NCBI GenBank assembly: GCA_944389455.1
Contig: CALXMK010000002.1
Span: 1-64,000 of the forward strand
Length of the DNA: 64,000 nt
DNA from: an uncultured Verrucomicrobiota bacterium
Lineage (GTDB): Bacteria; Verrucomicrobiota; Verrucomicrobiia; Limisphaerales; UBA1412
Direction: 5' to 3'
Each line of letters starts with the position of its first letter. The first letter of the stretch is position 1. This document shows, piece after piece, positions 1-64,000 of this stretch. Below the pieces are notes generated by a model, which saw only the letters and a program-made list of their open reading frames with translations, was not told the origin of the DNA and made no database searches. The position numbers were made by a program, and so were the translations under genes.

Positions 1-23
1 GGTCGTTGCCGGGGTTTTTCTTT

Positions 24-68
24 AAGAAGCGATGAAGTCTCTGTTACTCCATCGCTTCTTCTTTTTTT
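24..68 (+). terminator. Intrinsic terminator of a gene left of the window
   Basis: A perfect 11-bp inverted repeat (24-34 with 50-60, arm AAGAAGCGATG) encloses a 15-base loop and is followed by a T-rich run at 62-68. This is the normal form of a rho-independent terminator on the plus strand. The gene it would end lies outside the window. Confidence 0.8.
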
Positions 69-547
69 CTCCACTCATCCCACTCTATCTACTTCTTTCC
101 TTCCCTTTAGAAATTTTGTGCAAGATGTGCGCTGGTTTATCTATTCGCTATAGAGTTAACAGAGAATTGAATTTTATTTTGGCTAGAGCAATTGTTTGCT
201 GGAAATATAGGGTTCTATCTGTCTGTTTGAATTTAGCCTGGATGAAACTGCAGCCACCACTCTGAAATTGATGAAGAAAGAGTCTACATCAAAGAATATC
301 GATGCGATAACAGAAAATTATTTGCCAAATCCTGCACTCTTTCTTCTCTATGATTTCTTCAATCGAGCAATGAAAACTGATTGAGAAAAGCATGGAGTTA
401 AACCAAAATCTGTTCTCTCTTTTAGAGAATAAGGAGAGGATTGATTAGAAGTAGATTGTAATTTTTGCTAATTTTGTAAATTTGATTTCTAGAAATGAGA
501 AATAAATTTTTATTTTTGAGGATTCTATCGTTTTAATCTCTAAACAA
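69..547. other. Intergenic stretch without a complete gene
   Basis: About 480 bases between the terminator at 24-68 and the end of the minus-strand hydrolase gene. No ORF here has both a sensible start and a recognisable product. The one notable element is an open frame at 211-384 described separately. A 77-codon ORF starting at 32 begins inside the terminator hairpin and looks spurious. Confidence 0.6.
211..384 (+). pseudogene. Possible C-terminal gene remnant
   Basis: From just after a TAG at 208-210, one plus-strand frame stays open for 57 codons to a TGA at 382-384. The composition looks like real protein and its last third reads NYLPNPALFLLYDFFNRAMK. The first ATG is about 20 codons in and has no ribosome-binding site. 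This could be the tail of a decayed gene or a chance open frame. I do not recognise the family. Confidence 0.2.
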
Positions 548-1342
548 TTATGAAATTTCTACCCAGAGGCCATCCCATGCTAGCTGAACAGTGGGATGAT
601 GCTGTGATATTTGAGCTTGATGTACATGGTGGTTATATTCATGGGTAAGGTGTGTAAGATATGTTTGTTTGGCTCTGATGCGATCTGCCGCAACAAGCGC
701 TTCATCCAGATTCATGTGAGTTGGGTGGGGGCGTAGCCGCAATCCATCTAGCACCGCTACTTCTACTTCCCGAACCTCTTCAAAAACTTGATCTGAGATG
801 TATTTACAGTCTGTAAGGTAGGCGAGTTTTTTGATTCCATTCTGAATAAAAAGGTATCCACAGGATGTGATATAGATATGATCGAGTAATTGTGGACGAA
901 TGGTTAGATCTCCAATCTGAAATTCTGAGTTTACGATATGAGGTTCCGGTACAAAGTATCCTGCGGGATGCGGTCCTTCTCGGAAAGCGTAGAAAAATAT
1001 TTTACGCAGGAGATCCATCGATTCTTGGATGGCATAAACAGGCAATGTTTTACTGGGGCGCAGATCGCAAAAACGACGACAGTCATCCATTCCCATAATA
1101 TGATCAGCATGAGCGTGAGTAATAAGGACTGCATCAAGCCAGCGAATTTTTTCTCGAAGCATTTGAAGCCTGAATTCAGGACCAGTATCTACCACTAGAG
1201 AAGTTTGGTCTGTATGAATATAGATAGAGGGTCTCAGGCGATTATTTTTGGGGTCGTTTAAAAAATCATCAGGATAATCAACTCCGATGAGTGGAACTCC
1301 TTGAGAGGTTCCAGTTCCCAGAAAACAGAATTTAAAGCTCAT
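548..1342 (-). CDS. MBL-fold metal-dependent hydrolase (PhnP-like)
   Basis: A 264-residue protein of the metallo-beta-lactamase superfamily. The first strand and glycine-rich turn (FLGTGTSQGVP) match the PhnP / phosphoribosyl cyclic phosphodiesterase-like branch. The metal-binding HAHADH is at residues 76-81, an Asp in LTDCKY follows, and a late His (LTHEYNHH) completes the usual two-metal site. Members cleave phosphodiester or related bonds in the cytoplasm. The true substrate cannot be told, because there are no phn genes here to support a phosphonate role. It is divergent from recN across a 362-base gap. The length is normal for the family. Confidence 0.8.
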   Translation of the reverse strand: MSFKFCFLGTGTSQGVPLIGVDYPDDFLNDPKNNRLRPSIYIHTDQTSLVVDTGPEFRLQMLREKIRWLDAVLITHAHADHIMGMDDCRRFCDLRPSKTLPVYAIQESMDLLRKIFFYAFREGPHPAGYFVPEPHIVNSEFQIGDLTIRPQLLDHIYITSCGYLFIQNGIKKLAYLTDCKYISDQVFEEVREVEVAVLDGLRLRPHPTHMNLDEALVAADRIRAKQTYLTHLTHEYNHHVHQAQISQHHPTVQLAWDGLWVEIS

Positions 1343-1704
1343 TGTATTAGATCAGAAGAATTGTTGTATCTGTCACTGAATGAAGAGCTCAGAGCGGAGT
1401 ATATCTACACTGCTTCAGATATCAAAAAGAGAGCATTGTCCGATCTGCAGATCGCTCTTTGAGATTATGCTCCCAGAAAGAGAAATTGTGAATCAAAAAT
1501 ATTTATTTGCCTATATTCAGGAATTGCCTGTGATTTCTTTTTAACTTCGGAATATACCTTAATTGAACTTGAACTTGAAATAAGATTGGGTAATGATAGT
1601 CGAAGATAGCCGCAGGAGAGCGGGAGTTTATCTCAAAATAAATTTATTGTGACCGAATAGGTTTTGGGCAAGCTGAATTCAGATCCGGAAAGGTTCACAG
1701 GAAG
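1343..1704. other. Divergent intergenic region, hydrolase / recN
   Basis: A 362-base gap that must hold the promoters for both flanking genes. I find no convincing -35/-10 pair and no ORF worth calling. Around 1562-1580 a TTGAAC-type hexamer is repeated almost in tandem (GAACTTGAACTTGAA), about 125 bases before recN. A weak imperfect hairpin lies near 1418-1460. Confidence 0.5.
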
Positions 1705-3435
1705 ATGCTGACTTATCTGAGAATAAAAAATTTGGCTCTGGTTGAAGAGATTTCTCTCGAACCAGAAAGTGGTTGCACAATGATTACTGGGGAAACAGGT
1801 GCAGGTAAGTCTATCCTGTTGGGAGCAATGGGATTGGCTCTTGGACTTCGAGGGGATAAGAGTTTAATTCGGACAGGGACGGAGCAGGCAACGGTTGAGG
1901 CTGTTTTTGATTTGAGTCGTATGGATAGAGTGCCGATAGAGCACTTCTTAGATGAGAAAGGAGTTGAGCCGTGTGAGGAAAATGAATTGAGGATTCGTCG
2001 AACATTAGGCGTTTCGGGAAATAATCGCCAATTTATTAATGGAACTTCGGTGCCGGTATCTGTTTTGGCGACATTGGGTGACATGTTAGTGGATATTCAC
2101 GGTCCGCATGATCATCAATCTCTCTTATATCCGGCACGACAACTGGCGATTTTAAATTATTTTGGCTGTGCTTATTCCGCTGGAATAAGGGGGGGATATT
2201 CGGAGACATTGAAAGAGTATTCGGAAATTTATGGCCGACTTAAAGAACTCGAAAAGAGACGCCATAATTTGGTGACAGATGAACAATCGTACCGTCAGCA
2301 GCTGGATATGCTGAAGTATCAGGTTAAAGAGATTGAGTCGGCAGTATTGAATGAAGAGACTGATTCTAATTTGGAGGAGAGATATACTCGGGCGGAACAC
2401 GCAGTCGATATTTTGCGTTTAGTTCAAGAAGGGTTTGGAATTTTAGCGGATGATGAGAACTCAATTTTGACTCAGTGTGCGGCTTTACGCCGGATTTTGC
2501 GTGAAGCGAGTAGATTGGATCATTCCGGACTGGAGCCTATTTTGGTTCAATTAGATCGAGTAAATGAAAATTTAAGAGAGATTTCAGTTTTATTCTCTCA
2601 TTACATGGAAAATGTGGAGATTGATCCGGAAGAGTTTCAAGAGATGGAGGAGAGATTAAATCGGATAAATGGATTAAAAAGGAAATATGGCCGCACTGTT
2701 CAGGAAATCATCCGTTTTGGAGTGGAGGCCGAAGAGAGACTCCGTCAATTGGAAGGTAGAGATGTGGAGTTGAGTATTCTAAATGATGAGATCAGCAGAT
2801 TATGGGAAGAATTAAAGCGGAAGGGGAAGATCTTAACTGAACAAAGAAGAGAGCTGATCCCTATTCTGGAAAAGAAGGTTTGCTCACACTTGCGGGAATT
2901 AGGATTTAACAGAGGGTATTTTAAGATTGAGTCAGAACCGCTACCCTTGAAAGAGGGAGAATTCATTGGTTCTTTTTCGGAAGGGTTGGAGCGAGTGGAA
3001 TTTCTTTTTGGTCCTAATCCAGGAGATCTACCCAAGCCTTTGAAATCGATCGCTTCTTCGGGAGAGATGGCGAGAGTTATGTTGGCGCTCAAAACGGTGT
3101 TAGCTGAAGCGGATAGAGTGCCGGTGCTGCTTTTTGATGAAGTAGATGCGAATGTGGGAGGGGAAACTGCGCTTGCGGTTGGACGAATGATACGTGAGAT
3201 AGGAGCTAAAAGACAGGTTTTCTGTATAACTCATTTGGCTCCTGTGGCTGCCAGCGGAGATCATCAGCTTTGTGTTGTGAAGGAGGTTAAGAACGATCAA
3301 ACTCATGTTCATGTAGAATCTCTGAATGAGGAAGAACGCGTGATTGAGTTAGCCAGGATGCTGGGAGGACAGATGGAAGAATCGCGAAAATATGCGGCGA
3401 CATTGTTGAAGAAATGCAGAGAAGAAAAACAATAG
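1705..3435 (+). CDS. recN: DNA repair protein RecN
   Basis: SMC-like ATPase of 576 residues that acts early in double-strand-break repair. Walker A GETGAGKS is at residues 29-36. A long charged coiled-coil middle follows from about 160 to 400. The C-terminal ATPase half carries the signature SSGEMAR near 452 and Walker B LLFDEVD near 475, followed by a THLAPVA-type His loop. The length is slightly above the usual 550-560. The ATG is preceded by AGGAAG at very short spacing. It is followed 28 bases later by the RdgB-type gene, so the two are probably co-transcribed. Confidence 0.95.
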   Translation: MLTYLRIKNLALVEEISLEPESGCTMITGETGAGKSILLGAMGLALGLRGDKSLIRTGTEQATVEAVFDLSRMDRVPIEHFLDEKGVEPCEENELRIRRTLGVSGNNRQFINGTSVPVSVLATLGDMLVDIHGPHDHQSLLYPARQLAILNYFGCAYSAGIRGGYSETLKEYSEIYGRLKELEKRRHNLVTDEQSYRQQLDMLKYQVKEIESAVLNEETDSNLEERYTRAEHAVDILRLVQEGFGILADDENSILTQCAALRRILREASRLDHSGLEPILVQLDRVNENLREISVLFSHYMENVEIDPEEFQEMEERLNRINGLKRKYGRTVQEIIRFGVEAEERLRQLEGRDVELSILNDEISRLWEELKRKGKILTEQRRELIPILEKKVCSHLRELGFNRGYFKIESEPLPLKEGEFIGSFSEGLERVEFLFGPNPGDLPKPLKSIASSGEMARVMLALKTVLAEADRVPVLLFDEVDANVGGETALAVGRMIREIGAKRQVFCITHLAPVAASGDHQLCVVKEVKNDQTHVHVESLNEEERVIELARMLGGQMEESRKYAATLLKKCREEKQ

Positions 3436-3463
3436 GTAAATTCTTGAGAGAGGATTTTCAGAA

Positions 3464-4195
3464 ATGAGTAAAAGTTTTAAAGAAATGAGAGAATCGGTTA
3501 TTTTGATGGCTACTCATAATCGCCATAAGGTTGATGAGGTTAAAAAAGTTCTAAGTATGACTGCCAAAGGTGCAGGCAAGAATTATACAGTTGTTTCATT
3601 AGAGATCATTCCGCAGAAGATTCATTTGAAAGAGAATGGAGTTAGTTTTCGCGAAAATGCTCTTTCCAAAAATATTTCTTTATTCCAATGGCTTTATACC
3701 GAAGGAATAGAAAGCCTTGAGAAGATCTTTTCAGGGGGAAAGGGATGGATTTTATCCGATGATTCTGGATTAGAAGTAGATGTTCTGAATGGAGCTCCGG
3801 GAATCTATTCGGCAAGATATGCTGCAAAATCAAATTCTCAGGGGAATGCTCCAGATGAGGAAAATAATAGAAAACTGCTGGAAGAGTTGGTAAATATAAC
3901 TACACTGGAGAGCAGAAGGGGACAGTTTCGTTGTTTATTGGCATTAACTCCGATTGAAATAGAGGCTGATCAGAGCGATTTATTGGAGAAAACAGAGTTT
4001 TTTGAGGGAATTTGCCGAGGACATATAGCTTGTCAACCGGAAGGAGAAAATGGTTTTGGATATGATCCTCTTTTTATTCCAGAGGGATACAACAAATCTT
4101 TTGCTGTATTGGGTGAGAATATTAAGAACAAGATTAGTCATCGCTCTCGTGCCTTGGAGGAATTGGCTGATTTTCTTAAGAGATCAGAGAGATAG
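3464..4195 (+). CDS. rdgB: RdgB/HAM1 family non-canonical purine NTP pyrophosphatase
   Basis: House-cleaning enzyme that hydrolyses dITP, ITP and XTP to monophosphates. The family motifs are in order: ATHNRHK near residue 16, SDDSGLEV near 98, GFGYDPLF near 197 and SHRSRALEEL near 225. At 243 residues it is longer than the usual ~200, mainly through a longer N-terminus and an insert around residues 125-170. An internal ATG at residue 8 (MRESVILM) would give a more typical start, but the first ATG has GAGAGG upstream. It sits between recN and folE2 with short gaps, a probable operon. Confidence 0.9.
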   Translation: MSKSFKEMRESVILMATHNRHKVDEVKKVLSMTAKGAGKNYTVVSLEIIPQKIHLKENGVSFRENALSKNISLFQWLYTEGIESLEKIFSGGKGWILSDDSGLEVDVLNGAPGIYSARYAAKSNSQGNAPDEENNRKLLEELVNITTLESRRGQFRCLLALTPIEIEADQSDLLEKTEFFEGICRGHIACQPEGENGFGYDPLFIPEGYNKSFAVLGENIKNKISHRSRALEELADFLKRSER

Positions 4196-4221
4196 AAAAT
4201 TAAGAGAAAATATTGAGCTGT

Positions 4222-4998
4222 ATGTCAAATCTTTGCGATAAGCAAAATGAACCAGATAATCGTCAAATAGATATCGATAAGGTTGGAGTAAAAGGTGTGA
4301 AGTATCCCTTAGTTGTATTGGATAAAAATAATGGAATACAGAATACAGTTGCAGAGCTGGGACTTTTTGTTGATTTGCCTCGGCATTATCGAGGAACTCA
4401 TATGAGCCGCTTCTTAGAGGTGTTGAATGACGAGGGAAATGTATTTCATATAGATTCTATTCCACGGCTTTTGAGCGCAATTCGTAAGCGGCTTAATGCC
4501 AGGACAGCGCATTTGGAGGTAACTTTCCCCTACTTTATTAAAAAAATTGCACCCGTCAGCGGAAGAGCAGGGTTGATGGATTATGAAATTCGCTTTGATG
4601 CGACTCAGAGTGAGAGAAAGATAGATATTATTATGTGGATTACTGCATGGGTAACGACTCTATGTCCTTGCTCCAAAGCAATTAGCCGATATGGAGCCCA
4701 TAATCAGAGAGGTAAAGTGACTGTTTCATTACGGTCTTCTCCACAGGTATGGTTTGAAGAGGTAATAGAAATTATTGAACAAAGCGCCAGTGGATCTCTT
4801 TACAGTTTACTGAAAAGAGAAGATGAGAAATATGTGACAGAGTATTCTTATGAGCATCCCGCTTTTGTGGAGGATGTGGCAAGGAATGTAGCAGTCAAGC
4901 TCAATGAGTTTTCAAACATAGCCTGGTATAAGGTAGAGGTAGAAAATGCCGAAAGTATTCATCATCACAATGTATATGCCTGCATAGAGAAGAAATAG
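4222..4998 (+). CDS. folE2: GTP cyclohydrolase IB (FolE2)
   Basis: Type IB GTP cyclohydrolase, which converts GTP to dihydroneopterin triphosphate for folate and for the 7-deazaguanine (queuosine) route. The diagnostic stretch TLCPCSKAIS followed by GAHNQRG is present and holds the metal/active-site cysteine. I chose the ATG at 4222 (258 residues). A TTG at 4213 in the same frame has a slightly better-placed AAGAGA and would add three residues. The gene converges on apbE with only 12 bases between. It probably feeds QueD, encoded 1.1 kb away on the other strand. Confidence 0.92.
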   Translation: MSNLCDKQNEPDNRQIDIDKVGVKGVKYPLVVLDKNNGIQNTVAELGLFVDLPRHYRGTHMSRFLEVLNDEGNVFHIDSIPRLLSAIRKRLNARTAHLEVTFPYFIKKIAPVSGRAGLMDYEIRFDATQSERKIDIIMWITAWVTTLCPCSKAISRYGAHNQRGKVTVSLRSSPQVWFEEVIEIIEQSASGSLYSLLKREDEKYVTEYSYEHPAFVEDVARNVAVKLNEFSNIAWYKVEVENAESIHHHNVYACIEKK

Positions 4999-5010
4999 TC
5001 AATATTTTCT

Positions 5011-6114
5011 CTAGTCGGATAGTGCTACTGGAAAGTTTGAAGTGGTTAAAATCTGTTTTTTGTTGTCGGAATCTATGTAGATCAGACGAAGTTTCGCATC
5101 GTGTTTTTTCAGAAATTGAATTGCTTCTTCTGGTTCTAAAATACAGGCTAAAGTAGCTAAAGCGTCACTGTATGCGGCTTGAGAATGAATAACAGTGGCT
5201 CCAGATCGCCGGGTTAATCCCAATCCGGTTTCTATATCAATAATATGAGAGTATCGTTTGCCTTCGATTTCAACAAATTGATTAACATCGCCACTGGTAG
5301 AAATGGCAGCATCGGTTAAATAGATGATATAATTACCGACTTCTTCCGGAGATTGGGAAAAAGTCTCAATCTGAATTTTCCAACCCGGTTCTCCCGGAGG
5401 AGCTCCTATGACACGAATGTCCCCGCTGGCTGCAATAAAGGCATTTTCCACCCCGTGTTGACGGAGCAGTTCTATGGCTTTATCTGCGGCGAATCCTTTT
5501 CCAATTCCTCCTAAATCCAAACGAATTCCACTGCAGTTAAGAGTACCAGTTTGATGTTTGACGTCTAGTGTCAAATGTTCCCATCCGCTGAGAGATTGGG
5601 CGTGAAGAAGCTCTTCCTTAGTAGGAAGAATACCTGTTTTGCGGGTTTTCCTCCAAAGTTGGGTGAGATTGCCAATCGTTGCGTCAAAAGCTCCATTGCT
5701 GTCTTTAGCCAATTTTTGGGCAAGAGAAAGAACCTCAAAGAGATCATCGCTGAGAGGAACCGGAGTGCCGGCCGGAGAGTTCATAAAATGACTGAGTTCA
5801 CTTTCATCCGTGTAATCGCTCATTACACTGTTGAGTTCATCGATGCGGTTGAAAAGAGCAGAGGCTGCATTATCGGCAAGTTCCTGACTTTCATGGTATA
5901 TGATGAGCCGATAGATCATTCCCATGTGCGGTTCAGCATAATGGAAAGGGAAAAGTGATTTTTTTGCCTCCGTTGATAGAATTGAAGAAGAATCTAGCGG
6001 AGAGTAATGGTGGCAAGAAGAGAGGAAAGCTGGCAAGGAGAGTAAAAACGATAAAAAGAGAGAACTTCTCCGGTAAAAATAAGAGCGAAATAAATTAAAA
6101 ATAGATGAATTCAT
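5011..6114 (-). CDS. apbE: FAD:protein FMN transferase (ApbE-like lipoprotein)
   Basis: Transfers FMN from FAD to Thr/Ser of periplasmic flavoproteins such as RnfG or NqrB/C. The N-terminus is a long hydrophobic signal ending in a lipobox-like LPAFLSSC, so the mature protein is probably membrane-anchored outside the inner membrane. Core motifs include GGIGKGFAADKAIELL, SGDIRVIG (usually GGD) and the C-terminal AISTSGDVNQF and SHIIDIETG. No rnf or nqr target genes lie in the window. It is the last gene of the fmdB-LuxC-queD-apbE run, 23 bases after queD. Confidence 0.9.
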   Translation of the reverse strand: MNSSIFNLFRSYFYRRSSLFLSFLLSLPAFLSSCHHYSPLDSSSILSTEAKKSLFPFHYAEPHMGMIYRLIIYHESQELADNAASALFNRIDELNSVMSDYTDESELSHFMNSPAGTPVPLSDDLFEVLSLAQKLAKDSNGAFDATIGNLTQLWRKTRKTGILPTKEELLHAQSLSGWEHLTLDVKHQTGTLNCSGIRLDLGGIGKGFAADKAIELLRQHGVENAFIAASGDIRVIGAPPGEPGWKIQIETFSQSPEEVGNYIIYLTDAAISTSGDVNQFVEIEGKRYSHIIDIETGLGLTRRSGATVIHSQAAYSDALATLACILEPEEAIQFLKKHDAKLRLIYIDSDNKKQILTTSNFPVALSD

Positions 6115-6137
6115 TCAAAATATAGCAAGAGTTGATT

Positions 6138-6494
6138 TCATCCCTTGTATGAGCATTGTGAAGTGGCTGTTTCCCAGATTATAATTTCATCTAAGAGTGG
6201 AAGTTGCGGTTTGATACGATCCCATATCCAGTGGGCGATTATTTCACTAGTTGGGTTTTCTAGACCATGAATTTTATTCAGACAGCTGTGGTCGAGAATC
6301 TCAAGTAATGGAGAGATAGTTTTTTTAATTTCAGAGAAATCCATAACCCAACCTTTTTCTTCATCAAGTTCTCCTTGCAGAATGATTTCAAGCCGATAAC
6401 TGTGCCCATGAAGTTGTCCGCATTTGTGGCCGGGAGGAACATGTGGAAGATAGTGGGCGGCTTCAAAAGTGAAAATTTTGCTTATTCTATACAT
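6138..6494 (-). CDS. queD: 6-carboxytetrahydropterin synthase QueD
   Basis: Small T-fold enzyme (118 residues) of the queuosine precursor pathway. It makes 6-carboxytetrahydropterin from dihydroneopterin triphosphate. Zinc ligands are His14, His29 and His31 (AAH and HGHSY). The catalytic Cys25 lies in KCGQLHGH, and the late DHS and WETATS motifs are present. The start codon overlaps the last codons of the LuxC-like gene by 8 bases, so the two are translationally coupled. FolE2, which makes its substrate, is encoded nearby on the other strand. queC, queE and queF are not in the window. Confidence 0.92.
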   Translation of the reverse strand: MYRISKIFTFEAAHYLPHVPPGHKCGQLHGHSYRLEIILQGELDEEKGWVMDFSEIKKTISPLLEILDHSCLNKIHGLENPTSEIIAHWIWDRIKPQLPLLDEIIIWETATSQCSYKG

Positions 6495-7878
6495 TGTTGT
6501 AAGATTTTTCCCAAAAAGATTTGTAACTTAATTCTTGTAGTCCAGGAACGCCTCCTTCTTTGTAAATACAAGGGCGGTGCATCATTCCGACTGAACATAT
6601 TCTGGGAACACCCCAGAATGCCAGTGTTCGAGCTGTAGAGGCCGCTTCTTCAGGGGTAACCGCAATTCCAACACTAGCAATTTGATCGCGATTAGGTTCA
6701 ATAATGTTGAGTAAGTCCTCCAGACTTGGAACAGGCTTTACAAAGACAAAACGATTAGCGATAGAGATAGAGAAGTTGGGTTCCATTTCATAGATGACAC
6801 TACAACCGGGGGATTCTGGAGATCCATCTTCAAAAACAAGGGTGTCAGAGTTAGTTTTGCCTCTGAGTTTATAAATTTCTCGTAAAGTATTAATTTGGTT
6901 AATGGTTTTTGATGAGTAGGGAGCGTGAGGGTATTCTACGTTTAAATCGGCTAGTTCATCTAATAACTTTTCAGCGAATACAGCAGCTGTATTTCCAGAG
7001 GTTTGTTGAATGAAAATATTATGGGGTGCTCCCGGATAGAATTGATCCCAGGCTGTAACATCTTGAGCTACATTGCGCGTGAGTTTTCCGAGTCCGTTTT
7101 GTGTAATGTAGTCGGCGCTAACCCAAACAAAGCCTAGGCTTCTCCCATATTGAGAGAGTGTATTGGGTTGGGGAATCCAAGTTCGGAAAAATTCACATTG
7201 CTTTTTAAGAGTATCAAGGTGGGGCTTGATTTTTTCTTCTTCAACAACCTCGATACAGGATGCAGCTTTGGGATCAATTTGATAGATAGAATGAGCGAAA
7301 AGCTTAGCTATTTCTAAAGATTGAGGTGAGCAGATAATCCATTGGCTGGTTTTAGCCAGAAGGCATTTGACCATGAATACAAGTAATTGAGAGGGAACCC
7401 TCCGTTGGTAGAGACTGCCGACTAAGCGAAAGCTAAAGTGATGACTGGAATGAGAGGGAACATCATCGCTTTGGAGATGGCGGAACCAACCGTCTAAGGC
7501 TTTTTCATGTCCCAATTCTATTTTTAAAAGGTGATAGATTCTTTCACGAGAAAGGGAGCGAAAAGTTTCTTCAAGCCCATGAGAGAGTATTTCACGAGAA
7601 AAAGGGATCTCTTTCTCACTTTTGCCTAAAAGTTCGCAGCGAAGAGGGAACATTTCATCACTCCAGATAGATATAAGATTTTCAATCAGAGAGACTTGCT
7701 GATCAATAGTGCGGTGGTGAAGGTAAAGTTCGGCGTTGCGCCTAAGAGTGTCGGCTGCATCTATGATAAAGTCGGAGGAGAAGTGAGTATCGGGAGGGGT
7801 ATCACAGAGAAAGTAATTGGGCCTTTGTTCGTATCGCATAGGAAGAGAACTGATAGGTTTTAATGGTGATGACAACAT
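6487..7878 (-). CDS. LuxC-like acyl-CoA reductase family protein, catalytic Cys apparently lost
   Basis: About 463 residues. The C-terminal half resembles the LuxC / acyl-CoA reductase family of the aldehyde dehydrogenase fold: AQDVTAWDQ, then APHNIFIQ, and near the end ARTLAFWGVPRI with EGGVPGL. In the family the DQ is followed two residues later by the catalytic Cys (DQxxCSSP). Here the aligned stretch is DQFYPGAP, with Pro in that place. The protein may be inactive or altered in function. The start is uncertain: TTG 7890, ATG 7878 (used here, touching a GGAGG) or ATG 7839. It overlaps fmdB and queD. The alignment is from memory. Confidence 0.6.
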   Translation of the reverse strand: MLSSPLKPISSLPMRYEQRPNYFLCDTPPDTHFSSDFIIDAADTLRRNAELYLHHRTIDQQVSLIENLISIWSDEMFPLRCELLGKSEKEIPFSREILSHGLEETFRSLSRERIYHLLKIELGHEKALDGWFRHLQSDDVPSHSSHHFSFRLVGSLYQRRVPSQLLVFMVKCLLAKTSQWIICSPQSLEIAKLFAHSIYQIDPKAASCIEVVEEEKIKPHLDTLKKQCEFFRTWIPQPNTLSQYGRSLGFVWVSADYITQNGLGKLTRNVAQDVTAWDQFYPGAPHNIFIQQTSGNTAAVFAEKLLDELADLNVEYPHAPYSSKTINQINTLREIYKLRGKTNSDTLVFEDGSPESPGCSVIYEMEPNFSISIANRFVFVKPVPSLEDLLNIIEPNRDQIASVGIAVTPEEAASTARTLAFWGVPRICSVGMMHRPCIYKEGGVPGLQELSYKSFWEKSYNNV

Positions 7879-8096
7879 CCTCCGCAACAACCGGAAGCTT
7901 TACGTTCAGGATTATGACAGATACTACTTCCACAAAAAGTGTTTGAAGATGAGGAAGATGAACTGAAAAGAGAAAGTTTTTTTTCTAAAGAGGAGGAATG
8001 GCAATGAGGACATTTAATGCCATCCCAGTTTTGACGTGGAACCAGAATCTCGGATTCTTTTCCACAAGATTTGCAGACAAATTCGTAAATAGGCAT
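7860..8096 (-). CDS. FmdB-type zinc ribbon protein
   Basis: Small protein of 78 residues with the typical FmdB start MPIYEFVCKSCGK. Two CxxC pairs (C8/C11 and C29/C32) make a zinc ribbon. A poly-serine stretch follows, and the tail is unusually rich in Cys and His (CCGGCCHHH). The family is thought to be regulatory or a metal-binding accessory, and its function is not firmly known. First gene of the minus-strand run with the LuxC-like protein, queD and apbE. Its end overlaps the start of the next gene. Confidence 0.82.
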   Translation of the reverse strand: MPIYEFVCKSCGKESEILVPRQNWDGIKCPHCHSSSLEKKLSLFSSSSSSSNTFCGSSICHNPERKASGCCGGCCHHH

Positions 8097-8170
8097 AAAG
8101 GCGATTCTATCTATTAGGGTGCGTTAGAGCACTTTCTTCTAAGATAATATGAAGAAAGGAGAATAACAAT

Positions 8171-8216
8171 GAGAAAATTCTCTTTCAATAAATCAATTCA
8201 TCATGATTCATTGATT
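8171..8216. promoter_or_regulatory. Two dyads just upstream of the metH promoter
   Basis: GAGAA-AA-TTCTC at 8171-8182 is a short dyad. At 8191-8216, arms AATCAAT and ATTGATT flank a central TCATGA palindrome, 26 bases in all. The second ends six bases before the -35 box of the predicted metH promoter. That position suits an operator or activator site. No known regulator motif is recognised. Confidence 0.35.
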
Positions 8217-8221
8217 AATTA

Positions 8222-8250
8222 TTGACCTTTTTGTTTTTTTTTGAGATAAT
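8222..8250 (+). promoter_or_regulatory. Predicted sigma-70 promoter of metH
   Basis: TTGACC at 8222-8227 and GATAAT at 8245-8250 are separated by exactly 17 bases; each matches consensus at five of six positions. The expected transcription start, near 8257, is only about six bases before the metH ATG at 8263. No Shine-Dalgarno sequence is present, so the message may be leaderless. Confidence 0.6.
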
Positions 8251-8262
8251 AATTACAAGTCT

Positions 8263-11200
8263 ATGATAGACAGATCGTATTTAGAATCAATTTTAGAAAA
8301 GCGTGTTTTAATTTTAGATGGGGCTATGGGAACCATGCTGCAGAGGCAGCATTTGACAGAGGAAGATTTTCGAGCAGATCGTTTCCATGATCATAAAACT
8401 CCTTTGATGGGGAATAATGATGTATTAGTGTTGACTCGCCCGGATATAATAGCTTCAATTCATTGGGAGTATTTACAAGCCGGAGCCGATATTATTGAGA
8501 CAAATACGTTTTGTGCCAATTCAATTACGCAGGCGGATTACCATCTTTCACATTTGGCAGCAGAGATAAGTGAAGCAGGCGCTAAACTTGCCCGGCAGAC
8601 AGTAGATAGATTTATGAAAGAATATCCTGAGCGGGAGTGTTTTGTAGCAGCTTCGATAGGGCCAACTAATCGTACGACTTCAATGTCGCCTGATGCGAAC
8701 CGACCGGGGTATCGAGCGGTGACATTTGATGATTTAGTATCTGCTTATTCCGAACAAATAGAGGCTCTCATTCGTGGGGGGGTGGATTTGCTGATGATGG
8801 AAACAGTCTTTGATACTCTTAACTTAAAGGCGGGCCTTTTTGCGGTTGAGACAATTCAAAATAAATTAGGGACAGATCTTCCTGTAATGGTTTCGGTTAC
8901 ATTTAGCGATGCTAGCGGAAGGACTCTTTCCGGGCAGACTTTGGAAGGGTTTTGGAATTCTGTTGCTCACGCTCGTATTTTTTCTGTGGGGATGAATTGC
9001 GGTTTAGGTGCGGAGCAACTTCGTCCTTATATCTATGAGCTTTCAGAGTTGGCTCCTGATGTTTTTATATCTTGTCATCCTAACGCAGGGTTACCGGATG
9101 AGTTTGGTAATTATAGCAATGAAACGCCGGAACATATGGGAAATGTTATTCGTGAATTTGTACTGCAGAAGAAGATTAATATTGTAGGCGGTTGTTGTGG
9201 GACAAATCCTGATTTTATTCGAGCCATTGCCAGATCAGTTTGTGGATTAAAGCCTAGGATCAGAACACCACGGAGGCATTTGACAAGGTTAAGTGGGTTA
9301 GAGGCTTTTACGGTTCGTCCTGATATGAACTTTGTAAATATTGGAGAACGGACTAATGTCGCAGGTTCTAAGAAGTTTTTGCGTTTAATTAAAGAAGAAA
9401 ATTATGAGGAAGCGCTTGCTATAGCTCGTCATCAGGTAGAGAATGGAGCGCAGATAATTGATGTAAATATGGATGACGGCATGCTCGATGCAAAGGTTTG
9501 CATGAGAGAGTTCCTCAATCTATTAGCGTCTGAGCCTGAGATTTCCCGTGTTCCGATAATGATTGACAGTTCCGATTGGGAGGTTATTGAAACTGGATTA
9601 AAATGCCTTCAGGGGAAAGGTGTTGTTAATTCTATCAGCTTAAAAGAAGGGGAGGAGGTGTTTTTGGATCATGCGAGGTTAATTCATCGTTATGGCGCAG
9701 CGATGGTTGTTATGGCCTTTGATGAAAAGAGTCAAGCAGTCACATTGGCGCATAAGATTGAAGTTTGTCAAAGAGCTTATCACTTACTTACGGAAAAAGC
9801 AGGAATCCCTCCGGAGGATATTATTTTTGATCCAAATGTTCTAATGGTTGGAGCAGGGATGGAGGGTGACAGAGAGTACGCGATGAATTTTATTGAGTCC
9901 GTTCGTTGGATTAAGAACAATCTGCCTTATGCCAAAACCAGCGGAGGTATTAGCAACGTGTCCTTTGCATTTCGAGGAAAAAATTCAATTAGAGAGGCGA
10001 TGCATACTGTGTTTCTCTATCACGCCGTTAAAGCGGGGCTAGATATGGGAATTGTGAATGCTGCTCAATTAGGCGTCTATGAAGATATTGAACCAGAGCT
10101 TCGCGGATTGGTTGAGGATCTTTTACTTAATCGGAGGGCGGATGCAACGGATAGATTGTTAGAATATGCCTCTAGAACAGAGGAGAAAAAGGAGAAAACT
10201 GATCAGCAATCTCAAAAGCAAGCTTCCTGGAGAGAATTACCTGCTAGAGAGAGAGTAATTACTTCTTTGGTTAAGGGAATCGGGGAGTATGTCCAAGAAG
10301 ATATTATGGAGCTTTTATCTCAGTATCCTAGTGCTCTTAAGGTAATTGAGGAGCCGCTGATGGATGGAATGAAAGAGGTTGGACAACTCTTTGGTGAAGG
10401 AAAGATGTTTTTGCCACAGGTGATTAAAAGTGCAAGAGTAATGCGAAAATCGGTAGATGTTCTGGCTCCCTACTTGGAACAAATGGATTCTTTGAACAAT
10501 GATTTGCAAAAACAGAATAAGAAGATTCTTTTAGCTACAGTCAAAGGAGATGTTCATGATATTGGAAAAAATATTGTGGGGATTGTGCTTAAATGCAATC
10601 ACTATGATGTGATTGATTTGGGGACAATGGTCCCATGTGAGGATATTTTAAAAGCGGCATTGGAACATAATGTAGATGCAATAGGTTTGAGTGGTTTAAT
10701 AACTCCATCTCTGCTGGAGATAGAGCATGTTGCTAGAGCAATGCAGAAAGCAAGATTTAAAATTCCACTTTTTGTTGGAGGAGCGACAACTAGTCCAGAG
10801 CATACGGCGGTTAAACTTGCTCCCCAATATGATATGCCTGTTGTTTATATTCGGGATGCATCCTTAGTTGTTGGTGTGTTAGATAAGCTCCTCAATCCAA
10901 TACGAAAATATGAATACGTTGAAAAGCTGCAAAAACAGCAGGAACATGAGCGGGAACAAGTCCAAATTCGACAGGCAAAGCGTAAAGCAATTTCGCTTGA
11001 GGAGGCGAGAAAGACTCGTTTTTGTATAGAAGAGGATTATGTCCCACCTGAACCAAGTGTTTTAGGAATACAAACTCTTCAACCTACTTTTGAAGAATTA
11101 GCTATAAAGATCAATTGGACCGCATTCTTCTATGCGTGGCTCATGAGAGGTAAGTATCCTGAAATTTTGAACAATTCTTATGCGAGAGATCTTTTTAATG

Positions 11201-11793
11201 ATGCACAAAGAATGATTCAACGCTTGGAAGAAGAGAAAATAGTAGGGCCACGAGGAGTTTTTGGTATTTTTCCTGCCTATAGCGAGAATGAAACGATTAT
11301 TATTAACGGCGATCAGGAGTTAAAAACGGAACGACAGCTATTTCGTAAGCCGGAGGGACTGAAGCACTATGCTCTGGCAGATTTTATTTTACCAAAGGGT
11401 GAGAGAAAAGATTATATTGGAGCACTGGCAGTTACGACAGGTGATGGAATTGTTGAGTTAGGAAAGCATTTTAAAGAAGAGGGAGATGATTATAATTATG
11501 TGTTGATTCACACTTTAGCAAATCGCTTTGCGGAGGCTTTTGCTGAGTATACACATCAAAAAATGCGAGATATATGGGGAATTGGTGCAGAGCCTGATAG
11601 AGGAATTAGACCTGCTCCTGGGTATCCGACATGTCCAGATCATTCACAGAAGGCTTTATTATTTAAGCTGTTAAATGCTACGAAAAATACAGGAATATCC
11701 TTAACTGAATCCTATATGATGAGTCCAGTCAGTTCTGTTTGCGCTTGGGTTTTTAGTCATCCCAGCTCGAATTATTTCACTGTAAAATATTAG
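8263..11793 (+). CDS. metH: Cobalamin-dependent methionine synthase MetH
   Basis: Transfers a methyl group from methyltetrahydrofolate via B12 to homocysteine. The modules are in order. The homocysteine domain has zinc ligands Cys246 and GGCCG at 309-313. The pterin domain starts near residue 357 (NIGERTNVAGSKKF). The B12 cap and binding domain carries DVHDIGKN, with His765 as axial ligand. The SAM-dependent activation domain runs from about 930 (RPAPGYPTCPDHS, TESYMMSP). At 1176 residues it lacks the last ~30 seen in typical MetH: the chain stops at YFTVKY, right after the activation-domain core. Normal function is still likely. Confidence 0.96.
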   Translation: MIDRSYLESILEKRVLILDGAMGTMLQRQHLTEEDFRADRFHDHKTPLMGNNDVLVLTRPDIIASIHWEYLQAGADIIETNTFCANSITQADYHLSHLAAEISEAGAKLARQTVDRFMKEYPERECFVAASIGPTNRTTSMSPDANRPGYRAVTFDDLVSAYSEQIEALIRGGVDLLMMETVFDTLNLKAGLFAVETIQNKLGTDLPVMVSVTFSDASGRTLSGQTLEGFWNSVAHARIFSVGMNCGLGAEQLRPYIYELSELAPDVFISCHPNAGLPDEFGNYSNETPEHMGNVIREFVLQKKINIVGGCCGTNPDFIRAIARSVCGLKPRIRTPRRHLTRLSGLEAFTVRPDMNFVNIGERTNVAGSKKFLRLIKEENYEEALAIARHQVENGAQIIDVNMDDGMLDAKVCMREFLNLLASEPEISRVPIMIDSSDWEVIETGLKCLQGKGVVNSISLKEGEEVFLDHARLIHRYGAAMVVMAFDEKSQAVTLAHKIEVCQRAYHLLTEKAGIPPEDIIFDPNVLMVGAGMEGDREYAMNFIESVRWIKNNLPYAKTSGGISNVSFAFRGKNSIREAMHTVFLYHAVKAGLDMGIVNAAQLGVYEDIEPELRGLVEDLLLNRRADATDRLLEYASRTEEKKEKTDQQSQKQASWRELPARERVITSLVKGIGEYVQEDIMELLSQYPSALKVIEEPLMDGMKEVGQLFGEGKMFLPQVIKSARVMRKSVDVLAPYLEQMDSLNNDLQKQNKKILLATVKGDVHDIGKNIVGIVLKCNHYDVIDLGTMVPCEDILKAALEHNVDAIGLSGLITPSLLEIEHVARAMQKARFKIPLFVGGATTSPEHTAVKLAPQYDMPVVYIRDASLVVGVLDKLLNPIRKYEYVEKLQKQQEHEREQVQIRQAKRKAISLEEARKTRFCIEEDYVPPEPSVLGIQTLQPTFEELAIKINWTAFFYAWLMRGKYPEILNNSYARDLFNDAQRMIQRLEEEKIVGPRGVFGIFPAYSENETIIINGDQELKTERQLFRKPEGLKHYALADFILPKGERKDYIGALAVTTGDGIVELGKHFKEEGDDYNYVLIHTLANRFAEAFAEYTHQKMRDIWGIGAEPDRGIRPAPGYPTCPDHSQKALLFKLLNATKNTGISLTESYMMSPVSSVCAWVFSHPSSNYFTVKY

Positions 11794-11943
11794 ATATGAT
11801 CCATAATAGGATTGAATGCTGATACTGAAGAACATGGATTCGAAAATAGAGGTGAAAAAACTTGTAATCAGAAAAATTGAAGCGTAATTTAAAAGAAGCA
11901 CGGTTTCTCGTGAGCTCGGAGACTTTTAATAAGTAATTGAGAT

Positions 11944-12843
11944 ATGGAACGCACAAAAGCGGATTACAGAAATATTTTGAGGAGTCATGAACCTCAAAAG
12001 GAGTTTTTTATTGGTGTAGATTCTGATGGATGCGTTTTTGATAGCATGGAGGTAAAACATAAGGAGTGTTTTTGTCCAATGTTTATTAAAGCGCTGAAAC
12101 TTCAGTCTGTCAGTAAATTTGCCAGACAAGTATGGGAGTTTGTAAATCTTTATTCGCAATTTCGAGGTAGTAACCGTTTTATTGCAATTGCTCGTGCTCT
12201 TTCTCTCTTAAAAGAGAGACCAGAAGTTATTAAACGTAAATGCCGTATTCCAGATACGGCTGCTCTTGAAGAATGGTCAGCCAGAACAAATCCGTTGACA
12301 CCTGCAGCCTTGGCAGCAGAGTATGAGCGGACGAAGAATCCAGATTTTCGTCCTTTTATAGATTGGTCTGTGGAGGTGAATAGAGCTGTTAAGGAAATCA
12401 TGAGAGGAGTGCCTTTGTTTCCATTTGTAAAGGAGAGTTTGGATGCTGTAAAAGGTCGAGCGGACGTTTTTATTGTATCTCAGACGCCGACAGAGGCTCT
12501 TGAACGGGAATGGACTGAAAATGGAATTTATCAGTATGTTCGCTATGCTGCCGGACAAGAAGTGGGCAAAAAGGCTGATCAGATCCGCTGCATTACAGAG
12601 GACCGATATGATCCGGAGAAAATCTTAATGATTGGAGATTCCCCGGGTGATTTGAAAGCAGTCAAGGCTAATAACGGTCTTTTCTTTCCAATTGTGCCTG
12701 GACGTGAAGATGAATATTGGCAAAAATTGGCGGAAGAAGGATTAGATCGTTTTTTTGCAGGGACTTTCAAGGGAGAATATGAGAATTCTCTTCTGGAAGA
12801 ATTTGCTCATTGTTTGCCAGATATTCCTCCTTGGAAAAGATAA
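11944..12843 (+). CDS. HAD-superfamily phosphatase
   Basis: Cytoplasmic HAD hydrolase of 299 residues. Motif I is VDSDGCVFDS (Asp nucleophile and Asp+2), motif II is VSQTP, the motif III Lys lies in GKKADQI, and motif IV is GDSPGDLKA. A large helical cap sits between motifs I and II (about residues 40-160), as in the phosphoglycolate-phosphatase-like subclass. The substrate cannot be told. No Shine-Dalgarno precedes the ATG. The gene is 150 bases downstream of metH and followed by a possible terminator near 12981. Confidence 0.8.
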   Translation: MERTKADYRNILRSHEPQKEFFIGVDSDGCVFDSMEVKHKECFCPMFIKALKLQSVSKFARQVWEFVNLYSQFRGSNRFIAIARALSLLKERPEVIKRKCRIPDTAALEEWSARTNPLTPAALAAEYERTKNPDFRPFIDWSVEVNRAVKEIMRGVPLFPFVKESLDAVKGRADVFIVSQTPTEALEREWTENGIYQYVRYAAGQEVGKKADQIRCITEDRYDPEKILMIGDSPGDLKAVKANNGLFFPIVPGREDEYWQKLAEEGLDRFFAGTFKGEYENSLLEEFAHCLPDIPPWKR

Positions 12844-12980
12844 AGGCAATACTTGGAGTTGTTCATTTTGATATTTTTTTAAGACTCATGCGGGAGGATT
12901 ATGGAAGCATGAGGGGATAGTGTCTATCTTTTGAGAGATTAAATTCAAAATGTTTTTGAATTTATTATAGAAGTTATTTG

Positions 12981-13001
12981 AGCTCTTCTAAGTGAAGAGC
13001 T
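12981..13001 (+). terminator. Possible terminator of the HAD gene
   Basis: Perfect 8-bp inverted repeat AGCTCTTC / GAAGAGCT with a 5-base loop, followed by ATTTTATC. It lies 138 bases after the HAD stop and 28 bases before the MFS start. It could equally be a site in the MFS promoter region. The T run is weak. Confidence 0.4.
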
Positions 13002-13029
13002 ATTTTATCTATCTTATTTTAATTATATT

Positions 13030-14334
13030 ATGGGAAGTAAACTTTGGACAAAGGATTATATTATTTTCTGCCTTTCTTCTTTGGTGATGTTTTTTGCTTT
13101 TTATTCTCTCATATCAGCGTTACCAGTTTATTTACATGATGAACTGTTAGCTCGAAATTGGGAAGTTGGTTTTGTTTTATCCGCTTACGCTTTGGCTGCG
13201 GTGCTTTTGCGTCCTTTTTGTGGATATGCATTAGATGCATGGGGGCGTAAGTGGGTATTTATGAGCGGTTTTTTAGTCTTTTGCTTGCTCTTTGGATCCT
13301 ATTTGCTTCCAAGTTTTTTTGAAGGAAGTGAAAGAAAGTTGTTTGAAAATAGTTTTTTGGCACCAGTAGGAGGAATCAGTTTGGGATTGATGATCCTAGT
13401 TGGTGTGCGTTTTTTACATGGGCTTTCTTGGGCAATAGTTACAAGTGGTTCACAGACAATTACTGTGGATTTAGTACCAGTATCTCGAAGAGGAGAGGGA
13501 TTAGCCTACTCGGGATTAATGGTGAGTTTAGCGATGGCTGTTGGTCCAGCTTTTGGCTTATGGTTGTTGGAGATTACAAGTGGGGCGGAGTTGTTTGTAA
13601 TTACACTAGTTTTAAGTTTACTCAGTTTTACAGCAGTTTGCTTTATGAAGTTTCCTGTTTATCGAGCGACGCGTTCTAGGATTAATCTTAAAGCGATGGT
13701 TGAAAAGACGAGTATTCCAATTTCTCTTGTTTGTTTAATTTGTTGTTTTTCCAATGCATCAACAATGACTTTTGTGGCGATTTATTGTAAAGATATGCAG
13801 GGATGCAGTGCGGGTGTGTTTTTCTTTATTACGGCATTATCAACAACAATGATTCGTCTTTTTACAGGTAAAGCGTTTGATCGATATGGTCCAAAAATTC
13901 CGATGACAACAGCATTCCCTTGTTTAATATTAGGAGGAATTTGCATGGGGTCAGCTAAAGGACCGATACTCTTTTATACGGCGTCAGTTTTGATGGGAAT
14001 TGGGAATGGGATTATCTTCCCTTGTTGTGTTACCTGTATCAATAATATGGTGAGACCTACTCGTAGAGGTGCAGCCAATGCGACTTATTCTTCGGCGATT
14101 GATGTGGGAATAGGAAGCGGGATTATTTTCTTTGGGATATTATCGAGTTATTCAGGTTTAAGATTTTCTTATTTTATCTCCGCTTTGTTATATGTACTTG
14201 CTTATTTACTATATTTGCTTTTTGCTCAAAGACATTACTTTAAAAATCTAATTGTGGATAAAGAGCTTACTGAATCAAAACTCAACTCTGGCTCTGAAGA
14301 AAATCTCAATAAGAAGGCAGTTCCTGTTCCTTAA
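13030..14334 (+). CDS. Major facilitator superfamily transporter
   Basis: Integral membrane protein of 434 residues with about 12 hydrophobic segments. The loop between helices 2 and 3 carries the family signature (GYALDAWGRKW), and a degenerate second copy lies mid-protein (GKAFDRYGPK). This is the general form of a drug or metabolite efflux/uptake MFS protein. Nothing in the sequence fixes the substrate. The ATG is directly preceded by an A/T-only stretch with no Shine-Dalgarno. Confidence 0.85.
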   Translation: MGSKLWTKDYIIFCLSSLVMFFAFYSLISALPVYLHDELLARNWEVGFVLSAYALAAVLLRPFCGYALDAWGRKWVFMSGFLVFCLLFGSYLLPSFFEGSERKLFENSFLAPVGGISLGLMILVGVRFLHGLSWAIVTSGSQTITVDLVPVSRRGEGLAYSGLMVSLAMAVGPAFGLWLLEITSGAELFVITLVLSLLSFTAVCFMKFPVYRATRSRINLKAMVEKTSIPISLVCLICCFSNASTMTFVAIYCKDMQGCSAGVFFFITALSTTMIRLFTGKAFDRYGPKIPMTTAFPCLILGGICMGSAKGPILFYTASVLMGIGNGIIFPCCVTCINNMVRPTRRGAANATYSSAIDVGIGSGIIFFGILSSYSGLRFSYFISALLYVLAYLLYLLFAQRHYFKNLIVDKELTESKLNSGSEENLNKKAVPVP

Positions 14335-14432
14335 AAGTATTCGTCAAAGAGAAAAGTATTGCAAAAAGGTATTGTTCTGTGGAAAATGAAAACAGAGTGC
14401 CTAAGGGCGTTTTTCTTCTTTTCTGACAGAAG

Positions 14433-14735
14433 ATGAGTCGTAAAGAGGTAAAAGTGATTTATGTAGGGATGGTTCAGGGGGTTGGATTTCGCTGGACATC
14501 TAAAAATATAGCTTACGGTTATGAAGTCGTAGGGTATGTACGCAATTTGTCAGATGGGACAGTAGAATTACTGGCTCAGGGAGAAGAAGAAGAGTTAAAA
14601 GAATTTATACAGGCAATACGTGATTCCGGTTTGGGGCCGCTAATTCGGAGTGAAGAAATTAAGTGGAGAAAAATTTCTGTGGAAAATTCCAGCTGTGAGC
14701 ATGAAAAATGCTATAAAGGATTTAATATTGCCTAG
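14433..14735 (+). CDS. acyP: Acylphosphatase
   Basis: Small enzyme (100 residues) hydrolysing acyl phosphates. The phosphate-binding loop is VQGVGFRW, with the conserved Arg. The catalytic Asn lies in GYVRNLSDGTVE. The fold-length core is complete, with a short extra C-terminal tail. AGAAG precedes the ATG. The next gene begins 8 bases after its stop, so they are co-transcribed. Confidence 0.92.
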   Translation: MSRKEVKVIYVGMVQGVGFRWTSKNIAYGYEVVGYVRNLSDGTVELLAQGEEEELKEFIQAIRDSGLGPLIRSEEIKWRKISVENSSCEHEKCYKGFNIA

Positions 14736-14743
14736 CAATAAAA

Positions 14744-15466
14744 ATGAAGTACGCAATTATAGCAGACATTCATGGTAATTTGGAAGCCCTGCAAGCTGTG
14801 CTAAAAGATGCAAAAGAGCAGGGAGTTGATAAGTATGTCTGTCTTGGGGATATAGTTGGATATGGAGCCGATCCAAAGGAATGCTTGAGGATTGTTCGTG
14901 AGATGCAGATCCCTTGTGTAAAGGGAAACCATGATGACTATTGTTCATCAGGGCTGGATCCGGATGGATTTAATGAAGGAGCAAAAACTGCAATCTTATG
15001 GACTCGTGCTCAGCTAAATGAGGAGGAGTTACTTTGGTTAAAGTCACTAAAATTTGTTCGTATTATGGCAAATTTTACTTTGGTTCATGCAACTTTGGAT
15101 GGTCCTCAGCGCTGGGGATACATTTTGGATAAATTAGAGGCAGCGGCGAGTTTTCCATATCAGCAAACACCGGTTTGTTTTTTTGGCCATACTCATGTGC
15201 CATTAGCATTTGTAAGAGATACCGCTGTTCGAGGAGGAACTTACTCTCGGTTTAAGATTGAGTCTGGCAAGAAGTATTTACTCAATGTTGGTAGCGTTGG
15301 GCAATCCCGTGATGGGGTTCCCAAAGCAACTTATGTGATCTACGATTTGCGTTCTGGTTATATAGAGTTGAGGCGTTTAGATTATGATATGGAGACGGCG
15401 ATGAAAAAAATTATAGCAGCAGGTTTGCCTGAGCATTTAGCCTCACGCTTGACACTGGGACACTAA
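14744..15466 (+). CDS. Calcineurin-like metallophosphoesterase
   Basis: Cytoplasmic phosphoesterase of 240 residues. The metal-binding blocks are ADIHGN (residues 7-12), LGDIVGYGADP, KGNHDD, VHATLD and FGHTHVP. This is the YfcE/MJ0936-like single-domain architecture. Substrates in this group range from phosphodiesters to Ap4A, and none can be assigned. It directly follows acylphosphatase. Confidence 0.88.
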   Translation: MKYAIIADIHGNLEALQAVLKDAKEQGVDKYVCLGDIVGYGADPKECLRIVREMQIPCVKGNHDDYCSSGLDPDGFNEGAKTAILWTRAQLNEEELLWLKSLKFVRIMANFTLVHATLDGPQRWGYILDKLEAAASFPYQQTPVCFFGHTHVPLAFVRDTAVRGGTYSRFKIESGKKYLLNVGSVGQSRDGVPKATYVIYDLRSGYIELRRLDYDMETAMKKIIAAGLPEHLASRLTLGH

Positions 15467-15522
15467 TTTTTATTTGCTGTCACACCTGCATGAGGAAAGT
15501 GATGGCAAAAATAGTATAAATA

Positions 15523-16569
15523 GTGATTTCTTTATCAGAGCAACCTCTCAAAATTCTTATTTGTAAGCCGAGCTCTTTGGGAGATGTAGTGCAGGCTATG
15601 GTTGTTTTGCGGCATCTTAAGGCTTCTTTCCCAAAAAGTAAAATTTACTGGTGGATTGCTTCTGGGTTGAGTCCTTTGTTGAAAGATGATTCTGATTTAG
15701 ATGGGATATTTCTCTTTGATCGCGAGGCGGTTAAGCGATTCAAAGGAGTGTGGGGATATGTAACCTTAGTCCGTCAAATCCGAAGAATGCATTTTGATTT
15801 AATTCTGGATTTACAAGCATTAGTTCGAAGTGCATTTTTTGCCTGGCTTTGTGGAGGAAATAAAGTTGTAGGTCTAGATGATAGAAGAGAATGGGCCCCA
15901 CTTTTTTATAATCAAGCGGTACAACGTCCTACTCCTGATGCTCATGCTGTAGATTGGTATTTGGAGGTTCTTAGAAAAATAAAGATTCCAATTGCTTCAA
16001 AGATAGATTGGATTCCAGAGAATAGAGAAGTTATGATGAAATTGAAGAGTCGCTTTTCATCGATATTTTTATCTGAACGTAAGAGAGTGATTCTTCAGCC
16101 TAAGACTCGGTGGGCGAGTAAAGAGTGGCCTGTAGAGCATTTTATAGCAATGGCTAAGCATATATTAGAACTTAGAAAAGATGTTGTTTTTTCAATTTTG
16201 GGTTCTAATGCAGATTGCCAAACCGGAGAGCAGATTAGCCGAGCTCTTGGATCTGATCGTGTTGATAATCTCTGTGGAGAGTTAAGTTTACCGGAGATGG
16301 TAGAATGGATACGGTGCAGCGATTTCATGGTAACAAATGATACAGGTCCTATGCATGTAGCCGCAGCTCTGGGGAAGCCAATGGCAGCGCTATTTGGGGC
16401 AACAAATCCATACAGAACAGGACCCTATGCTCAGATGGGAAATGTGATTACAGCCAAAAGAAAATGCTCTCCCTGTTTGAAAAAATCCTGTCCATTTGGA
16501 AAGGTTCCTCCGTGTATGGAGGAAATTCGTCCAGAGATAGTGTCGGATTTTGTTCTGAAACATTTATAG
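15523..16569 (+). CDS. Glycosyltransferase family 9 (heptosyltransferase-like)
   Basis: Uses ADP-heptose or a similar donor to extend lipopolysaccharide core on the inner face of the inner membrane. The N-terminal ICKPSSLGDVVQAM and the donor-site block TNDTGPMHVAAALGKP are typical of GT9. A C-terminal Cys-rich CSPCLKKSC follows. The start is GTG at 15523. The WaaF/WaaC-like length (348 residues) is normal. No other LPS genes are adjacent. Confidence 0.87.
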   Translation: MISLSEQPLKILICKPSSLGDVVQAMVVLRHLKASFPKSKIYWWIASGLSPLLKDDSDLDGIFLFDREAVKRFKGVWGYVTLVRQIRRMHFDLILDLQALVRSAFFAWLCGGNKVVGLDDRREWAPLFYNQAVQRPTPDAHAVDWYLEVLRKIKIPIASKIDWIPENREVMMKLKSRFSSIFLSERKRVILQPKTRWASKEWPVEHFIAMAKHILELRKDVVFSILGSNADCQTGEQISRALGSDRVDNLCGELSLPEMVEWIRCSDFMVTNDTGPMHVAAALGKPMAALFGATNPYRTGPYAQMGNVITAKRKCSPCLKKSCPFGKVPPCMEEIRPEIVSDFVLKHL

Positions 16570-16636
16570 GGAAGAGAATATATTCAGCTGGACTTTAATC
16601 AGCAATTCCATGATACTGAAAATTGTTTTTGGACGA

Positions 16637-17848
16637 ATGAAAGTCTTTGGAAGCAGTATTCAATGGATGGCAGCTCTAATTTTGAGTCTGTGTACAGTAT
16701 TTATCCAGGCAGAGGATAAAGCTCAGCAGTGGAGGGTTTATATTGGGGGTTATAATACGCCGGACAATTTTGGTATTAATTATTTTGATTATGATTCCAA
16801 TATAGCCTCTTTAACTCCAAAAGGCTTAGCCATTGCAACAGACAATCCTTCTTATCTGATATCAAACAGAGATGGAACGAGGATTTATTGTGTAAATGAA
16901 ACAGCTTCTTTTGAGGGAAGTGGAACTGTTTCGACTTTTGAGATCATTACCGAAGATGGAACTTTAAATGAGATTTCAAAGTATTCAACAGAGGGAACTT
17001 ATCCATGCCATTTATCTTTGAATAAGAAAGAAGATAGACTGATTACAGCCAATTATGGTAGCGGTAGTATTATCATGTTTCCTGTGTCAAAAAGGGACGG
17101 AGACTTAGGTCCGAGGATTGCTTTTTTTCAGTTCAGCGGAAGTGGTCCAGATGTAAATCGTCAAGCTAGTTCTCATGCGCATTGTGTAGCCTTTAATCCT
17201 CAGCAGACGCATCTTTATTGTTGTGATTTGGGGGCAGATAGAGTCATGACTTATTCATTTAGCAGAAAAGGAATTCCCCTAACAGCAGCAATGGAGCCTT
17301 ATATTGAAGCAACAGCAGGAGCTGGTCCAAGACATATGGTATTTCATCCTCGCAATCCCTTTTTATATGTCTTGAATGAATTAAATAATACGATAACTCT
17401 TTATGAAGCTGAATATGATACATTTTTTTGGAGATTGATAAAAAAGAAAAGTAATCATAAAGATGGGAAATTGACTCAAATAGATACATGGAGCTTGCTT
17501 CCAAATGATTTTATAGGAGCTAATACCGCAGCAGCGATTAAAATTCATCCCAATGGGAAGTTTTTATATGCTTCAAACCGGGGTCATGATAGTATAGCTG
17601 TTTTTGCAATAAATGATAAAACAGGAAAGCTTAACCCTGTGGATTTTTTCCCTACGGGAGGAAGATTCCCTCGTGATTTCGCAATACATCCGGATGGTAA
17701 ATCTTTGGTTATAGCTAATGAGGGATCTAATAATTTGACGACGTTTTTTATTGATCCAGAAACTGGTGTTTTAACTCCGAGTGGACAGGATCCAGTGAAG
17801 AGTGAACGTCCTTCTTGTGTATTATTTGTTCCTGTAAAGAAGAAATAG
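16637..17848 (+). CDS. Secreted lactonase-family beta-propeller protein
   Basis: Belongs to the seven-bladed propeller lactonase family (6-phosphogluconolactonase Pgl / YbhE type). Recognisable blocks are GSGPDVNRQASSHAHC, GAGPRHMVFHP and HPNGKFLYASNRGHDSI. I start at the ATG at 16637 because it gives a clean signal peptide (hydrophobic to VFIQA, cut before EDKAQQ) and has GGA upstream. The ATG at 16610 would put nine residues before it. Export makes a cytosolic pentose-phosphate role unlikely, so the substrate is open. Confidence 0.8.
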   Translation: MKVFGSSIQWMAALILSLCTVFIQAEDKAQQWRVYIGGYNTPDNFGINYFDYDSNIASLTPKGLAIATDNPSYLISNRDGTRIYCVNETASFEGSGTVSTFEIITEDGTLNEISKYSTEGTYPCHLSLNKKEDRLITANYGSGSIIMFPVSKRDGDLGPRIAFFQFSGSGPDVNRQASSHAHCVAFNPQQTHLYCCDLGADRVMTYSFSRKGIPLTAAMEPYIEATAGAGPRHMVFHPRNPFLYVLNELNNTITLYEAEYDTFFWRLIKKKSNHKDGKLTQIDTWSLLPNDFIGANTAAAIKIHPNGKFLYASNRGHDSIAVFAINDKTGKLNPVDFFPTGGRFPRDFAIHPDGKSLVIANEGSNNLTTFFIDPETGVLTPSGQDPVKSERPSCVLFVPVKKK

Positions 17849-17859
17849 GTTATTTTACA

Positions 17860-18939
17860 GTGAGTGTTATAGTTAGGACGTATGCTGTTGAGCTGAAACG
17901 GCAAACCGAGCTCATAGCGGAAGCTGTATCAAAGGCAGCCGACGTTCTTAAGAAAGGAGGATTAGTAGCCTTACCTACAGAGACGGTTTATGGTTTGGCT
18001 GCTAATGCACTGGATTCAGAGGCGGTACGAAGTATTTATTTAGCTAAAGGAAGACCGACTAATAATCCTCTTATTGTCCATATTTCTAATTTAGAAATGG
18101 CCAAGCGTTGTGTGTCTGTGTGGCCCGATGAAGCGCAGATTTTAGCTGAGTCTTTTTGGCCTGGGCCATTGACAATGGTTCTACCTCGCAAGAAATTTAT
18201 TCCAGATATTGTTACTGGTGGCGGAGATACAGTTGCAATTCGCTGTCCAGACAATCCAATTTTTCGTGCAGTAATTGAAACCTGTGGTTTTCCTTTAGCG
18301 GCTCCTAGCGCCAATCGTTCTAATCATATTTCTCCTACAATGGTGGAACATGTCAGAATCAGTTTGGGTGACAAAATTCCTCTTATTCTTGATGGAGGGG
18401 TGTGCCGTGTTGGGATAGAGTCTACAGTAGTGGATTTAAGCCGATTACCAGAATGGAGAGTATTGCGACCGGGAATGATTACCAAAGAAGAGATTGATTC
18501 TGTATTAACCCGTGCTGGAAAGTCATTTAGAGTTATTTTTTCTTCTGAGAATTTGAATAAGAGTCTTTCTGAAAATATTAATATTTTTGAAAAGGCTGTT
18601 TTGAAGAGCCCTGGACAGTTGAAACGGCATTATTCTCCAAGAACACCACTCTATCTTTTTGATTCTATGGAATTGAGAGAAATAAAGTCGTTTTTTAAAA
18701 ATCAAGGGGTGGAGATATCAGATTGTGTTTTGATCCGTATAGGCGAATCAGAAAATGAAAGTCCGTTTGCAAAGGAAATAAGTATGCCTCGGGATCCAGG
18801 GAAGTATGCGGTAAATCTTTATGATACTTTATATCGTTGCGATGAAATGAAATTGAAAGGGATTATTGTTCAAATGCCAGAGGATACCCCAGCTTGGCAA
18901 GGGATAAGAGATCGCCTCAGACGAGCTGCAGCGAAATGA
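17860..18939 (+). CDS. L-threonylcarbamoyladenylate synthase (Sua5 type)
   Basis: Makes threonylcarbamoyl-AMP for the t6A37 modification of ANN-decoding tRNAs. The YrdC domain occupies the first ~210 residues: ALPTETVYGLAANA, KGRPTNNPLIVH, GPLTMVLPRK and APSANRSNHISPT. The remaining ~150 residues are the extra C-terminal Sua5 domain, so this is the long form. I place the start at GTG 17860, 11 bases after the lactonase stop. The ORF opens further upstream at 17815 inside that gene. Confidence 0.9.
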   Translation: MSVIVRTYAVELKRQTELIAEAVSKAADVLKKGGLVALPTETVYGLAANALDSEAVRSIYLAKGRPTNNPLIVHISNLEMAKRCVSVWPDEAQILAESFWPGPLTMVLPRKKFIPDIVTGGGDTVAIRCPDNPIFRAVIETCGFPLAAPSANRSNHISPTMVEHVRISLGDKIPLILDGGVCRVGIESTVVDLSRLPEWRVLRPGMITKEEIDSVLTRAGKSFRVIFSSENLNKSLSENINIFEKAVLKSPGQLKRHYSPRTPLYLFDSMELREIKSFFKNQGVEISDCVLIRIGESENESPFAKEISMPRDPGKYAVNLYDTLYRCDEMKLKGIIVQMPEDTPAWQGIRDRLRRAAAK

Positions 18940-18971
18940 TATTTCTTTGATATTATCAGGAGAAGGTTGAC

Positions 18972-20060
18972 ATGTATATCCGGCAGCTTAGAATCCGTGA
19001 TTTTAGAAACTATAATCAATTGGATGTTACTTTTCAGCCTGGATTTCATCTTTTTACAGGTTACAATGGACAGGGAAAAAGTAATTTATTGGAAGCCATT
19101 TATTTACTTGGAACGCTTAAGTCTTTTCGAGGAGTTTCAAATATACAGATGGTTGCCAGAGGAAGAAAGGGGTATTTTGTAGGAGGAACTGTAGTTTCCG
19201 AAGGTGAGAGTTATATCAAGATTTGGTGGTCACCTCAGGAGCGAAAGCTAAGTTTAAATGGGCAGAATATTACTCGAACTGCTGATTTTTATGGGAAAGT
19301 GCGTTGTGTAGTTTTTTGCACGGAGGATATTTTTCTGGTTAAAGGTGCCCCTTCGGTTCGCAGACGCTATATGGATCTCCTTTTAGCTCAATCAGATTCC
19401 TCTTATCTGAGTGTGTTACAGCGCTATGGACAAGCTTTGCAGGCTAGAAATGCTCTTCTGAAGGAACCAGTAGTTAATTTTGCAGTGATAGATAGTTTTT
19501 CTCAGGAATTAATTGCTTCTGGAATTGAGATCACTCGCAGAAGAAGAGAGCTCATCAGGAGAATTTCTCCATTAGTTCAGAATGCATATATAAACATAGC
19601 AGGTAAGAATACAGAGAAGATCGATTTGCATTATCGTCCAAATATTCGCTCGGATATGGCTGTAGAATTAGCTCAGGCTCGTTCTAAAGAAATCCAGTGC
19701 CGATATACTACAGTAGGCCCACATCGAGATGATTTGGCCTTTGAGATGAATGGTATACCAGTGGTTTCTGTTGCAAGTGAAGGACAGAAGAGAACTTGGG
19801 CTTTAGCATTAAAGATTGCACAGACAGAATATCTTCGAGAGATTTATGGAGGATTTCCTATATTGTTAATTGATGATGTAATGGGAGAGTTGGATACAGT
19901 CCGCCGTCAAAGCTTGCTTCCTTTATTGAGTCAAATGGTTGTTAGTCGAGGACAGACTTTTATGACTTGTACAGAGAAAAACTGGCCTCGAGAGTTGGGG
20001 TTGGATATGGTAGAGTGGAAAATTGAAGCAGGACGGATTGCTCTAGATAAATATATTTAG
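18972..20060 (+). CDS. recF: DNA replication and repair protein RecF
   Basis: SMC-like ATPase (362 residues) that loads RecA at gapped DNA together with RecO and RecR. Walker A GYNGQGKS is at residues 30-37, the LLIDDVMGELD Walker B is near the C-terminus, and an ASEGQKR signature precedes it. AGGAGAAGG gives a strong ribosome-binding site 5 bases before the ATG. RecF often sits in the dnaA-dnaN-gyrB region; here it follows sua5, so this is not the origin region. Confidence 0.94.
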   Translation: MYIRQLRIRDFRNYNQLDVTFQPGFHLFTGYNGQGKSNLLEAIYLLGTLKSFRGVSNIQMVARGRKGYFVGGTVVSEGESYIKIWWSPQERKLSLNGQNITRTADFYGKVRCVVFCTEDIFLVKGAPSVRRRYMDLLLAQSDSSYLSVLQRYGQALQARNALLKEPVVNFAVIDSFSQELIASGIEITRRRRELIRRISPLVQNAYINIAGKNTEKIDLHYRPNIRSDMAVELAQARSKEIQCRYTTVGPHRDDLAFEMNGIPVVSVASEGQKRTWALALKIAQTEYLREIYGGFPILLIDDVMGELDTVRRQSLLPLLSQMVVSRGQTFMTCTEKNWPRELGLDMVEWKIEAGRIALDKYI

Positions 20061-20067
20061 AAAGTAA

Positions 20068-20095
20068 AATCCCTTCTTTAGAAAGAGAAGGGATT
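20068..20095. terminator. Terminator between recF and the GNAT gene
   Basis: A 10-bp perfect stem AATCCCTTCT / AGAAGGGATT with an 8-base loop starts 8 bases after the recF stop and is followed by a T-rich stretch. The neighbouring gene converges from the other side, so it may serve both. Confidence 0.7.
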
Positions 20096-20154
20096 CTCTA
20101 GTTTATATCTTTTTAAAAATTAAAGTATTTGAAAAATTCAGATACGTGGAAGAA

Positions 20155-20850
20155 TTATTTATTCTCTTTTGAAGGACATCTAAAAAGAGGTACAGAAGCC
20201 TCCATTTTATCAATAATTTCTTGAGGCCAGTCAGCTGTCAGGGTTCGGAATATCCATGAACCTGAATTTTTAATTCTATGATAGCAATCAGAGAGATCTA
20301 GTATCATGGTGATTCGGCGATTGGGACAATTAAGTTCACCCACATCATGTGTAGCCACAGGAATAAAGCCCATAACACGAGTATGAAAGAGATAGGGACT
20401 ATGTTGTTCTCCTTCAAAAATATCTGTAATATAGTGAGTGAAACCGTGTTCTATTGTATCTTTGACAGCTTGTTTCATGAGCATGCTGACGATCAAGATA
20501 TTCCCTCGACGATCTGGCAGAACAGCAAAACGACCAATTTCAGCTATTTTAAGAGATTTTACGCACTCTTCCACATCAATAGATGCACCAAGTTTTTTAA
20601 AGCCATATTCTTTATACAGATCCAGTGGGGGCTCATAAAGAACACGAAGGACTCCTACCGGTTCTCCATCCTGGGTAGCCAGAAACCATGAAACGGCAGG
20701 ATTAGTTAAATCAGAAGAGTCAAAGACTTTTTCCTCATTGCCGACCCAGTTTTTCTCATTGCAGTAGATGACCTTAAGAACTTTAAGTGCATTCTGGCGT
20801 CCTGCTTCGTCAGTTATCTTTACTGCGGTTATTTTTGAGCTATCAGACAT
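20155..20850 (-). CDS. GNAT / FeeM-like N-acyltransferase
   Basis: A 231-residue acyltransferase-fold protein. The central stretch EIGRFAVLPDRRGN matches the GNAT acetyl- or acyl-CoA binding edge. It resembles the N-acyl amino acid synthase (FeeM) and ornithine-lipid OlsB branch, where a ~200-residue GNAT domain uses long-chain acyl donors. Its ATG is 4 bases after the stop of an upstream PlsC-type acyltransferase, so the two are coupled. That pairing suggests N- then O-acylation of a lipid head group. This is inference; a plain GNAT acetylase is possible. Confidence 0.65.
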   Translation of the reverse strand: MSDSSKITAVKITDEAGRQNALKVLKVIYCNEKNWVGNEEKVFDSSDLTNPAVSWFLATQDGEPVGVLRVLYEPPLDLYKEYGFKKLGASIDVEECVKSLKIAEIGRFAVLPDRRGNILIVSMLMKQAVKDTIEHGFTHYITDIFEGEQHSPYLFHTRVMGFIPVATHDVGELNCPNRRITMILDLSDCYHRIKNSGSWIFRTLTADWPQEIIDKMEASVPLFRCPSKENK

Positions 20851-20854
20851 AGTT

Positions 20855-21700
20855 CTATAGTTTTCGCACAGAGTTTTTGCTCCATTCTTTGCCGGAAAGT
20901 TTTGAAATTACACTCATGACCTCGTTATGCCAAGAGCGAACTGATTCTAAATCAGCGACTTCTTGAACAATAGGTGGGTACATAGGGGCTCCAATTTTGA
21001 TGCATTTAGGTTCCCAGTCTGGAATTGTTTTGGAATCCTTAGGGAGATTAGGGAAACTGATACCAACTGGAACAATGGGACGTCCAGACTCAATGGAAAG
21101 ACGTGCCATGCCGGAGTATCCCTTGAGAAGACAGTGTGGATTCCGATTGACAGTTCCTTCTGGATATACTCCTACAGAAGCGTTAGCTGCAAGCTTTTTC
21201 TTAGCTACATCAAAAGGAGGTTCCGGCAATTCAAAGTATGGTTTGAAGATATTTAGAAATTTAGGTTTAGCCGATTTGCGGGTTAGTGTAATGACTTCAG
21301 AGCGGCGAATGATGTAACTAACAATCGGAATAAGCTGAAAATTCCAATCGGATAAAAAGTGTATTTTTTTCCCTTGCCGATAAAAGAACATTGTCGCCGG
21401 TATAATAATGGCTTCAGCTTTTTGACTGTGGTTCATTCCCAAGATGAAGGAATCATTCTCAGGTTGGATGTATTGTAATCCATCAATACTAAGGATATTT
21501 TTTTGAAAAAATGTAATAAGCCATTTGATAACAAAACGATCAAAGAAGGGAAGATAAGGTAATGGTTCTTTCCAAATTTCAGAGAATGAAAGATGTCGAA
21601 ACAGCGGTACTTGAGGCGTTTTCTCCCGTCTCTCAAGATCTGTTATGGTATATTTTTGTTTTTCCGCTGCACTCATCGTATATGCATATCGCTGCACCAT
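20855..21700 (-). CDS. PlsC-type acyltransferase
   Basis: Membrane-associated lysophospholipid acyltransferase fold. Motif I reads NHSQKAEA (His91 to Glu96), that is HX4E instead of the usual HX4D. Motif III is VYPEGTVNR and motif IV is PIVPVGISFPN. I start at the ATG at 21700, which has AGGGTG at good spacing (281 residues). The ORF opens at a TTG at 21727. It is coupled to the downstream GNAT-like gene, and the two may work in one acylation pathway. Confidence 0.72.
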   Translation of the reverse strand: MVQRYAYTMSAAEKQKYTITDLERREKTPQVPLFRHLSFSEIWKEPLPYLPFFDRFVIKWLITFFQKNILSIDGLQYIQPENDSFILGMNHSQKAEAIIIPATMFFYRQGKKIHFLSDWNFQLIPIVSYIIRRSEVITLTRKSAKPKFLNIFKPYFELPEPPFDVAKKKLAANASVGVYPEGTVNRNPHCLLKGYSGMARLSIESGRPIVPVGISFPNLPKDSKTIPDWEPKCIKIGAPMYPPIVQEVADLESVRSWHNEVMSVISKLSGKEWSKNSVRKL

Positions 21701-22315
21701 TAAACACCCTATTGAATTTAAAAACAAGTTTATTTAGTGTTTGCTCTCCTGCATTGCTTAGAGTTGGGAAAATTATGTAGAAGTGTTCTCTAAAATGTTA
21801 TTAGTTTTAGTTCTGAAAAGAGTGGAAGTAAAGAGATCTTCTTATATAAATTTATTGAGCTGAATTTTTAGAATTTTGTTTTTGCTGTAATTTTCCCGGG
21901 AAAGGGATATGTGTACCATGCCATTCTCCGTAAAAGTTTTTATAGGATTTTTTAAGATAGAGATATTTTCTACAGCACCTACTTCTATGATTTTTGGAGT
22001 AGTAACTTTTCAGACATTATCTCTGTGCAGAAAAAACAAGCAGAAAACAAGTAGTACATCTGTGATAAAAATACGATCTTTTTAAAGTAAATAAGATAAA
22101 CTGGAACTTTCCAAAGTTATCATTGAAAAACGACTCTCTTTGAATTGACTGTTACGGATTGAGTGGTAAGTTGATTTATTATGGATACGGTTAAAAAAGA
22201 TAGATGAGGTACTTATTTTACTGATATCGATAATAAGTCGTTCTATTAGAAATTCCTATTTTCATAAATCTCTATTTTTGCAGATTAAAATTAAAAATAG
22301 GATTGATAGAAAAAA
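21701..22315. other. Long intergenic region before tRNA-Pro
   Basis: About 615 bases, very A/T-rich. It must contain the promoter of the PlsC-GNAT pair. One 55-codon plus-strand ORF (ATG 21918, stop 22083-22085) has AAGGG about 12 bases upstream, but its composition is not convincing and it has no recognised relatives. T runs follow the tRNA 3' end at 22305-22315 on the minus strand. Nothing else could be supported. Confidence 0.5.
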
Positions 22316-22393
22316 TGGTCGGGGCGGAGAGATTTGAACTCTCGACCTCTTGTACCCGAAACAAGCGCGCTAGCCAGGCTACGCTACGCCCCG
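22316..22393 (-). tRNA. tRNA-Pro (anticodon CGG)
   Basis: On the minus strand the acceptor CGGGGCG pairs with CGCCCCG. The anticodon stem CTTGT/ACAAG holds loop TTCGGGT, giving anticodon CGG, which reads CCG. The T arm is GAGAG-TTCAAAT-CTCTC. The discriminator is A and the CCA end is encoded (22316-22318). A run of six T follows on the transcript strand. Confidence 0.95.
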
Positions 22394-22408
22394 ACATGTC
22401 CAATAGGA

Positions 22409-22436
22409 CGCCTTTGATAATGCATTAATAAAGGCG
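22409..22436. repeat. Inverted repeat between hisA and tRNA-Pro
   Basis: Arms CGCCTTT and AAAGGCG enclose 14 bases whose centre (TAATGCATTA) is itself palindromic, so the element could fold as a long hairpin. It lies between the hisA stop and the tRNA and has no T run on the minus strand. A processing, operator or attenuation role is possible. Confidence 0.4.
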
Positions 22437-22507
22437 AAATTGCAATCTTTTTTGTAACAGAATAAAAAACAGTGTTTTCTTTTGAAAAATAAATCGGATA
22501 AAAGAAC

Positions 22508-23284
22508 TTATTTCTGTAATTCTTTTAATTGTGAATGGTTAAATTGAATAAGCTCGGTATATTTTACACCAGAGCCGCCAAAAATATCTAGGGCGGACCC
22601 GATGGTTAAATCGAGTTTGCCTTGGCTAATTCGGGTAACTTCTTTCAAGTCAGCTAAAGAATTGGCGCCTCCGGCATATGTGGTAGGAATAGGAGATGAT
22701 TCACTTAGTAGATGAACCAGATTGAAGTCAATTCCTAGACAGAGACCTTCTACATCCGCAGCGTGAATGAGGAATTCATCGCAGTATTTGGCTAAAGTTT
22801 CTAAAGTTTGAGGGGTAATTTCAAGGGTAGTAAATTTTTGCCATCGATCTGTGACGACATAATATCGTCCATGCCGTTGGCGGCAGCTCAAATCCAAAAC
22901 AAGCCGCTTATTTCCTGTTATACGAATAAGCGAAGAAAGACGAGAATAATCTAGAATGCCATTATAGAAGACATAGCTTGTTACGATAACGTGAGAGGCT
23001 CCAGCATCAAGCCATTGAGCGGCGTTATCTGGGGTGATTCCCCCTCCGATCTGAAGTCCTCCCGGATAAGCGGATAGGGCCTGGAGTGCGGCATTGTCAT
23101 TACCAGGGCCTAGTTTAATAATATGTCCGCCCTGAAGATGATCTTTGCGATAGAGCTTAGCATACCATTCCGGTGGTCTTTCAGAGATAAAGTTAGTTTT
23201 TAGCTCATTTGGATTTGAGGAAAGAGTCCCTCCAACGATCTGTTTGACTTTACCTTCATGAAGGTCGATACAGGGCCGGAACAT
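22508..23284 (-). CDS. hisA: Eukaryotic-type HisA (ProFAR isomerase)
   Basis: Phosphoribosylformimino-AICAR-phosphate isomerase of histidine synthesis, a TIM barrel of 258 residues. The sequence follows the yeast HIS6 / plant type: FRPCIDLHEGKVKQIVGG, KTNF, HIIKLGPGNDNAA, LQIGGGI, IHAADVEGLCLGID and TYAGGA. It does not follow the common bacterial HisA. No other his genes are in the window. It is the last gene of a panC-nadB-hisA run, 18 bases after nadB. Confidence 0.88.
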   Translation of the reverse strand: MFRPCIDLHEGKVKQIVGGTLSSNPNELKTNFISERPPEWYAKLYRKDHLQGGHIIKLGPGNDNAALQALSAYPGGLQIGGGITPDNAAQWLDAGASHVIVTSYVFYNGILDYSRLSSLIRITGNKRLVLDLSCRQRHGRYYVVTDRWQKFTTLEITPQTLETLAKYCDEFLIHAADVEGLCLGIDFNLVHLLSESSPIPTTYAGGANSLADLKEVTRISQGKLDLTIGSALDIFGGSGVKYTELIQFNHSQLKELQK

Positions 23285-23302
23285 ATTTTGACCAGGTCTA
23301 TA

Positions 23303-24940
23303 TTAGGATTTGGGTTCTACAGAGCGTATGAGGAGAGTGTTTTTCTGACTTAAGGCTGGGTCAGAATTAGGGTAATCAAGTGTATAATGCAGACCACGGC
23401 TTTCTTTGCGGGAGAGAGCCGAAACGATAATGATCCAAGCAACTCTAGCAATATTGCGCAATTCAAGAATTTCTTTAGTTACCGTAAAATCCCAATAATA
23501 TTCTCTGATTTCATCGATGATATTTTCAATGCGGGTACGAGCCCTTTCCAGACGTCGGGTTGTGCGAACAATGCCGACATAATCCCACATTAAGCGACGG
23601 ATTTCATCCCAGTTGTGGTTTAAGACAACGAGTTCATCAGAATTTTGAGCGTTGCCGGATTGCCAAGGAGGAATAGGAATTTGAGACAAAGTAATTTGTT
23701 CGTTTACAGTATATTGTGCTACTCTTTGGGCCATCACAATTGCTTCGAGTAAAGAGTTGCTTGCAAGTCGATTTGCTCCGTGGAGGCCGGTGCAGGCAAC
23801 TTCGCCTATAGCATAGAGTCCGGGAACTGTAGTTTGTCCATTCATGTTGGTCTTGACACCACCACATTGATAATGTGCAGCAGGAACAACAGGAATAGGT
23901 TCTTTGGTCATATCAATTCCTCTTTCCAGACAATGTTTGTAAATATTAGGGAAGCGATTCATCAGGAATGGAGCTGATTTATGTGTAATATCAAGACAAA
24001 CATGGTCTGTGCCATTTTTTTTCATCTCATTGTCAATGGCACGGGCTACAATATCACGAGGAGCTAGTGATAATCTCTTATCGTAATTTTGCATGAATTC
24101 ACTGCCATCCAAATTCTTAAGAATAGCTCCTTCACCTCTGACGGCTTCACTAATAAGAAAAGAACCGCCTTTGGGATCATATAAACATGTCGGATGGAAT
24201 TGGATAAATTCCATGTTGGCAATAGCTGCTCCGGCTCGCCATGCCATTGCTAATCCATCCCCTGTAGCAATGTAAGGATTGGTTGTATATAAATAGACTT
24301 TGCCGCATCCCCCTGTAGCTAAGATGACATGTTTCCCACGAAAAGTTTCGACTTGATTTGTTTCGGCATCGAGGACATAAGCTCCAATACAGCGGCGGTC
24401 AGGAGATTGTGGATCGCGGTTAGAGAGAATAAGATCAATGGCAAAGTGATGCTCAAAAAAACAAATATTTGATTCTTTGGATACAGCGTCAAGCAGCGCA
24501 ATTTCAACTTGGTGTCCAGTAATATCTCCAGCATGGAGGACTCTACGCTTAGAATGACCGCCTTCACGGCCTAAATCTAATTCCCGTGCACCATTGCTAT
24601 CAGGGATTTCTCTTTCTGTGAAATGAGTTCCATAGGAGATTAAATCTGAGATTCGAGCAGGACCTTCTGTAACAATGATGCGAACAGCTTCTTCATCACA
24701 AAGGCCAGCTCCAGCGATTAAAGTGTCTTGAATATGCATTTCTACGGAATCTTCCTTGGAAGTAACAGCAGCTATTCCGCCTTGAGCATGGTTAGTATTA
24801 GATTCAGCTCTTTCTTTTTTTGTGATGATAGCAACGCTGCCATGTTTACAAGCTTTAAGTGCAAAAAAGAGTCCAGCAATGCCGCTGCCTAGTACAAGAT
24901 AATCAAAGTTGTGTTCAGCATGAGATTTGTTGTTATCCAT
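23303..24940 (-). CDS. nadB: L-aspartate oxidase NadB
   Basis: Flavoenzyme oxidising aspartate to iminoaspartate, the first step of de novo NAD synthesis. FAD is bound by VLGSGIAGLFFAL near residue 16. NTNHAQGGIAAV, HPTCLYDP, the HGANRLASNSLLEA block and a helical C-terminal domain complete the fumarate-reductase-like fold. 545 residues is normal. nadA and nadC are not in the window. It lies between panC (47 bases) and hisA. Confidence 0.95.
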   Translation of the reverse strand: MDNNKSHAEHNFDYLVLGSGIAGLFFALKACKHGSVAIITKKERAESNTNHAQGGIAAVTSKEDSVEMHIQDTLIAGAGLCDEEAVRIIVTEGPARISDLISYGTHFTEREIPDSNGARELDLGREGGHSKRRVLHAGDITGHQVEIALLDAVSKESNICFFEHHFAIDLILSNRDPQSPDRRCIGAYVLDAETNQVETFRGKHVILATGGCGKVYLYTTNPYIATGDGLAMAWRAGAAIANMEFIQFHPTCLYDPKGGSFLISEAVRGEGAILKNLDGSEFMQNYDKRLSLAPRDIVARAIDNEMKKNGTDHVCLDITHKSAPFLMNRFPNIYKHCLERGIDMTKEPIPVVPAAHYQCGGVKTNMNGQTTVPGLYAIGEVACTGLHGANRLASNSLLEAIVMAQRVAQYTVNEQITLSQIPIPPWQSGNAQNSDELVVLNHNWDEIRRLMWDYVGIVRTTRRLERARTRIENIIDEIREYYWDFTVTKEILELRNIARVAWIIIVSALSRKESRGLHYTLDYPNSDPALSQKNTLLIRSVEPKS

Positions 24941-24987
24941 ATTTCTTATCGTATATTGTTGATATTTAAGAAGGGGAATTAGATATT

Positions 24988-25863
24988 CTAGAGTATTGCA
25001 TTATCAATGAGGCGAGTTTTGCCTATATAAACAGCCAGTGCCATACGAGTACCAGTGTTGACTTCGACTACAGGAACTAGTGATTCAGGATCAAAAAATT
25101 CGATATAATCTATTTTCGCATCAGGTTGCTTTTCAATCATAACTCTGATTTCCTCTTTTAGTTCCTTAGCAGGAAAAGATTGAATAGAAACTTTTTCTTG
25201 AACCATTTTTAATGCCTTAGATAAACAAAGGGCTTGAGTTCGTTCATCGGGAGAAAGATAGCGGTTGCGAGAACTGAGAGCGAGTCCATCGGATTCACGA
25301 ACAATAGGAGAAACAATAATCTGGGTTGGAATATTAAGATCCCTAACCATTCTGCGGATAATCGTAGCTTGCTGAAAATCTTTTTCTCCAAAAATAGCGT
25401 AATCAGGAAGAATAATATTGAAGAGTTTGTTGACGACAGTTGTTACACCTCGAAAATGTGCTGGACGGGAGATCCCTTCCATGGTTTTGGAAAGAACTTC
25501 TTCTGAGACAAAGGTACTATATCGAAGTGGAGCATTGGAATCTTCATTTCCCGATGGATACATGACTTCATTTGACGGCGTAAATACGGCATCAGCTCCA
25601 GCTTCCTGGCAGAGTCGCAGATCATTTTGAAGAGTTCTAGGGTATTTAGAATAATCTTCGTTAGGTGCAAATTGAATAGGATTAACGTAGATACTTACAA
25701 CGACTTTGCCGTGAAGCTGTACTGCTTGGCAAGCACTGCGGATAAGACTTAGGTGTCCTTCATGAAGGGCTCCCATTGTCGGAACTAGAGCGATGGTGAT
25801 GCCGGAACGTTTCCAATTCAGGGCCAGGCTTTGCATTTCTTTAATAGTCTCAATATGTTTCAT
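24988..25863 (-). CDS. panC: Pantothenate synthetase PanC
   Basis: ATP-dependent ligase joining pantoate and beta-alanine, the last step of vitamin B5 synthesis. The nucleotidyltransferase HIGH-like motif lies in TMGALHEGHLSL, the GEKDFQQ block is in the middle, and the KMSKS-like loop is GLALSSRNRYLSP. 291 residues is full length. It has its own good promoter upstream and begins the panC-nadB-hisA unit. Confidence 0.95.
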   Translation of the reverse strand: MKHIETIKEMQSLALNWKRSGITIALVPTMGALHEGHLSLIRSACQAVQLHGKVVVSIYVNPIQFAPNEDYSKYPRTLQNDLRLCQEAGADAVFTPSNEVMYPSGNEDSNAPLRYSTFVSEEVLSKTMEGISRPAHFRGVTTVVNKLFNIILPDYAIFGEKDFQQATIIRRMVRDLNIPTQIIVSPIVRESDGLALSSRNRYLSPDERTQALCLSKALKMVQEKVSIQSFPAKELKEEIRVMIEKQPDAKIDYIEFFDPESLVPVVEVNTGTRMALAVYIGKTRLIDNAIL

Positions 25864-25934
25864 AGGAGATCAGATTCAATAGGTTATTAGAAAAAGCAAG
25901 CAAGATAATGGATTTATTATCCATCCTTTTTGGA

Positions 25935-25962
25935 ATTATAATGTTCTGTTTACAGGTGACAA
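25935..25962 (-). promoter_or_regulatory. Predicted sigma-70 promoter of panC-nadB-hisA
   Basis: On the minus strand TTGTCA (25957-25962) and TATAAT (25935-25940) are spaced by 16 bases. The -10 box is a perfect match and the -35 matches at five of six. Transcription would start near 25928, about 65 bases before the panC ATG. Confidence 0.65.
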
Positions 25963-26015
25963 GCGGCAAATTTTGGATTTTCCTTTGATTAGAGATAAAT
26001 ATTGTTATTTAGCAG

Positions 26016-27227
26016 TTAAGATTGGGCTATTTCAAAAGCAAAACCTTTCAAATATTCCGTTTCTGGAATTACGGGCAAAATGGGATGATCAGGAGATTGA
26101 GAATAAATAGCTGTTCTTCGAAGTATTTTATGCGCATCAAACGCAGCTTGAAGGATGATTTCTTGAAAAAGAGTACTATCCACATGGTGAGAACAGCAGA
26201 AGCTTGCTAAAGTTCCTCCAGGACGTAGTAATTTGAGTGCACGAAGGTGAATTTCTTTATATCCGCGAAGAGCAGAATCTACAGAGTAACGATTTCTGGT
26301 AAAGGAGGGTGGATCCAGGATAATTAGGTCGAAGAGATCGTTTTCTGATAGTTGAGGATTCCGTGTATGTTCTATGAGCCAGTCGAAAACGTTTGCTGTT
26401 TGAAAACTGCATTGAGGCAATTTGTTTAAGATGGCAGCTTCTTCTGCCGCTTTTGTTGCAGCTTGGCTTTGGTCGATTCCAATGACTTCTTTAGCTCCGG
26501 ACCTAGCTGCATGAAGTGAAAATCCACCTAGAAAGCAGAAACAATCAAGGACACGTGCACCAGAAGCTTTTTCTGTTGCTTTTTGGTAGTTCAGTTGTTG
26601 ATCCAGATAACAACCAGTTTTATGGCCGGAATCAAAATTAACTTTAAATTGAAGATGATTGATATGAATAATCTGCTCTCCTTTGACAGGACTTCCATAA
26701 AGAATGGAGTGGATTGGTTCCATTCCTTCGTATGAACGAGATGGAGAGTCATTTTTTTCCAAGATGGCTTGAGGATGGAATATTGTTTCAAGTACCTCTG
26801 TGATAATTGGTTTTAGATTATCCATCCCCAGAGAAGTTGTTTGTAAAATAAGAATATTTTCGTATTTATCAATGATAAGACCGCTGAGAAAATCGCTTTC
26901 CGCATTAACTAGACGAAAAGAGCTGGCTTGAGGCATTGTGCGACGACGTAACTGCAGTGCACTTAAAATCCTATGATAAAAGAATTCTCTATCAGGAACG
27001 GATTCTTCTCGGAAGGAGAGTAATCGAACCCGAATTTTTGAGAGAGAATTATAAAACCCACAACCAAATAGCTTTCCGTGGGAATCCATTACGCGTACCC
27101 ATTCCCCATCTTTGATTTCAGAATCGCAATCGGCTATTTCGCCGGAATAAATCCAGGGATGTCCAGCTTTAAGGCGAATAGATTCGCGCGGTTTTAAGTA
27201 GATATTTTTGAATAGATTGTTGCTCAT
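26016..27227 (-). CDS. RlmI-like 23S rRNA (cytosine) methyltransferase
   Basis: SAM-dependent class I methyltransferase of 403 residues in the RlmI / YwbD group, which makes m5C in 23S rRNA. The N-terminal PUA domain (KAGHPWIYSGEI, first ~75 residues) is followed by an EEHUD-like linker. The Rossmann domain has LDCFCFLGGFSLHA, the acidic EVIGIDQS, and the catalytic LDPPSF and FCCSHHV blocks. It follows leuS across a terminator hairpin, so it probably has its own promoter. Confidence 0.87.
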   Translation of the reverse strand: MSNNLFKNIYLKPRESIRLKAGHPWIYSGEIADCDSEIKDGEWVRVMDSHGKLFGCGFYNSLSKIRVRLLSFREESVPDREFFYHRILSALQLRRRTMPQASSFRLVNAESDFLSGLIIDKYENILILQTTSLGMDNLKPIITEVLETIFHPQAILEKNDSPSRSYEGMEPIHSILYGSPVKGEQIIHINHLQFKVNFDSGHKTGCYLDQQLNYQKATEKASGARVLDCFCFLGGFSLHAARSGAKEVIGIDQSQAATKAAEEAAILNKLPQCSFQTANVFDWLIEHTRNPQLSENDLFDLIILDPPSFTRNRYSVDSALRGYKEIHLRALKLLRPGGTLASFCCSHHVDSTLFQEIILQAAFDAHKILRRTAIYSQSPDHPILPVIPETEYLKGFAFEIAQS

Positions 27228-27276
27228 AGGAGAATGTAAATTGATATTTTAATTTCAGTTTTAAGCAATAAGAAAA

Positions 27277-27311
27277 TAGAGAGGGAGATTTTTACATAAT
27301 CTCCCTCTCTA
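27277..27311 (-). terminator. Intrinsic terminator of leuS
   Basis: A perfect 14-bp stem (27277-27290 with 27298-27311, arm TAGAGAGGGAGATT) with a 7-base loop starts just beyond the leuS stop. On the transcript strand it is followed by TATTTTCTTATT. Confidence 0.85.
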
Positions 27312-27317
27312 TAATTT

Positions 27318-30077
27318 TTAATTGATGGCTATATTAACAATTCGTCGTGGAACAATAATTATTTTTTTGATTGTTTTATCGGCAATAGTGGCTTTAATTC
27401 TTTCTGATGACAATACTGCAGTCTTTACTTCTTCCTGAGTCGCACTAATTGGAAGTTTAATTTTATCTCTAAGTTTTCCATTAACTTGAACAGGATATTC
27501 GAAGGTTTCTTCAGCTAGATATTTCTCATCATATTGGGGCCATGAAAGGTAGGAGATTGTTCCATTATATTCCAAGTTCATAAATGGAATTAATTTTTCG
27601 GCCAATTCTTCGGTAATATGTGGAGCCAGAGGCTGAAGCAGTTTTAGAAAGTCCAACATAACCACAGCTGGCTTGATTTCCCATGTGATCGCGTCATTGA
27701 CAAAAACCATCAATGCAGAGATGGCTGTATTAAAACGCAGGTTCTCAAGGTCATCTGTTACCTTTTTAATAGTGGAATGGATGGTTTTGAGCTGTACTGG
27801 ATTTGGCGAGATATTTTGAATAGCTGGATTGAGCTTAAGCTGAGCTACTAATTCAGGAGCTTTTGATAAGTCAAGAGTCAAATTTTGATCCAGTTCTGTT
27901 AAGCTTTCTTTAGAGATAAAGAGTCGCCAGACTCGTCCAAGAAAACGGTAAACTCCTTCAACTCCTTTGGTGTTCCAAGGTTTGACCATTTCCAGAGGCC
28001 CCATAAACATTTCATAGAGACGGAAGGCATCTGCACCATATTCACGTATGACATCGTCAGGATTTACTACATTGCCACGTGATTTAGACATTTTTTGACT
28101 GTCTTCCCCAAGAATCAGCCCTTGATTAACTAGTTTGTGGAAGGGTTCTGGGGTGGAAACAAATCCAAGGTCAAAAAGAATTTTATGCCAAAAACGTGCA
28201 TAGAGTAGGTGAAGAACTGCGTGTTCTGTGCCTCCAACGTAGAGATCTATTCCTGGAACAGTAGCCTTTGGAGTAGTTCCCATCCAATAGTTTTCAGCCT
28301 TATTACTGCAGAACGTATCCTTGTTATTTGCATCGATGTATCGCAAATAATACCAACATGAGCCGGCCCATTGAGGCATGGTATTAGTTTCTCTCACGTA
28401 TCCGTTTGGAAGGTTAACCCAGTCTGCAGCCCGAGCAAGAGGAGGCTCTCCTGATTGAGTTGGTTTATAATCAGGCATTTCCGGAGGAAGCAAAGGAAGC
28501 TGATCTTCTGAAATAGCTTCATGGTGATTATTTTTCCAAATGATGGGGAAGGGTTCACCCCAATAACGCTGTCGACTGAATAGCCAGTCTCTTAATTTAT
28601 AGTTAATAGTACGGTGTCCCTGCTGGGTTGCTTGGAGCCAATCAATAATAGTTTTTTTGGCTTCAGGTGTTTTTTTGCCGGATAGAAAGCCAGAGTTAAT
28701 AGAGATTCCATCTCCAAGAAAACCTGTTGGATCCGATCCGTCGGGAGGTTGAACAACGTGAATGATTGGAAGATTAAATTTCTGAGCAAACTCTAAATCT
28801 CGAGAGTCATGTGCGGGCACGGCCATGATGGCTCCAGTTCCATAAGTAGATAGAACATAATCAGCAATCCAGATAGGAATTCGTTTCCCATTAACAGGAT
28901 TAATGGCATAGGCTCCAGTAAAAACACCTGTTTTTGTCTTTGAAAGTTCTGTTCTCTCTAAATCGCTTTTGCCAGCAGCATAGGAGCGATAGGCTTCAAT
29001 AGCTTCTTTTGGGGTTTGAGGCGGAGTTATTATGCCAGAATCGGTACTTCCTTTCCACTCATCTGGTGTTCCTTCAGGCCAAGTAGAAGGAGTTATTTGA
29101 TCAATGAGTTTATGTTCGGGAGCTAGAACCATGTAAGTGGCACCAAAGAGAGTGTCCGCCCGGGTAGTGAAGACAATGATTTTTTCTTTTCTCTCTGTAT
29201 CGGCAATGAAGGTGACTTCTGCTCCTTCCGAGCGACCAATCCAATTGGTTTGCATCTCTTTAAGAGAATGACTCCATTCCAAAAGGTCCAAGTCTTTTAG
29301 AAGTCTATCTGCATATGCGGTAATGCGAAGCATCCATTGCCGCATTGGTTTGCGTATTACAGGGAATCCCCCAACTTCGCTTTTCCCATCAATTACCTCT
29401 TCATTAGATAAAACTGTACCTAACGCAGGGCACCAGTTGACAGGAGCTTCCGCAACATATGCTAGACGTTTGTTATCTCGATAAATGCGTTTTTGTTCTT
29501 CTGATTGGAGTTCAGGAGGATAGGTAAGAGTAGAAATAGGTTCGGCTCTATTTGTTTCAGGATTAAACCATGAATTGTAGATTTTGAGGAAAATCCATTG
29601 TGTCCATTTGAAATATTGAGGATCTGTCGTATTGACTTCTCGATCCCAATCGTAGCTAAATCCCAGAGCTTTGATCTGTTTGCGAAAGGTATTGATATTA
29701 GTTTCAGTAGTAATTCGAGGATGTTGCCCTGTTTTAACGGCGTATTGTTCTGCAGGTAAGCCAAAAGCATCCCATCCCATGGGATGGAGAACATTAAAGC
29801 CTTTTGCTCTATGATAGCGAGCCAGAATATCAGTGGCGGTATAACCTTCTGGATGCCCTACATGGAGTCCGGCCCCAGAAGGATATGGGAACATATCCAG
29901 AATATAATATTTTGGAGGGAGAGTATCAGTTTTAACATTATGCCTTTTCCAAAATGGATGATGTGGGATTTTTTTCTCACCAGGATTCCAAGCGTGAAAA
30001 GTTTTATTTTCTTCCCAAATATGATGCCATTTGGATTCAATTACATCAAATGGATATTGTTTTTTTATTGTGGCCAT
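27318..30077 (-). CDS. leuS: Leucyl-tRNA synthetase LeuS
   Basis: Class I aminoacyl-tRNA synthetase, 919 residues. The HIGH motif is [10 protein letters not shown] near residue 72. The CP1 editing domain ([14 protein letters not shown]) sits in the middle, followed by KMSKS ([10 protein letters not shown]) and the C-terminal anticodon and leucine-specific domains ending in VNGKLRDKI and [11 protein letters not shown]. It is somewhat longer than the E. coli enzyme (860). Divergent from the sulfatase gene. Confidence 0.97.
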
Positions 30078-30310
30078 TTCAATAATAGATCTTAATTGTT
30101 TCTATTGGCTATGCCTTTAAAATAGTAGCGTTTAATATGCGCTCTGCACCCCATTGTGTGCTCTTTCCTTGCTGGTTGCAAACATTATCCGCAGAAGAAA
30201 TGATAGAAAGAGGGAAAAGTGATATTTTGTAGGAAGAGTTTTTAATTTGCACTAGAACAATATTATAATTTTTCTTGTATAAAAGGTTTAACTTTGTTAG
30301 ATGTGAAGAT
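30078..30310. other. Divergent intergenic region, leuS / sulfatase
   Basis: 233 bases holding the promoters for two diverging genes. A TATAAT-like box occurs near 30259 on both strands (ATATTATAAT), but no well-placed -35 partner is clear for either direction. A 95-codon minus-strand ORF across this region and the sulfatase start is not convincing. Confidence 0.4.
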
Positions 30311-31786
30311 ATGAAAAGTAGACGCGATTTTTTTAAAATGGGGATGGTTGCGGGAATTTTGAGTTTTTTAGGACAAAATTGTGTGAGAGCCTGCAAAGAA
30401 AATAGTCTGGAAGAATCAAGAAATCCAGTTTCTCCTAAACGTAAACCTAATATTGTTTTTATTCTTTGTGATGACCTAGGTTATGGAGATTTGAGTGCTA
30501 CAGGACAGAAACGGTTTAAAACTCCAAATATTGATTCTATTGCCGCACGAGGGATGAGGTTTAATCAATTCTATTCTGGAAGTACAGTGTGTGCTCCTTC
30601 TCGTTGTTCACTAATGACAGGTATGACTATGGGACATGCCTGGGTTCGTGGCAATGAACCTGGCAGAAATCAGATTTGGGAGACGGGGAAAGAGTATTTA
30701 GGGAAATTGGTTCCATTGCGTGTAAATGAAATTACGGTAGCACGAATTCTAAAAGCTCAAGGCTATGTGACAGGACTTTTTGGTAAATGGGGATTAGGAA
30801 ATCTTGGAACTTCTGGGGCCCCACTCCGACAGGGATTTGATACTTGTTTTGGTTATTTGGATCAGGTTCATGCTCATCACTATTATGTGGATTGGTTGGT
30901 AGAAGATGATAAAAAAATTGCTGTAGATAAAACTCGTTACAGTCATGATCTTATTTGGGAACGGGGAATGAAATTTGTAGAAGAACATAAGTCTGAACCA
31001 TTTTTTCTTTATCTTCCCGTAACAATTCCTCATGCTTCTATGGAGGTACCAGAGGATTCTATAAAACCTTTTAAAGGAATTTATGAAGAGAAACCTTTTG
31101 TTTCAAATTGGTATTCTGAACAGAAGTATCCTGCTGCAGCTTTTGCAGGGATGATGACACGTCTGGATCGTGATGTTGGTCGCTTATTGGATCTCCTAAA
31201 TCGTTTAGATCTGGAAGATAATACTATTATATTTTTTACCAGCGATAATGGTACACATAGAGAAGGGGGACATCGTCCAGATTATTTTGATAGCAACGGT
31301 CCTTATAGGGGATATAAGCGAGATCTCTACGAAGGAGGAATTCATGTGCCGATGTTTGTATCTTATCCGGGGCATATTCAGCCAAATAGTGTTTGTGAAA
31401 CTCCTTATGCTTTTTGGGATATACTTCCAACTCTGGCAATGTTGGCAGGAATTTCTGATGATTCGTTGCCGGCTTGTGATGGAATTCCAATTAAACCTCT
31501 TCTAAAGGGAAAAGGGAAATCAGTTGCTACAGAAGAAAAAACAAGGGTTCTTTATTGGGAATTTTATGAAAGTCCTGGAGGATTTAGTCAGGCGATTCGT
31601 TTAGGTAAATGGAAAGGAATTAGGAAGAGATTAGGAATTCCATTAGAGCTTTATAATTTGGAGGAGGATCCAGGTGAAAAACAAAATCTAGCAACTGATT
31701 ATCCAGAGATTATTGCTCAACTGGAGCAGGCTCTGATTGAATCTAGAACGGAATCTCCTATTTGGAAATCAGGGCTAATAGAGTAG
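30311..31786 (+). CDS. Tat-exported S1 sulfatase
   Basis: Arylsulfatase-type enzyme. The ATG at 30311 gives a twin-arginine signal (MKSRRDFFKMG, hydrophobic to about residue 22). The metal-binding DDLGYGDL follows. The formylglycine motif is CAPSR, with Cys94 as the residue converted by a sulfatase-maturing enzyme. FTSDNG and a C-terminal subdomain (LYNLEEDPGEKQNLA) complete the fold (491 residues). It probably desulfates a sulfated glycan. It converges on an alpha-L-fucosidase, which suggests fucoidan-like or mucin-like sulfated fucose polymers, by inference. Confidence 0.92.
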   Translation: MKSRRDFFKMGMVAGILSFLGQNCVRACKENSLEESRNPVSPKRKPNIVFILCDDLGYGDLSATGQKRFKTPNIDSIAARGMRFNQFYSGSTVCAPSRCSLMTGMTMGHAWVRGNEPGRNQIWETGKEYLGKLVPLRVNEITVARILKAQGYVTGLFGKWGLGNLGTSGAPLRQGFDTCFGYLDQVHAHHYYVDWLVEDDKKIAVDKTRYSHDLIWERGMKFVEEHKSEPFFLYLPVTIPHASMEVPEDSIKPFKGIYEEKPFVSNWYSEQKYPAAAFAGMMTRLDRDVGRLLDLLNRLDLEDNTIIFFTSDNGTHREGGHRPDYFDSNGPYRGYKRDLYEGGIHVPMFVSYPGHIQPNSVCETPYAFWDILPTLAMLAGISDDSLPACDGIPIKPLLKGKGKSVATEEKTRVLYWEFYESPGGFSQAIRLGKWKGIRKRLGIPLELYNLEEDPGEKQNLATDYPEIIAQLEQALIESRTESPIWKSGLIE

Positions 31787-31853
31787 TTTGAAGCTTGCTA
31801 GAATATTAATTCCAATTTCCAGGGAAAGTTTTTGTTCTCAGAATGAACAAAAA

Positions 31854-31879
31854 GAGAGTACTGTTTATTGAGTACTCTC
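31854..31879. terminator. Bidirectional terminator, sulfatase / fucosidase
   Basis: 9-bp perfect stem GAGAGTACT / AGTACTCTC with an 8-base loop. CTTTTA follows on the plus strand and CTTTTTG on the minus strand. It lies between two convergent genes. Confidence 0.75.
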
Positions 31880-31919
31880 CTTTTATCTAATAGAACGTAA
31901 TTACTTGTGCCAGTTTGAA

Positions 31920-33725
31920 TTATTTATTTTTAGGAACTAGCTTAAGATTACGTAGGTTGACAGGAGACCAATTTTCTCCCGGTTGAAGTGTGAGAGTAAC
32001 AGTTACATCATCTGGTAGATTTATGCTCCCAAGGGTAACTGGAAGAAATTTCTCATAGCTTCCAGTAGCTTTAATTGCTGTGTTTAGAGTGTTTTTATCA
32101 GCAGAAATTTTTAAATTGGAATCTTGGAGAGCAGCAACTTCCGAGTGAATTTCAAAGTTGCCACCATTTTTCAGTTTAAAGGTCCAAGAGACCGAATCGC
32201 TTGTGTTGAGCCATGAACCGATATTATCTCTGTTATCTGCTTTCTTTTCAACAGAGAGACCTCCTTTGAAATCAGCAGCCCCTACATAAAGTTCAAAATC
32301 TGTATTTCCTTCAAAAAAGTCAACAGTAGTTTTCCCTGTTCCTTGAAGAACAATAACGGAAGCGTAAGGATTTTGAAATTCTGAATTAATCTTAATTTCA
32401 AGTCCACGAGGTGTGACTTGGGTTTCAAGATGTTTCATTGAAGGGTCAGCCATCATCCAAGCATCTACTTTGCCATCTGGGGTCATAGGAACTATTAGCG
32501 TATCATCTTGAGGCCAATCAAAGACATGAAGATAGAGTCGATTCTCCTTAGCTGTAATACGGCCCCAGTTTACTTTTTTCAAAGGGTTGGCAGTAGTCCC
32601 ATAAATAGAGGAACCATATTTTTTCATCCAATTCCCTAATTCATGGAAACGAACATAAGTTGCTTCAGGAATAGATCCATCGGGAGCAGGACCTACATTA
32701 AGGAGGTAGTTGCCTCCCTTAGACACAATGTCAATGGTATTACGAATAATTGTTTCAGAACTTTTCCATCCAAGATCATGTTTGCTATATCCCCAAGTTC
32801 CATTTAGTGTCATACAGACTTCCCAATCTACTCCAGGCATTCCGGTAGCAGGGATGTGTTGTTCTGGAGTGGTAAAGTCTCCTTTAGAGGGATTAAAGAT
32901 AGAGAGGTTATCACCTGAGACATTTTCAGAGAAGTAGAGACGATTATTTTGAATAATCATCGGATTAGATTTGCGAACTTGTTCCATGAGGGATTTAGCT
33001 CTCCAGTGATGTCCCTCAGCGCTTTTGTGAGAGAAATCCCACCAGAGGATATCAAGGGGACCGTAATGGGTAGTAAGTTCCTCTACCTGTGTTGAGAGAA
33101 AATCGAGATAACGATTAAAATCATGCCCTTCTATAGGAAGAGGTTTATCTTGATTTCTGGGATGTTTTAAGGGGTGAGGCAGGCTGTTATCAAAGGCAAC
33201 ATAATCAGGATGGTGCCAGTCAATCATAGAGTGATAAATACCAACTTTGAGGTCTTTTTGGCGGATAGCGTTTACGATTTCTCTCATTAAGTCTCTTCCG
33301 CAAAAATCCATGGCATCATAATCAGTGACGGCACTGTCATGGAGAGCAAATCCTTCGTGATGTTTACTTGTAAAAACAACGTATTTTGCTCCCATATCTT
33401 TAGCTAATTGAGCCCATTCTTCAGCAAATCCTTCTTTAGGTTTGAAGAGAGGTTTAAGTGCAGCTTCATATTCATCTGCTGGAATACCTGCTGTAGATTG
33501 AATCCATTCTACTCCACCCCAATATTTTTTCCCATCCCATACTCCAGCAGCTTGAGAATACAGTCCCCAGTGGACAAACATTCCCAGACGTGCTTCTCTC
33601 CACCATGCCATGCGTTCATCTCGTTGTTCCTTTGTTTCGTCCGCATATGCAAAGAAAGGGGATGAACTTATGACTGCTGTAGCGAGTATAGCAGATAAAG
33701 CTATATTGTTGATTAATTTATTCAT
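31920..33725 (-). CDS. Secreted GH29 alpha-L-fucosidase
   Basis: Glycoside hydrolase family 29 enzyme (601 residues from the ATG at 33725; the ORF opens with TTG nine bases earlier). The signal peptide is hydrophobic from residue 6 and probably cut after FFAYA. The catalytic barrel has MFVHWGLYS, SKHHEGFALHDS, and the nucleophile Asp230 in DILWWDFSHK. After the barrel (about residue 470) a C-terminal beta domain of ~130 residues looks like a carbohydrate-binding module. It releases L-fucose outside the cytoplasm. A sulfatase converges on it. Confidence 0.93.
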   Translation of the reverse strand: MNKLINNIALSAILATAVISSSPFFAYADETKEQRDERMAWWREARLGMFVHWGLYSQAAGVWDGKKYWGGVEWIQSTAGIPADEYEAALKPLFKPKEGFAEEWAQLAKDMGAKYVVFTSKHHEGFALHDSAVTDYDAMDFCGRDLMREIVNAIRQKDLKVGIYHSMIDWHHPDYVAFDNSLPHPLKHPRNQDKPLPIEGHDFNRYLDFLSTQVEELTTHYGPLDILWWDFSHKSAEGHHWRAKSLMEQVRKSNPMIIQNNRLYFSENVSGDNLSIFNPSKGDFTTPEQHIPATGMPGVDWEVCMTLNGTWGYSKHDLGWKSSETIIRNTIDIVSKGGNYLLNVGPAPDGSIPEATYVRFHELGNWMKKYGSSIYGTTANPLKKVNWGRITAKENRLYLHVFDWPQDDTLIVPMTPDGKVDAWMMADPSMKHLETQVTPRGLEIKINSEFQNPYASVIVLQGTGKTTVDFFEGNTDFELYVGAADFKGGLSVEKKADNRDNIGSWLNTSDSVSWTFKLKNGGNFEIHSEVAALQDSNLKISADKNTLNTAIKATGSYEKFLPVTLGSINLPDDVTVTLTLQPGENWSPVNLRNLKLVPKNK

Positions 33726-33734
33726 GCGAGTCAA

Positions 33735-33763
33735 ATAGTAAAGAAAAAGAGATGAATTGTAAA
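33735..33763 (-). promoter_or_regulatory. Predicted promoter of the fucosidase gene
   Basis: On the minus strand TTTACA (33758-33763), a 17-base spacer and TACTAT (33735-33740). The -10 box ends only nine bases before the ATG, so the transcript would start two or three bases from the start codon. Confidence 0.45.
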
Positions 33764-33777
33764 GATGAATTAAAAAG

Positions 33778-33812
33778 AAAGAATCTCCTCATATTTACAG
33801 AGGAGATTCTTT
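33778..33812. terminator. Terminator of the nuo operon
   Basis: A 13-bp perfect stem AAAGAATCTCCTC / GAGGAGATTCTTT with a 9-base loop, 23 bases after the nuoN stop. On the minus strand it is followed by CTTTTTAA and on the plus strand by a long T run. Confidence 0.85.
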
Positions 33813-33835
33813 ATAGTTTTTTTTAATGAAAAAAG

Positions 33836-35308
33836 TTAGTGCTGTAATAATTCTCCCAGAGTGCTAGCCATCCAGTCTGTTCCATCTAGCAAGAGTTCAG
33901 GATAAATTCCAGGTAAGATCATCATAATTAGAGAAATAACTCCAGCAAGGTATAGTGCGCTAGTAAGGAAAATTTTGGATCCAGATGTTCGTAATAAATA
34001 TGCCTGGTTTGCAGGCCAATAAATACAGCGAATGACTAAAAAATAGTAGTAGATGGAGATAATAATACCTATCAGAGCTACAATTGCAAGAATTAAGATA
34101 GGTGTATCAGCCATTCCTCTTATAAAGAGGGCCTTGAGTAGTAGAAACTTACCCATAAATCCCGCTAGCGGGGGGATTCCTGCCATGGAAGCCATTGAGA
34201 CAGCTAAGAGGAAGCCCGCAAAAGGAGCCCTTTGTGGCAAGCAAGATAAAGCATCCATGTCGGTAGAACCAACTTCTGTTTCAATTAAAGAAATAGCAAG
34301 AAAAGCACCTAGAATACTAAAAACGTATACGATAAGATAATAGAACATAGCACTCATAGCCATGGTTCCACCGACAGAAAAAGCTAGCATCATATATCCA
34401 GCGTTTGCGATTCCGGAAAAGGCGATTAATCGTTTTATATCGCGTTGAGGAATTGCACAAAGATTGCCGTAGAGAATAGAAGATGCAGCTAAAATTGCCC
34501 AAAAAGTAGTGATGATAGGAGAACCTAAAGGCATTGCGGCACAGGCGAAACGAGCAAGAAGGATAAATCCGACTGCTTTGGATGCGGATGCAAGCATTCC
34601 CGTGGTAGGTGCAGAAGTTCCTTGATAAACATCTGGAGCCCAGTATTGGAAAGGAAAAGCTGAGATCTTGAATCCGAGTCCGGCCACAATCAATATAATT
34701 CCCATCCAGTATGCATCCCGGGAGTTTTCATCCGGAGTGAACTCTGCGAGCTCATTGAAATCGAGAGTTCCACTAATTCCATAAACAAAGGCAATACCCA
34801 TAATCATTATCGCCGATGCTAAACCTGCCATTATCAAATATTTAACTCCAGCTTCCAGTGATTGTTCTGTCTTTTTATTGTAACCAACCATGACATAGAA
34901 GGAAACAGCAACTATTTCCATTGTTAAGAACATCATGAGCAGGTTGTTAACGGATGATGAGAGCATCATTCCGATTAGAGATAGTAAAAATATCGACTGA
35001 TAGCTGATAAAGTTATCACGGCGCCTAGCGATCCAATTTTGATTGATGATGAAGAATCCTAAGCCTAAAGCAAGAAACATTCTTTTAAATCCCAATGCCA
35101 TGGTATCCAATTGGATAAGTGCTTCAGGAATAACAACAGGAGTTTTGAGGTATGTAAATGAGAGAATGAGTAAAATACCCAAGCCTACAATACCAGCGGC
35201 ATAACCTTTAGCTACATGGAGCGATTGTTTGCAGGAGCCATCTAGAATCAATAGAAGTATAACCAGTGCTGCTAATCCGGTTTCTAATTGAAATGCTGCG
35301 AAATTCAT
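33836..35308 (-). CDS. nuoN: NADH-quinone oxidoreductase subunit N
   Basis: Antiporter-like membrane subunit of complex I (490 residues, about 14 transmembrane helices). Proton-channel Glu lies in FLTMEIVAVSFYVMVGY, and the central Lys is in the FPFQYWAPDVYQGT region. Last gene of the nuo operon, followed by a strong terminator. Spacing of 11 bases to nuoM. Confidence 0.94.
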   Translation of the reverse strand: MNFAAFQLETGLAALVILLLILDGSCKQSLHVAKGYAAGIVGLGILLILSFTYLKTPVVIPEALIQLDTMALGFKRMFLALGLGFFIINQNWIARRRDNFISYQSIFLLSLIGMMLSSSVNNLLMMFLTMEIVAVSFYVMVGYNKKTEQSLEAGVKYLIMAGLASAIMIMGIAFVYGISGTLDFNELAEFTPDENSRDAYWMGIILIVAGLGFKISAFPFQYWAPDVYQGTSAPTTGMLASASKAVGFILLARFACAAMPLGSPIITTFWAILAASSILYGNLCAIPQRDIKRLIAFSGIANAGYMMLAFSVGGTMAMSAMFYYLIVYVFSILGAFLAISLIETEVGSTDMDALSCLPQRAPFAGFLLAVSMASMAGIPPLAGFMGKFLLLKALFIRGMADTPILILAIVALIGIIISIYYYFLVIRCIYWPANQAYLLRTSGSKIFLTSALYLAGVISLIMMILPGIYPELLLDGTDWMASTLGELLQH

Positions 35309-35319
35309 ATTATCTAAAT

Positions 35320-36837
35320 TTATTTTGATGAGTCAGAATTTGTTGTGTCCGGCATGGTCAAGGAGATAACCGGTTCTAAAGTGTTATTGACAGGATCTTT
35401 TATTTTATTAGTTAAGATGATTGGATAAGTCCCAATAGATATAAGGGCAATCATCAATAAAATAAAGGGGAGTTTGCGCCAGGTGTTTTCAGCGTCTATG
35501 GCTGTGCTTGCAATCGAGGAGAGATTACCGTGTAAAATACGGCGAATTGCTCTGAGCATATAAACCGCAGAAATAATTAAGCCGGTAAAGACAGCCAGTG
35601 CAGTTGGCCATGAATAATGGCTTTGCCATGTTCCAAAAAAGATCATGAATTCTCCTACGAAATTACCGAAGAAGGGTAATCCACAGCCGGCCATCAATGT
35701 TGCCGAGAGAATCATCCCGATAAAGGGCATTTTTTGCATCAGACCAGAAATGCTGTCCATACTTGTATTTCCTATTTGCTGATAAATTCTTCCATTTAAA
35801 GCAAAAAGCAATGCTGCAAGGAAGCCGTGAGCGATCATTAGAAATATGGCTCCAGTTAAACCAATTGAGTTTAAAACGGCAATTCCCAAGAAAATAAATC
35901 CGACATGTGAAAGACTTGAATAGCTGATCATTTGGGCAAAACATTTTTGACGGATAGCAATCAAACCGCAATAGATTGCATTAATCAATGCCATAATAAC
36001 GAGTATTTCCATCCAAGGTTGAAGAGTTTGAGGCATTATAGGGAGAATTAAACGAACAATTCCGTATAAACCAAATTTTTTAAGAACTCCAGCGTGAATC
36101 ATTGCAGCAGCACTGGGTGCTGAGGTATATGCTGCTGGAGCCCATGAGTGAAAAGGAACTAATCCTACTAAAATACCAAAACCGAAAAGCAATAGAGGGA
36201 GAATCCATTTTTGCAGAGAGATTGGCATAGGATTTTGGGAATAAATGCCAGCAAGTTTTTCCATATCAAATGTTTGAGCCCCACCTGCGGCGTAGAGACA
36301 GATGATGCCGGCAAGTACCATCATGGCGCCGATACTGAGATAGATTGCCATTTGAAATGCAGAATAGACCTTTTTTTCACCTCGGCCCCATATTCCAATC
36401 ATAATAAAGGTAGGAATTAGAGCGAGTTCATGCATGGCATAGAAAAAGATCATATCTAATGAAGCAAATGTTCCTATTACCCCACCGCACATAAGAAGCA
36501 GGAGAAAGTAATAGAGTTTTTCTTTTTGACGAATCTCATAGGAGACTAGCACTGCGGCAAAAGAAACCCATGCAGCCATAATGACTAGCCCAAGATTAAT
36601 ACCGTCAACTCCCACTCGATAGTTCAATCCAATGGAAGGTACCCATGGAATCTCATGAATAAATTGATATCCTTGAATTCCTCCTTGGTAGCCTAGAAGG
36701 AGAAATAGGGAAAGTATAGCAGCAATTCCAGTAACAGTAATGGCAATAGTTCGATGCAGAACTCTTAGACTGGCCGGAAGAGCCAACACAATCAAGGCAC
36801 CTAATAATGGCAATAGTAATATGCTTGTAAGTAACAT
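35320..36837 (-). CDS. nuoM: NADH-quinone oxidoreductase subunit M
   Basis: Antiporter-like complex I subunit with about 14 helices. Channel Glu is in YAMHELALIPTFIMIG, and a conserved Lys is in the FHSWAPAAYTSAPS region. I start at the ATG at 36837 (505 residues; MLLTSILLLPLLG), 13 bases after the nuoL stop. The longer ORF to 36882 would overlap nuoL. Confidence 0.94.
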   Translation of the reverse strand: MLLTSILLLPLLGALIVLALPASLRVLHRTIAITVTGIAAILSLFLLLGYQGGIQGYQFIHEIPWVPSIGLNYRVGVDGINLGLVIMAAWVSFAAVLVSYEIRQKEKLYYFLLLLMCGGVIGTFASLDMIFFYAMHELALIPTFIMIGIWGRGEKKVYSAFQMAIYLSIGAMMVLAGIICLYAAGGAQTFDMEKLAGIYSQNPMPISLQKWILPLLLFGFGILVGLVPFHSWAPAAYTSAPSAAAMIHAGVLKKFGLYGIVRLILPIMPQTLQPWMEILVIMALINAIYCGLIAIRQKCFAQMISYSSLSHVGFIFLGIAVLNSIGLTGAIFLMIAHGFLAALLFALNGRIYQQIGNTSMDSISGLMQKMPFIGMILSATLMAGCGLPFFGNFVGEFMIFFGTWQSHYSWPTALAVFTGLIISAVYMLRAIRRILHGNLSSIASTAIDAENTWRKLPFILLMIALISIGTYPIILTNKIKDPVNNTLEPVISLTMPDTTNSDSSK

Positions 36838-36850
36838 GTCTTTATAAAAA

Positions 36851-38794
36851 TTACCAGTTAATAACCCAATAAGATAGAACAATAATTCCTAAAACAAAGA
36901 TCGCAGTGTAAGTCTGTATGTTTCCTGTTTGAGAAAAACGACAGAATCTTCCGATTAAATCTACAATCCTATATATAATCCCAATAATAATACCGCCAAT
37001 GATCCATCGATCAATGAAGTCACAGATCAAAGCGAGTTTATCTTGTAGCCAAACAGCGGAGTTTTGATAGAGCTCATCAAAATAGAGTCTATTTTTAAGC
37101 CAAAGAGAAACTGTTTTGAACTTTGAAGAGAGGATATCATTCTTGGCATTAAAATAGAAAATAAAGGAGAGGAAACCTCCAGCAATAACTGCACAAATAC
37201 TTAAAATGGCAGCCATTGGAGCATGTTTAAATGGATATATCAGCATTTTAAACCAGTTGTCCGGAGCTTGATCTATTGATGGATAAGGAAATACCATATT
37301 AGTATTTGCTAGCGATTGTGAGGAATAATGGGGCATTAAATAGGAGTCTATTCCAATAAAACCAGCAAAAACAGAAGCGATGGCTAATAGAATCAGGGGC
37401 ATTGTTATTATTGTAGAGTTTTCTTTTGCATGATCAGAAACTTTAGAACGAGTCCTGCCTATGAATGAGACAAAGAAGAGTCTCCCCATATAAAAAGTTG
37501 TTAAAAATGCAGTCACTAATGCGATAGTGCCTAGATAGGCATTTTTATGAAGAGCTTCGGCCACAATATAATCTTTGCTGAAGAAGCCGCTTAATGGTGG
37601 AATTCCACAGAGAGCAAGTGTTGCGATTAAAAATGTCCAGAATGTAATAGGCATCCTTTTTTGCAATCCACCCATTTTCCAAATATTTTGTTCATGATGA
37701 AGTGCAACAATGACGGAACCCGCACCCAAGAAGAGGAGTGCCTTAAAAAAGGCATGAGTAGTTAGGTGGTACATTGCAGCAATGGGATAAGATAATCCAA
37801 TAGCCATAACCATATAGCCAAGTTGAGAAAGAGTGGAGTAAGCTAAAATTCGTTTAATATCATTTTGTTGAACTGCAATTAAAGCTGCCATTAAGGCGGT
37901 AAAAGCGCCGATGGTTGCAATGACATCCAGAGTGGAGAATTTTAGCCAATCTAATCCTTGTGGCCAAGCAGCAGAGAGTGCGAATATATCAAATCCACGA
38001 GCCAACAGATATACACCGGCAGCTACCATTGTAGCAGCATGGATAAGAGCACTGACAGGGGTTGGACCTTCCATTGCGTCTGGGAGCCAAACGTGTAATG
38101 GGAATTGAGCTGATTTGCCAATTACTCCACAGAGAAGTAGAAGACCGGTGATTGTTGCAAGAGAACTAAAAGCAGCAGGGTTTGTGGACAGTAGATTGCT
38201 GATTTCTCCAAACCGTAATGTTCCTAAGCAACTCCAAACTAAAATAATACCAAGCAGAAAACCTGTATCTCCAATGCGGTTGCAGAGGAAGGCTTTCTTT
38301 GCGGCGTCGGCAGCAGAACCTTTTGTCATCCAGAAACCAATGAGAAGATAGCTGGAGAGACCAACCATTTCCCAAAAGATGAATATCATGAGAAAGTTAT
38401 TCGCGAGCACAATTCCAATCATGGAGAACATAAAGATGCTTAGGCTAGCAAAATAACGTGAAAGAGAAGGGTCTTTACCCATGTATCCTTTAGAGTAAAT
38501 ATGAATTAAAGATCCTACACCTGTTACAACAAAGAGCATGATAAGACTAAGACGGTCGACCAAAAAACCAAGATCAACGGATAAATTTCCTACAGAAAGC
38601 CAGGTATAAACTATTTCTATTGGTAAGGTTTGAGATTGTGTCATTGCGCAAAGGACACAGGTCAAAAGAAAAGTTATACATGAGATAGCGATGGATATGC
38701 CGGCACTAATAGAAGGATGTTTTTGTGAAAAAAACGTAATACTAAGTGCTGAAAAGATTGGCAGAAAAAGGATTCCAAAAAGAATAATTGTCAT
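36851..38794 (-). CDS. nuoL: NADH-quinone oxidoreductase subunit L
   Basis: Largest antiporter-like subunit of complex I (647 residues). Conserved channel residues are in FWEMVGLSSYLLIGFW and LPDAMEGPTPVSALIHAAT. The C-terminal part should form the long lateral helix and ends in several hydrophobic segments. Length is slightly above the usual ~615. Ten bases separate it from nuoK. Confidence 0.95.
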   Translation of the reverse strand: MTIILFGILFLPIFSALSITFFSQKHPSISAGISIAISCITFLLTCVLCAMTQSQTLPIEIVYTWLSVGNLSVDLGFLVDRLSLIMLFVVTGVGSLIHIYSKGYMGKDPSLSRYFASLSIFMFSMIGIVLANNFLMIFIFWEMVGLSSYLLIGFWMTKGSAADAAKKAFLCNRIGDTGFLLGIILVWSCLGTLRFGEISNLLSTNPAAFSSLATITGLLLLCGVIGKSAQFPLHVWLPDAMEGPTPVSALIHAATMVAAGVYLLARGFDIFALSAAWPQGLDWLKFSTLDVIATIGAFTALMAALIAVQQNDIKRILAYSTLSQLGYMVMAIGLSYPIAAMYHLTTHAFFKALLFLGAGSVIVALHHEQNIWKMGGLQKRMPITFWTFLIATLALCGIPPLSGFFSKDYIVAEALHKNAYLGTIALVTAFLTTFYMGRLFFVSFIGRTRSKVSDHAKENSTIITMPLILLAIASVFAGFIGIDSYLMPHYSSQSLANTNMVFPYPSIDQAPDNWFKMLIYPFKHAPMAAILSICAVIAGGFLSFIFYFNAKNDILSSKFKTVSLWLKNRLYFDELYQNSAVWLQDKLALICDFIDRWIIGGIIIGIIYRIVDLIGRFCRFSQTGNIQTYTAIFVLGIIVLSYWVINW

Positions 38795-38804
38795 GTTCTC
38801 TCCT

Positions 38805-39134
38805 TTAGTATTTTAGTTTGTTTAAGTTATCAATCCATATAGGGAGTTTATGCCGTGCTAGAGAAACAATTAGAGCTAATCCTACAGCAACTTCTGCAGC
38901 CGCGACCGTTACTACCATCATGACCATAATTTGTCCATCCAAATTTTGATTAAAACGAGAAAAAGCAATTAGAGCTAAATTTGCTGCATTAAGCATCAAT
39001 TCTAATGACATATAGACTACAAGTATATTTCTACGAGTCATTATTCCTAGAAGACCTAGGCAAAAGAGGATGACACTAACTGTCAAGTAGTGGCCTAGTC
39101 CTATTGTTAAATATGTTTCTATTGTTGCAATCAT
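38805..39134 (-). CDS. nuoK: NADH-quinone oxidoreductase subunit K
   Basis: Small membrane subunit (109 residues, three helices). The two conserved buried Glu positions fit MSLELMLNAANL and TVAAAEVAVGLAL. The start overlaps the nuoJ stop by four bases (ATGA), indicating translational coupling. Confidence 0.95.
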   Translation of the reverse strand: MIATIETYLTIGLGHYLTVSVILFCLGLLGIMTRRNILVVYMSLELMLNAANLALIAFSRFNQNLDGQIMVMMVVTVAAAEVAVGLALIVSLARHKLPIWIDNLNKLKY

Positions 39135-39697
39135 TTGGATTTTCCTTTTGTTTCAGGTTTGCTTAGATAAACTACTCCAATAATAGCAGATAATAGCAGT
39201 ATAGAAATTGCTTCAAAAGGTATGATATATTTTGTAAGCAACAGTGTGCCAATGGCAGATACGGTTCCTTCGATCGGAACTGAGTCGGAAACTGCAGTGC
39301 TAACAGGAATCTGAATTGCGATAGGAACAATAATCATCGCAAATAGAATTGTAATTATCATTCCTATAGCAAAACGAATACGCGTTGGAGCAAAGACAAT
39401 TTTAAAATCCTTTCTGGAAAGCATTAGGACAAATAGGAAAAGAACTACAACGGCTCCCCCATAAATAATGACTAAAATTGCAGCCAAGAAATAGGCACGC
39501 AATAGGATAGCCATTCCTGCAAGAGATAAAATTGTACAAAGAAGGCTTAATCCGCTGTTAATCGGTGCACGACTGAATGGATTGGCCACAACTAAAAATC
39601 CAAATAATATAGCGATCGTAGCCAGAATATAGAATGCGATTGCTTCTGGCAATAAAGGAGCTGATTGACTCCAATAATTCAATAATTTTTCCCACAT
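39131..39697 (-). CDS. nuoJ: NADH-quinone oxidoreductase subunit J
   Basis: Five-helix membrane subunit of complex I (188 residues). The hallmark third-helix block is ILVIIYGGAVVVLFLFVLM. It lies between nuoI (7-base gap) and nuoK (4-base overlap). Confidence 0.94.
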   Translation of the reverse strand: MWEKLLNYWSQSAPLLPEAIAFYILATIAILFGFLVVANPFSRAPINSGLSLLCTILSLAGMAILLRAYFLAAILVIIYGGAVVVLFLFVLMLSRKDFKIVFAPTRIRFAIGMIITILFAMIIVPIAIQIPVSTAVSDSVPIEGTVSAIGTLLLTKYIIPFEAISILLLSAIIGVVYLSKPETKGKSK

Positions 39698-39704
39698 GGC
39701 TAAA

Positions 39705-40223
39705 CTAGAATATCCGAGGTTTGTGTTTGTTTTCCCATTTCATTACGGAATCTTCACGGATTCCACCAAGTTCCAGAAGTTTTTCTTTATTTAAGATCAT
39801 TTCTTTTCGACTATGGGTTGTCATAGAATAACGATTCATGAGAAAAATAGCCTCTTCTGGACAAATTTCCTGACAATATCCACAAAATATACATCTACTC
39901 ATATCAATTTGGAATTCTGCAGGTTCTTTTTCAATCTCACCACGTTCAGGATGTTCGTCAGGACCTGGTGGAATTACTTTAATTGCCTTTGGAGGACAGA
40001 TAAACTCACACATTTGACAGGCAACACACTTAACTCGACCATTCTGATCTTTTACTAAATGCGGAATTCCTCGATATCCTTGAGGAAGAGTCCATTTTTC
40101 CTCTGGATAGCGCAGAGTAATTTTCTTGCGGAAGAAATGTCGGATGCTAACAGAGAATCCACCGATGATAGTTGGCAGATAAAGCCTTTCGGCAAGAGTC
40201 ATTTTTTTGCGTTTTACGATCAT
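39705..40223 (-). CDS. nuoI: NADH-quinone oxidoreductase subunit I
   Basis: Peripheral-arm ferredoxin-like subunit (172 residues) carrying clusters N6a and N6b. The two ligand sets are CVACQMCEFICP and CIFCGYCQEICP. The N-terminal amphipathic helix (HFFRKKITLRYP) contacts the membrane arm. A second in-frame ATG eight codons in is possible as start. Confidence 0.95.
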   Translation of the reverse strand: MIVKRKKMTLAERLYLPTIIGGFSVSIRHFFRKKITLRYPEEKWTLPQGYRGIPHLVKDQNGRVKCVACQMCEFICPPKAIKVIPPGPDEHPERGEIEKEPAEFQIDMSRCIFCGYCQEICPEEAIFLMNRYSMTTHSRKEMILNKEKLLELGGIREDSVMKWENKHKPRIF

Positions 40224-40245
40224 TTATGCAATCTCCATGAATCGG

Positions 40246-41355
40246 TTAATTTTGGAAAAAAGTAGGAATAATTGCTATTGCCCAGAGCAGCAATGCATAA
40301 AAAGCAATATTTGCTAAAGCCAGTGGCATAAGCTTACGCCATCCTAAATCCATAAGCTGGTCAAAGCGGAAGCGAGGCAGCATCCATCGTATCCATACAA
40401 TGAGAAATACAATCATTATAGTTTTGGCCAAGAAAATGCAGATGTGAATTATTCCAATAAGCATCCCCATCCACGTGTTGGACGCAGGAGAGTTTAGCCA
40501 TGGAAGGGGAAGGGACCATCCACCCAGAAAAAGAGTTACAAAAATAGCTGACCCCATAATTACACTGGCATATTCAGCCATGAAAAACATGGCAAATTTC
40601 ATAGCTCCATATTCAGTGTTATATCCACCTGCTAATTCTTGTTCAGCCTCGGGAAGATCAAAGGGGACACGATTAGCTTCAGCTAGAGTGGCGATGAAAA
40701 AGAGCAGCGCCGAAAGTGGAGCCTGGATAATTCCCCAATGAAGAGGGGCAGAGGTTTGCCAAGCAATAATTGCATTCAAATTAGTGCTTCCCGCAAGCAT
40801 GAAAATAGGAATGATTGAAAGTCCCATTGTTCCTTCGTAGGAGATCATTTGTGCTCCAGCACGCATCCCTCCAATGATAGGGTATTTGGAGTTGGCAGCG
40901 TATCCAGCTAACAGAATACCATAGACGCTAATAGATGCTACGGCAAAAGTATAAAGTAATCCGACATTCAAGTCAGAAATTACCATTGATTGATTTCCGA
41001 TCTTAGAACCGAACGGAATTACAGCAATCGTCATTAGAGCTGGTCCAAGAATAATAACAGGGGCAATCCAATAGTAGAATTTATGTACACCGGCTGGAAT
41101 GAAATCTTCTTTCAAGAATGATTTTAAGCCATCACAAACAGGCTGAAGGAGACCCCACGGACCCGCTCGATTAGGTCCTAAGCGGTCTTGAATGAAAGAT
41201 GCTACTCTCCGTTCCAACACGACAGCATATGCTACCATTCCAAGTCCAATTCCGATGGCAGCCCCTATTTTAACAAGTGTAAAGAGAAACCACCACCAGA
41301 AGTCGGGAATATTGTTTAACCAATTGTTAAGGCTATAAAGTTGTTCAGTGATCAT
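40246..41355 (-). CDS. nuoH: NADH-quinone oxidoreductase subunit H
   Basis: Membrane subunit forming the quinone chamber (369 residues, eight or nine helices). Signature blocks are IQDRLGPNRAGPWGLLQP and the Glu-rich loop EAEQELAGGYNTEYG. Its ATG overlaps the nuoG stop by one base (TAATG). Confidence 0.95.
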   Translation of the reverse strand: MITEQLYSLNNWLNNIPDFWWWFLFTLVKIGAAIGIGLGMVAYAVVLERRVASFIQDRLGPNRAGPWGLLQPVCDGLKSFLKEDFIPAGVHKFYYWIAPVIILGPALMTIAVIPFGSKIGNQSMVISDLNVGLLYTFAVASISVYGILLAGYAANSKYPIIGGMRAGAQMISYEGTMGLSIIPIFMLAGSTNLNAIIAWQTSAPLHWGIIQAPLSALLFFIATLAEANRVPFDLPEAEQELAGGYNTEYGAMKFAMFFMAEYASVIMGSAIFVTLFLGGWSLPLPWLNSPASNTWMGMLIGIIHICIFLAKTIMIVFLIVWIRWMLPRFRFDQLMDLGWRKLMPLALANIAFYALLLWAIAIIPTFFQN

Positions 41356-43067
41356 TATTCAGTTGTATTTGCAGTTGAAACTATATCCATGCCGACAGTT
41401 CCCAGCAGTTCCCAAGTCATATTTTCAAAACCTGGGGTTGTTGCTGTTATTTTATTAAAAATACCTTCAGGTGTCAGAGGCCATGACTCCTGAGTTATTT
41501 TAGTTAGAATGTTTGCCAAAATCCAGTATTCAGGGCGTGCATCCCCAATAGGTGAAAAGGCTTTGCCAAAGCGTTGAACTCTGCCTTGAGCATTTATAAA
41601 TGTCCCCTGTTTTTCTGCAAAGCTTGCTCCTGGGAGAAGATATTGAGCTTCTTTTGAAGATGGATTGACTAGAATATCGCAGATTACAAATAGATCGAGA
41701 CGACCTAGAATACCAGGTGCAATTCCTGATTTAATGGGATCTTCACCAAAGACTAATAAATTGCGAATTTTACCTTCATCAATGTTTTTAGAAATTTCTG
41801 CAATTCTGTCGCCAGGGGTTTTGCTTGCTAATTTAAAGATCTGAATAGCTTTGCTATTAGGCGTTAAATCTTTGTTTAGAAGGAATGAATCTCCTTCTCC
41901 AAGATGAGAAATACTATCTGTAAAAGCGTCGAGTCGTTTAGCTAGTTTGCTGATAAGATAAATCTCTTCAGTACTTAATCTGGAAGAGACAAGAATAGCG
42001 GTTGTTTTGGGAGGAGTTTTTTCCAGAACACTGATAATCTTTTTAAGAGTAGAAAGCCAGTCAGATTCAACTTGTGTTCCATCTGTATTTTCAGCAAACA
42101 CATGAGTCAATCTATTTTGAGCGTTTACCCATTTATAATTTAGACGCCCATAGTCACACATCCAGACAGAGTTGACATTGTCGTTTTCACGAGGTTTAAG
42201 ACGATATATTTGTTTGTCTCTTGAATGAATAATAATGTTGCATCCGGTTGCACAACCCGGGCAGATGCTTTTGGTTTCGCTCAGAAACCAGGAGCGCATT
42301 CTAAAGCGGAAGTCACGCGAAGTTAGAGCTCCTACGGGACAAAGGTCAACTGCGTTAAGGGTGTAATTGTGTTCAAAGTCTGATCCAGGATAGTTCGAAA
42401 TTTGATTTAATCCTCCTCTATTAAGAATGCCTAAAGCAGGAATACCTATAATCTCTCGAGTGAATCGAACGCATCGGGTACAAAGTACACACCGCTCATT
42501 ATCAAGAATAATTTTAGAGCTGATTGCTCTCTTTTTAGGTTTTATAACTTTATCCTCTACGAAGCGAGAAGTTTCTTGTCCATATTGATGGACATATTCT
42601 TGCAATTTACAATCTCCAGCTTGATCACATATAGGGCAATCTAAAGGATGATTGATTAAGAGAAATTCTAAAACTGCTTGTCGGTATTGTTTAACAGCCT
42701 CTGTATTGGTGTAGATCTCGGTGGTCGCCGTATCATTAAAAAAACAAGCGATTGCTGGCCGAGGCATTTTACGAATAACAGGAGTTCCATCCGGATTGAG
42801 AATAGGTTTGCGATCTCGGTCTATAGCGGGAATTCCATATTCAATCAAACACATGCGGCAATTGCCTGATACAGGCAGGCGCGGATGATAACAAAAATGA
42901 GGAATATCCACTCCAGCTATAGAACATGCCTGGATAATTGTGGTGGGTTCCTGTTTCCCGGTGACAGAATGCGGTCTGGTTTTAGGAATAGATATCGCTT
43001 TCCCATCAATTTTGATGTCAATCATCGGGATTTCTTCTTTATTCTGAAGTTGATCTTTATTAATCAT
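41355..43067 (-). CDS. nuoG: NADH-quinone oxidoreductase subunit G (contains sequencing-adapter artefact)
   Basis: Peripheral-arm Fe-S subunit, 570 residues from the ATG at 43067 (AAGAGAA upstream; the longer ORF overlaps nuoF). Cluster ligands are CYHPRLPVSGNCRMC, then CPICDQAGDC, CVLCTRC and CPGCATGC. It is shorter than E. coli NuoG because the C-terminal molybdopterin-like part is reduced, as in many species. Residues right after the fourth 2Fe-2S cysteine (IAC) read FFNDTATTEIYT. That is the translation of a T run plus the Illumina P5 adapter, not a natural sequence. True residues there should resemble the TPV..G motif. Confidence 0.93.
   Translation of the reverse strand: MINKDQLQNKEEIPMIDIKIDGKAISIPKTRPHSVTGKQEPTTIIQACSIAGVDIPHFCYHPRLPVSGNCRMCLIEYGIPAIDRDRKPILNPDGTPVIRKMPRPAIACFFNDTATTEIYTNTEAVKQYRQAVLEFLLINHPLDCPICDQAGDCKLQEYVHQYGQETSRFVEDKVIKPKKRAISSKIILDNERCVLCTRCVRFTREIIGIPALGILNRGGLNQISNYPGSDFEHNYTLNAVDLCPVGALTSRDFRFRMRSWFLSETKSICPGCATGCNIIIHSRDKQIYRLKPRENDNVNSVWMCDYGRLNYKWVNAQNRLTHVFAENTDGTQVESDWLSTLKKIISVLEKTPPKTTAILVSSRLSTEEIYLISKLAKRLDAFTDSISHLGEGDSFLLNKDLTPNSKAIQIFKLASKTPGDRIAEISKNIDEGKIRNLLVFGEDPIKSGIAPGILGRLDLFVICDILVNPSSKEAQYLLPGASFAEKQGTFINAQGRVQRFGKAFSPIGDARPEYWILANILTKITQESWPLTPEGIFNKITATTPGFENMTWELLGTVGMDIVSTANTTE
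42709..42744 (-). other. Embedded Illumina P5 adapter plus T run (assembly artefact)
   Basis: Bases 42709-42737, read on the minus strand, are identical over 29 bases to the P5 flow-cell adapter (from AATGATACGG through CGACCACCGA to GATCTACAC). They are preceded on that strand by seven T (42738-42744). The coding frame continues on both sides, and the spacing from the cluster cysteine to the conserved KQ..R equals that of E. coli NuoG. Real bases have therefore been replaced rather than added to. Confidence 0.95.
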
Positions 43068-43078
43068 TTCTCTTTTTC

Positions 43079-44491
43079 CTACTCGAATCTGTTTATACCA
43101 GATTCTCCCCAAACTTCTTTACGATTGTCTTCTGCTATTCCGGTCATAGCTAAAAATTCATCGCGGAATTTAATAATATAACTTTCTATAGGCCAAGTAC
43201 TTCCTTCGCCAAAGGCACATACTGTTTTTCCCCCCATAATATTATGAGATATGCGAAGCAACTCGTCAGCATCAATACGACGACCTTGTCCTGAGAGAAT
43301 TCTCCGAAGAATTTTGCACATCCAGAGATTTCCTTCACGGCAAGGAGTGCATTGGCCGCAACTCTCATGAGTATAAAACTCTGAGATATTAGCCGCAACA
43401 TCAACCATGCTTACAGAATCATCAATTATGATTAATCCTCCAGAACCTGTCATGCTTCCTGCAGCCATTATGCTGTTGGAGTCGTAAGGCAGCTCCATGA
43501 TATCAATTGTCTTTATTGATTCCGTTCCATCAGAATTCTTTGTTTTTAATGTAATTTTTTCATCTGCTCGAAAAACTTTAGAGGATGAGCCGCCAGGAAT
43601 GATGGCTTTTATTTTTCGTCCAGGAAGAGGGCCGCCTGCAAAATCATGGATTAGTTCTCCGATAGTTACTTTTCCATTTTCTATTTCAAAATATCCAGGT
43701 TTTTGGATTAGACCACTGATTCCAACGATACGTGTACCGGTGTCACCAGGAATTCCAAGTTTAGCATATTTAGTTGCTCCTATTTCAATAATATGCTTTA
43801 CGGCACAAAGAGTTTCTACATTGTTTACGATTGTAGGACACATATAGAGTCCCAATGCAGCAGGGAAGTAGGGGGGTTTAATACGTGGATAAGGTCGACG
43901 GCCTTCTAATGAACAAATGGCCCCGGTTTCCTCTCCGCATATATAAGCTCCAGCTCCTCTGTGAAGATATATCTCTAAATCAAAATTACTACCCAAGATG
44001 TTTTTGCCTAAAAAGCCAGCTTCTCTAGCTTCTTGAAGTGCTTTTTCTATAATTTTTGCTCCCAGATTAAATTCGCCACGCATATAAATATAGGCTAGAT
44101 GAACATCGTTGGCATAGCAGGCAATGATCATTCCCTCAATTAGTTGGTGAGGATCTTTATGAACAATCTGCCTGTCTTTAAATGTACCTGGTTCCGATTC
44201 GTCGCAATTGCAAACTAGGTAAACAGGCTTATCTGTATTATGATTAATAAAAGACCATTTTACACCTGTTGGAAAGCCTGCCCCTCCGCGGCCTCGAATT
44301 CCAGAGAGTTTTACTTCTTCTCGAAGTTGCTCTTGAGCAGAGAGAGTTTTGCCATCTTCTGTTTTTAGAGGAAGCAGGGAAAATGCTTTTTTAAGTGTTT
44401 TATATCCGTTGTGCTTAAGGTAACAGGTAATAGAAGGATTATATCCTTTGCTATCTAAATGTTTTAAAATGAGTCGTTTTTCCTTCGCCAT
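43079..44491 (-). CDS. nuoF: NADH-quinone oxidoreductase subunit F
   Basis: NADH- and FMN-binding subunit (470 residues). The NADH/FMN block is SGIRGRGGAGFPTGVKW, the second Gly-rich part is YICGEETGAICSLEGRR, and the N3 cluster ligands are ESCGQCTPCREGN plus a later Cys. Length is normal. It is separated from nuoE by 139 bases that contain an opposite-strand tRNA gene. Confidence 0.96.
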   Translation of the reverse strand: MAKEKRLILKHLDSKGYNPSITCYLKHNGYKTLKKAFSLLPLKTEDGKTLSAQEQLREEVKLSGIRGRGGAGFPTGVKWSFINHNTDKPVYLVCNCDESEPGTFKDRQIVHKDPHQLIEGMIIACYANDVHLAYIYMRGEFNLGAKIIEKALQEAREAGFLGKNILGSNFDLEIYLHRGAGAYICGEETGAICSLEGRRPYPRIKPPYFPAALGLYMCPTIVNNVETLCAVKHIIEIGATKYAKLGIPGDTGTRIVGISGLIQKPGYFEIENGKVTIGELIHDFAGGPLPGRKIKAIIPGGSSSKVFRADEKITLKTKNSDGTESIKTIDIMELPYDSNSIMAAGSMTGSGGLIIIDDSVSMVDVAANISEFYTHESCGQCTPCREGNLWMCKILRRILSGQGRRIDADELLRISHNIMGGKTVCAFGEGSTWPIESYIIKFRDEFLAMTGIAEDNRKEVWGESGINRFE

Positions 44492-44513
44492 AGAAAATAT
44501 TTAATTAGAATGC

Positions 44514-44541
44514 TTGACGGATTTTTTTTAAATGATACTAT
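44514..44541 (+). promoter_or_regulatory. Predicted promoter of tRNA-Gln
   Basis: TTGACG at 44514-44519, a 16-base spacer and TACTAT at 44536-44541, placing the start about five bases before the mature tRNA end. The -10 TACTAT is the same hexamer as in the fucosidase promoter. Confidence 0.5.
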
Positions 44542-44552
44542 TTCTCTCGCTT

Positions 44553-44626
44553 TGCCGAATGGTGTAACGGTAGCACAGCAGTCTCTGGAACTGTTTGTCA
44601 AGGTTCGAATCCTTGTTCGGCAGCCA
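44553..44626 (+). tRNA. tRNA-Gln (anticodon CTG)
   Basis: Acceptor TGCCGAA pairs with TTCGGCA. The anticodon stem GCAGT/ACTGT (with a terminal G-T pair) holds loop CTCTGGA, anticodon CTG, which reads CAG. The T arm is CAAGG-TTCGAAT-CCTTG. The discriminator is G and CCA is encoded at 44624-44626. It lies antisense to the nuo operon, between nuoE and nuoF, ending four bases from the nuoE stop. Confidence 0.95.
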
Positions 44627-44630
44627 TTTA

Positions 44631-45137
44631 TTATTCATTTTCCCCCTCCTTTTGCTCACAAAGAGAGAGTAGTTCGGCAACAGATTCTTCCGTTACGTTC
44701 TCATAGAAATCTTCGTTTAAGAAAAGAACAGGAGCAGTATTGCAGGAAGCCAAACACTCTACGTATTCTACTGTAAAGCGACCATCTGCCGTAGTTTGTC
44801 GTCCATGTAGATGAGGATCAAGTCCAAGTTTATTACATAAAAAAGTGTAAATATTCTTGGATCCCTTCAGAGCACAGCTGAGGGTTCGGCATATTTTAAA
44901 ATGAAATTTACCTAATGGCTCTTGTGAGAACATTGGATAAAAAGTGACTAATTCCAATACAGTAATTGGCATAAGTGAGAGTTTTTGAGCTATCCATTCA
45001 ATGGCTTCATTGGAGATGTAACCATAATACTCTTGGAATGCGTGTAAGGCCATTAATGTTACACTTCTTTTTTCAGGATAATGTAAAATTAGCTCGTCGA
45101 TTTTATTCTTCAGTATGTTGGGAACAGAAAATTCCAT
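44631..45137 (-). CDS. nuoE: NADH-quinone oxidoreductase subunit E
   Basis: Thioredoxin-fold 2Fe-2S subunit (168 residues, cluster N1a). Ligands are CRTLSC and CLASC. The N-terminal helical part (MALHAFQEYYGYIS) is typical. It is the first gene of this complex I locus. Upstream, where nuoD would be expected, is a divergent rpsU instead. Confidence 0.95.
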   Translation of the reverse strand: MEFSVPNILKNKIDELILHYPEKRSVTLMALHAFQEYYGYISNEAIEWIAQKLSLMPITVLELVTFYPMFSQEPLGKFHFKICRTLSCALKGSKNIYTFLCNKLGLDPHLHGRQTTADGRFTVEYVECLASCNTAPVLFLNEDFYENVTEESVAELLSLCEQKEGENE

Positions 45138-45224
45138 GACTTATCCGTCTGACTACGACAACAGAGTATGCCAAAAAACAGAGATAGAGGCGAGCTTTTT
45201 TATTCAAAAAAGTATTTTATAAAT

Positions 45225-45266
45225 GAAATGGAAACGGGGAAAAGAGCTTTTTCTTGTTTCCGTTTC
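45225..45266. repeat. Long hairpin in the nuoE-rpsU gap
   Basis: GAAATGGAAAC (45225-45235) pairs with GTTTCCGTTTC (45256-45266), with one G-T pair. The inner bases GGAAAAG / CTTTTTC can extend the stem. It lies between two diverging genes, where no terminator is needed, and no T run follows. It might be a small RNA, a 5' leader of nuoE or a protein site. Confidence 0.4.
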
Positions 45267-45321
45267 ACTTTGATTGATGCTTTTTAGCTAACGTTTTTTT
45301 GTTAACTATTAATGAGAGAAG

Positions 45322-45350
45322 TTGACATTTGTTTTCTGATCATGTTTAAT
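45322..45350 (+). promoter_or_regulatory. Predicted sigma-70 promoter of rpsU
   Basis: TTGACA (45322-45327, perfect) and TTTAAT (45345-45350) with exactly 17 bases between. Transcription would start near 45357, leaving a ~76-base leader before the GTG start of rpsU. Confidence 0.7.
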
Positions 45351-45432
45351 TGCTCTGCTTGGAGGCTGTTAAGGCAAAGAGCAAATGCTGATTGCTTTTC
45401 TCAGTAGAGCTTGGGAGAGGAGTGAATGAAGA

Positions 45433-45630
45433 GTGACTGAATTAAAAGTAAAAAAGGGTGAGCCGCTGGAGCGTGTATTACGCCGTTTAAAGAAGCGTCT
45501 GGATCGTGAAGGTGTGATTCGCGAGGTGCGTAACCATCGGTATTTTGAAAAACCGTGTGAGAAACGCCGTCGCAAAATGAAAGTTGCGCGCTTCTCTGCT
45601 ATGCTTGCAGCAAGATATGCGGATTTATAA
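45433..45630 (+). CDS. rpsU: 30S ribosomal protein bS21
   Basis: Small, very basic ribosomal protein (65 residues). The pattern VKKGEPLERVLRRLKKRL followed by REVRNHRYFEKP and a run of Arg/Lys matches bS21. The start is GTG at 45433, with GGGAGAGGAG about ten bases upstream. It is monocistronic, with its own promoter and terminator. Confidence 0.95.
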   Translation: MTELKVKKGEPLERVLRRLKKRLDREGVIREVRNHRYFEKPCEKRRRKMKVARFSAMLAARYADL

Positions 45631-45653
45631 AATACGATTTAAATTTATTTATC

Positions 45654-45680
45654 AAGCGGTCTCTTGACCGCTTTTTTTTT
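45654..45680 (+). terminator. Intrinsic terminator of rpsU
   Basis: 8-bp perfect stem AAGCGGTC / GACCGCTT, a 4-base loop and a run of nine T, 24 bases after the rpsU stop. Textbook form. Confidence 0.92.
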
Positions 45681-45831
45681 AGTTGAGGTTTTAATTTTTG
45701 GGTTACAGTATTTTTTCTGGATTATTTTAGGGCTGGATAGAAAAGATGATATAAAATGAATCTTTTTGTATATTTTTACTGGCAAAAAAGAAATATCTTG
45801 TGATAATGGGTGTGTGGTTGGTGCAGAAAAG

Positions 45832-47208
45832 ATGAAAAAGAAACCAGTGTTGGATGTCGGTTTTGATCCGGCGATTTTACATTTCAAAGCAATAGAGAAA
45901 GCAACTCTCGAAAAAGGGATTCCTATTGAAATTGCTGTGGAGCAAGCTGATGGGTCCGTTTATCGTTTTTCTAGAAAGTTGCCATTGAATGAGCATCCTC
46001 TTGGGAAAAATAACAGTTTTTATTTAGAGAGATTAGTTAAATTTCTTCTCTGGTCGTGTGGAGGTTATAGAATTCATGTTTTTGCGCCTAAAGAGCTTGT
46101 TGATAAATTAAAACAACATTATCTAGAGGATGAAACTGGGCGTTTTGATGCTCGACTGATGGGTAAATTGATTTATGAAAAACCTTTTGAGATTATTTGG
46201 GCAGATAGTCTAGAGTCACTTCCTCAGCGACATGAAGCAGCACAGTCATTGGGTAGGCACTTAGAAGGATGTAGGATTGGTTTTGATTTGGGAGCGAGCG
46301 ATCGGAAAGTTGCTGCTGTTAGGGATGGAGAAGTGATTTATAGCGAGGAGGTCCCATGGATGCCTGCATTGCAGGAAGATCCCAAGTGGCATTTCGAAGA
46401 GTTAATGACAATGCTTAAAAGTGCGGCTTCGCATTTGCCTCGAGTAGATGCTATTGGAGGCAGCGCTGCAGGGGTATATGTTAATAACCGAGTACAAGTG
46501 GCATCTCTTTTTCGTTCTGTACCGGCCAATTTGTTTAAATCCGAAGTTAAAGGTATTTTCCTTAAGTTACAAAAGGAGTGGGGTAGCATTCCTTTTGAGG
46601 TGGTAAATGACGGCGAAGTGACAGCTTTAGCTGGAGCTATGTCACTGAATGATAATGCTGTTTTAGGAATTGCCTTAGGTAGTAGCGAGGCAGTTGGTTA
46701 TGTGACTCCAGAGGGACGTATTACCTCTAGGCTTAATGAGTTAGCTTTTGCTCCCGTGGATTATCGTGAGGATGCACCTATTGATGAGTGGTCTGGTGAT
46801 TATGGATGTGGAGTTCAATATTTTTCACAGCAGGCGGTTGGTAGGTTGCTTAAACCAGCAGGGATTGATTTGCCGATACAGATGACACTTCCTGAAAAAT
46901 TGAAAGAAGTACAGAAGTTAATGGACAATGGAAGTGAAAAAGCTCGTGCAATTTTTAGTACTATTGGTACTTATTTGGGATATGCTGTAGCATGGTATGC
47001 TGAGTTTTATGAGGTGAAAAATATTCTTACTTTAGGCAGAGTAACAACAGGAGAAGGGGGAAGTATTATTTTAGAAAAAGCTCGAGAGGTGCTCGATTGT
47101 GAGTTTCCAGATTTATCAGCTCGCTTACAGTTTCATACTCCGAATGAGCGAGATAAACGTCATGGACAGGCTATTGCTGCCGCTAGTTTGCCTGCTATTA
47201 AAAAATAA
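45832..47208 (+). CDS. ROK-like ASKHA-fold sugar kinase or regulator
   Basis: About 458 residues from the ATG at 45832 (the ORF opens at TTG 45766). After an N-terminal domain of ~130 residues of unknown fold, an ASKHA core follows. It has phosphate loop 1 FDLGASDRKVAAV, a catalytic-type Asp in VVNDGEVTALAGA, loop 2 GIALGSSEAVGYV, and a C-terminal adenosine block (NILTLGRVTTGEGG). The usual ROK zinc motif CxCGxxGC is missing, so this is an unusual branch. Downstream, 26 bases away, is a PIG-L deacetylase. An N-acetylated sugar is a plausible shared substrate. Confidence 0.65.
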   Translation: MKKKPVLDVGFDPAILHFKAIEKATLEKGIPIEIAVEQADGSVYRFSRKLPLNEHPLGKNNSFYLERLVKFLLWSCGGYRIHVFAPKELVDKLKQHYLEDETGRFDARLMGKLIYEKPFEIIWADSLESLPQRHEAAQSLGRHLEGCRIGFDLGASDRKVAAVRDGEVIYSEEVPWMPALQEDPKWHFEELMTMLKSAASHLPRVDAIGGSAAGVYVNNRVQVASLFRSVPANLFKSEVKGIFLKLQKEWGSIPFEVVNDGEVTALAGAMSLNDNAVLGIALGSSEAVGYVTPEGRITSRLNELAFAPVDYREDAPIDEWSGDYGCGVQYFSQQAVGRLLKPAGIDLPIQMTLPEKLKEVQKLMDNGSEKARAIFSTIGTYLGYAVAWYAEFYEVKNILTLGRVTTGEGGSIILEKAREVLDCEFPDLSARLQFHTPNERDKRHGQAIAAASLPAIKK

Positions 47209-47234
47209 ACAGTGAACCTTTTATTATTAAAGTA

Positions 47235-48074
47235 ATGCAAAGTTATAGAGAATATATTCAGTCCATTAGCAAAGGAATTGAAGACGCAAAGCAGATTCCT
47301 TTAGGCGCAGTGGCTCCTCTTAAGAGAGAGACTCCATCTACAGATGCTCCTGTTATGCTAATCTTTGCTCCTCATCCAGATGATGAATGTTTAATTGGAG
47401 CTTTGGCTCTGAGGCTTCTTCAGGAAAATAATTTCCGTGTGAAAGATGTGGCTGTCACTCAAGGCAGTAATCAGAATCGTCAAGCAGCGCGTTTTAAAGA
47501 ATTGAGTGATGCTTGTGGATATCTTGGATTTGGAGTAATACAAACAAGCCCAGTAGGATTGCAAAATGTGCGTTTATCGACACGACAAAACAATCCAATG
47601 GAATGGAGCGAGAAAGTGTCTGTTATTCGCGATATCATTAAGAGGGAAAAACCTTCTATTATTATGATGCCCCATGAAAGAGATTGGAATAGTACCCACA
47701 TTGGGACCCATTATGTAGTAAAAGATGCACTGGAGGCGATTGATGATATTTCTGTTACTGTTGTAGAAACAGAGTTTTGGGGTGAAGTTGAAAATCCTAA
47801 TTTAATGATAGAGGTTTCAGATGAAGATTTGGCAAACTTATTGACGGCACTTTCTTTTCATCTAGGGGAGGTTGCAAGAAATCCATATCATCTGCTTTTA
47901 CCTGCCTATATGCAGAGGAATGTATGTCGAGGCGGAGAGGTTGTAGGAGGGCAAGGAGGTAGTGTTCCTGATTTTCGCTATGCGATGCTTTATCGAGTAA
48001 GCAAGTTTGTGAATAAGACTTTTACTCCGATTCCGCATAAGATTATTTCCACAAAAGAAAAAATAGAGATATAG
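47235..48074 (+). CDS. PIG-L (LmbE-like) deacetylase
   Basis: Zinc-dependent N-deacetylase of 279 residues. The zinc ligands sit in FAPHPDDECLIGALAL (His and Asp) and in NSTHIGTHYV. The family deacetylates GlcNAc-like groups or related glycoconjugates. No signal peptide, so it is cytoplasmic. It is co-transcribed with the ROK-like gene. A GH18 chitinase lies 6 kb downstream, which would supply N-acetylglucosamine sugars, but a link is only inferred. Confidence 0.85.
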   Translation: MQSYREYIQSISKGIEDAKQIPLGAVAPLKRETPSTDAPVMLIFAPHPDDECLIGALALRLLQENNFRVKDVAVTQGSNQNRQAARFKELSDACGYLGFGVIQTSPVGLQNVRLSTRQNNPMEWSEKVSVIRDIIKREKPSIIMMPHERDWNSTHIGTHYVVKDALEAIDDISVTVVETEFWGEVENPNLMIEVSDEDLANLLTALSFHLGEVARNPYHLLLPAYMQRNVCRGGEVVGGQGGSVPDFRYAMLYRVSKFVNKTFTPIPHKIISTKEKIEI

Positions 48075-48120
48075 ATTATTTATTAAGCTAAGAATTTTTT
48101 TAAAAAGATTATTCTTTGAT

Positions 48121-48150
48121 AAACGCTCCGCGGATTGTGGAGCGTTTTTT
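48121..48150 (+). terminator. Intrinsic terminator after the deacetylase gene
   Basis: 9-bp perfect stem AAACGCTCC / GGAGCGTTT with a 9-base loop and six T, about 45 bases after the stop. Confidence 0.88.
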
Positions 48151-48257
48151 CTTGAGGTAGAAAATTGTTGAAGAGATAAAAATCTATATCAGTATAAATT
48201 ATATATTTTTGGAGGATTTAACAAATTAAAGCATTTATATAGGCAGATTTATTTAAA

Positions 48258-48288
48258 AAACACCTGTGAAGGATTTTCACAGGTGTTT
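48258..48288 (-). terminator. Probable terminator of the GreA-like gene
   Basis: 13-bp perfect stem AAACACCTGTGAA / TTCACAGGTGTTT with a 5-base loop, 73 bases beyond the minus-strand stop. The T run on that side is short (TTTAAAT). Confidence 0.7.
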
Positions 48289-48361
48289 AAGGTTTTAAGG
48301 AATCAATGCAATCCATTTTGGATTTTATAGAATCCTGTTAGTACGCAATTTTATGGATTTA

Positions 48362-50185
48362 TTAGTTATCCTTTGAAAAAGGAAAAGCAGGGGCGATTGA
48401 TTTGACTTTGAATTCCTTTGAACCAAAGGTAACAATTTCTCCTACTTTCTTATGCATCATTGCTTGTGCAATGGGGCTTAGATAACTAATAATGTTTTTT
48501 CCATCGTCGAAGTCCCATGCTCCTAATATCAAGTAATTAATATCTGTATGGGTAGATATGTCCTCTAGTGTAGCTTGTGATCCAATGCCAATCTCATTGG
48601 TCGGTGCATCTTTGAAATCAGTTCCACGAGCACGTTCTAAATCATACTCCATTTCACCCTTGAGTTTCATAAGCAGTTTTTGCATTTCTCGGGCTGCTTT
48701 GAATTCATGATTTTCTCGTAGGTCACCATAACTGCGAGCGATAGCAATTTCTTTAGTGTTAGCAGGAATACGGTTATGGATAAGGTCTTCATACTCATTT
48801 TTCTTATTTTGAAGACTTTCCCATGAGACGATGAGAGCATTATCCTGTTTTGCAGATTGATCTCCAGAGATCAGGTTTTGAATGACAGGGAAAAGTTTAA
48901 CTACTCGCATAAGGATAGAACGTTTATCCATATCTTCAAAAGCCGGACTAAATTGGATAGAACGGGTAATATCTTTGACCTCTTCGATATCTGAATAGGA
49001 GATCATATCTGCAATGAAATGCTTGTCATTGAGAACATAATCTCGCAGAGGACAAGAACGGATATTATTAAATTGATCTCGTTCAATTGCAGCAAGAATG
49101 CAGCGGAGAGTGCTAGCATTCATGAGATTTTCAAATTGTTCGGGTTTACTTTTGGCTAACCACAAAAGCAGATTACTATTTGCTTGATGCTGATTAATGA
49201 GAAGAGCGAGAATTTCACCCAGCTTCTCGGTGTAGTGATTATCAATGAGAAGTGTTGCTACCTCTTCACAGAATTTAGGAGAGATATTGTTAATATTTTC
49301 GAGGAACAAGTTAGCCCATGTTTCCGGATAGACTTCTTTAAATGAGATAATAGCTTCTTTATGGAAAGAAGGCGGAAGAAGTTCAATAATTTTAACTCCA
49401 TTGGGATGTTGTTCCCAAATTGTAGTAGGGGAAATTTCTTCCTCACTTTCTTCCTCAAGCAGTTTTTTTAATTCATCTCGTAAGAAAATACCTTCCAGAG
49501 CTAATTCAGGTTTTATCTCAATATGTGTTTTAATGTCATTATTGAGAATTGGCAGAATTTCTTGCCCAAGAGAAGCAGGATTATCCAGTTCTTCTAGATT
49601 TTGAATGATTTTACTTAGGAGGTTCAATCTGGGTTTAAATCCTCTAGTTTGCTTAAAATCATTGGAGTAACGTTGTTGAAGAGAATTGATTCCGGGTTGA
49701 TAGATAATAGGCTCTACTTTACGTGTAGGAATAACATAATTGCCGCATTTTTTCATTTGAATTCGGACATTACTCCACCATTTTTTCCATTCCTCTTCAG
49801 CTACAATTATGGGAACAATAGTCTTCTCTATTTGGTCAAGAGTGGCTGTATTATTAAAACTTTCCATAATGAGCCTGATAAGTTCCATCGGATTTGTTTT
49901 AGCCATTTCCTGCAGTTTTTCAGGTTCGATAATTCTACGAGCGAGGATATGATTGTGGGAAATGGGTTTTAAAGTTTCTGCCGCAAAAACGACATCCATG
50001 GAGTGTTCATTCTTAGCTTCAAAATCGATAATAATTCTGCCCCGAAGAGGGTCAATTCTATTTATTTTGCCAACACCCCAACTTTTATGAGAGCAGAAGC
50101 CCGTATCAATTAAGGCTGTGAGGGCTGGTAAATGGTTTTCATCGATTTTTCCACTAGCTACTAATTTCTCAAACTGTTCTTTCAT
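48362..50185 (-). CDS. GreA/GreB-family transcription factor with long N-terminal extension
   Basis: 607 residues. Only the last ~150 are GreA-like: the coiled-coil tip DLRENHEF near residue 485 (acidic Asp/Glu that reach the polymerase active site), the helix RARGTDF and a C-terminal FKBP-like part. The preceding ~430 residues are mostly helical with many short repeated-looking helices (TPR/HEAT-like) and an N-terminal beta part. Normal GreA is ~158 residues. Chlamydial GreA has a comparable extension, which supports PVC ancestry. It rescues backtracked RNA polymerase; the extension has no known function. Divergent from rsmB with 47 bases between. Confidence 0.8.
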   Translation of the reverse strand: MKEQFEKLVASGKIDENHLPALTALIDTGFCSHKSWGVGKINRIDPLRGRIIIDFEAKNEHSMDVVFAAETLKPISHNHILARRIIEPEKLQEMAKTNPMELIRLIMESFNNTATLDQIEKTIVPIIVAEEEWKKWWSNVRIQMKKCGNYVIPTRKVEPIIYQPGINSLQQRYSNDFKQTRGFKPRLNLLSKIIQNLEELDNPASLGQEILPILNNDIKTHIEIKPELALEGIFLRDELKKLLEEESEEEISPTTIWEQHPNGVKIIELLPPSFHKEAIISFKEVYPETWANLFLENINNISPKFCEEVATLLIDNHYTEKLGEILALLINQHQANSNLLLWLAKSKPEQFENLMNASTLRCILAAIERDQFNNIRSCPLRDYVLNDKHFIADMISYSDIEEVKDITRSIQFSPAFEDMDKRSILMRVVKLFPVIQNLISGDQSAKQDNALIVSWESLQNKKNEYEDLIHNRIPANTKEIAIARSYGDLRENHEFKAAREMQKLLMKLKGEMEYDLERARGTDFKDAPTNEIGIGSQATLEDISTHTDINYLILGAWDFDDGKNIISYLSPIAQAMMHKKVGEIVTFGSKEFKVKSIAPAFPFSKDN

Positions 50186-50232
50186 TCTTTTTTGCTTTTA
50201 ACACAGAAAAAGCCAAGGCATTATCGTTTCTG

Positions 50233-51525
50233 GTGAGAGCAAATCCAAGAGAAATTGCAGTCAAAACCCTCAGTATTGAAGAAAAAAATTTTGGCTTTGC
50301 TGAGGAAAAATTAAATAAATTATTAGATAAGAGTGGGTTATATAAAAAAGACAGGTCTTTGGCCAGAGAGCTCACTTTAGGGTGTATTCGGTGGCGAAGA
50401 ACAATTGAATGGCTATTGTTTAAAAAATTGAGTTCCTCTCCTCCTCCTACTGTAATAGCGTTGCTTTCCATCGGAATTTATCAGCTTTTCTGGATGGATC
50501 GTATCCCTTTTCATGCCGCAGTGAATGAATCAGTAGAATTATGCAAGAAGTTTGGATATGTTAATCATAGAGGATTAGTAAATGCGGTTTTACGTGCCTA
50601 TGGCCGTGAAAAGGAGGAGGTAATGCAGTTATTGAAGGATTTGAAAAAAAATGATCCAGCCTTGGGATATTCTCATCCACAGTGGCTATATGAGAGATGG
50701 AAAAATCAGTTGGGCACAGAAGATGCATTGGCTTTAATGAATTGGGATAATATTATTCCTGCACCTTTTCTGCGTGTAAACACATTGCAAATCCAAAGGG
50801 AATTCCTTCTGAAGAGTTTTAAGACTGCCGAAGTAGAAGCAGAAGCTATTGATTATCCGTTTTTGGATGAGCAACTTTGTATTCGTCTTTCTTATTCGTC
50901 GTTACCTCATCAACTTCCAGGATATCATAATGGCTGGTTTTATATGCAAGATCCCGCAGCTCAAATGGCAGTACAGCTTCTTAATCCACAACCGTTTGAG
51001 TTTGTTTTAGATGCTTGTGCTGCACCTGGAGGAAAAACGACCTATATAGCACAAAGGATGAAGAATCAAGGTCATATTATTGCAGTGGATATTCGGGAAC
51101 GATTGGCATTGATTCAGGAAAATTGCACTCGCTTGGGGATAAATATTGTGGAGACTGTCACAGTGGAGGATTTTAAAAAGAGAGTGGAGAATATAGTATT
51201 ATTTGATAAAATTCTTTTAGATGTGCCTTGTTCAAATACAGGAGTGCTCAGACGGCGTGTTGAGGCCAGATATCGTTTAAATGAACAGGAGTTAGAACGT
51301 TTGGTTTCTATGCAAGCTCACTTATTAGAAGATATTTCAAAATTGGTGAAAAAGGGCGGTTGTCTGGTTTACAGCACATGCAGTATTGATTATGCAGAGA
51401 ATAGAGAGCAGATAGAGCTTTTCTTGAAGAAGAATCCAGATTTTAAATTGGGCAGAAGCAAATTTATTCTTCCGCATCGAGAAAAGACGGATGGAGCTTT
51501 TGCGGCATTACTGATAAGAGAATAA
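50233..51525 (+). CDS. rsmB: 16S rRNA (cytosine-967-C5) methyltransferase RsmB
   Basis: SAM-dependent m5C methyltransferase (430 residues). The N-terminal NusB-like RNA-binding domain covers about residues 1-135. The SAM site is LDACAAPGGKTTYIA, and the two cysteine motifs are LLDVPCSNTG and VYSTCSI (catalytic pair). The start is GTG at 50233. Followed 32 bases later by proC. Confidence 0.92.
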   Translation: MRANPREIAVKTLSIEEKNFGFAEEKLNKLLDKSGLYKKDRSLARELTLGCIRWRRTIEWLLFKKLSSSPPPTVIALLSIGIYQLFWMDRIPFHAAVNESVELCKKFGYVNHRGLVNAVLRAYGREKEEVMQLLKDLKKNDPALGYSHPQWLYERWKNQLGTEDALALMNWDNIIPAPFLRVNTLQIQREFLLKSFKTAEVEAEAIDYPFLDEQLCIRLSYSSLPHQLPGYHNGWFYMQDPAAQMAVQLLNPQPFEFVLDACAAPGGKTTYIAQRMKNQGHIIAVDIRERLALIQENCTRLGINIVETVTVEDFKKRVENIVLFDKILLDVPCSNTGVLRRRVEARYRLNEQELERLVSMQAHLLEDISKLVKKGGCLVYSTCSIDYAENREQIELFLKKNPDFKLGRSKFILPHREKTDGAFAALLIRE

Positions 51526-51557
51526 CAGATCCAATAAATATTTAAATAAATCGTAGT

Positions 51558-52385
51558 ATGCAGTTAAATATGAAAAATGTGAAAATTGGTTTTATCGGGG
51601 CTGGGGCCATGGCGACAGCATTAGCCAAAGGGATTGTCAGCTCCGGTTTAATGCAGATAGAACAGATTCGTGCTTATGATATAAAAAAGGAGGCACTGGA
51701 TAAATTCAGCAATTCTACAGGTGCAGGAATAGCAGATAACCCCGAAGAGCTGGTTTCTTGGGCTAACACAATTCTGTTGGCTATCAAACCTGCTCATGTA
51801 GGAGATGCTTTGAGATTGCTTAAAAATTTGCCTCCTACGACATTGGTCATTTCAATAGTAGCAGGAGTTTCTACTCAAAAAATTGAACGAAATCTTATTG
51901 ATGGAATTCGTGTTGTTCGTGTAATGCCTAATACTCCATTATTGGTAAAATCTGGAGCAAGTGCCTACTGTGGTGGTAAAAATGCAACAAATGAGGATGA
52001 AGTTTTGGTTGGAAAAATATTCAGTTCAGCGGGGATTGCGTTTGCTTTACCAGAATCCATGTTAGATGCAGTTACCGGGCTCAGTGGGAGTGGTCCAGCA
52101 TTTATTTATCTTGTCATAGAGGCATTAAGTGATGGTGGTGTGGCAGCAGGGTTGCCAAGAAATATTGCTACACGTTTGGCAGCTCAAACCGTTATGGGAG
52201 CTGGTAAGATGGTGTTGGAAACAGGATTGCATCCAGGAGAACTCAAGGATATGGTGACCAGTCCTGCAGGAACGACAATTGAAGGTGTTGCGAAGCTTGA
52301 AAAAGAAGGAATTCGCACTGCATTCATTGATGCAGTACGAGCTGCGGCAAAGCGCTCTTGTGAATTAGGAGAACTTAAAAACTAA
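51558..52385 (+). CDS. proC: Pyrroline-5-carboxylate reductase ProC
   Basis: Last step of proline synthesis, NAD(P)H-dependent. The Rossmann start GFIGAGAMATALAKG is followed by VRVMPNTP, the family signature SGSGPAFIYL and the helix-rich dimer domain with SPAGTTIEG. 275 residues is full length. An alternative start is the ATG four codons in. Confidence 0.95.
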   Translation: MQLNMKNVKIGFIGAGAMATALAKGIVSSGLMQIEQIRAYDIKKEALDKFSNSTGAGIADNPEELVSWANTILLAIKPAHVGDALRLLKNLPPTTLVISIVAGVSTQKIERNLIDGIRVVRVMPNTPLLVKSGASAYCGGKNATNEDEVLVGKIFSSAGIAFALPESMLDAVTGLSGSGPAFIYLVIEALSDGGVAAGLPRNIATRLAAQTVMGAGKMVLETGLHPGELKDMVTSPAGTTIEGVAKLEKEGIRTAFIDAVRAAAKRSCELGELKN

Positions 52386-52387
52386 AG

Positions 52388-52415
52388 TTGACTTTTATTT
52401 TGAGTATAGTAGACT
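52388..52415 (+). promoter_or_regulatory. Predicted promoter of floA
   Basis: TTGACT (52388-52393), 16 bases, TAGACT (52410-52415), with the start about 40 bases before the floA ATG. A good -35 and a moderate -10. Confidence 0.45.
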
Positions 52416-52462
52416 GAAATAGCGTCAGATGACGTAAAAACAGAATAAATAAAAAAGAGGTT

Positions 52463-53527
52463 ATGATGTTAGGTGTCTTAGGATTAAATGGAAAATTAGG
52501 AGTAATTATCAGCATTATCCTAGTAATCATTTTTCTGGTAGGATTTGGAGTCATAGTAAGATTTTTCAGCATTTGGGTAAGAGCATTGTTTTCAGGAGCC
52601 AGAGTGACTTACATTGAGCTACTGGCTCTCTGGTTAAGGAAAGTTCCCGTTGGATATGTGGTGGATAATCGTATTACTGCAGTGAAAGCTGGATTAAATA
52701 TTTCAATTGATGATCTTTCTACTCACTATTTGGCGGGAGGAACTGTTGAAATGGTTATATTGGCGCTAATTGCTGCTAAGAAAGCGGGAATTCATTTAAC
52801 ATTTGATCGCGCTTGTGCTATTGATTTGGCTACAAAGGGGACCGGAAAGACTGTTTTAGATGCAGTAAAAACATCTGTCAATCCGAAGGTAATTGATTGC
52901 CCAAGTGCAAATCAAAAACGCGAATCCGTTGATGGAGTTGCCAAAGATGGCATTGTTATTAAAGCTAGAGCTCGAGTAACGGTTAGAACAAATTTAGAGC
53001 GCTTTGTAGGTGGGGCAACGGAAGAGACTATTATAGCTCGTGTGGGTGAGGGTATTGTGGCAACAATTGGTTCAGCAGAAACTTATAAGGAAGTTTTGAA
53101 GAATCCGGAGCGTATTTCTAAAACGGTTTTAGATAAAGCATTGGACAGTAATACTGCTTTCGAGATTCTTTCTATTGATATTGCCGATGTGGATGTTGGA
53201 GATAATGTAGGAGCTAAATTGCAGGCAGAACAAGCTGAAGCTAATAAGTTAATTGCGCAAGCACAAGCTGAAGTTCGACGTGCTGCTGCAGTAGCTTTGG
53301 AACAAGAGATGATTGCTCGTTCACAAGAAATGCGAGCTAAGGTAATTGAAGCAGAGGCAGAGGTGCCGTTAGCTATGGCAGAGGCTTTTCGTTCTGGCAA
53401 TATGGGGATTATGGATTACTATCGTCTAAAGAATATTCAGGCTGATACTGGAATGCGAGATAGCATTTCACAAAGTTCAAAACCTCAGACGGATTCTAGA
53501 CGGAAATCAACAGATCCTACTAAATAA
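52463..53527 (+). CDS. floA: Flotillin-like protein FloA
   Basis: Bacterial flotillin that scaffolds ordered membrane microdomains (354 residues). The N-terminal hydrophobic segment runs from about residue 12 to 40. The conserved FloA core follows ([48 protein letters not shown]). The tail is a coiled coil rich in Ala/Glu with AEA repeats, then [21 protein letters not shown] precedes a double ATG. The usual NfeD partner is absent. Instead a small membrane protein follows 76 bases later. Confidence 0.93.
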
Positions 53528-53603
53528 CTTTTTTACTTAGCTGTGTCCCTTTTTAAAAGCATGTTTTATAAAGAGATGCAGATGTATTGTTACTGAAGAG
53601 GAT

Positions 53604-54227
53604 ATGGAGATGGAATTGATAAGAGCAGATTTTATCTCAATGGTGATGGTGCTTATAGCTATTGGGATTAGTTTTATTGCAGATAGACTTCAGAAAGCTG
53701 CTCTTGCTAAAAAAGAAAAAAAGAATCGTGAGGAAGTATTGCCTGAGTCAGGAGAGTCTTCAGAGAATAAGATTGAGTTTTCATCTTCTGAGAAGTTAAT
53801 AGAGAATTTTTTTCAGGGAATATTTGTTCCAGATAAAGATGACTCAAAGACGGATTTTGTTTGTTCAACTATCCATGGAGACAAAGAAAAAGATGAATTG
53901 GCAGATATTGATTTACCTTTAGTTTCTATATTAGAACAAGAGGAGAAAAATAAAACTCTCGATGAGAAAACCTCCTCTTTTGAGCAAGGAGAACAAAATA
54001 AAAGTGATAATATTGATTTTCAGTCAAAGGAAAGCAAAGGGGAAATTTCTGCTAATTACGCTCTTTTGAGCAATTCTATGGAATCAAATTCGAATCTTTC
54101 TCTGCAAACATTGAGCAATAGATTAGGATCCACTGAGGAATTGCGTCAGGCAATTTTGCTTTCTACGATTTTGGGACCTCCAAAAGGAATTCTTTCTTAT
54201 AAAGATCAAGATTCGCTTAGATACTAG
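53604..54227 (+). CDS. Membrane-anchored protein with C-terminal ILGPP motif
   Basis: 207 residues of unknown function. One transmembrane helix (about residues 10-26) is followed by a charged, Glu/Lys/Ser-rich linker of low complexity. The C-terminal motif is ELRQAILLSTILGPPKGI. I recall similar tails (ILGPP plus a basic residue) in short membrane proteins of planctomycetes and verrucomicrobia, with no assigned role. It lies directly after floA and before the chitinase, on the same strand. A FloA-raft partner is a reasonable guess only. Confidence 0.7.
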   Translation: MEMELIRADFISMVMVLIAIGISFIADRLQKAALAKKEKKNREEVLPESGESSENKIEFSSSEKLIENFFQGIFVPDKDDSKTDFVCSTIHGDKEKDELADIDLPLVSILEQEEKNKTLDEKTSSFEQGEQNKSDNIDFQSKESKGEISANYALLSNSMESNSNLSLQTLSNRLGSTEELRQAILLSTILGPPKGILSYKDQDSLRY

Positions 54228-54264
54228 AAGCAACATTCAAACTAAGGAAAAGGAATATTCTAAA

Positions 54265-56385
54265 ATGATATTTAGAATAGGTGTTTATTTTTTGTTGTCT
54301 ATCATAGGATTTATTTATTCCATAGGTGTATACGCAAATTGGAATTTATATCCGGATTCTTGTGTAGGAAGAGGGTTTTGGATAAAGAAGGTTGTTAAAG
54401 CCAATTTAGACAGTGATGACGAAGAAGAAACTGCAATTCTTCTAGGAAGAGATGTAGGTCATTATCCATATTTTGATTTGTTTAAGTATTATTATGTGAT
54501 TGCAGATCAGACAAAGCAGGAGGTTCTTTTTACTTCTAAGAAGTTTCTTTCTGATAGAATGAATTTGTTAGGATATTGTAGCAATGATCCCAATATGCTT
54601 TATGCTATAGAGTATGCTGGTTATCAGACACTTCTTTTGAGAGGATCAGAGGAGGCTGCAAGGGGGAAAGTTACGCAAGAAATTCCGGTAGATTTTCCTG
54701 ATAAGGATAAAATTCATCTTCGAAGATTGGATATGCCTGATTGTAATATTTGTAGTGATGGCTCTAAAAAAGAACAATCTGTTAGAGTTGCTTTGATTAC
54801 TCAGTCTCATAGTTATGATAAGAATCAATTTCATCATCTAATGGATACTTTAGATGGAGTCTCATGGAAGGTGTATGAGACTCCATTTGCCTATAACCTC
54901 TTTGAGGAAAAGAATCGCAATAAGTATGACGTCCTTTTGTTCTATGATATGTGTCAAGAAATATCAAAAGAGGAAAAAAAGCTTCTGACGGAAACAATTA
55001 GAGAGGGAAAATCTGTGATGATATTGTCTCATGGATTTGCTAGTTTTAATCAGTGGAAAGAATTTGAAAGAATAGCGGGATCTAAGTATTTGTTATCGTC
55101 ACAAATAATTGGGGAGAAACAGCATGAATCTTCTTATCACGAAAGGGTGGATATTTCTCTTAATGTAAAAGATCGATTCCATTTTATTACACAAGGAATT
55201 AGCAATTTCGTTATTAATAATGAAGTTTATGGTCGGATGTGGCAATCGGATGAGATTCATCCTCTTGTGTCAACTTCTCATCCAGAGTGTGCTGCAAATG
55301 TTTTATATGCTCATCAATATGGGAAAGGGCGTGTGGTTGGTTTGATTTTGGATCATGGAAAAGGAGCATTTGAAAATGAGAATTATATTCGGATGTTCAA
55401 TCGTTCATTGCTTTGGTTAGGCAAACGAGATATTCCTCAAGATGTAGAGCCGGTTGTATTGGCTTATGTGACTTCTTGGACAAGTATTATGCCGGATCCT
55501 AAATGGGTTACTCATATCAATTATGCGTTTGGTCATGTAGCAGGGAGTTTTGATCGAGTCAGAGTTGATAATCCGGAGCGTCTTAAAAATATTGTTAAGT
55601 TAAAAGAAAGATATCCTGATTTGAAAGTGTTGCTTTCTATAGGAGGATGGGGAAGTGGGAATTTTAGTGAAATGGCTACCGTTTCAGCTAGGCGGAAGGC
55701 TTTTGCTATCGATTGTAGAAGAGTCATAGAAGAATTTAATTTAGACGGAATTGATATAGATTGGGAGTATCCGACTAGTAAGGCGGCAGGAATTTCAGCT
55801 TCTCCTGAGGATACAAAAAATTATACCTTTATGATGCGAGAGATTCGTAAGGAGATTGGTTCGGAGAAACTTTTAACAATAGCTACACAGGTAGGTGGAG
55901 GATATATTGATTTAGAAGAGATAGAACCGTTAGTTGATTTTGTTAATATTATGGCCTATGATATAGGGAATCCTCCTTATCATCATGCCCCGCTTTTCCG
56001 TTCAGATTCTGTAGGATGGATTTCTGTTGAAGAAGGGGTAAATCGACATATTGAAAAAGGAATTCCAGCTTGGAAGTTAGTTCTTGGAATCTCTTTTTAT
56101 GGACATGGGAGAGATGGAGTAAATCAGTATATTGATTATCGACAGATTCTTGAGTTAGGTGAGGAATATGTTGCTACATGGGATAATGAAGCAAAAGTTC
56201 CTTATTTAATCGATGAGGAAGAGAAATTTGTTTGTACGTTTGAGAATCCACGCTCTATTCAAATTAAATGTCGCTTTTTAAGAAATAAAGGCTTAAGGGG
56301 GGCAATGTATTGGGAATATAACGCAGACGATGAACAGGGAACTTTGAGAAAGACGGTTTATCAAGGTGTTTTGGGACAAGAATAG
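54265..56385 (+). CDS. Secreted ThuA-GH18 fusion (chitinase-like)
   Basis: 706 residues. A signal or anchor segment (1-24) is followed by an unassigned N-terminal part (to ~170). Next is a ThuA-like glutamine-amidotransferase-fold domain (about 173-392; VRVALITQSHSYDKN, HFITQGISNFVINNEVYGR). The C-terminal domain is a complete GH18 domain (about 394-700). GH18 hallmarks are VLLSIGGWGSG, DGIDIDWE (catalytic Glu501), NIMAYDIG and GAMYWEYNADD. It should cleave chitin or N-acetylglucosamine polymers outside the cytoplasm. AAGGAAAAGGA is a strong ribosome site. The ThuA fusion is unusual. Confidence 0.88.
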   Translation: MIFRIGVYFLLSIIGFIYSIGVYANWNLYPDSCVGRGFWIKKVVKANLDSDDEEETAILLGRDVGHYPYFDLFKYYYVIADQTKQEVLFTSKKFLSDRMNLLGYCSNDPNMLYAIEYAGYQTLLLRGSEEAARGKVTQEIPVDFPDKDKIHLRRLDMPDCNICSDGSKKEQSVRVALITQSHSYDKNQFHHLMDTLDGVSWKVYETPFAYNLFEEKNRNKYDVLLFYDMCQEISKEEKKLLTETIREGKSVMILSHGFASFNQWKEFERIAGSKYLLSSQIIGEKQHESSYHERVDISLNVKDRFHFITQGISNFVINNEVYGRMWQSDEIHPLVSTSHPECAANVLYAHQYGKGRVVGLILDHGKGAFENENYIRMFNRSLLWLGKRDIPQDVEPVVLAYVTSWTSIMPDPKWVTHINYAFGHVAGSFDRVRVDNPERLKNIVKLKERYPDLKVLLSIGGWGSGNFSEMATVSARRKAFAIDCRRVIEEFNLDGIDIDWEYPTSKAAGISASPEDTKNYTFMMREIRKEIGSEKLLTIATQVGGGYIDLEEIEPLVDFVNIMAYDIGNPPYHHAPLFRSDSVGWISVEEGVNRHIEKGIPAWKLVLGISFYGHGRDGVNQYIDYRQILELGEEYVATWDNEAKVPYLIDEEEKFVCTFENPRSIQIKCRFLRNKGLRGAMYWEYNADDEQGTLRKTVYQGVLGQE

Positions 56386-56408
56386 GTAAGATAATTTTAA
56401 AAGCAAAG

Positions 56409-56438
56409 AAAGGCGGGATGAAAATTTCCCGCCTTTTT
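56409..56438. terminator. Terminator between the GH18 gene and the macroglobulin operon
   Basis: 10-bp perfect stem AAAGGCGGGA / TCCCGCCTTT with an 8-base loop and T5 on the plus strand, 24 bases after the GH18 stop and 22 bases beyond the end of the convergent minus-strand operon. Confidence 0.85.
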
Positions 56439-56459
56439 CAGTGAAGATTAAGATTGATT

Positions 56460-57626
56460 TTAGTCGATATTAAACTCAAATTGATTATATTCTGCGAGAT
56501 CCCATGCTAGGTGCCTTGTGGAAGGGGAGATTGCAAAAAGAGGAGAGAATGTTTTGACTGAGACTTTAGTAAATTCAGGAGAGAACTCTAAGATTCTTAT
56601 CCAGCCATCACCTCCATTGCCATGCCAACCTCCACCAAGTGTCTGGGCGTCGAAAAGCATTTGAGAAACAGTTTTGCCGGCTTGATTTTTATCTTGGCGG
56701 AAACCGACATTTTGTCTCGGATTATCAGTTCCAGCGATATGTCCGCAAATAACCATACGAATATTGGATGAAGGATAAATCAGTTTTTCCCATATAGCTT
56801 CACCATAGTTGGCATCTTTTACTTTATATCCTTCTTTTTTGATTCGTTTTTGCCCGTTAGCCAAACTGTTCAGATAGCTATGAGTTAGGAGAATAACAAA
56901 GTGGTTTTGATATTCTTGTCTGCTAGTAAGTTCTTTTGCCCAAGCCAATACTGGGTCAGAAGGGGCAAATTCCAAAGAGAGTACTAAAATATCTTTTCCC
57001 TGAGGAGCTTTAAAAGCATAAGCGGCGTTTTCTAAAGTTCTTACCCCATCACGATTTTTACAGCATTCAACTAGAATATTTGTCCATGCTGAATTCCTAT
57101 CTTTGGGGAAATAGGTAGGGAATTGAGTGCTTCTATTTTCAGCACTGTGTACTCCGTAATCATGATTTCCTGTACAGACGACGTAAGGAAGTTTTCCATC
57201 CAATCGTGAAAATGCCCCAGAAATAGCCCCCCATTGCTGAGCACTGGATTGATCCACATGTGATTTATTTTTCTCTGTTAAATCTTCTGGCTGAATTCCA
57301 TTTTGTTCAACCAGGTCTCCTGTATGAAGAGCTGTTAAGATATTTAGCTTCTTAATATTTTCTGCAATCCATGCTGTAATGAGATTACATATTCCTTGAT
57401 TTCTGCCAAATTTAACATAACTTTGAGTGTCAGGAATGATAATAAAAGAGAATGATTCCGGATTAGATAATGAGGGTGCAATATATTCAGCCGGTGAATT
57501 TGAATTGTCAGCAATAGCCTTCAATCCAGAACCGGAAAGCCATGTGCCAGCAAGAGCTGTGGTCAAAAGACTTTTACTTAGGAAATCTCGGCGAGAATAT
57601 CCATTAGAATTCAGTTTATTATTCAT
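56460..57626 (-). CDS. Tat-exported calcineurin-like phosphoesterase
   Basis: 388 residues from the ATG at 57626, which gives a twin-arginine signal (GYSRRDFLSK, hydrophobic to about residue 35). Metal-binding blocks are IPDTQSY (DxQ variant), LHTGDLVE, CTGNHDYG, LLTHSYL and VICGHIAG. It hydrolyses phosphomono- or diesters in the periplasm; the substrate is unknown. Last gene of a tight minus-strand operon with an FAD oxidoreductase, thioesterase, isomerase and alpha-2-macroglobulin. Confidence 0.85.
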   Translation of the reverse strand: MNNKLNSNGYSRRDFLSKSLLTTALAGTWLSGSGLKAIADNSNSPAEYIAPSLSNPESFSFIIIPDTQSYVKFGRNQGICNLITAWIAENIKKLNILTALHTGDLVEQNGIQPEDLTEKNKSHVDQSSAQQWGAISGAFSRLDGKLPYVVCTGNHDYGVHSAENRSTQFPTYFPKDRNSAWTNILVECCKNRDGVRTLENAAYAFKAPQGKDILVLSLEFAPSDPVLAWAKELTSRQEYQNHFVILLTHSYLNSLANGQKRIKKEGYKVKDANYGEAIWEKLIYPSSNIRMVICGHIAGTDNPRQNVGFRQDKNQAGKTVSQMLFDAQTLGGGWHGNGGDGWIRILEFSPEFTKVSVKTFSPLFAISPSTRHLAWDLAEYNQFEFNID

Positions 57627-57648
57627 AATATTTTGCTTTAAATAATAA

Positions 57649-59343
57649 TTAATTTTTAATTTCAAGGATTTGTTTATCTTTTAAGAGCTTTTCTCTCAAA
57701 AGATTATAATCTATATCTTGAACATTCTTTTCAGTACGAATGGCGATGGAAGCTGCGGTGGCAGCCGAATGACCTAAAATCATGAATACAGGTTCCATTC
57801 GGATGGACCCATAAGCGATATGAGATGCTGAACAGGCAACGGGTACTAATAAGTTAATGCAATCAGCTCTTTTAGGAGTAATAGCCCCGTAAGCAATCTT
57901 GTAGGGATTTTTTAAATGGACTTGAACGTCTCCTTCGTTTTGGACATACCCTTCATCTGTAACGTAACGAAAGGTGTTATGAGAATCAAGGGTATAGGAT
58001 CCCATGCCAATAGGTTTAGGGGTTTCTCTAGTGCCTTGGCAATTAGCTTGTGTCATAACGTAATCTCCAATCATGCGGCGGGCTTCGCGAATATAGAGAT
58101 AGAAAGGCCAATTATCATTGTCGGTGAATTCATCTTTAGCCAATCCCCATTTTTGCCATTTTTTGCGAGTAGATTCAGGAACTCGTGGATCATTTTGAAG
58201 GAAATAGAGTAATCCCAGTTGATATTGTTTATGTTCTTCAAAAATTTTAGCTCTTTCATCATAGTCAGCTTCCGGATAATTATAATTCATTCCAATATAA
58301 TCCAAGCTAAATGGGCCATGATTATTGGAGTCTGTTTTAAAGTTGGGCATTTGAGAAGTGGTCATGCAGGGAAGAGGTTCCCCGGCTTCAAAGCTGCGTG
58401 CTAATAATTCATAGTTTTCCGGATTATAATTAGCCGGTTTTGTGATAGGTCTCAAATTAGGCTGATGATCTGTCAAACACATACGGAAACAGTAGGATTG
58501 AACCTTTTTGTCAGATTGTCCTTCCGGTGTTAGTTTTTCATCGCTGATATACTTGATTAAACCGCTAGAAGGCTCTCCTGGCGTTTTATAAGGGGAGATT
58601 TTCTTTTTAAAATGATGTCCATTATATTCTAATGTGGTGCGGCCGCCGTTATAATTTTCTCCATATTGAGAATTGGCTTCTCGTCCCACAAAATATTCGC
58701 AGCCGGCAGCAGCCATCAGGTCTCCTTCAAAAGTGCAGTCAATGAAAATTTTGCCTGTAAATGTTTTTCCACTTAATGTTTCTATAGAGATAATCTTATT
58801 TTTATCTTTTGTAATACCATTATTCCGATTGAGTAATTCTCCACGAAGAGTTTCTACATTATATTCTTCAAGCCAGTTGTCATAGACACGTTCAGCCACT
58901 TTAGGTTCAAAAACCCATTGAGTTTGATTTTCGTTATTGATTGCTTTTGTCCCTTGTCCAGAGGCTTTAAATTGGTCTGATTTTTGAAAATTCCATGAAG
59001 ATTCTTTTTGATATTCCAGCCAGATACGATGATAAAATTCTTTAGACATTCCCCCGATAGTATAGGCTTTGCCGGAGTCCGTAAATCCTAATCCAGCAGA
59101 GGTCATAGCTCCAAGATGTTTGCCTGGAGCAATTAGGATAACACTCTGCCCTTCTTTCTTGGCTTGAATTGCACTAATTACAGCTGCGGATGTGTCTCCA
59201 TAAATAATGATATCCGCATTGTAGTTTTCAGCAGAATATCCGTTTAGACAGGTTCCGATCAGTAGTGAAGCGATCAGAAGCTGAGTTGGTGTTTTTATGA
59301 GGTTATTTTTAATTAAAGAGGGGATTTTGTTTATATTTTTCAT
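57649..59343 (-). CDS. Secreted FAD-dependent oxidoreductase
   Basis: 564 residues with an N-terminal signal peptide (hydrophobic stretch ending LIGTCLNGYSA). The FAD_oxidored-type dinucleotide fold begins IIIYGDTSAAVISAIQAKK, with Asp in place of a usual Gly, followed by PGKHLGAMTSAGLGFTD. The C-terminal block GHSAATAASIAI is typical. Relatives occur in polysaccharide-use loci of this group, but their substrates are mostly unknown. It lies 24 bases after the thioesterase gene. Confidence 0.82.
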   Translation of the reverse strand: MKNINKIPSLIKNNLIKTPTQLLIASLLIGTCLNGYSAENYNADIIIYGDTSAAVISAIQAKKEGQSVILIAPGKHLGAMTSAGLGFTDSGKAYTIGGMSKEFYHRIWLEYQKESSWNFQKSDQFKASGQGTKAINNENQTQWVFEPKVAERVYDNWLEEYNVETLRGELLNRNNGITKDKNKIISIETLSGKTFTGKIFIDCTFEGDLMAAAGCEYFVGREANSQYGENYNGGRTTLEYNGHHFKKKISPYKTPGEPSSGLIKYISDEKLTPEGQSDKKVQSYCFRMCLTDHQPNLRPITKPANYNPENYELLARSFEAGEPLPCMTTSQMPNFKTDSNNHGPFSLDYIGMNYNYPEADYDERAKIFEEHKQYQLGLLYFLQNDPRVPESTRKKWQKWGLAKDEFTDNDNWPFYLYIREARRMIGDYVMTQANCQGTRETPKPIGMGSYTLDSHNTFRYVTDEGYVQNEGDVQVHLKNPYKIAYGAITPKRADCINLLVPVACSASHIAYGSIRMEPVFMILGHSAATAASIAIRTEKNVQDIDYNLLREKLLKDKQILEIKN

Positions 59344-59367
59344 GGTTAAAATATTCTAGGATTGAAT

Positions 59368-59796
59368 CTATGAGGTTGATTTAAATTCTTTAAGCCGATT
59401 GGTTACACGTGAACTGGAGATTAATTGTCCCGTATTTAGTATGTATATATTTACATCCCAGATATGAATAGTATTGGTTTTGTGGAAGAGAGATGCTTTA
59501 GCTACAACTGTTTCCCCTAAAGGGGCTGGAGAAATATGGGTACCATTCACGTGAATGCCCCAAGGAAATTTTTCTCCATTAACCATATAATAGGAACCAC
59601 AGCCTGCGGCGGTTTCAGCCAAAGCCAAAGAAGCACCCCCATGAAGAACCTTTATCGGTTGACAATTTACTTCAGTTACGGGCATCGTCATCTCAATGTA
59701 TCCATCTTTGACGCAAGTGCAGACGATACCCAAAGTCGAAATTAGCGATTCTTTATGGAATCGATTAATTTGCTCTATTGAAACGGAATCAGACAT
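59368..59796 (-). CDS. PaaI-type hotdog thioesterase
   Basis: 142 residues, hotdog fold. The catalytic-helix block is LHGGASLALAETAAGCGSYY. The chain also carries a VNGTHISPAPLGETV segment, as in PaaI / phenylacetyl-CoA thioesterase relatives. No signal peptide, so it is cytoplasmic, unlike its neighbours. Five bases follow the isomerase stop. It may be an acyl-CoA or menaquinone-pathway thioesterase; not decided. Confidence 0.82.
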   Translation of the reverse strand: MSDSVSIEQINRFHKESLISTLGIVCTCVKDGYIEMTMPVTEVNCQPIKVLHGGASLALAETAAGCGSYYMVNGEKFPWGIHVNGTHISPAPLGETVVAKASLFHKTNTIHIWDVNIYILNTGQLISSSRVTNRLKEFKSTS

Positions 59797-59801
59797 TTAT
59801 A

Positions 59802-60629
59802 TTAGCTTAAAATTCCGTTAAAATATCCAATAGTTTCGGCAAGGCCGGGTAAAACATCGCTCATATCTTTTTCATATTCAATACTGGCAATTCCATTGTA
59901 GTTGAGTTGGATAAGTAAACTGAAAAATTTGTTGAAATCAATAATGCCACGACCTCCTTCCACACAATGACCGGAGCGGTTGTTTTTATTTACGTCTTTT
60001 AAATGAATATCATAGATTCGAGTATGATATTTTTCAAAGTCACTTAACAGATCGTGTCCCATACGAACCGTATGTCCAATGTCATAGCAGATACCAATTC
60101 TGGAATCTAAATTTTCCACATGAGCAATGACATCAGCTGCATCTGGATAGACCTTGATGTCTGGCCCATGAATATGGATAGCGACTTTAAAATCGTATTC
60201 TTTGACTTTCTCTTCTACAAGAGGAAGCAGATGGTAATCTGGAACTGCGATGATCAGTTTAACCCCTACTTTTTGGGCGTAAGAGAAGGCATCAATTACC
60301 GCTTCCTCACTTTTCATATAGATAGGGCCTACAGTGTAGGGAATGATGTTTTTATTTTTAAATTTGCTAAGGACTTCAGCTATTTTTTCATCGTTGGCAT
60401 TAATGGGGAGATGGAAGTCTTTTAATGACATATAGCGAATATTGAGTCTATCCATCATTTTTAAAGCATCGTCCAAGCTGTATTTATGAAAGGTAAATCC
60501 TGCACATCCAAATTTGATAGCCTGATTTTTCTTTTCATTGGTTGCGTTTAAAATAGCAGCACTTCCAGAGAACATAGTTCCCAATGCCACTGTACTAAAA
60601 GCACTTTTAATGAAATTACGTCTATTCAT
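59802..60629 (-). CDS. Tat-exported sugar-phosphate isomerase/epimerase-like TIM barrel
   Basis: 275 residues. A twin-arginine leader (MNRRNFIKSAF, hydrophobic to residue 25) precedes a xylose-isomerase-like barrel. Metal ligand candidates are in AIHIHGPD, CYDIGHTVRMG, DIHLKDV and IASIEYE. Export of such an enzyme is common in PVC and Bacteroidota secreted sugar-metabolising sets. Its start overlaps the end of the macroglobulin gene by 8 bases (translational coupling). Confidence 0.85.
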   Translation of the reverse strand: MNRRNFIKSAFSTVALGTMFSGSAAILNATNEKKNQAIKFGCAGFTFHKYSLDDALKMMDRLNIRYMSLKDFHLPINANDEKIAEVLSKFKNKNIIPYTVGPIYMKSEEAVIDAFSYAQKVGVKLIIAVPDYHLLPLVEEKVKEYDFKVAIHIHGPDIKVYPDAADVIAHVENLDSRIGICYDIGHTVRMGHDLLSDFEKYHTRIYDIHLKDVNKNNRSGHCVEGGRGIIDFNKFFSLLIQLNYNGIASIEYEKDMSDVLPGLAETIGYFNGILS

Positions 60630-63600
60630 GATTATTATCTGTTATTGTTTGGGTTTTGTCTATTATTTTAAGTAAAAATTCGTCGCTATTAGATTTTAAT
60701 TCAGGTACATACATGGCTTTAATCAGAGATGGAAGACCATGAAAATTCCCGGGAGTTTCTGCTTGAAGTTCATATCTCAATTCCCATATTCCCTCAGGTA
60801 ACTGATCTATAAAGAAAGCGATTTTTTGATCTCGCAATTCCTGGTAAAGATTATAGATGCGACCTGTATAATTCTTTTCGCCAGAGGATTTCCAAAGAGA
60901 TGTTGAAGAGTGATAAAAATACTCTTGATCAAGTTCAGTTTCTATCGTATTAATTCCGCGGGATGAAATTCCTTCTTTGCTTAATTCCCGAATGAAAATA
61001 GGGGTACCGCTTTTTGTCTGAGAGGATTCCAATCCGGCAGGTTTAAAGTCTTCGATAAGCAAATATTCATAATTGTTTTTGCTTTCAACTGTAAGCACTA
61101 CTTCTATTTTATCTCCGCTGTCTATGGTATCATTTTCTTTGAGTAAAACTTTCTGAACAGCAGGCCCCTGAAGAAGAGTAGGAATTTTCTCTAATCGGTA
61201 ATATTGTCTGCGGATGAATATTTCATTGCCATTTGCAGCAATGGGTTCTTCTTTACTGAAATATTTAGCTATAACAGAGAAGTAGAGTGGGGTGTTACCT
61301 GAAAGCTTAGTAATTTTGATTTTATTGGCTTGATTATATAAAAGATCATTTGAAATCCATATTTCACGTTTGTCTTTAGCTAAATCATCCAGCTTCAGTT
61401 TGCTGGAATCGACAGGATTCCCATTCATTTCAACTGAATATTCAATTTCTCCCAGATGTTCTTTAGTAAGCAGAAGAAAGTCGCATAAAGAGAGTAAGCA
61501 AATTGCTGTATCGCGAGTATTGTTCCATTGAGTTCCACGTCTGTTTTTAATTAGCCAATTTACTGTAGGTTGGATTAGTTCACTTTCAGGATCAGCCGCA
61601 ATTAGTGCAGAAAGAGTAAATGCTGTGGCTTCAATTCTATTTCCTGACCAGTGCCATGAAATCCCATCATTGCCCCAGTGAGTTGTTGGCAAGAGATTAT
61701 CCGAAATTATTTCTTTCGGCAAATTTTCACTTTGTAAAATAAGAGCAGTATCGGGAGATTGATCACGGATTACACCATTGGATAAATTTCGGATAAGAAT
61801 TTCAAGTTCTTGAGTTCTCTCCAACTTGACAGCAGATAGGGTTAATAAGGCTCTTGAATATGAATTTAGAAATTCACGTTTTTCATATAAATTGAGAAAA
61901 GCAGATATTCGATTTTCAGCTGATTTATTTTGATCAGCAACACAGAGTGCATGGAGTATCCATGCTTGAATATCATATTGATCACGGTAATTGACTAGAT
62001 TCTTATCCAGCCATTGAATTGCATTTGAAAGAGTATCTTTTTTAATTTCAATATCGGTATTTTGAGCCAGTGCAAGTCCCCAGACTACATACGCAGTCAT
62101 AAACGCATCTGAAGGAGAATCTTTCCACCATCCCCATGATCCGTCATCATGCTGATAATCATAGAGGTAATCCAACGATTTTTGGGTAATAATAGAGAGT
62201 TGATCGAGGGGTTTTTTTTCTCCGGATCGAGGAGTAGTAATACTAGAATCTTTGCCTTTGAAAAGGTAATTTTCAATTTCTTCTGGCTTTAGATTAAGTT
62301 GCGAGAGAGTCCTAGAAACGATAACAGCTGGTAAGAACCTGCTCATTGTTTGTTCTGTACATCCATAGGGGTAGTCTAATAGGTAAGGGATAGCATCCAA
62401 CATTGTCATAGCAAGACTTGGAGTTAGATGAATGGACAGCGAGGTAGATTGACGTTCCTCAGGAAGTTGGAGGGTTATAGTAGATTCTCCATCTTTGATC
62501 ATACCGGAAGTTATGATGCTTTTTTCTATTCCATGCTCATATACTGTATAGCTTTTTTCCATAGCATCAGTATATTTTTCAGAGATTGCGGCAGCTTTGA
62601 CTTTTACATTTCCGGCTTTGATAACTTTAACTTTCCATTCTACTTTATTTTCTCCTTTGGCAGGAATAGTAAGATCTTGAGCAGAAAGGTTATCAAACTG
62701 GAGGATATCTCCTGATTCGTATTCTAAATGTGCTTTGATAGTTAGAGGGGATTCTGTGGAATTGTTAACTAGAGCTGTTAGTAGTATTTCGTCCCCCACA
62801 GTGAGAAAACGGGGGCCTTGCAGTCGAATCATTAAAGGTTGAGAGACTTTAACATGGTGAGTTTGAATTCCAAATTGGTTCCCTTTGGTATTGGCTCGTG
62901 CCGTAAGACGCCATTCTGTAAGATTGTCAGGATATTTTACTTCTACTTCAGCATATCCCTCAGAATCGGTTTGTAAAAAAGGTTCCCAAAAGATAGTAGA
63001 GCTGAAATTATTTCTTAGAAGTGGTTCTGAGATATTTTCATTTAGTAAAGTTTCATTCATATTAGAATCTCTTTCAGCTTGTACTTGTTTAGAGAGTTCC
63101 ATTTCCATAGAGTCGTTAGCAACTCCTCTTCCTCTTGAAAGCATAGGAGCGGAATCTTTAACAGATGATCCTGCATATACTTTTCCCATAGCAGAAGAGT
63201 CATTAGAAAATACTATAGATTCAGATTCTTCTCGGATAGATTCTTCAGGTAGAGGAAGTTTTTCTTGTTCAAAAAATACCAAAGGTTTCCAAAGAGAGTG
63301 ATATGTTTGAATGGATCTATTATATGCGTATCTCTTTTTGAAGAAGAAAGCTCTAGGGTCTTCTGCATATTCTTGCTGAATATGATAAACTGATTCATCA
63401 CTTATTCCGAGCGCTAGTTCTGTTGATACAGGAAGTCCATTAGAATCGGTAGCTTTTATTCTGATTTTTCCAGATTCTCTAGGTTGGTAAGTAGAGGCAT
63501 CGGCTATAATTTCCAAATTTAAGAAGTTATCTAGTGGTGGAACTATAATTTCGGTTTGATGTTGGAAAAAGGTTTTATCTGATAACATATTGGCTGAAAA

Positions 63601-64000
63601 AAAGATATTTGGAGAGTATGTTTCAACAATAGGAATATCAATCAGTTTGGTGTCATTTTCTATGAAAATGACTTGGCTTTGTAAAATTCGATTAGCAGAT
63701 TCAATTGTGAATAAAATATAGCGACGAGGTGTATCCGTTTGAATGATCACGGGCATTGAGTTTCCAATTTGAGCCGTATCCTGGTTAGGGATAATATTGA
63801 TTCCTTCTTGATGAATTTCTAGGGTGCGAGTTTGTTTATTAGCTACCCAAAAAAGTGTTTTAGATGTTACAGGAGACCAGGGGATTTTTTCTCCGTTTTC
63901 AAGTAAGAGAAAATCATCACTTTTCCAAAGTGCCTCATAACAACCAGCTCTTTTAGGAATAAAACTGAAAGATTGTTTGCCAGTTTTATCAATTGTTATT
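60622..64000 (-). CDS. Alpha-2-macroglobulin family protein (N-terminus beyond window)
   Basis: The frame stays open from the stop at 60622 to the right window edge, so this is a 5'-partial gene of at least 1125 residues. The thioester motif is PYGCTEQ (Cys codon at 62359-62361), which traps proteases covalently. It is followed by the helical thioester domain (WGWWKDSPSDAFMTAYVVWGLAL) and a C-terminal macroglobulin domain. The N-terminal part shows MG-type beta domains and a Ser/Asp-rich segment that may be the bait region. Bacterial members are periplasmic or anchored. The usual PBP1C partner is not seen downstream. First visible gene of the operon. Confidence 0.9.
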   Translation of the reverse strand, partial: ITIDKTGKQSFSFIPKRAGCYEALWKSDDFLLLENGEKIPWSPVTSKTLFWVANKQTRTLEIHQEGINIIPNQDTAQIGNSMPVIIQTDTPRRYILFTIESANRILQSQVIFIENDTKLIDIPIVETYSPNIFFSANMLSDKTFFQHQTEIIVPPLDNFLNLEIIADASTYQPRESGKIRIKATDSNGLPVSTELALGISDESVYHIQQEYAEDPRAFFFKKRYAYNRSIQTYHSLWKPLVFFEQEKLPLPEESIREESESIVFSNDSSAMGKVYAGSSVKDSAPMLSRGRGVANDSMEMELSKQVQAERDSNMNETLLNENISEPLLRNNFSSTIFWEPFLQTDSEGYAEVEVKYPDNLTEWRLTARANTKGNQFGIQTHHVKVSQPLMIRLQGPRFLTVGDEILLTALVNNSTESPLTIKAHLEYESGDILQFDNLSAQDLTIPAKGENKVEWKVKVIKAGNVKVKAAAISEKYTDAMEKSYTVYEHGIEKSIITSGMIKDGESTITLQLPEERQSTSLSIHLTPSLAMTMLDAIPYLLDYPYGCTEQTMSRFLPAVIVSRTLSQLNLKPEEIENYLFKGKDSSITTPRSGEKKPLDQLSIITQKSLDYLYDYQHDDGSWGWWKDSPSDAFMTAYVVWGLALAQNTDIEIKKDTLSNAIQWLDKNLVNYRDQYDIQAWILHALCVADQNKSAENRISAFLNLYEKREFLNSYSRALLTLSAVKLERTQELEILIRNLSNGVIRDQSPDTALILQSENLPKEIISDNLLPTTHWGNDGISWHWSGNRIEATAFTLSALIAADPESELIQPTVNWLIKNRRGTQWNNTRDTAICLLSLCDFLLLTKEHLGEIEYSVEMNGNPVDSSKLKLDDLAKDKREIWISNDLLYNQANKIKITKLSGNTPLYFSVIAKYFSKEEPIAANGNEIFIRRQYYRLEKIPTLLQGPAVQKVLLKENDTIDSGDKIEVVLTVESKNNYEYLLIEDFKPAGLESSQTKSGTPIFIRELSKEGISSRGINTIETELDQEYFYHSSTSLWKSSGEKNYTGRIYNLYQELRDQKIAFFIDQLPEGIWELRYELQAETPGNFHGLPSLIKAMYVPELKSNSDEFLLKIIDKTQTITDNNHE

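Follow-up and report, generated by a model that had tools for sequence, protein, structure and literature searches.

How did an exact copy of a synthetic sequencing oligo come to stand inside a conserved gene without disturbing its reading frame? On the minus strand of the 64-kb window (the whole stretch of DNA analysed here) the Illumina P5 oligo, AATGATACGGCGACCACCGAGATCTACAC, is matched at all 29 of its 29 positions at 42709–42737. The match falls within nuoG (41355–43025, minus strand), the gene for NADH-quinone oxidoreductase subunit G, in a reading frame of 585 aa that is open throughout. It is near certain that the P5 sequence is an artefact of sequencing with no biological meaning; how it was written into the gene is addressed below.

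The P5 match and the residues replaced in NuoG

When up to three mismatches are allowed, this is the single P5 match in the window, and none appeared in 100 shuffled sequences. P5 is present once in the whole genome (2.62 Mb), and a genome scan at the same threshold of three mismatches found no second copy of P5 and no copy of P7. The contig measures 200,554 bases, and the site, at 42709, is far from a contig end. Directly 3′ of P5 the sequence continues as CAATACAGAGGC of nuoG, with no index and no sequencing-primer site, and seven T residues stand immediately 5′ of it at 42738–42744; the initial annotation, which had described 42709–42744 as the 29-base P5 preceded by seven T, was thus correct. 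Its wider suspicion of the assembly or read set is too strong, as the genome has no further P5 or P7 match (at up to three mismatches) and a listed contamination of 0.11. It had also called the translated peptide a well-known contamination string. We did not find the peptide printed in the literature searched, which contained no account either of the peptide or of priming by grafted oligos; coverage of subscription papers was poor, and both may therefore have been described. Public contigs do, however, commonly carry the DNA itself.

The affected gene is a normal nuoG and lies in a nuo operon. Its product has the 2Fe-2S cysteine motif and HPLDCPIC, and is similar to NuoG over its whole length. 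Alignment with the NuoG proteins of relatives, a check already proposed in the initial annotation, gives IAC-ATPVSPGM-EIYTNT (or close to it) in the relatives and IAC-FFNDTATT-EIYTNT here, so that FFNDTATT stands where the native consensus is ATPVSPGM, a stretch conserved in nearly all of the relatives aligned. The conserved cysteine just ahead of it is intact. Length is conserved as had been claimed: there are no gaps over 191 residues relative to the nearest relative, and the interval from the conserved cysteine to HPLDCPIC is gap-free in the aligned relatives.

The final 11 nt of P5 encode EIYT, and most relatives have EIYT or nearly so at this point. Because these codons are native-like, the overwritten part is confined to the 24 nt at 42720–42743 (minus strand). 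In-frame replacement of part of nuoG by P5 is therefore upheld as a gapless substitution of eight residues, rather than the roughly ten codons first estimated.

With the frame open and the protein full length, gene callers, completeness checks and routine annotation miss the artefact, as had been anticipated for automatic annotation. The earlier advice against using the NuoG sequence unaltered holds for the replaced residues; the protein is otherwise an ordinary NuoG, and the damage amounts to eight residues of one protein. These eight synthetic residues adjoin the cluster-binding cysteine. We suggest that 42720–42743 be masked and that 42709–42719 be handled as provisional.

The priming site and the T run

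The 3′ end of P5, GAGATCTACAC, lies over the conserved EIYT codons at 42709–42719 (minus strand), which we presume to be the native priming site. EIYT is conserved in the NuoG family and fits GAGATCTACAC at the protein level. The 11-mer GAGATCTACAC has no other occurrence in the genome, and GATCTACAC has seven, the one in nuoG included. To judge from the sequence, this coincidence of the P5 3′ end with native-like codons is probably the reason that the oligo landed in nuoG.

Upstream of P5, we interpret the T run at 42738–42744 (minus strand) as the T linker that a grafted P5 would carry at its 5′ end. The seventh T (42744) is shared with TGT, the codon for the conserved Cys, whose third position it occupies, so a foreign origin is required for no more than six T. 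Among the genome contigs listed with enough upstream sequence, T runs before P5 cluster at 10–12, with a smaller group at 6–7. Two loci (L178 and L183) have about ten T with poly-C before them, and we read the poly-C as no-signal G calls that have been reverse-complemented. In L061 and L048 the dinucleotide AT separates the T run from P5 (TTTTTTATAATGATACGG).

Illumina grafted flow-cell oligos carry a T linker, whereas library PCR primers are not known to. A T run of about 6–7 or 10 therefore points to a surface-grafted flow-cell oligo rather than to a library PCR primer, and if grafted oligos carry the linker and PCR primers do not, the oligo copied in nuoG would be the grafted one. A linker length of T6–T7 for the grafted oligo is one that we infer from the contigs alone; surface-bound primers of the P5/P7 type with a 5′ spacer of ten T have been described (PMC11123353).

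P5 and P7 in other public contigs

A scan of genome contigs yielded at least 120 P5 stretches. Most of these lie near a contig end, have a T run before them, and are followed by the TruSeq primer or by an index plus Nextera sequence. In a minority—for example L059, L061, L099, L120, L124, L130 and the nuoG locus itself—P5 passes straight into genomic sequence, and this class occurs in contigs named in SPAdes style (NODE) as well as in k-mer style (k127, k141, k87). P7 behaves similarly in four IMG/VR loci (L280, L286, L313 and L334), where 10–13 T and P7 are followed by genomic sequence without an index. In L313 an otherwise open frame is interrupted by a stop codon that the P7 artefact introduces.

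Where homologues could be aligned, the register is kept. The IMG/VR case L165/L196 could be compared with its very close relatives. Where these have the native AGGTTTGAGGATTTTCCTATCGTCTTTGCAGGCGATCTACACGCACAT it reads AGGTTTTTTTTTTAATGATACGGCGACCACCGAGATCTACACGCACAT, with equal length and zero indels, and the best offset is 0 in 71 of 71 scored relatives. The L196 relatives have a native match of 9 nt, the same 9-mer GATCTACAC, beneath the P5 3′ end. The XerD of L124 is gapless against solved XerD across the overwritten stretch, the aminotransferase of L061 is gapless against 3ezs, and the uracil permease of L130 is gapless over the P5 site. The L124 protein, a XerD-like tyrosine recombinase from a Rhodobacteraceae MAG, reads QVL-FFFNDTATT-EIYTHV, and P5 is at base 5662 when the locus is read as its reverse complement. 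This register comparison covers internal loci other than L099, L104, L162, L167 and L334; for L163 the search for relatives returned L163 only. Judged by reading frame, the same longest frame lies on both sides of the oligo in seven loci (nuoG, L061, L130, L163, L196, L280 and L313), the remaining loci being ambiguous by the open-frame test alone.

In L120 the native CGAGATCTACACCGACAACCCG and TTTTTT-P5-CGACAACCCG stand side by side with NNNNN between them, and the native copy carries CGAGATCTACACC, a match to the oligo 3′ end at the DNA level. This locus belongs to the isolate Protaetiibacter mangrovi 10F1B-8-1 (NZ_JANTHX010000007.1, contig range 64001–72000), with P5 at locus base 3633.

Further searches defined where the class is not seen. 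Seven T plus P5 had no match in complete E. coli genomes, and its matches were one plasmid and 19 phage records; none of the five of these records examined is length-preserving, four having an index or primer after P5 and one having ambiguous bases. A plasmid titled 'complete sequence' (L157; CP058799.1, 15071–15906) and two phages titled 'complete genome' (L158, MK170160.1; L159, PQ462667.1) contain whole Illumina adapters at interior positions. Among viral contigs there was no P5 with a XerC/D-type continuation (NCAYGT), and P5 followed by A, considered as a candidate for the overwrite class, proved in all cases to be ordinary Nextera read-through. Across 388 genomes of the phylum, four P5 copies were found in two genomes beyond the genome studied here; considered likewise, all four were rejected, lying near contig ends with TruSeq primer sequence after them.

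Proposed mechanism and comparison with known systems

The nuoG locus presents an exact P5, a T run, a gapless substitution and a 3′ anchor that is native-like, a pattern that recurs in unrelated P5 and P7 contigs. We consider the likely origin to be grafted P5 that primed internally while clusters were being amplified, so that the clusters became mixed. The native EIYT codons of nuoG would match the P5 3′ end, being identical or nearly identical to GAGATCTACAC; during cluster amplification, surface-grafted P5 with its 5′ T linker would anneal to this internal site and be extended, producing truncated strands that share clusters with full-length strands. A read entering from the downstream side of nuoG would then show native sequence, the P5 complement and the T-linker complement in turn, and once the truncated template ended the full-length strands would again give native sequence. 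As each cycle extends every strand by one base, the return would be in exact register, with no base gained or lost. Retention of the artefact version by the assembler would leave the 24-nt in-frame substitution, and the on-surface priming, the mixed-cluster steps and the reason that this version won the assembly are all part of what we infer. Mixed-cluster reads would explain, at the level of the single read, why there is a T run, a native 3′ anchor and no index, and why the length has not changed; no polishing step would be required. The proposal leaves unexplained the absence of a T run in L059 and the AT that follows T10 in L061.

A polishing step would preserve the exact length equally well, if misprimed reads ending in P5 plus poly-A had been mapped gaplessly and the consensus written over the native bases. 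We regard this as unlikely, since the same class is present in SPAdes (NODE) and k127/k141/k87-type contigs, for which polishing is unusual, and since a de Bruijn graph requires the left junction to be present in the reads. More improbable still is mispriming by P5 in the library PCR, after which an assembler or gap filler would have joined the native left flank by chance to a fragment ending in P5. L120, with its N gap, does resemble two contigs scaffolded over such an end, but a chance join would not keep length, as is kept in nuoG, L196, L061, L124 and L130, and would not supply the T run, which library primers are not known to carry. That the organism's NuoG truly has FFNDTATT is highly improbable in spite of the open frame and the conserved flanking residues, given that a synthetic oligo is matched over its full length behind a T run, with no such match expected by chance, and given the native stretch in nearly all relatives.

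We lean towards the view that P5 and P7 overwrite genes in register and without frameshift wherever about 9 or more bases match the oligo 3′ end, with EIYT codons in conserved genes (nuoG, xerD) as recurrent hot spots, so that public genomes would contain false in-frame substitutions that go largely unnoticed. A simple rule could filter this broader class, which spans P5 and P7 in microbial and viral contigs: an oligo with a T run, no index behind it, and a position inside a gene.

Adapter read-through at contig ends, of the TruSeq or Nextera type, shares with nuoG a P5 with a preceding T run. It differs in that the nuoG P5 has no index or primer after it, lies inside a 200 kb contig, has native flanks on both sides and leaves the length unchanged; ordinary adapter contamination was rejected on these grounds. 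The features of an in-register overwrite found in nuoG are the T run 5′ of the oligo, native sequence on both sides and no change of length relative to homologues. Six loci (L061, L124, L130, L165, L280 and L286) likewise have a T run, the oligo and then genomic sequence without an index, in register with homologues where this is testable, although their T runs are mostly 10 or more whereas that of nuoG is 7. Compared with NuoG elsewhere, gene and operon are ordinary, and the protein differs by the eight residues overwritten by the oligo.
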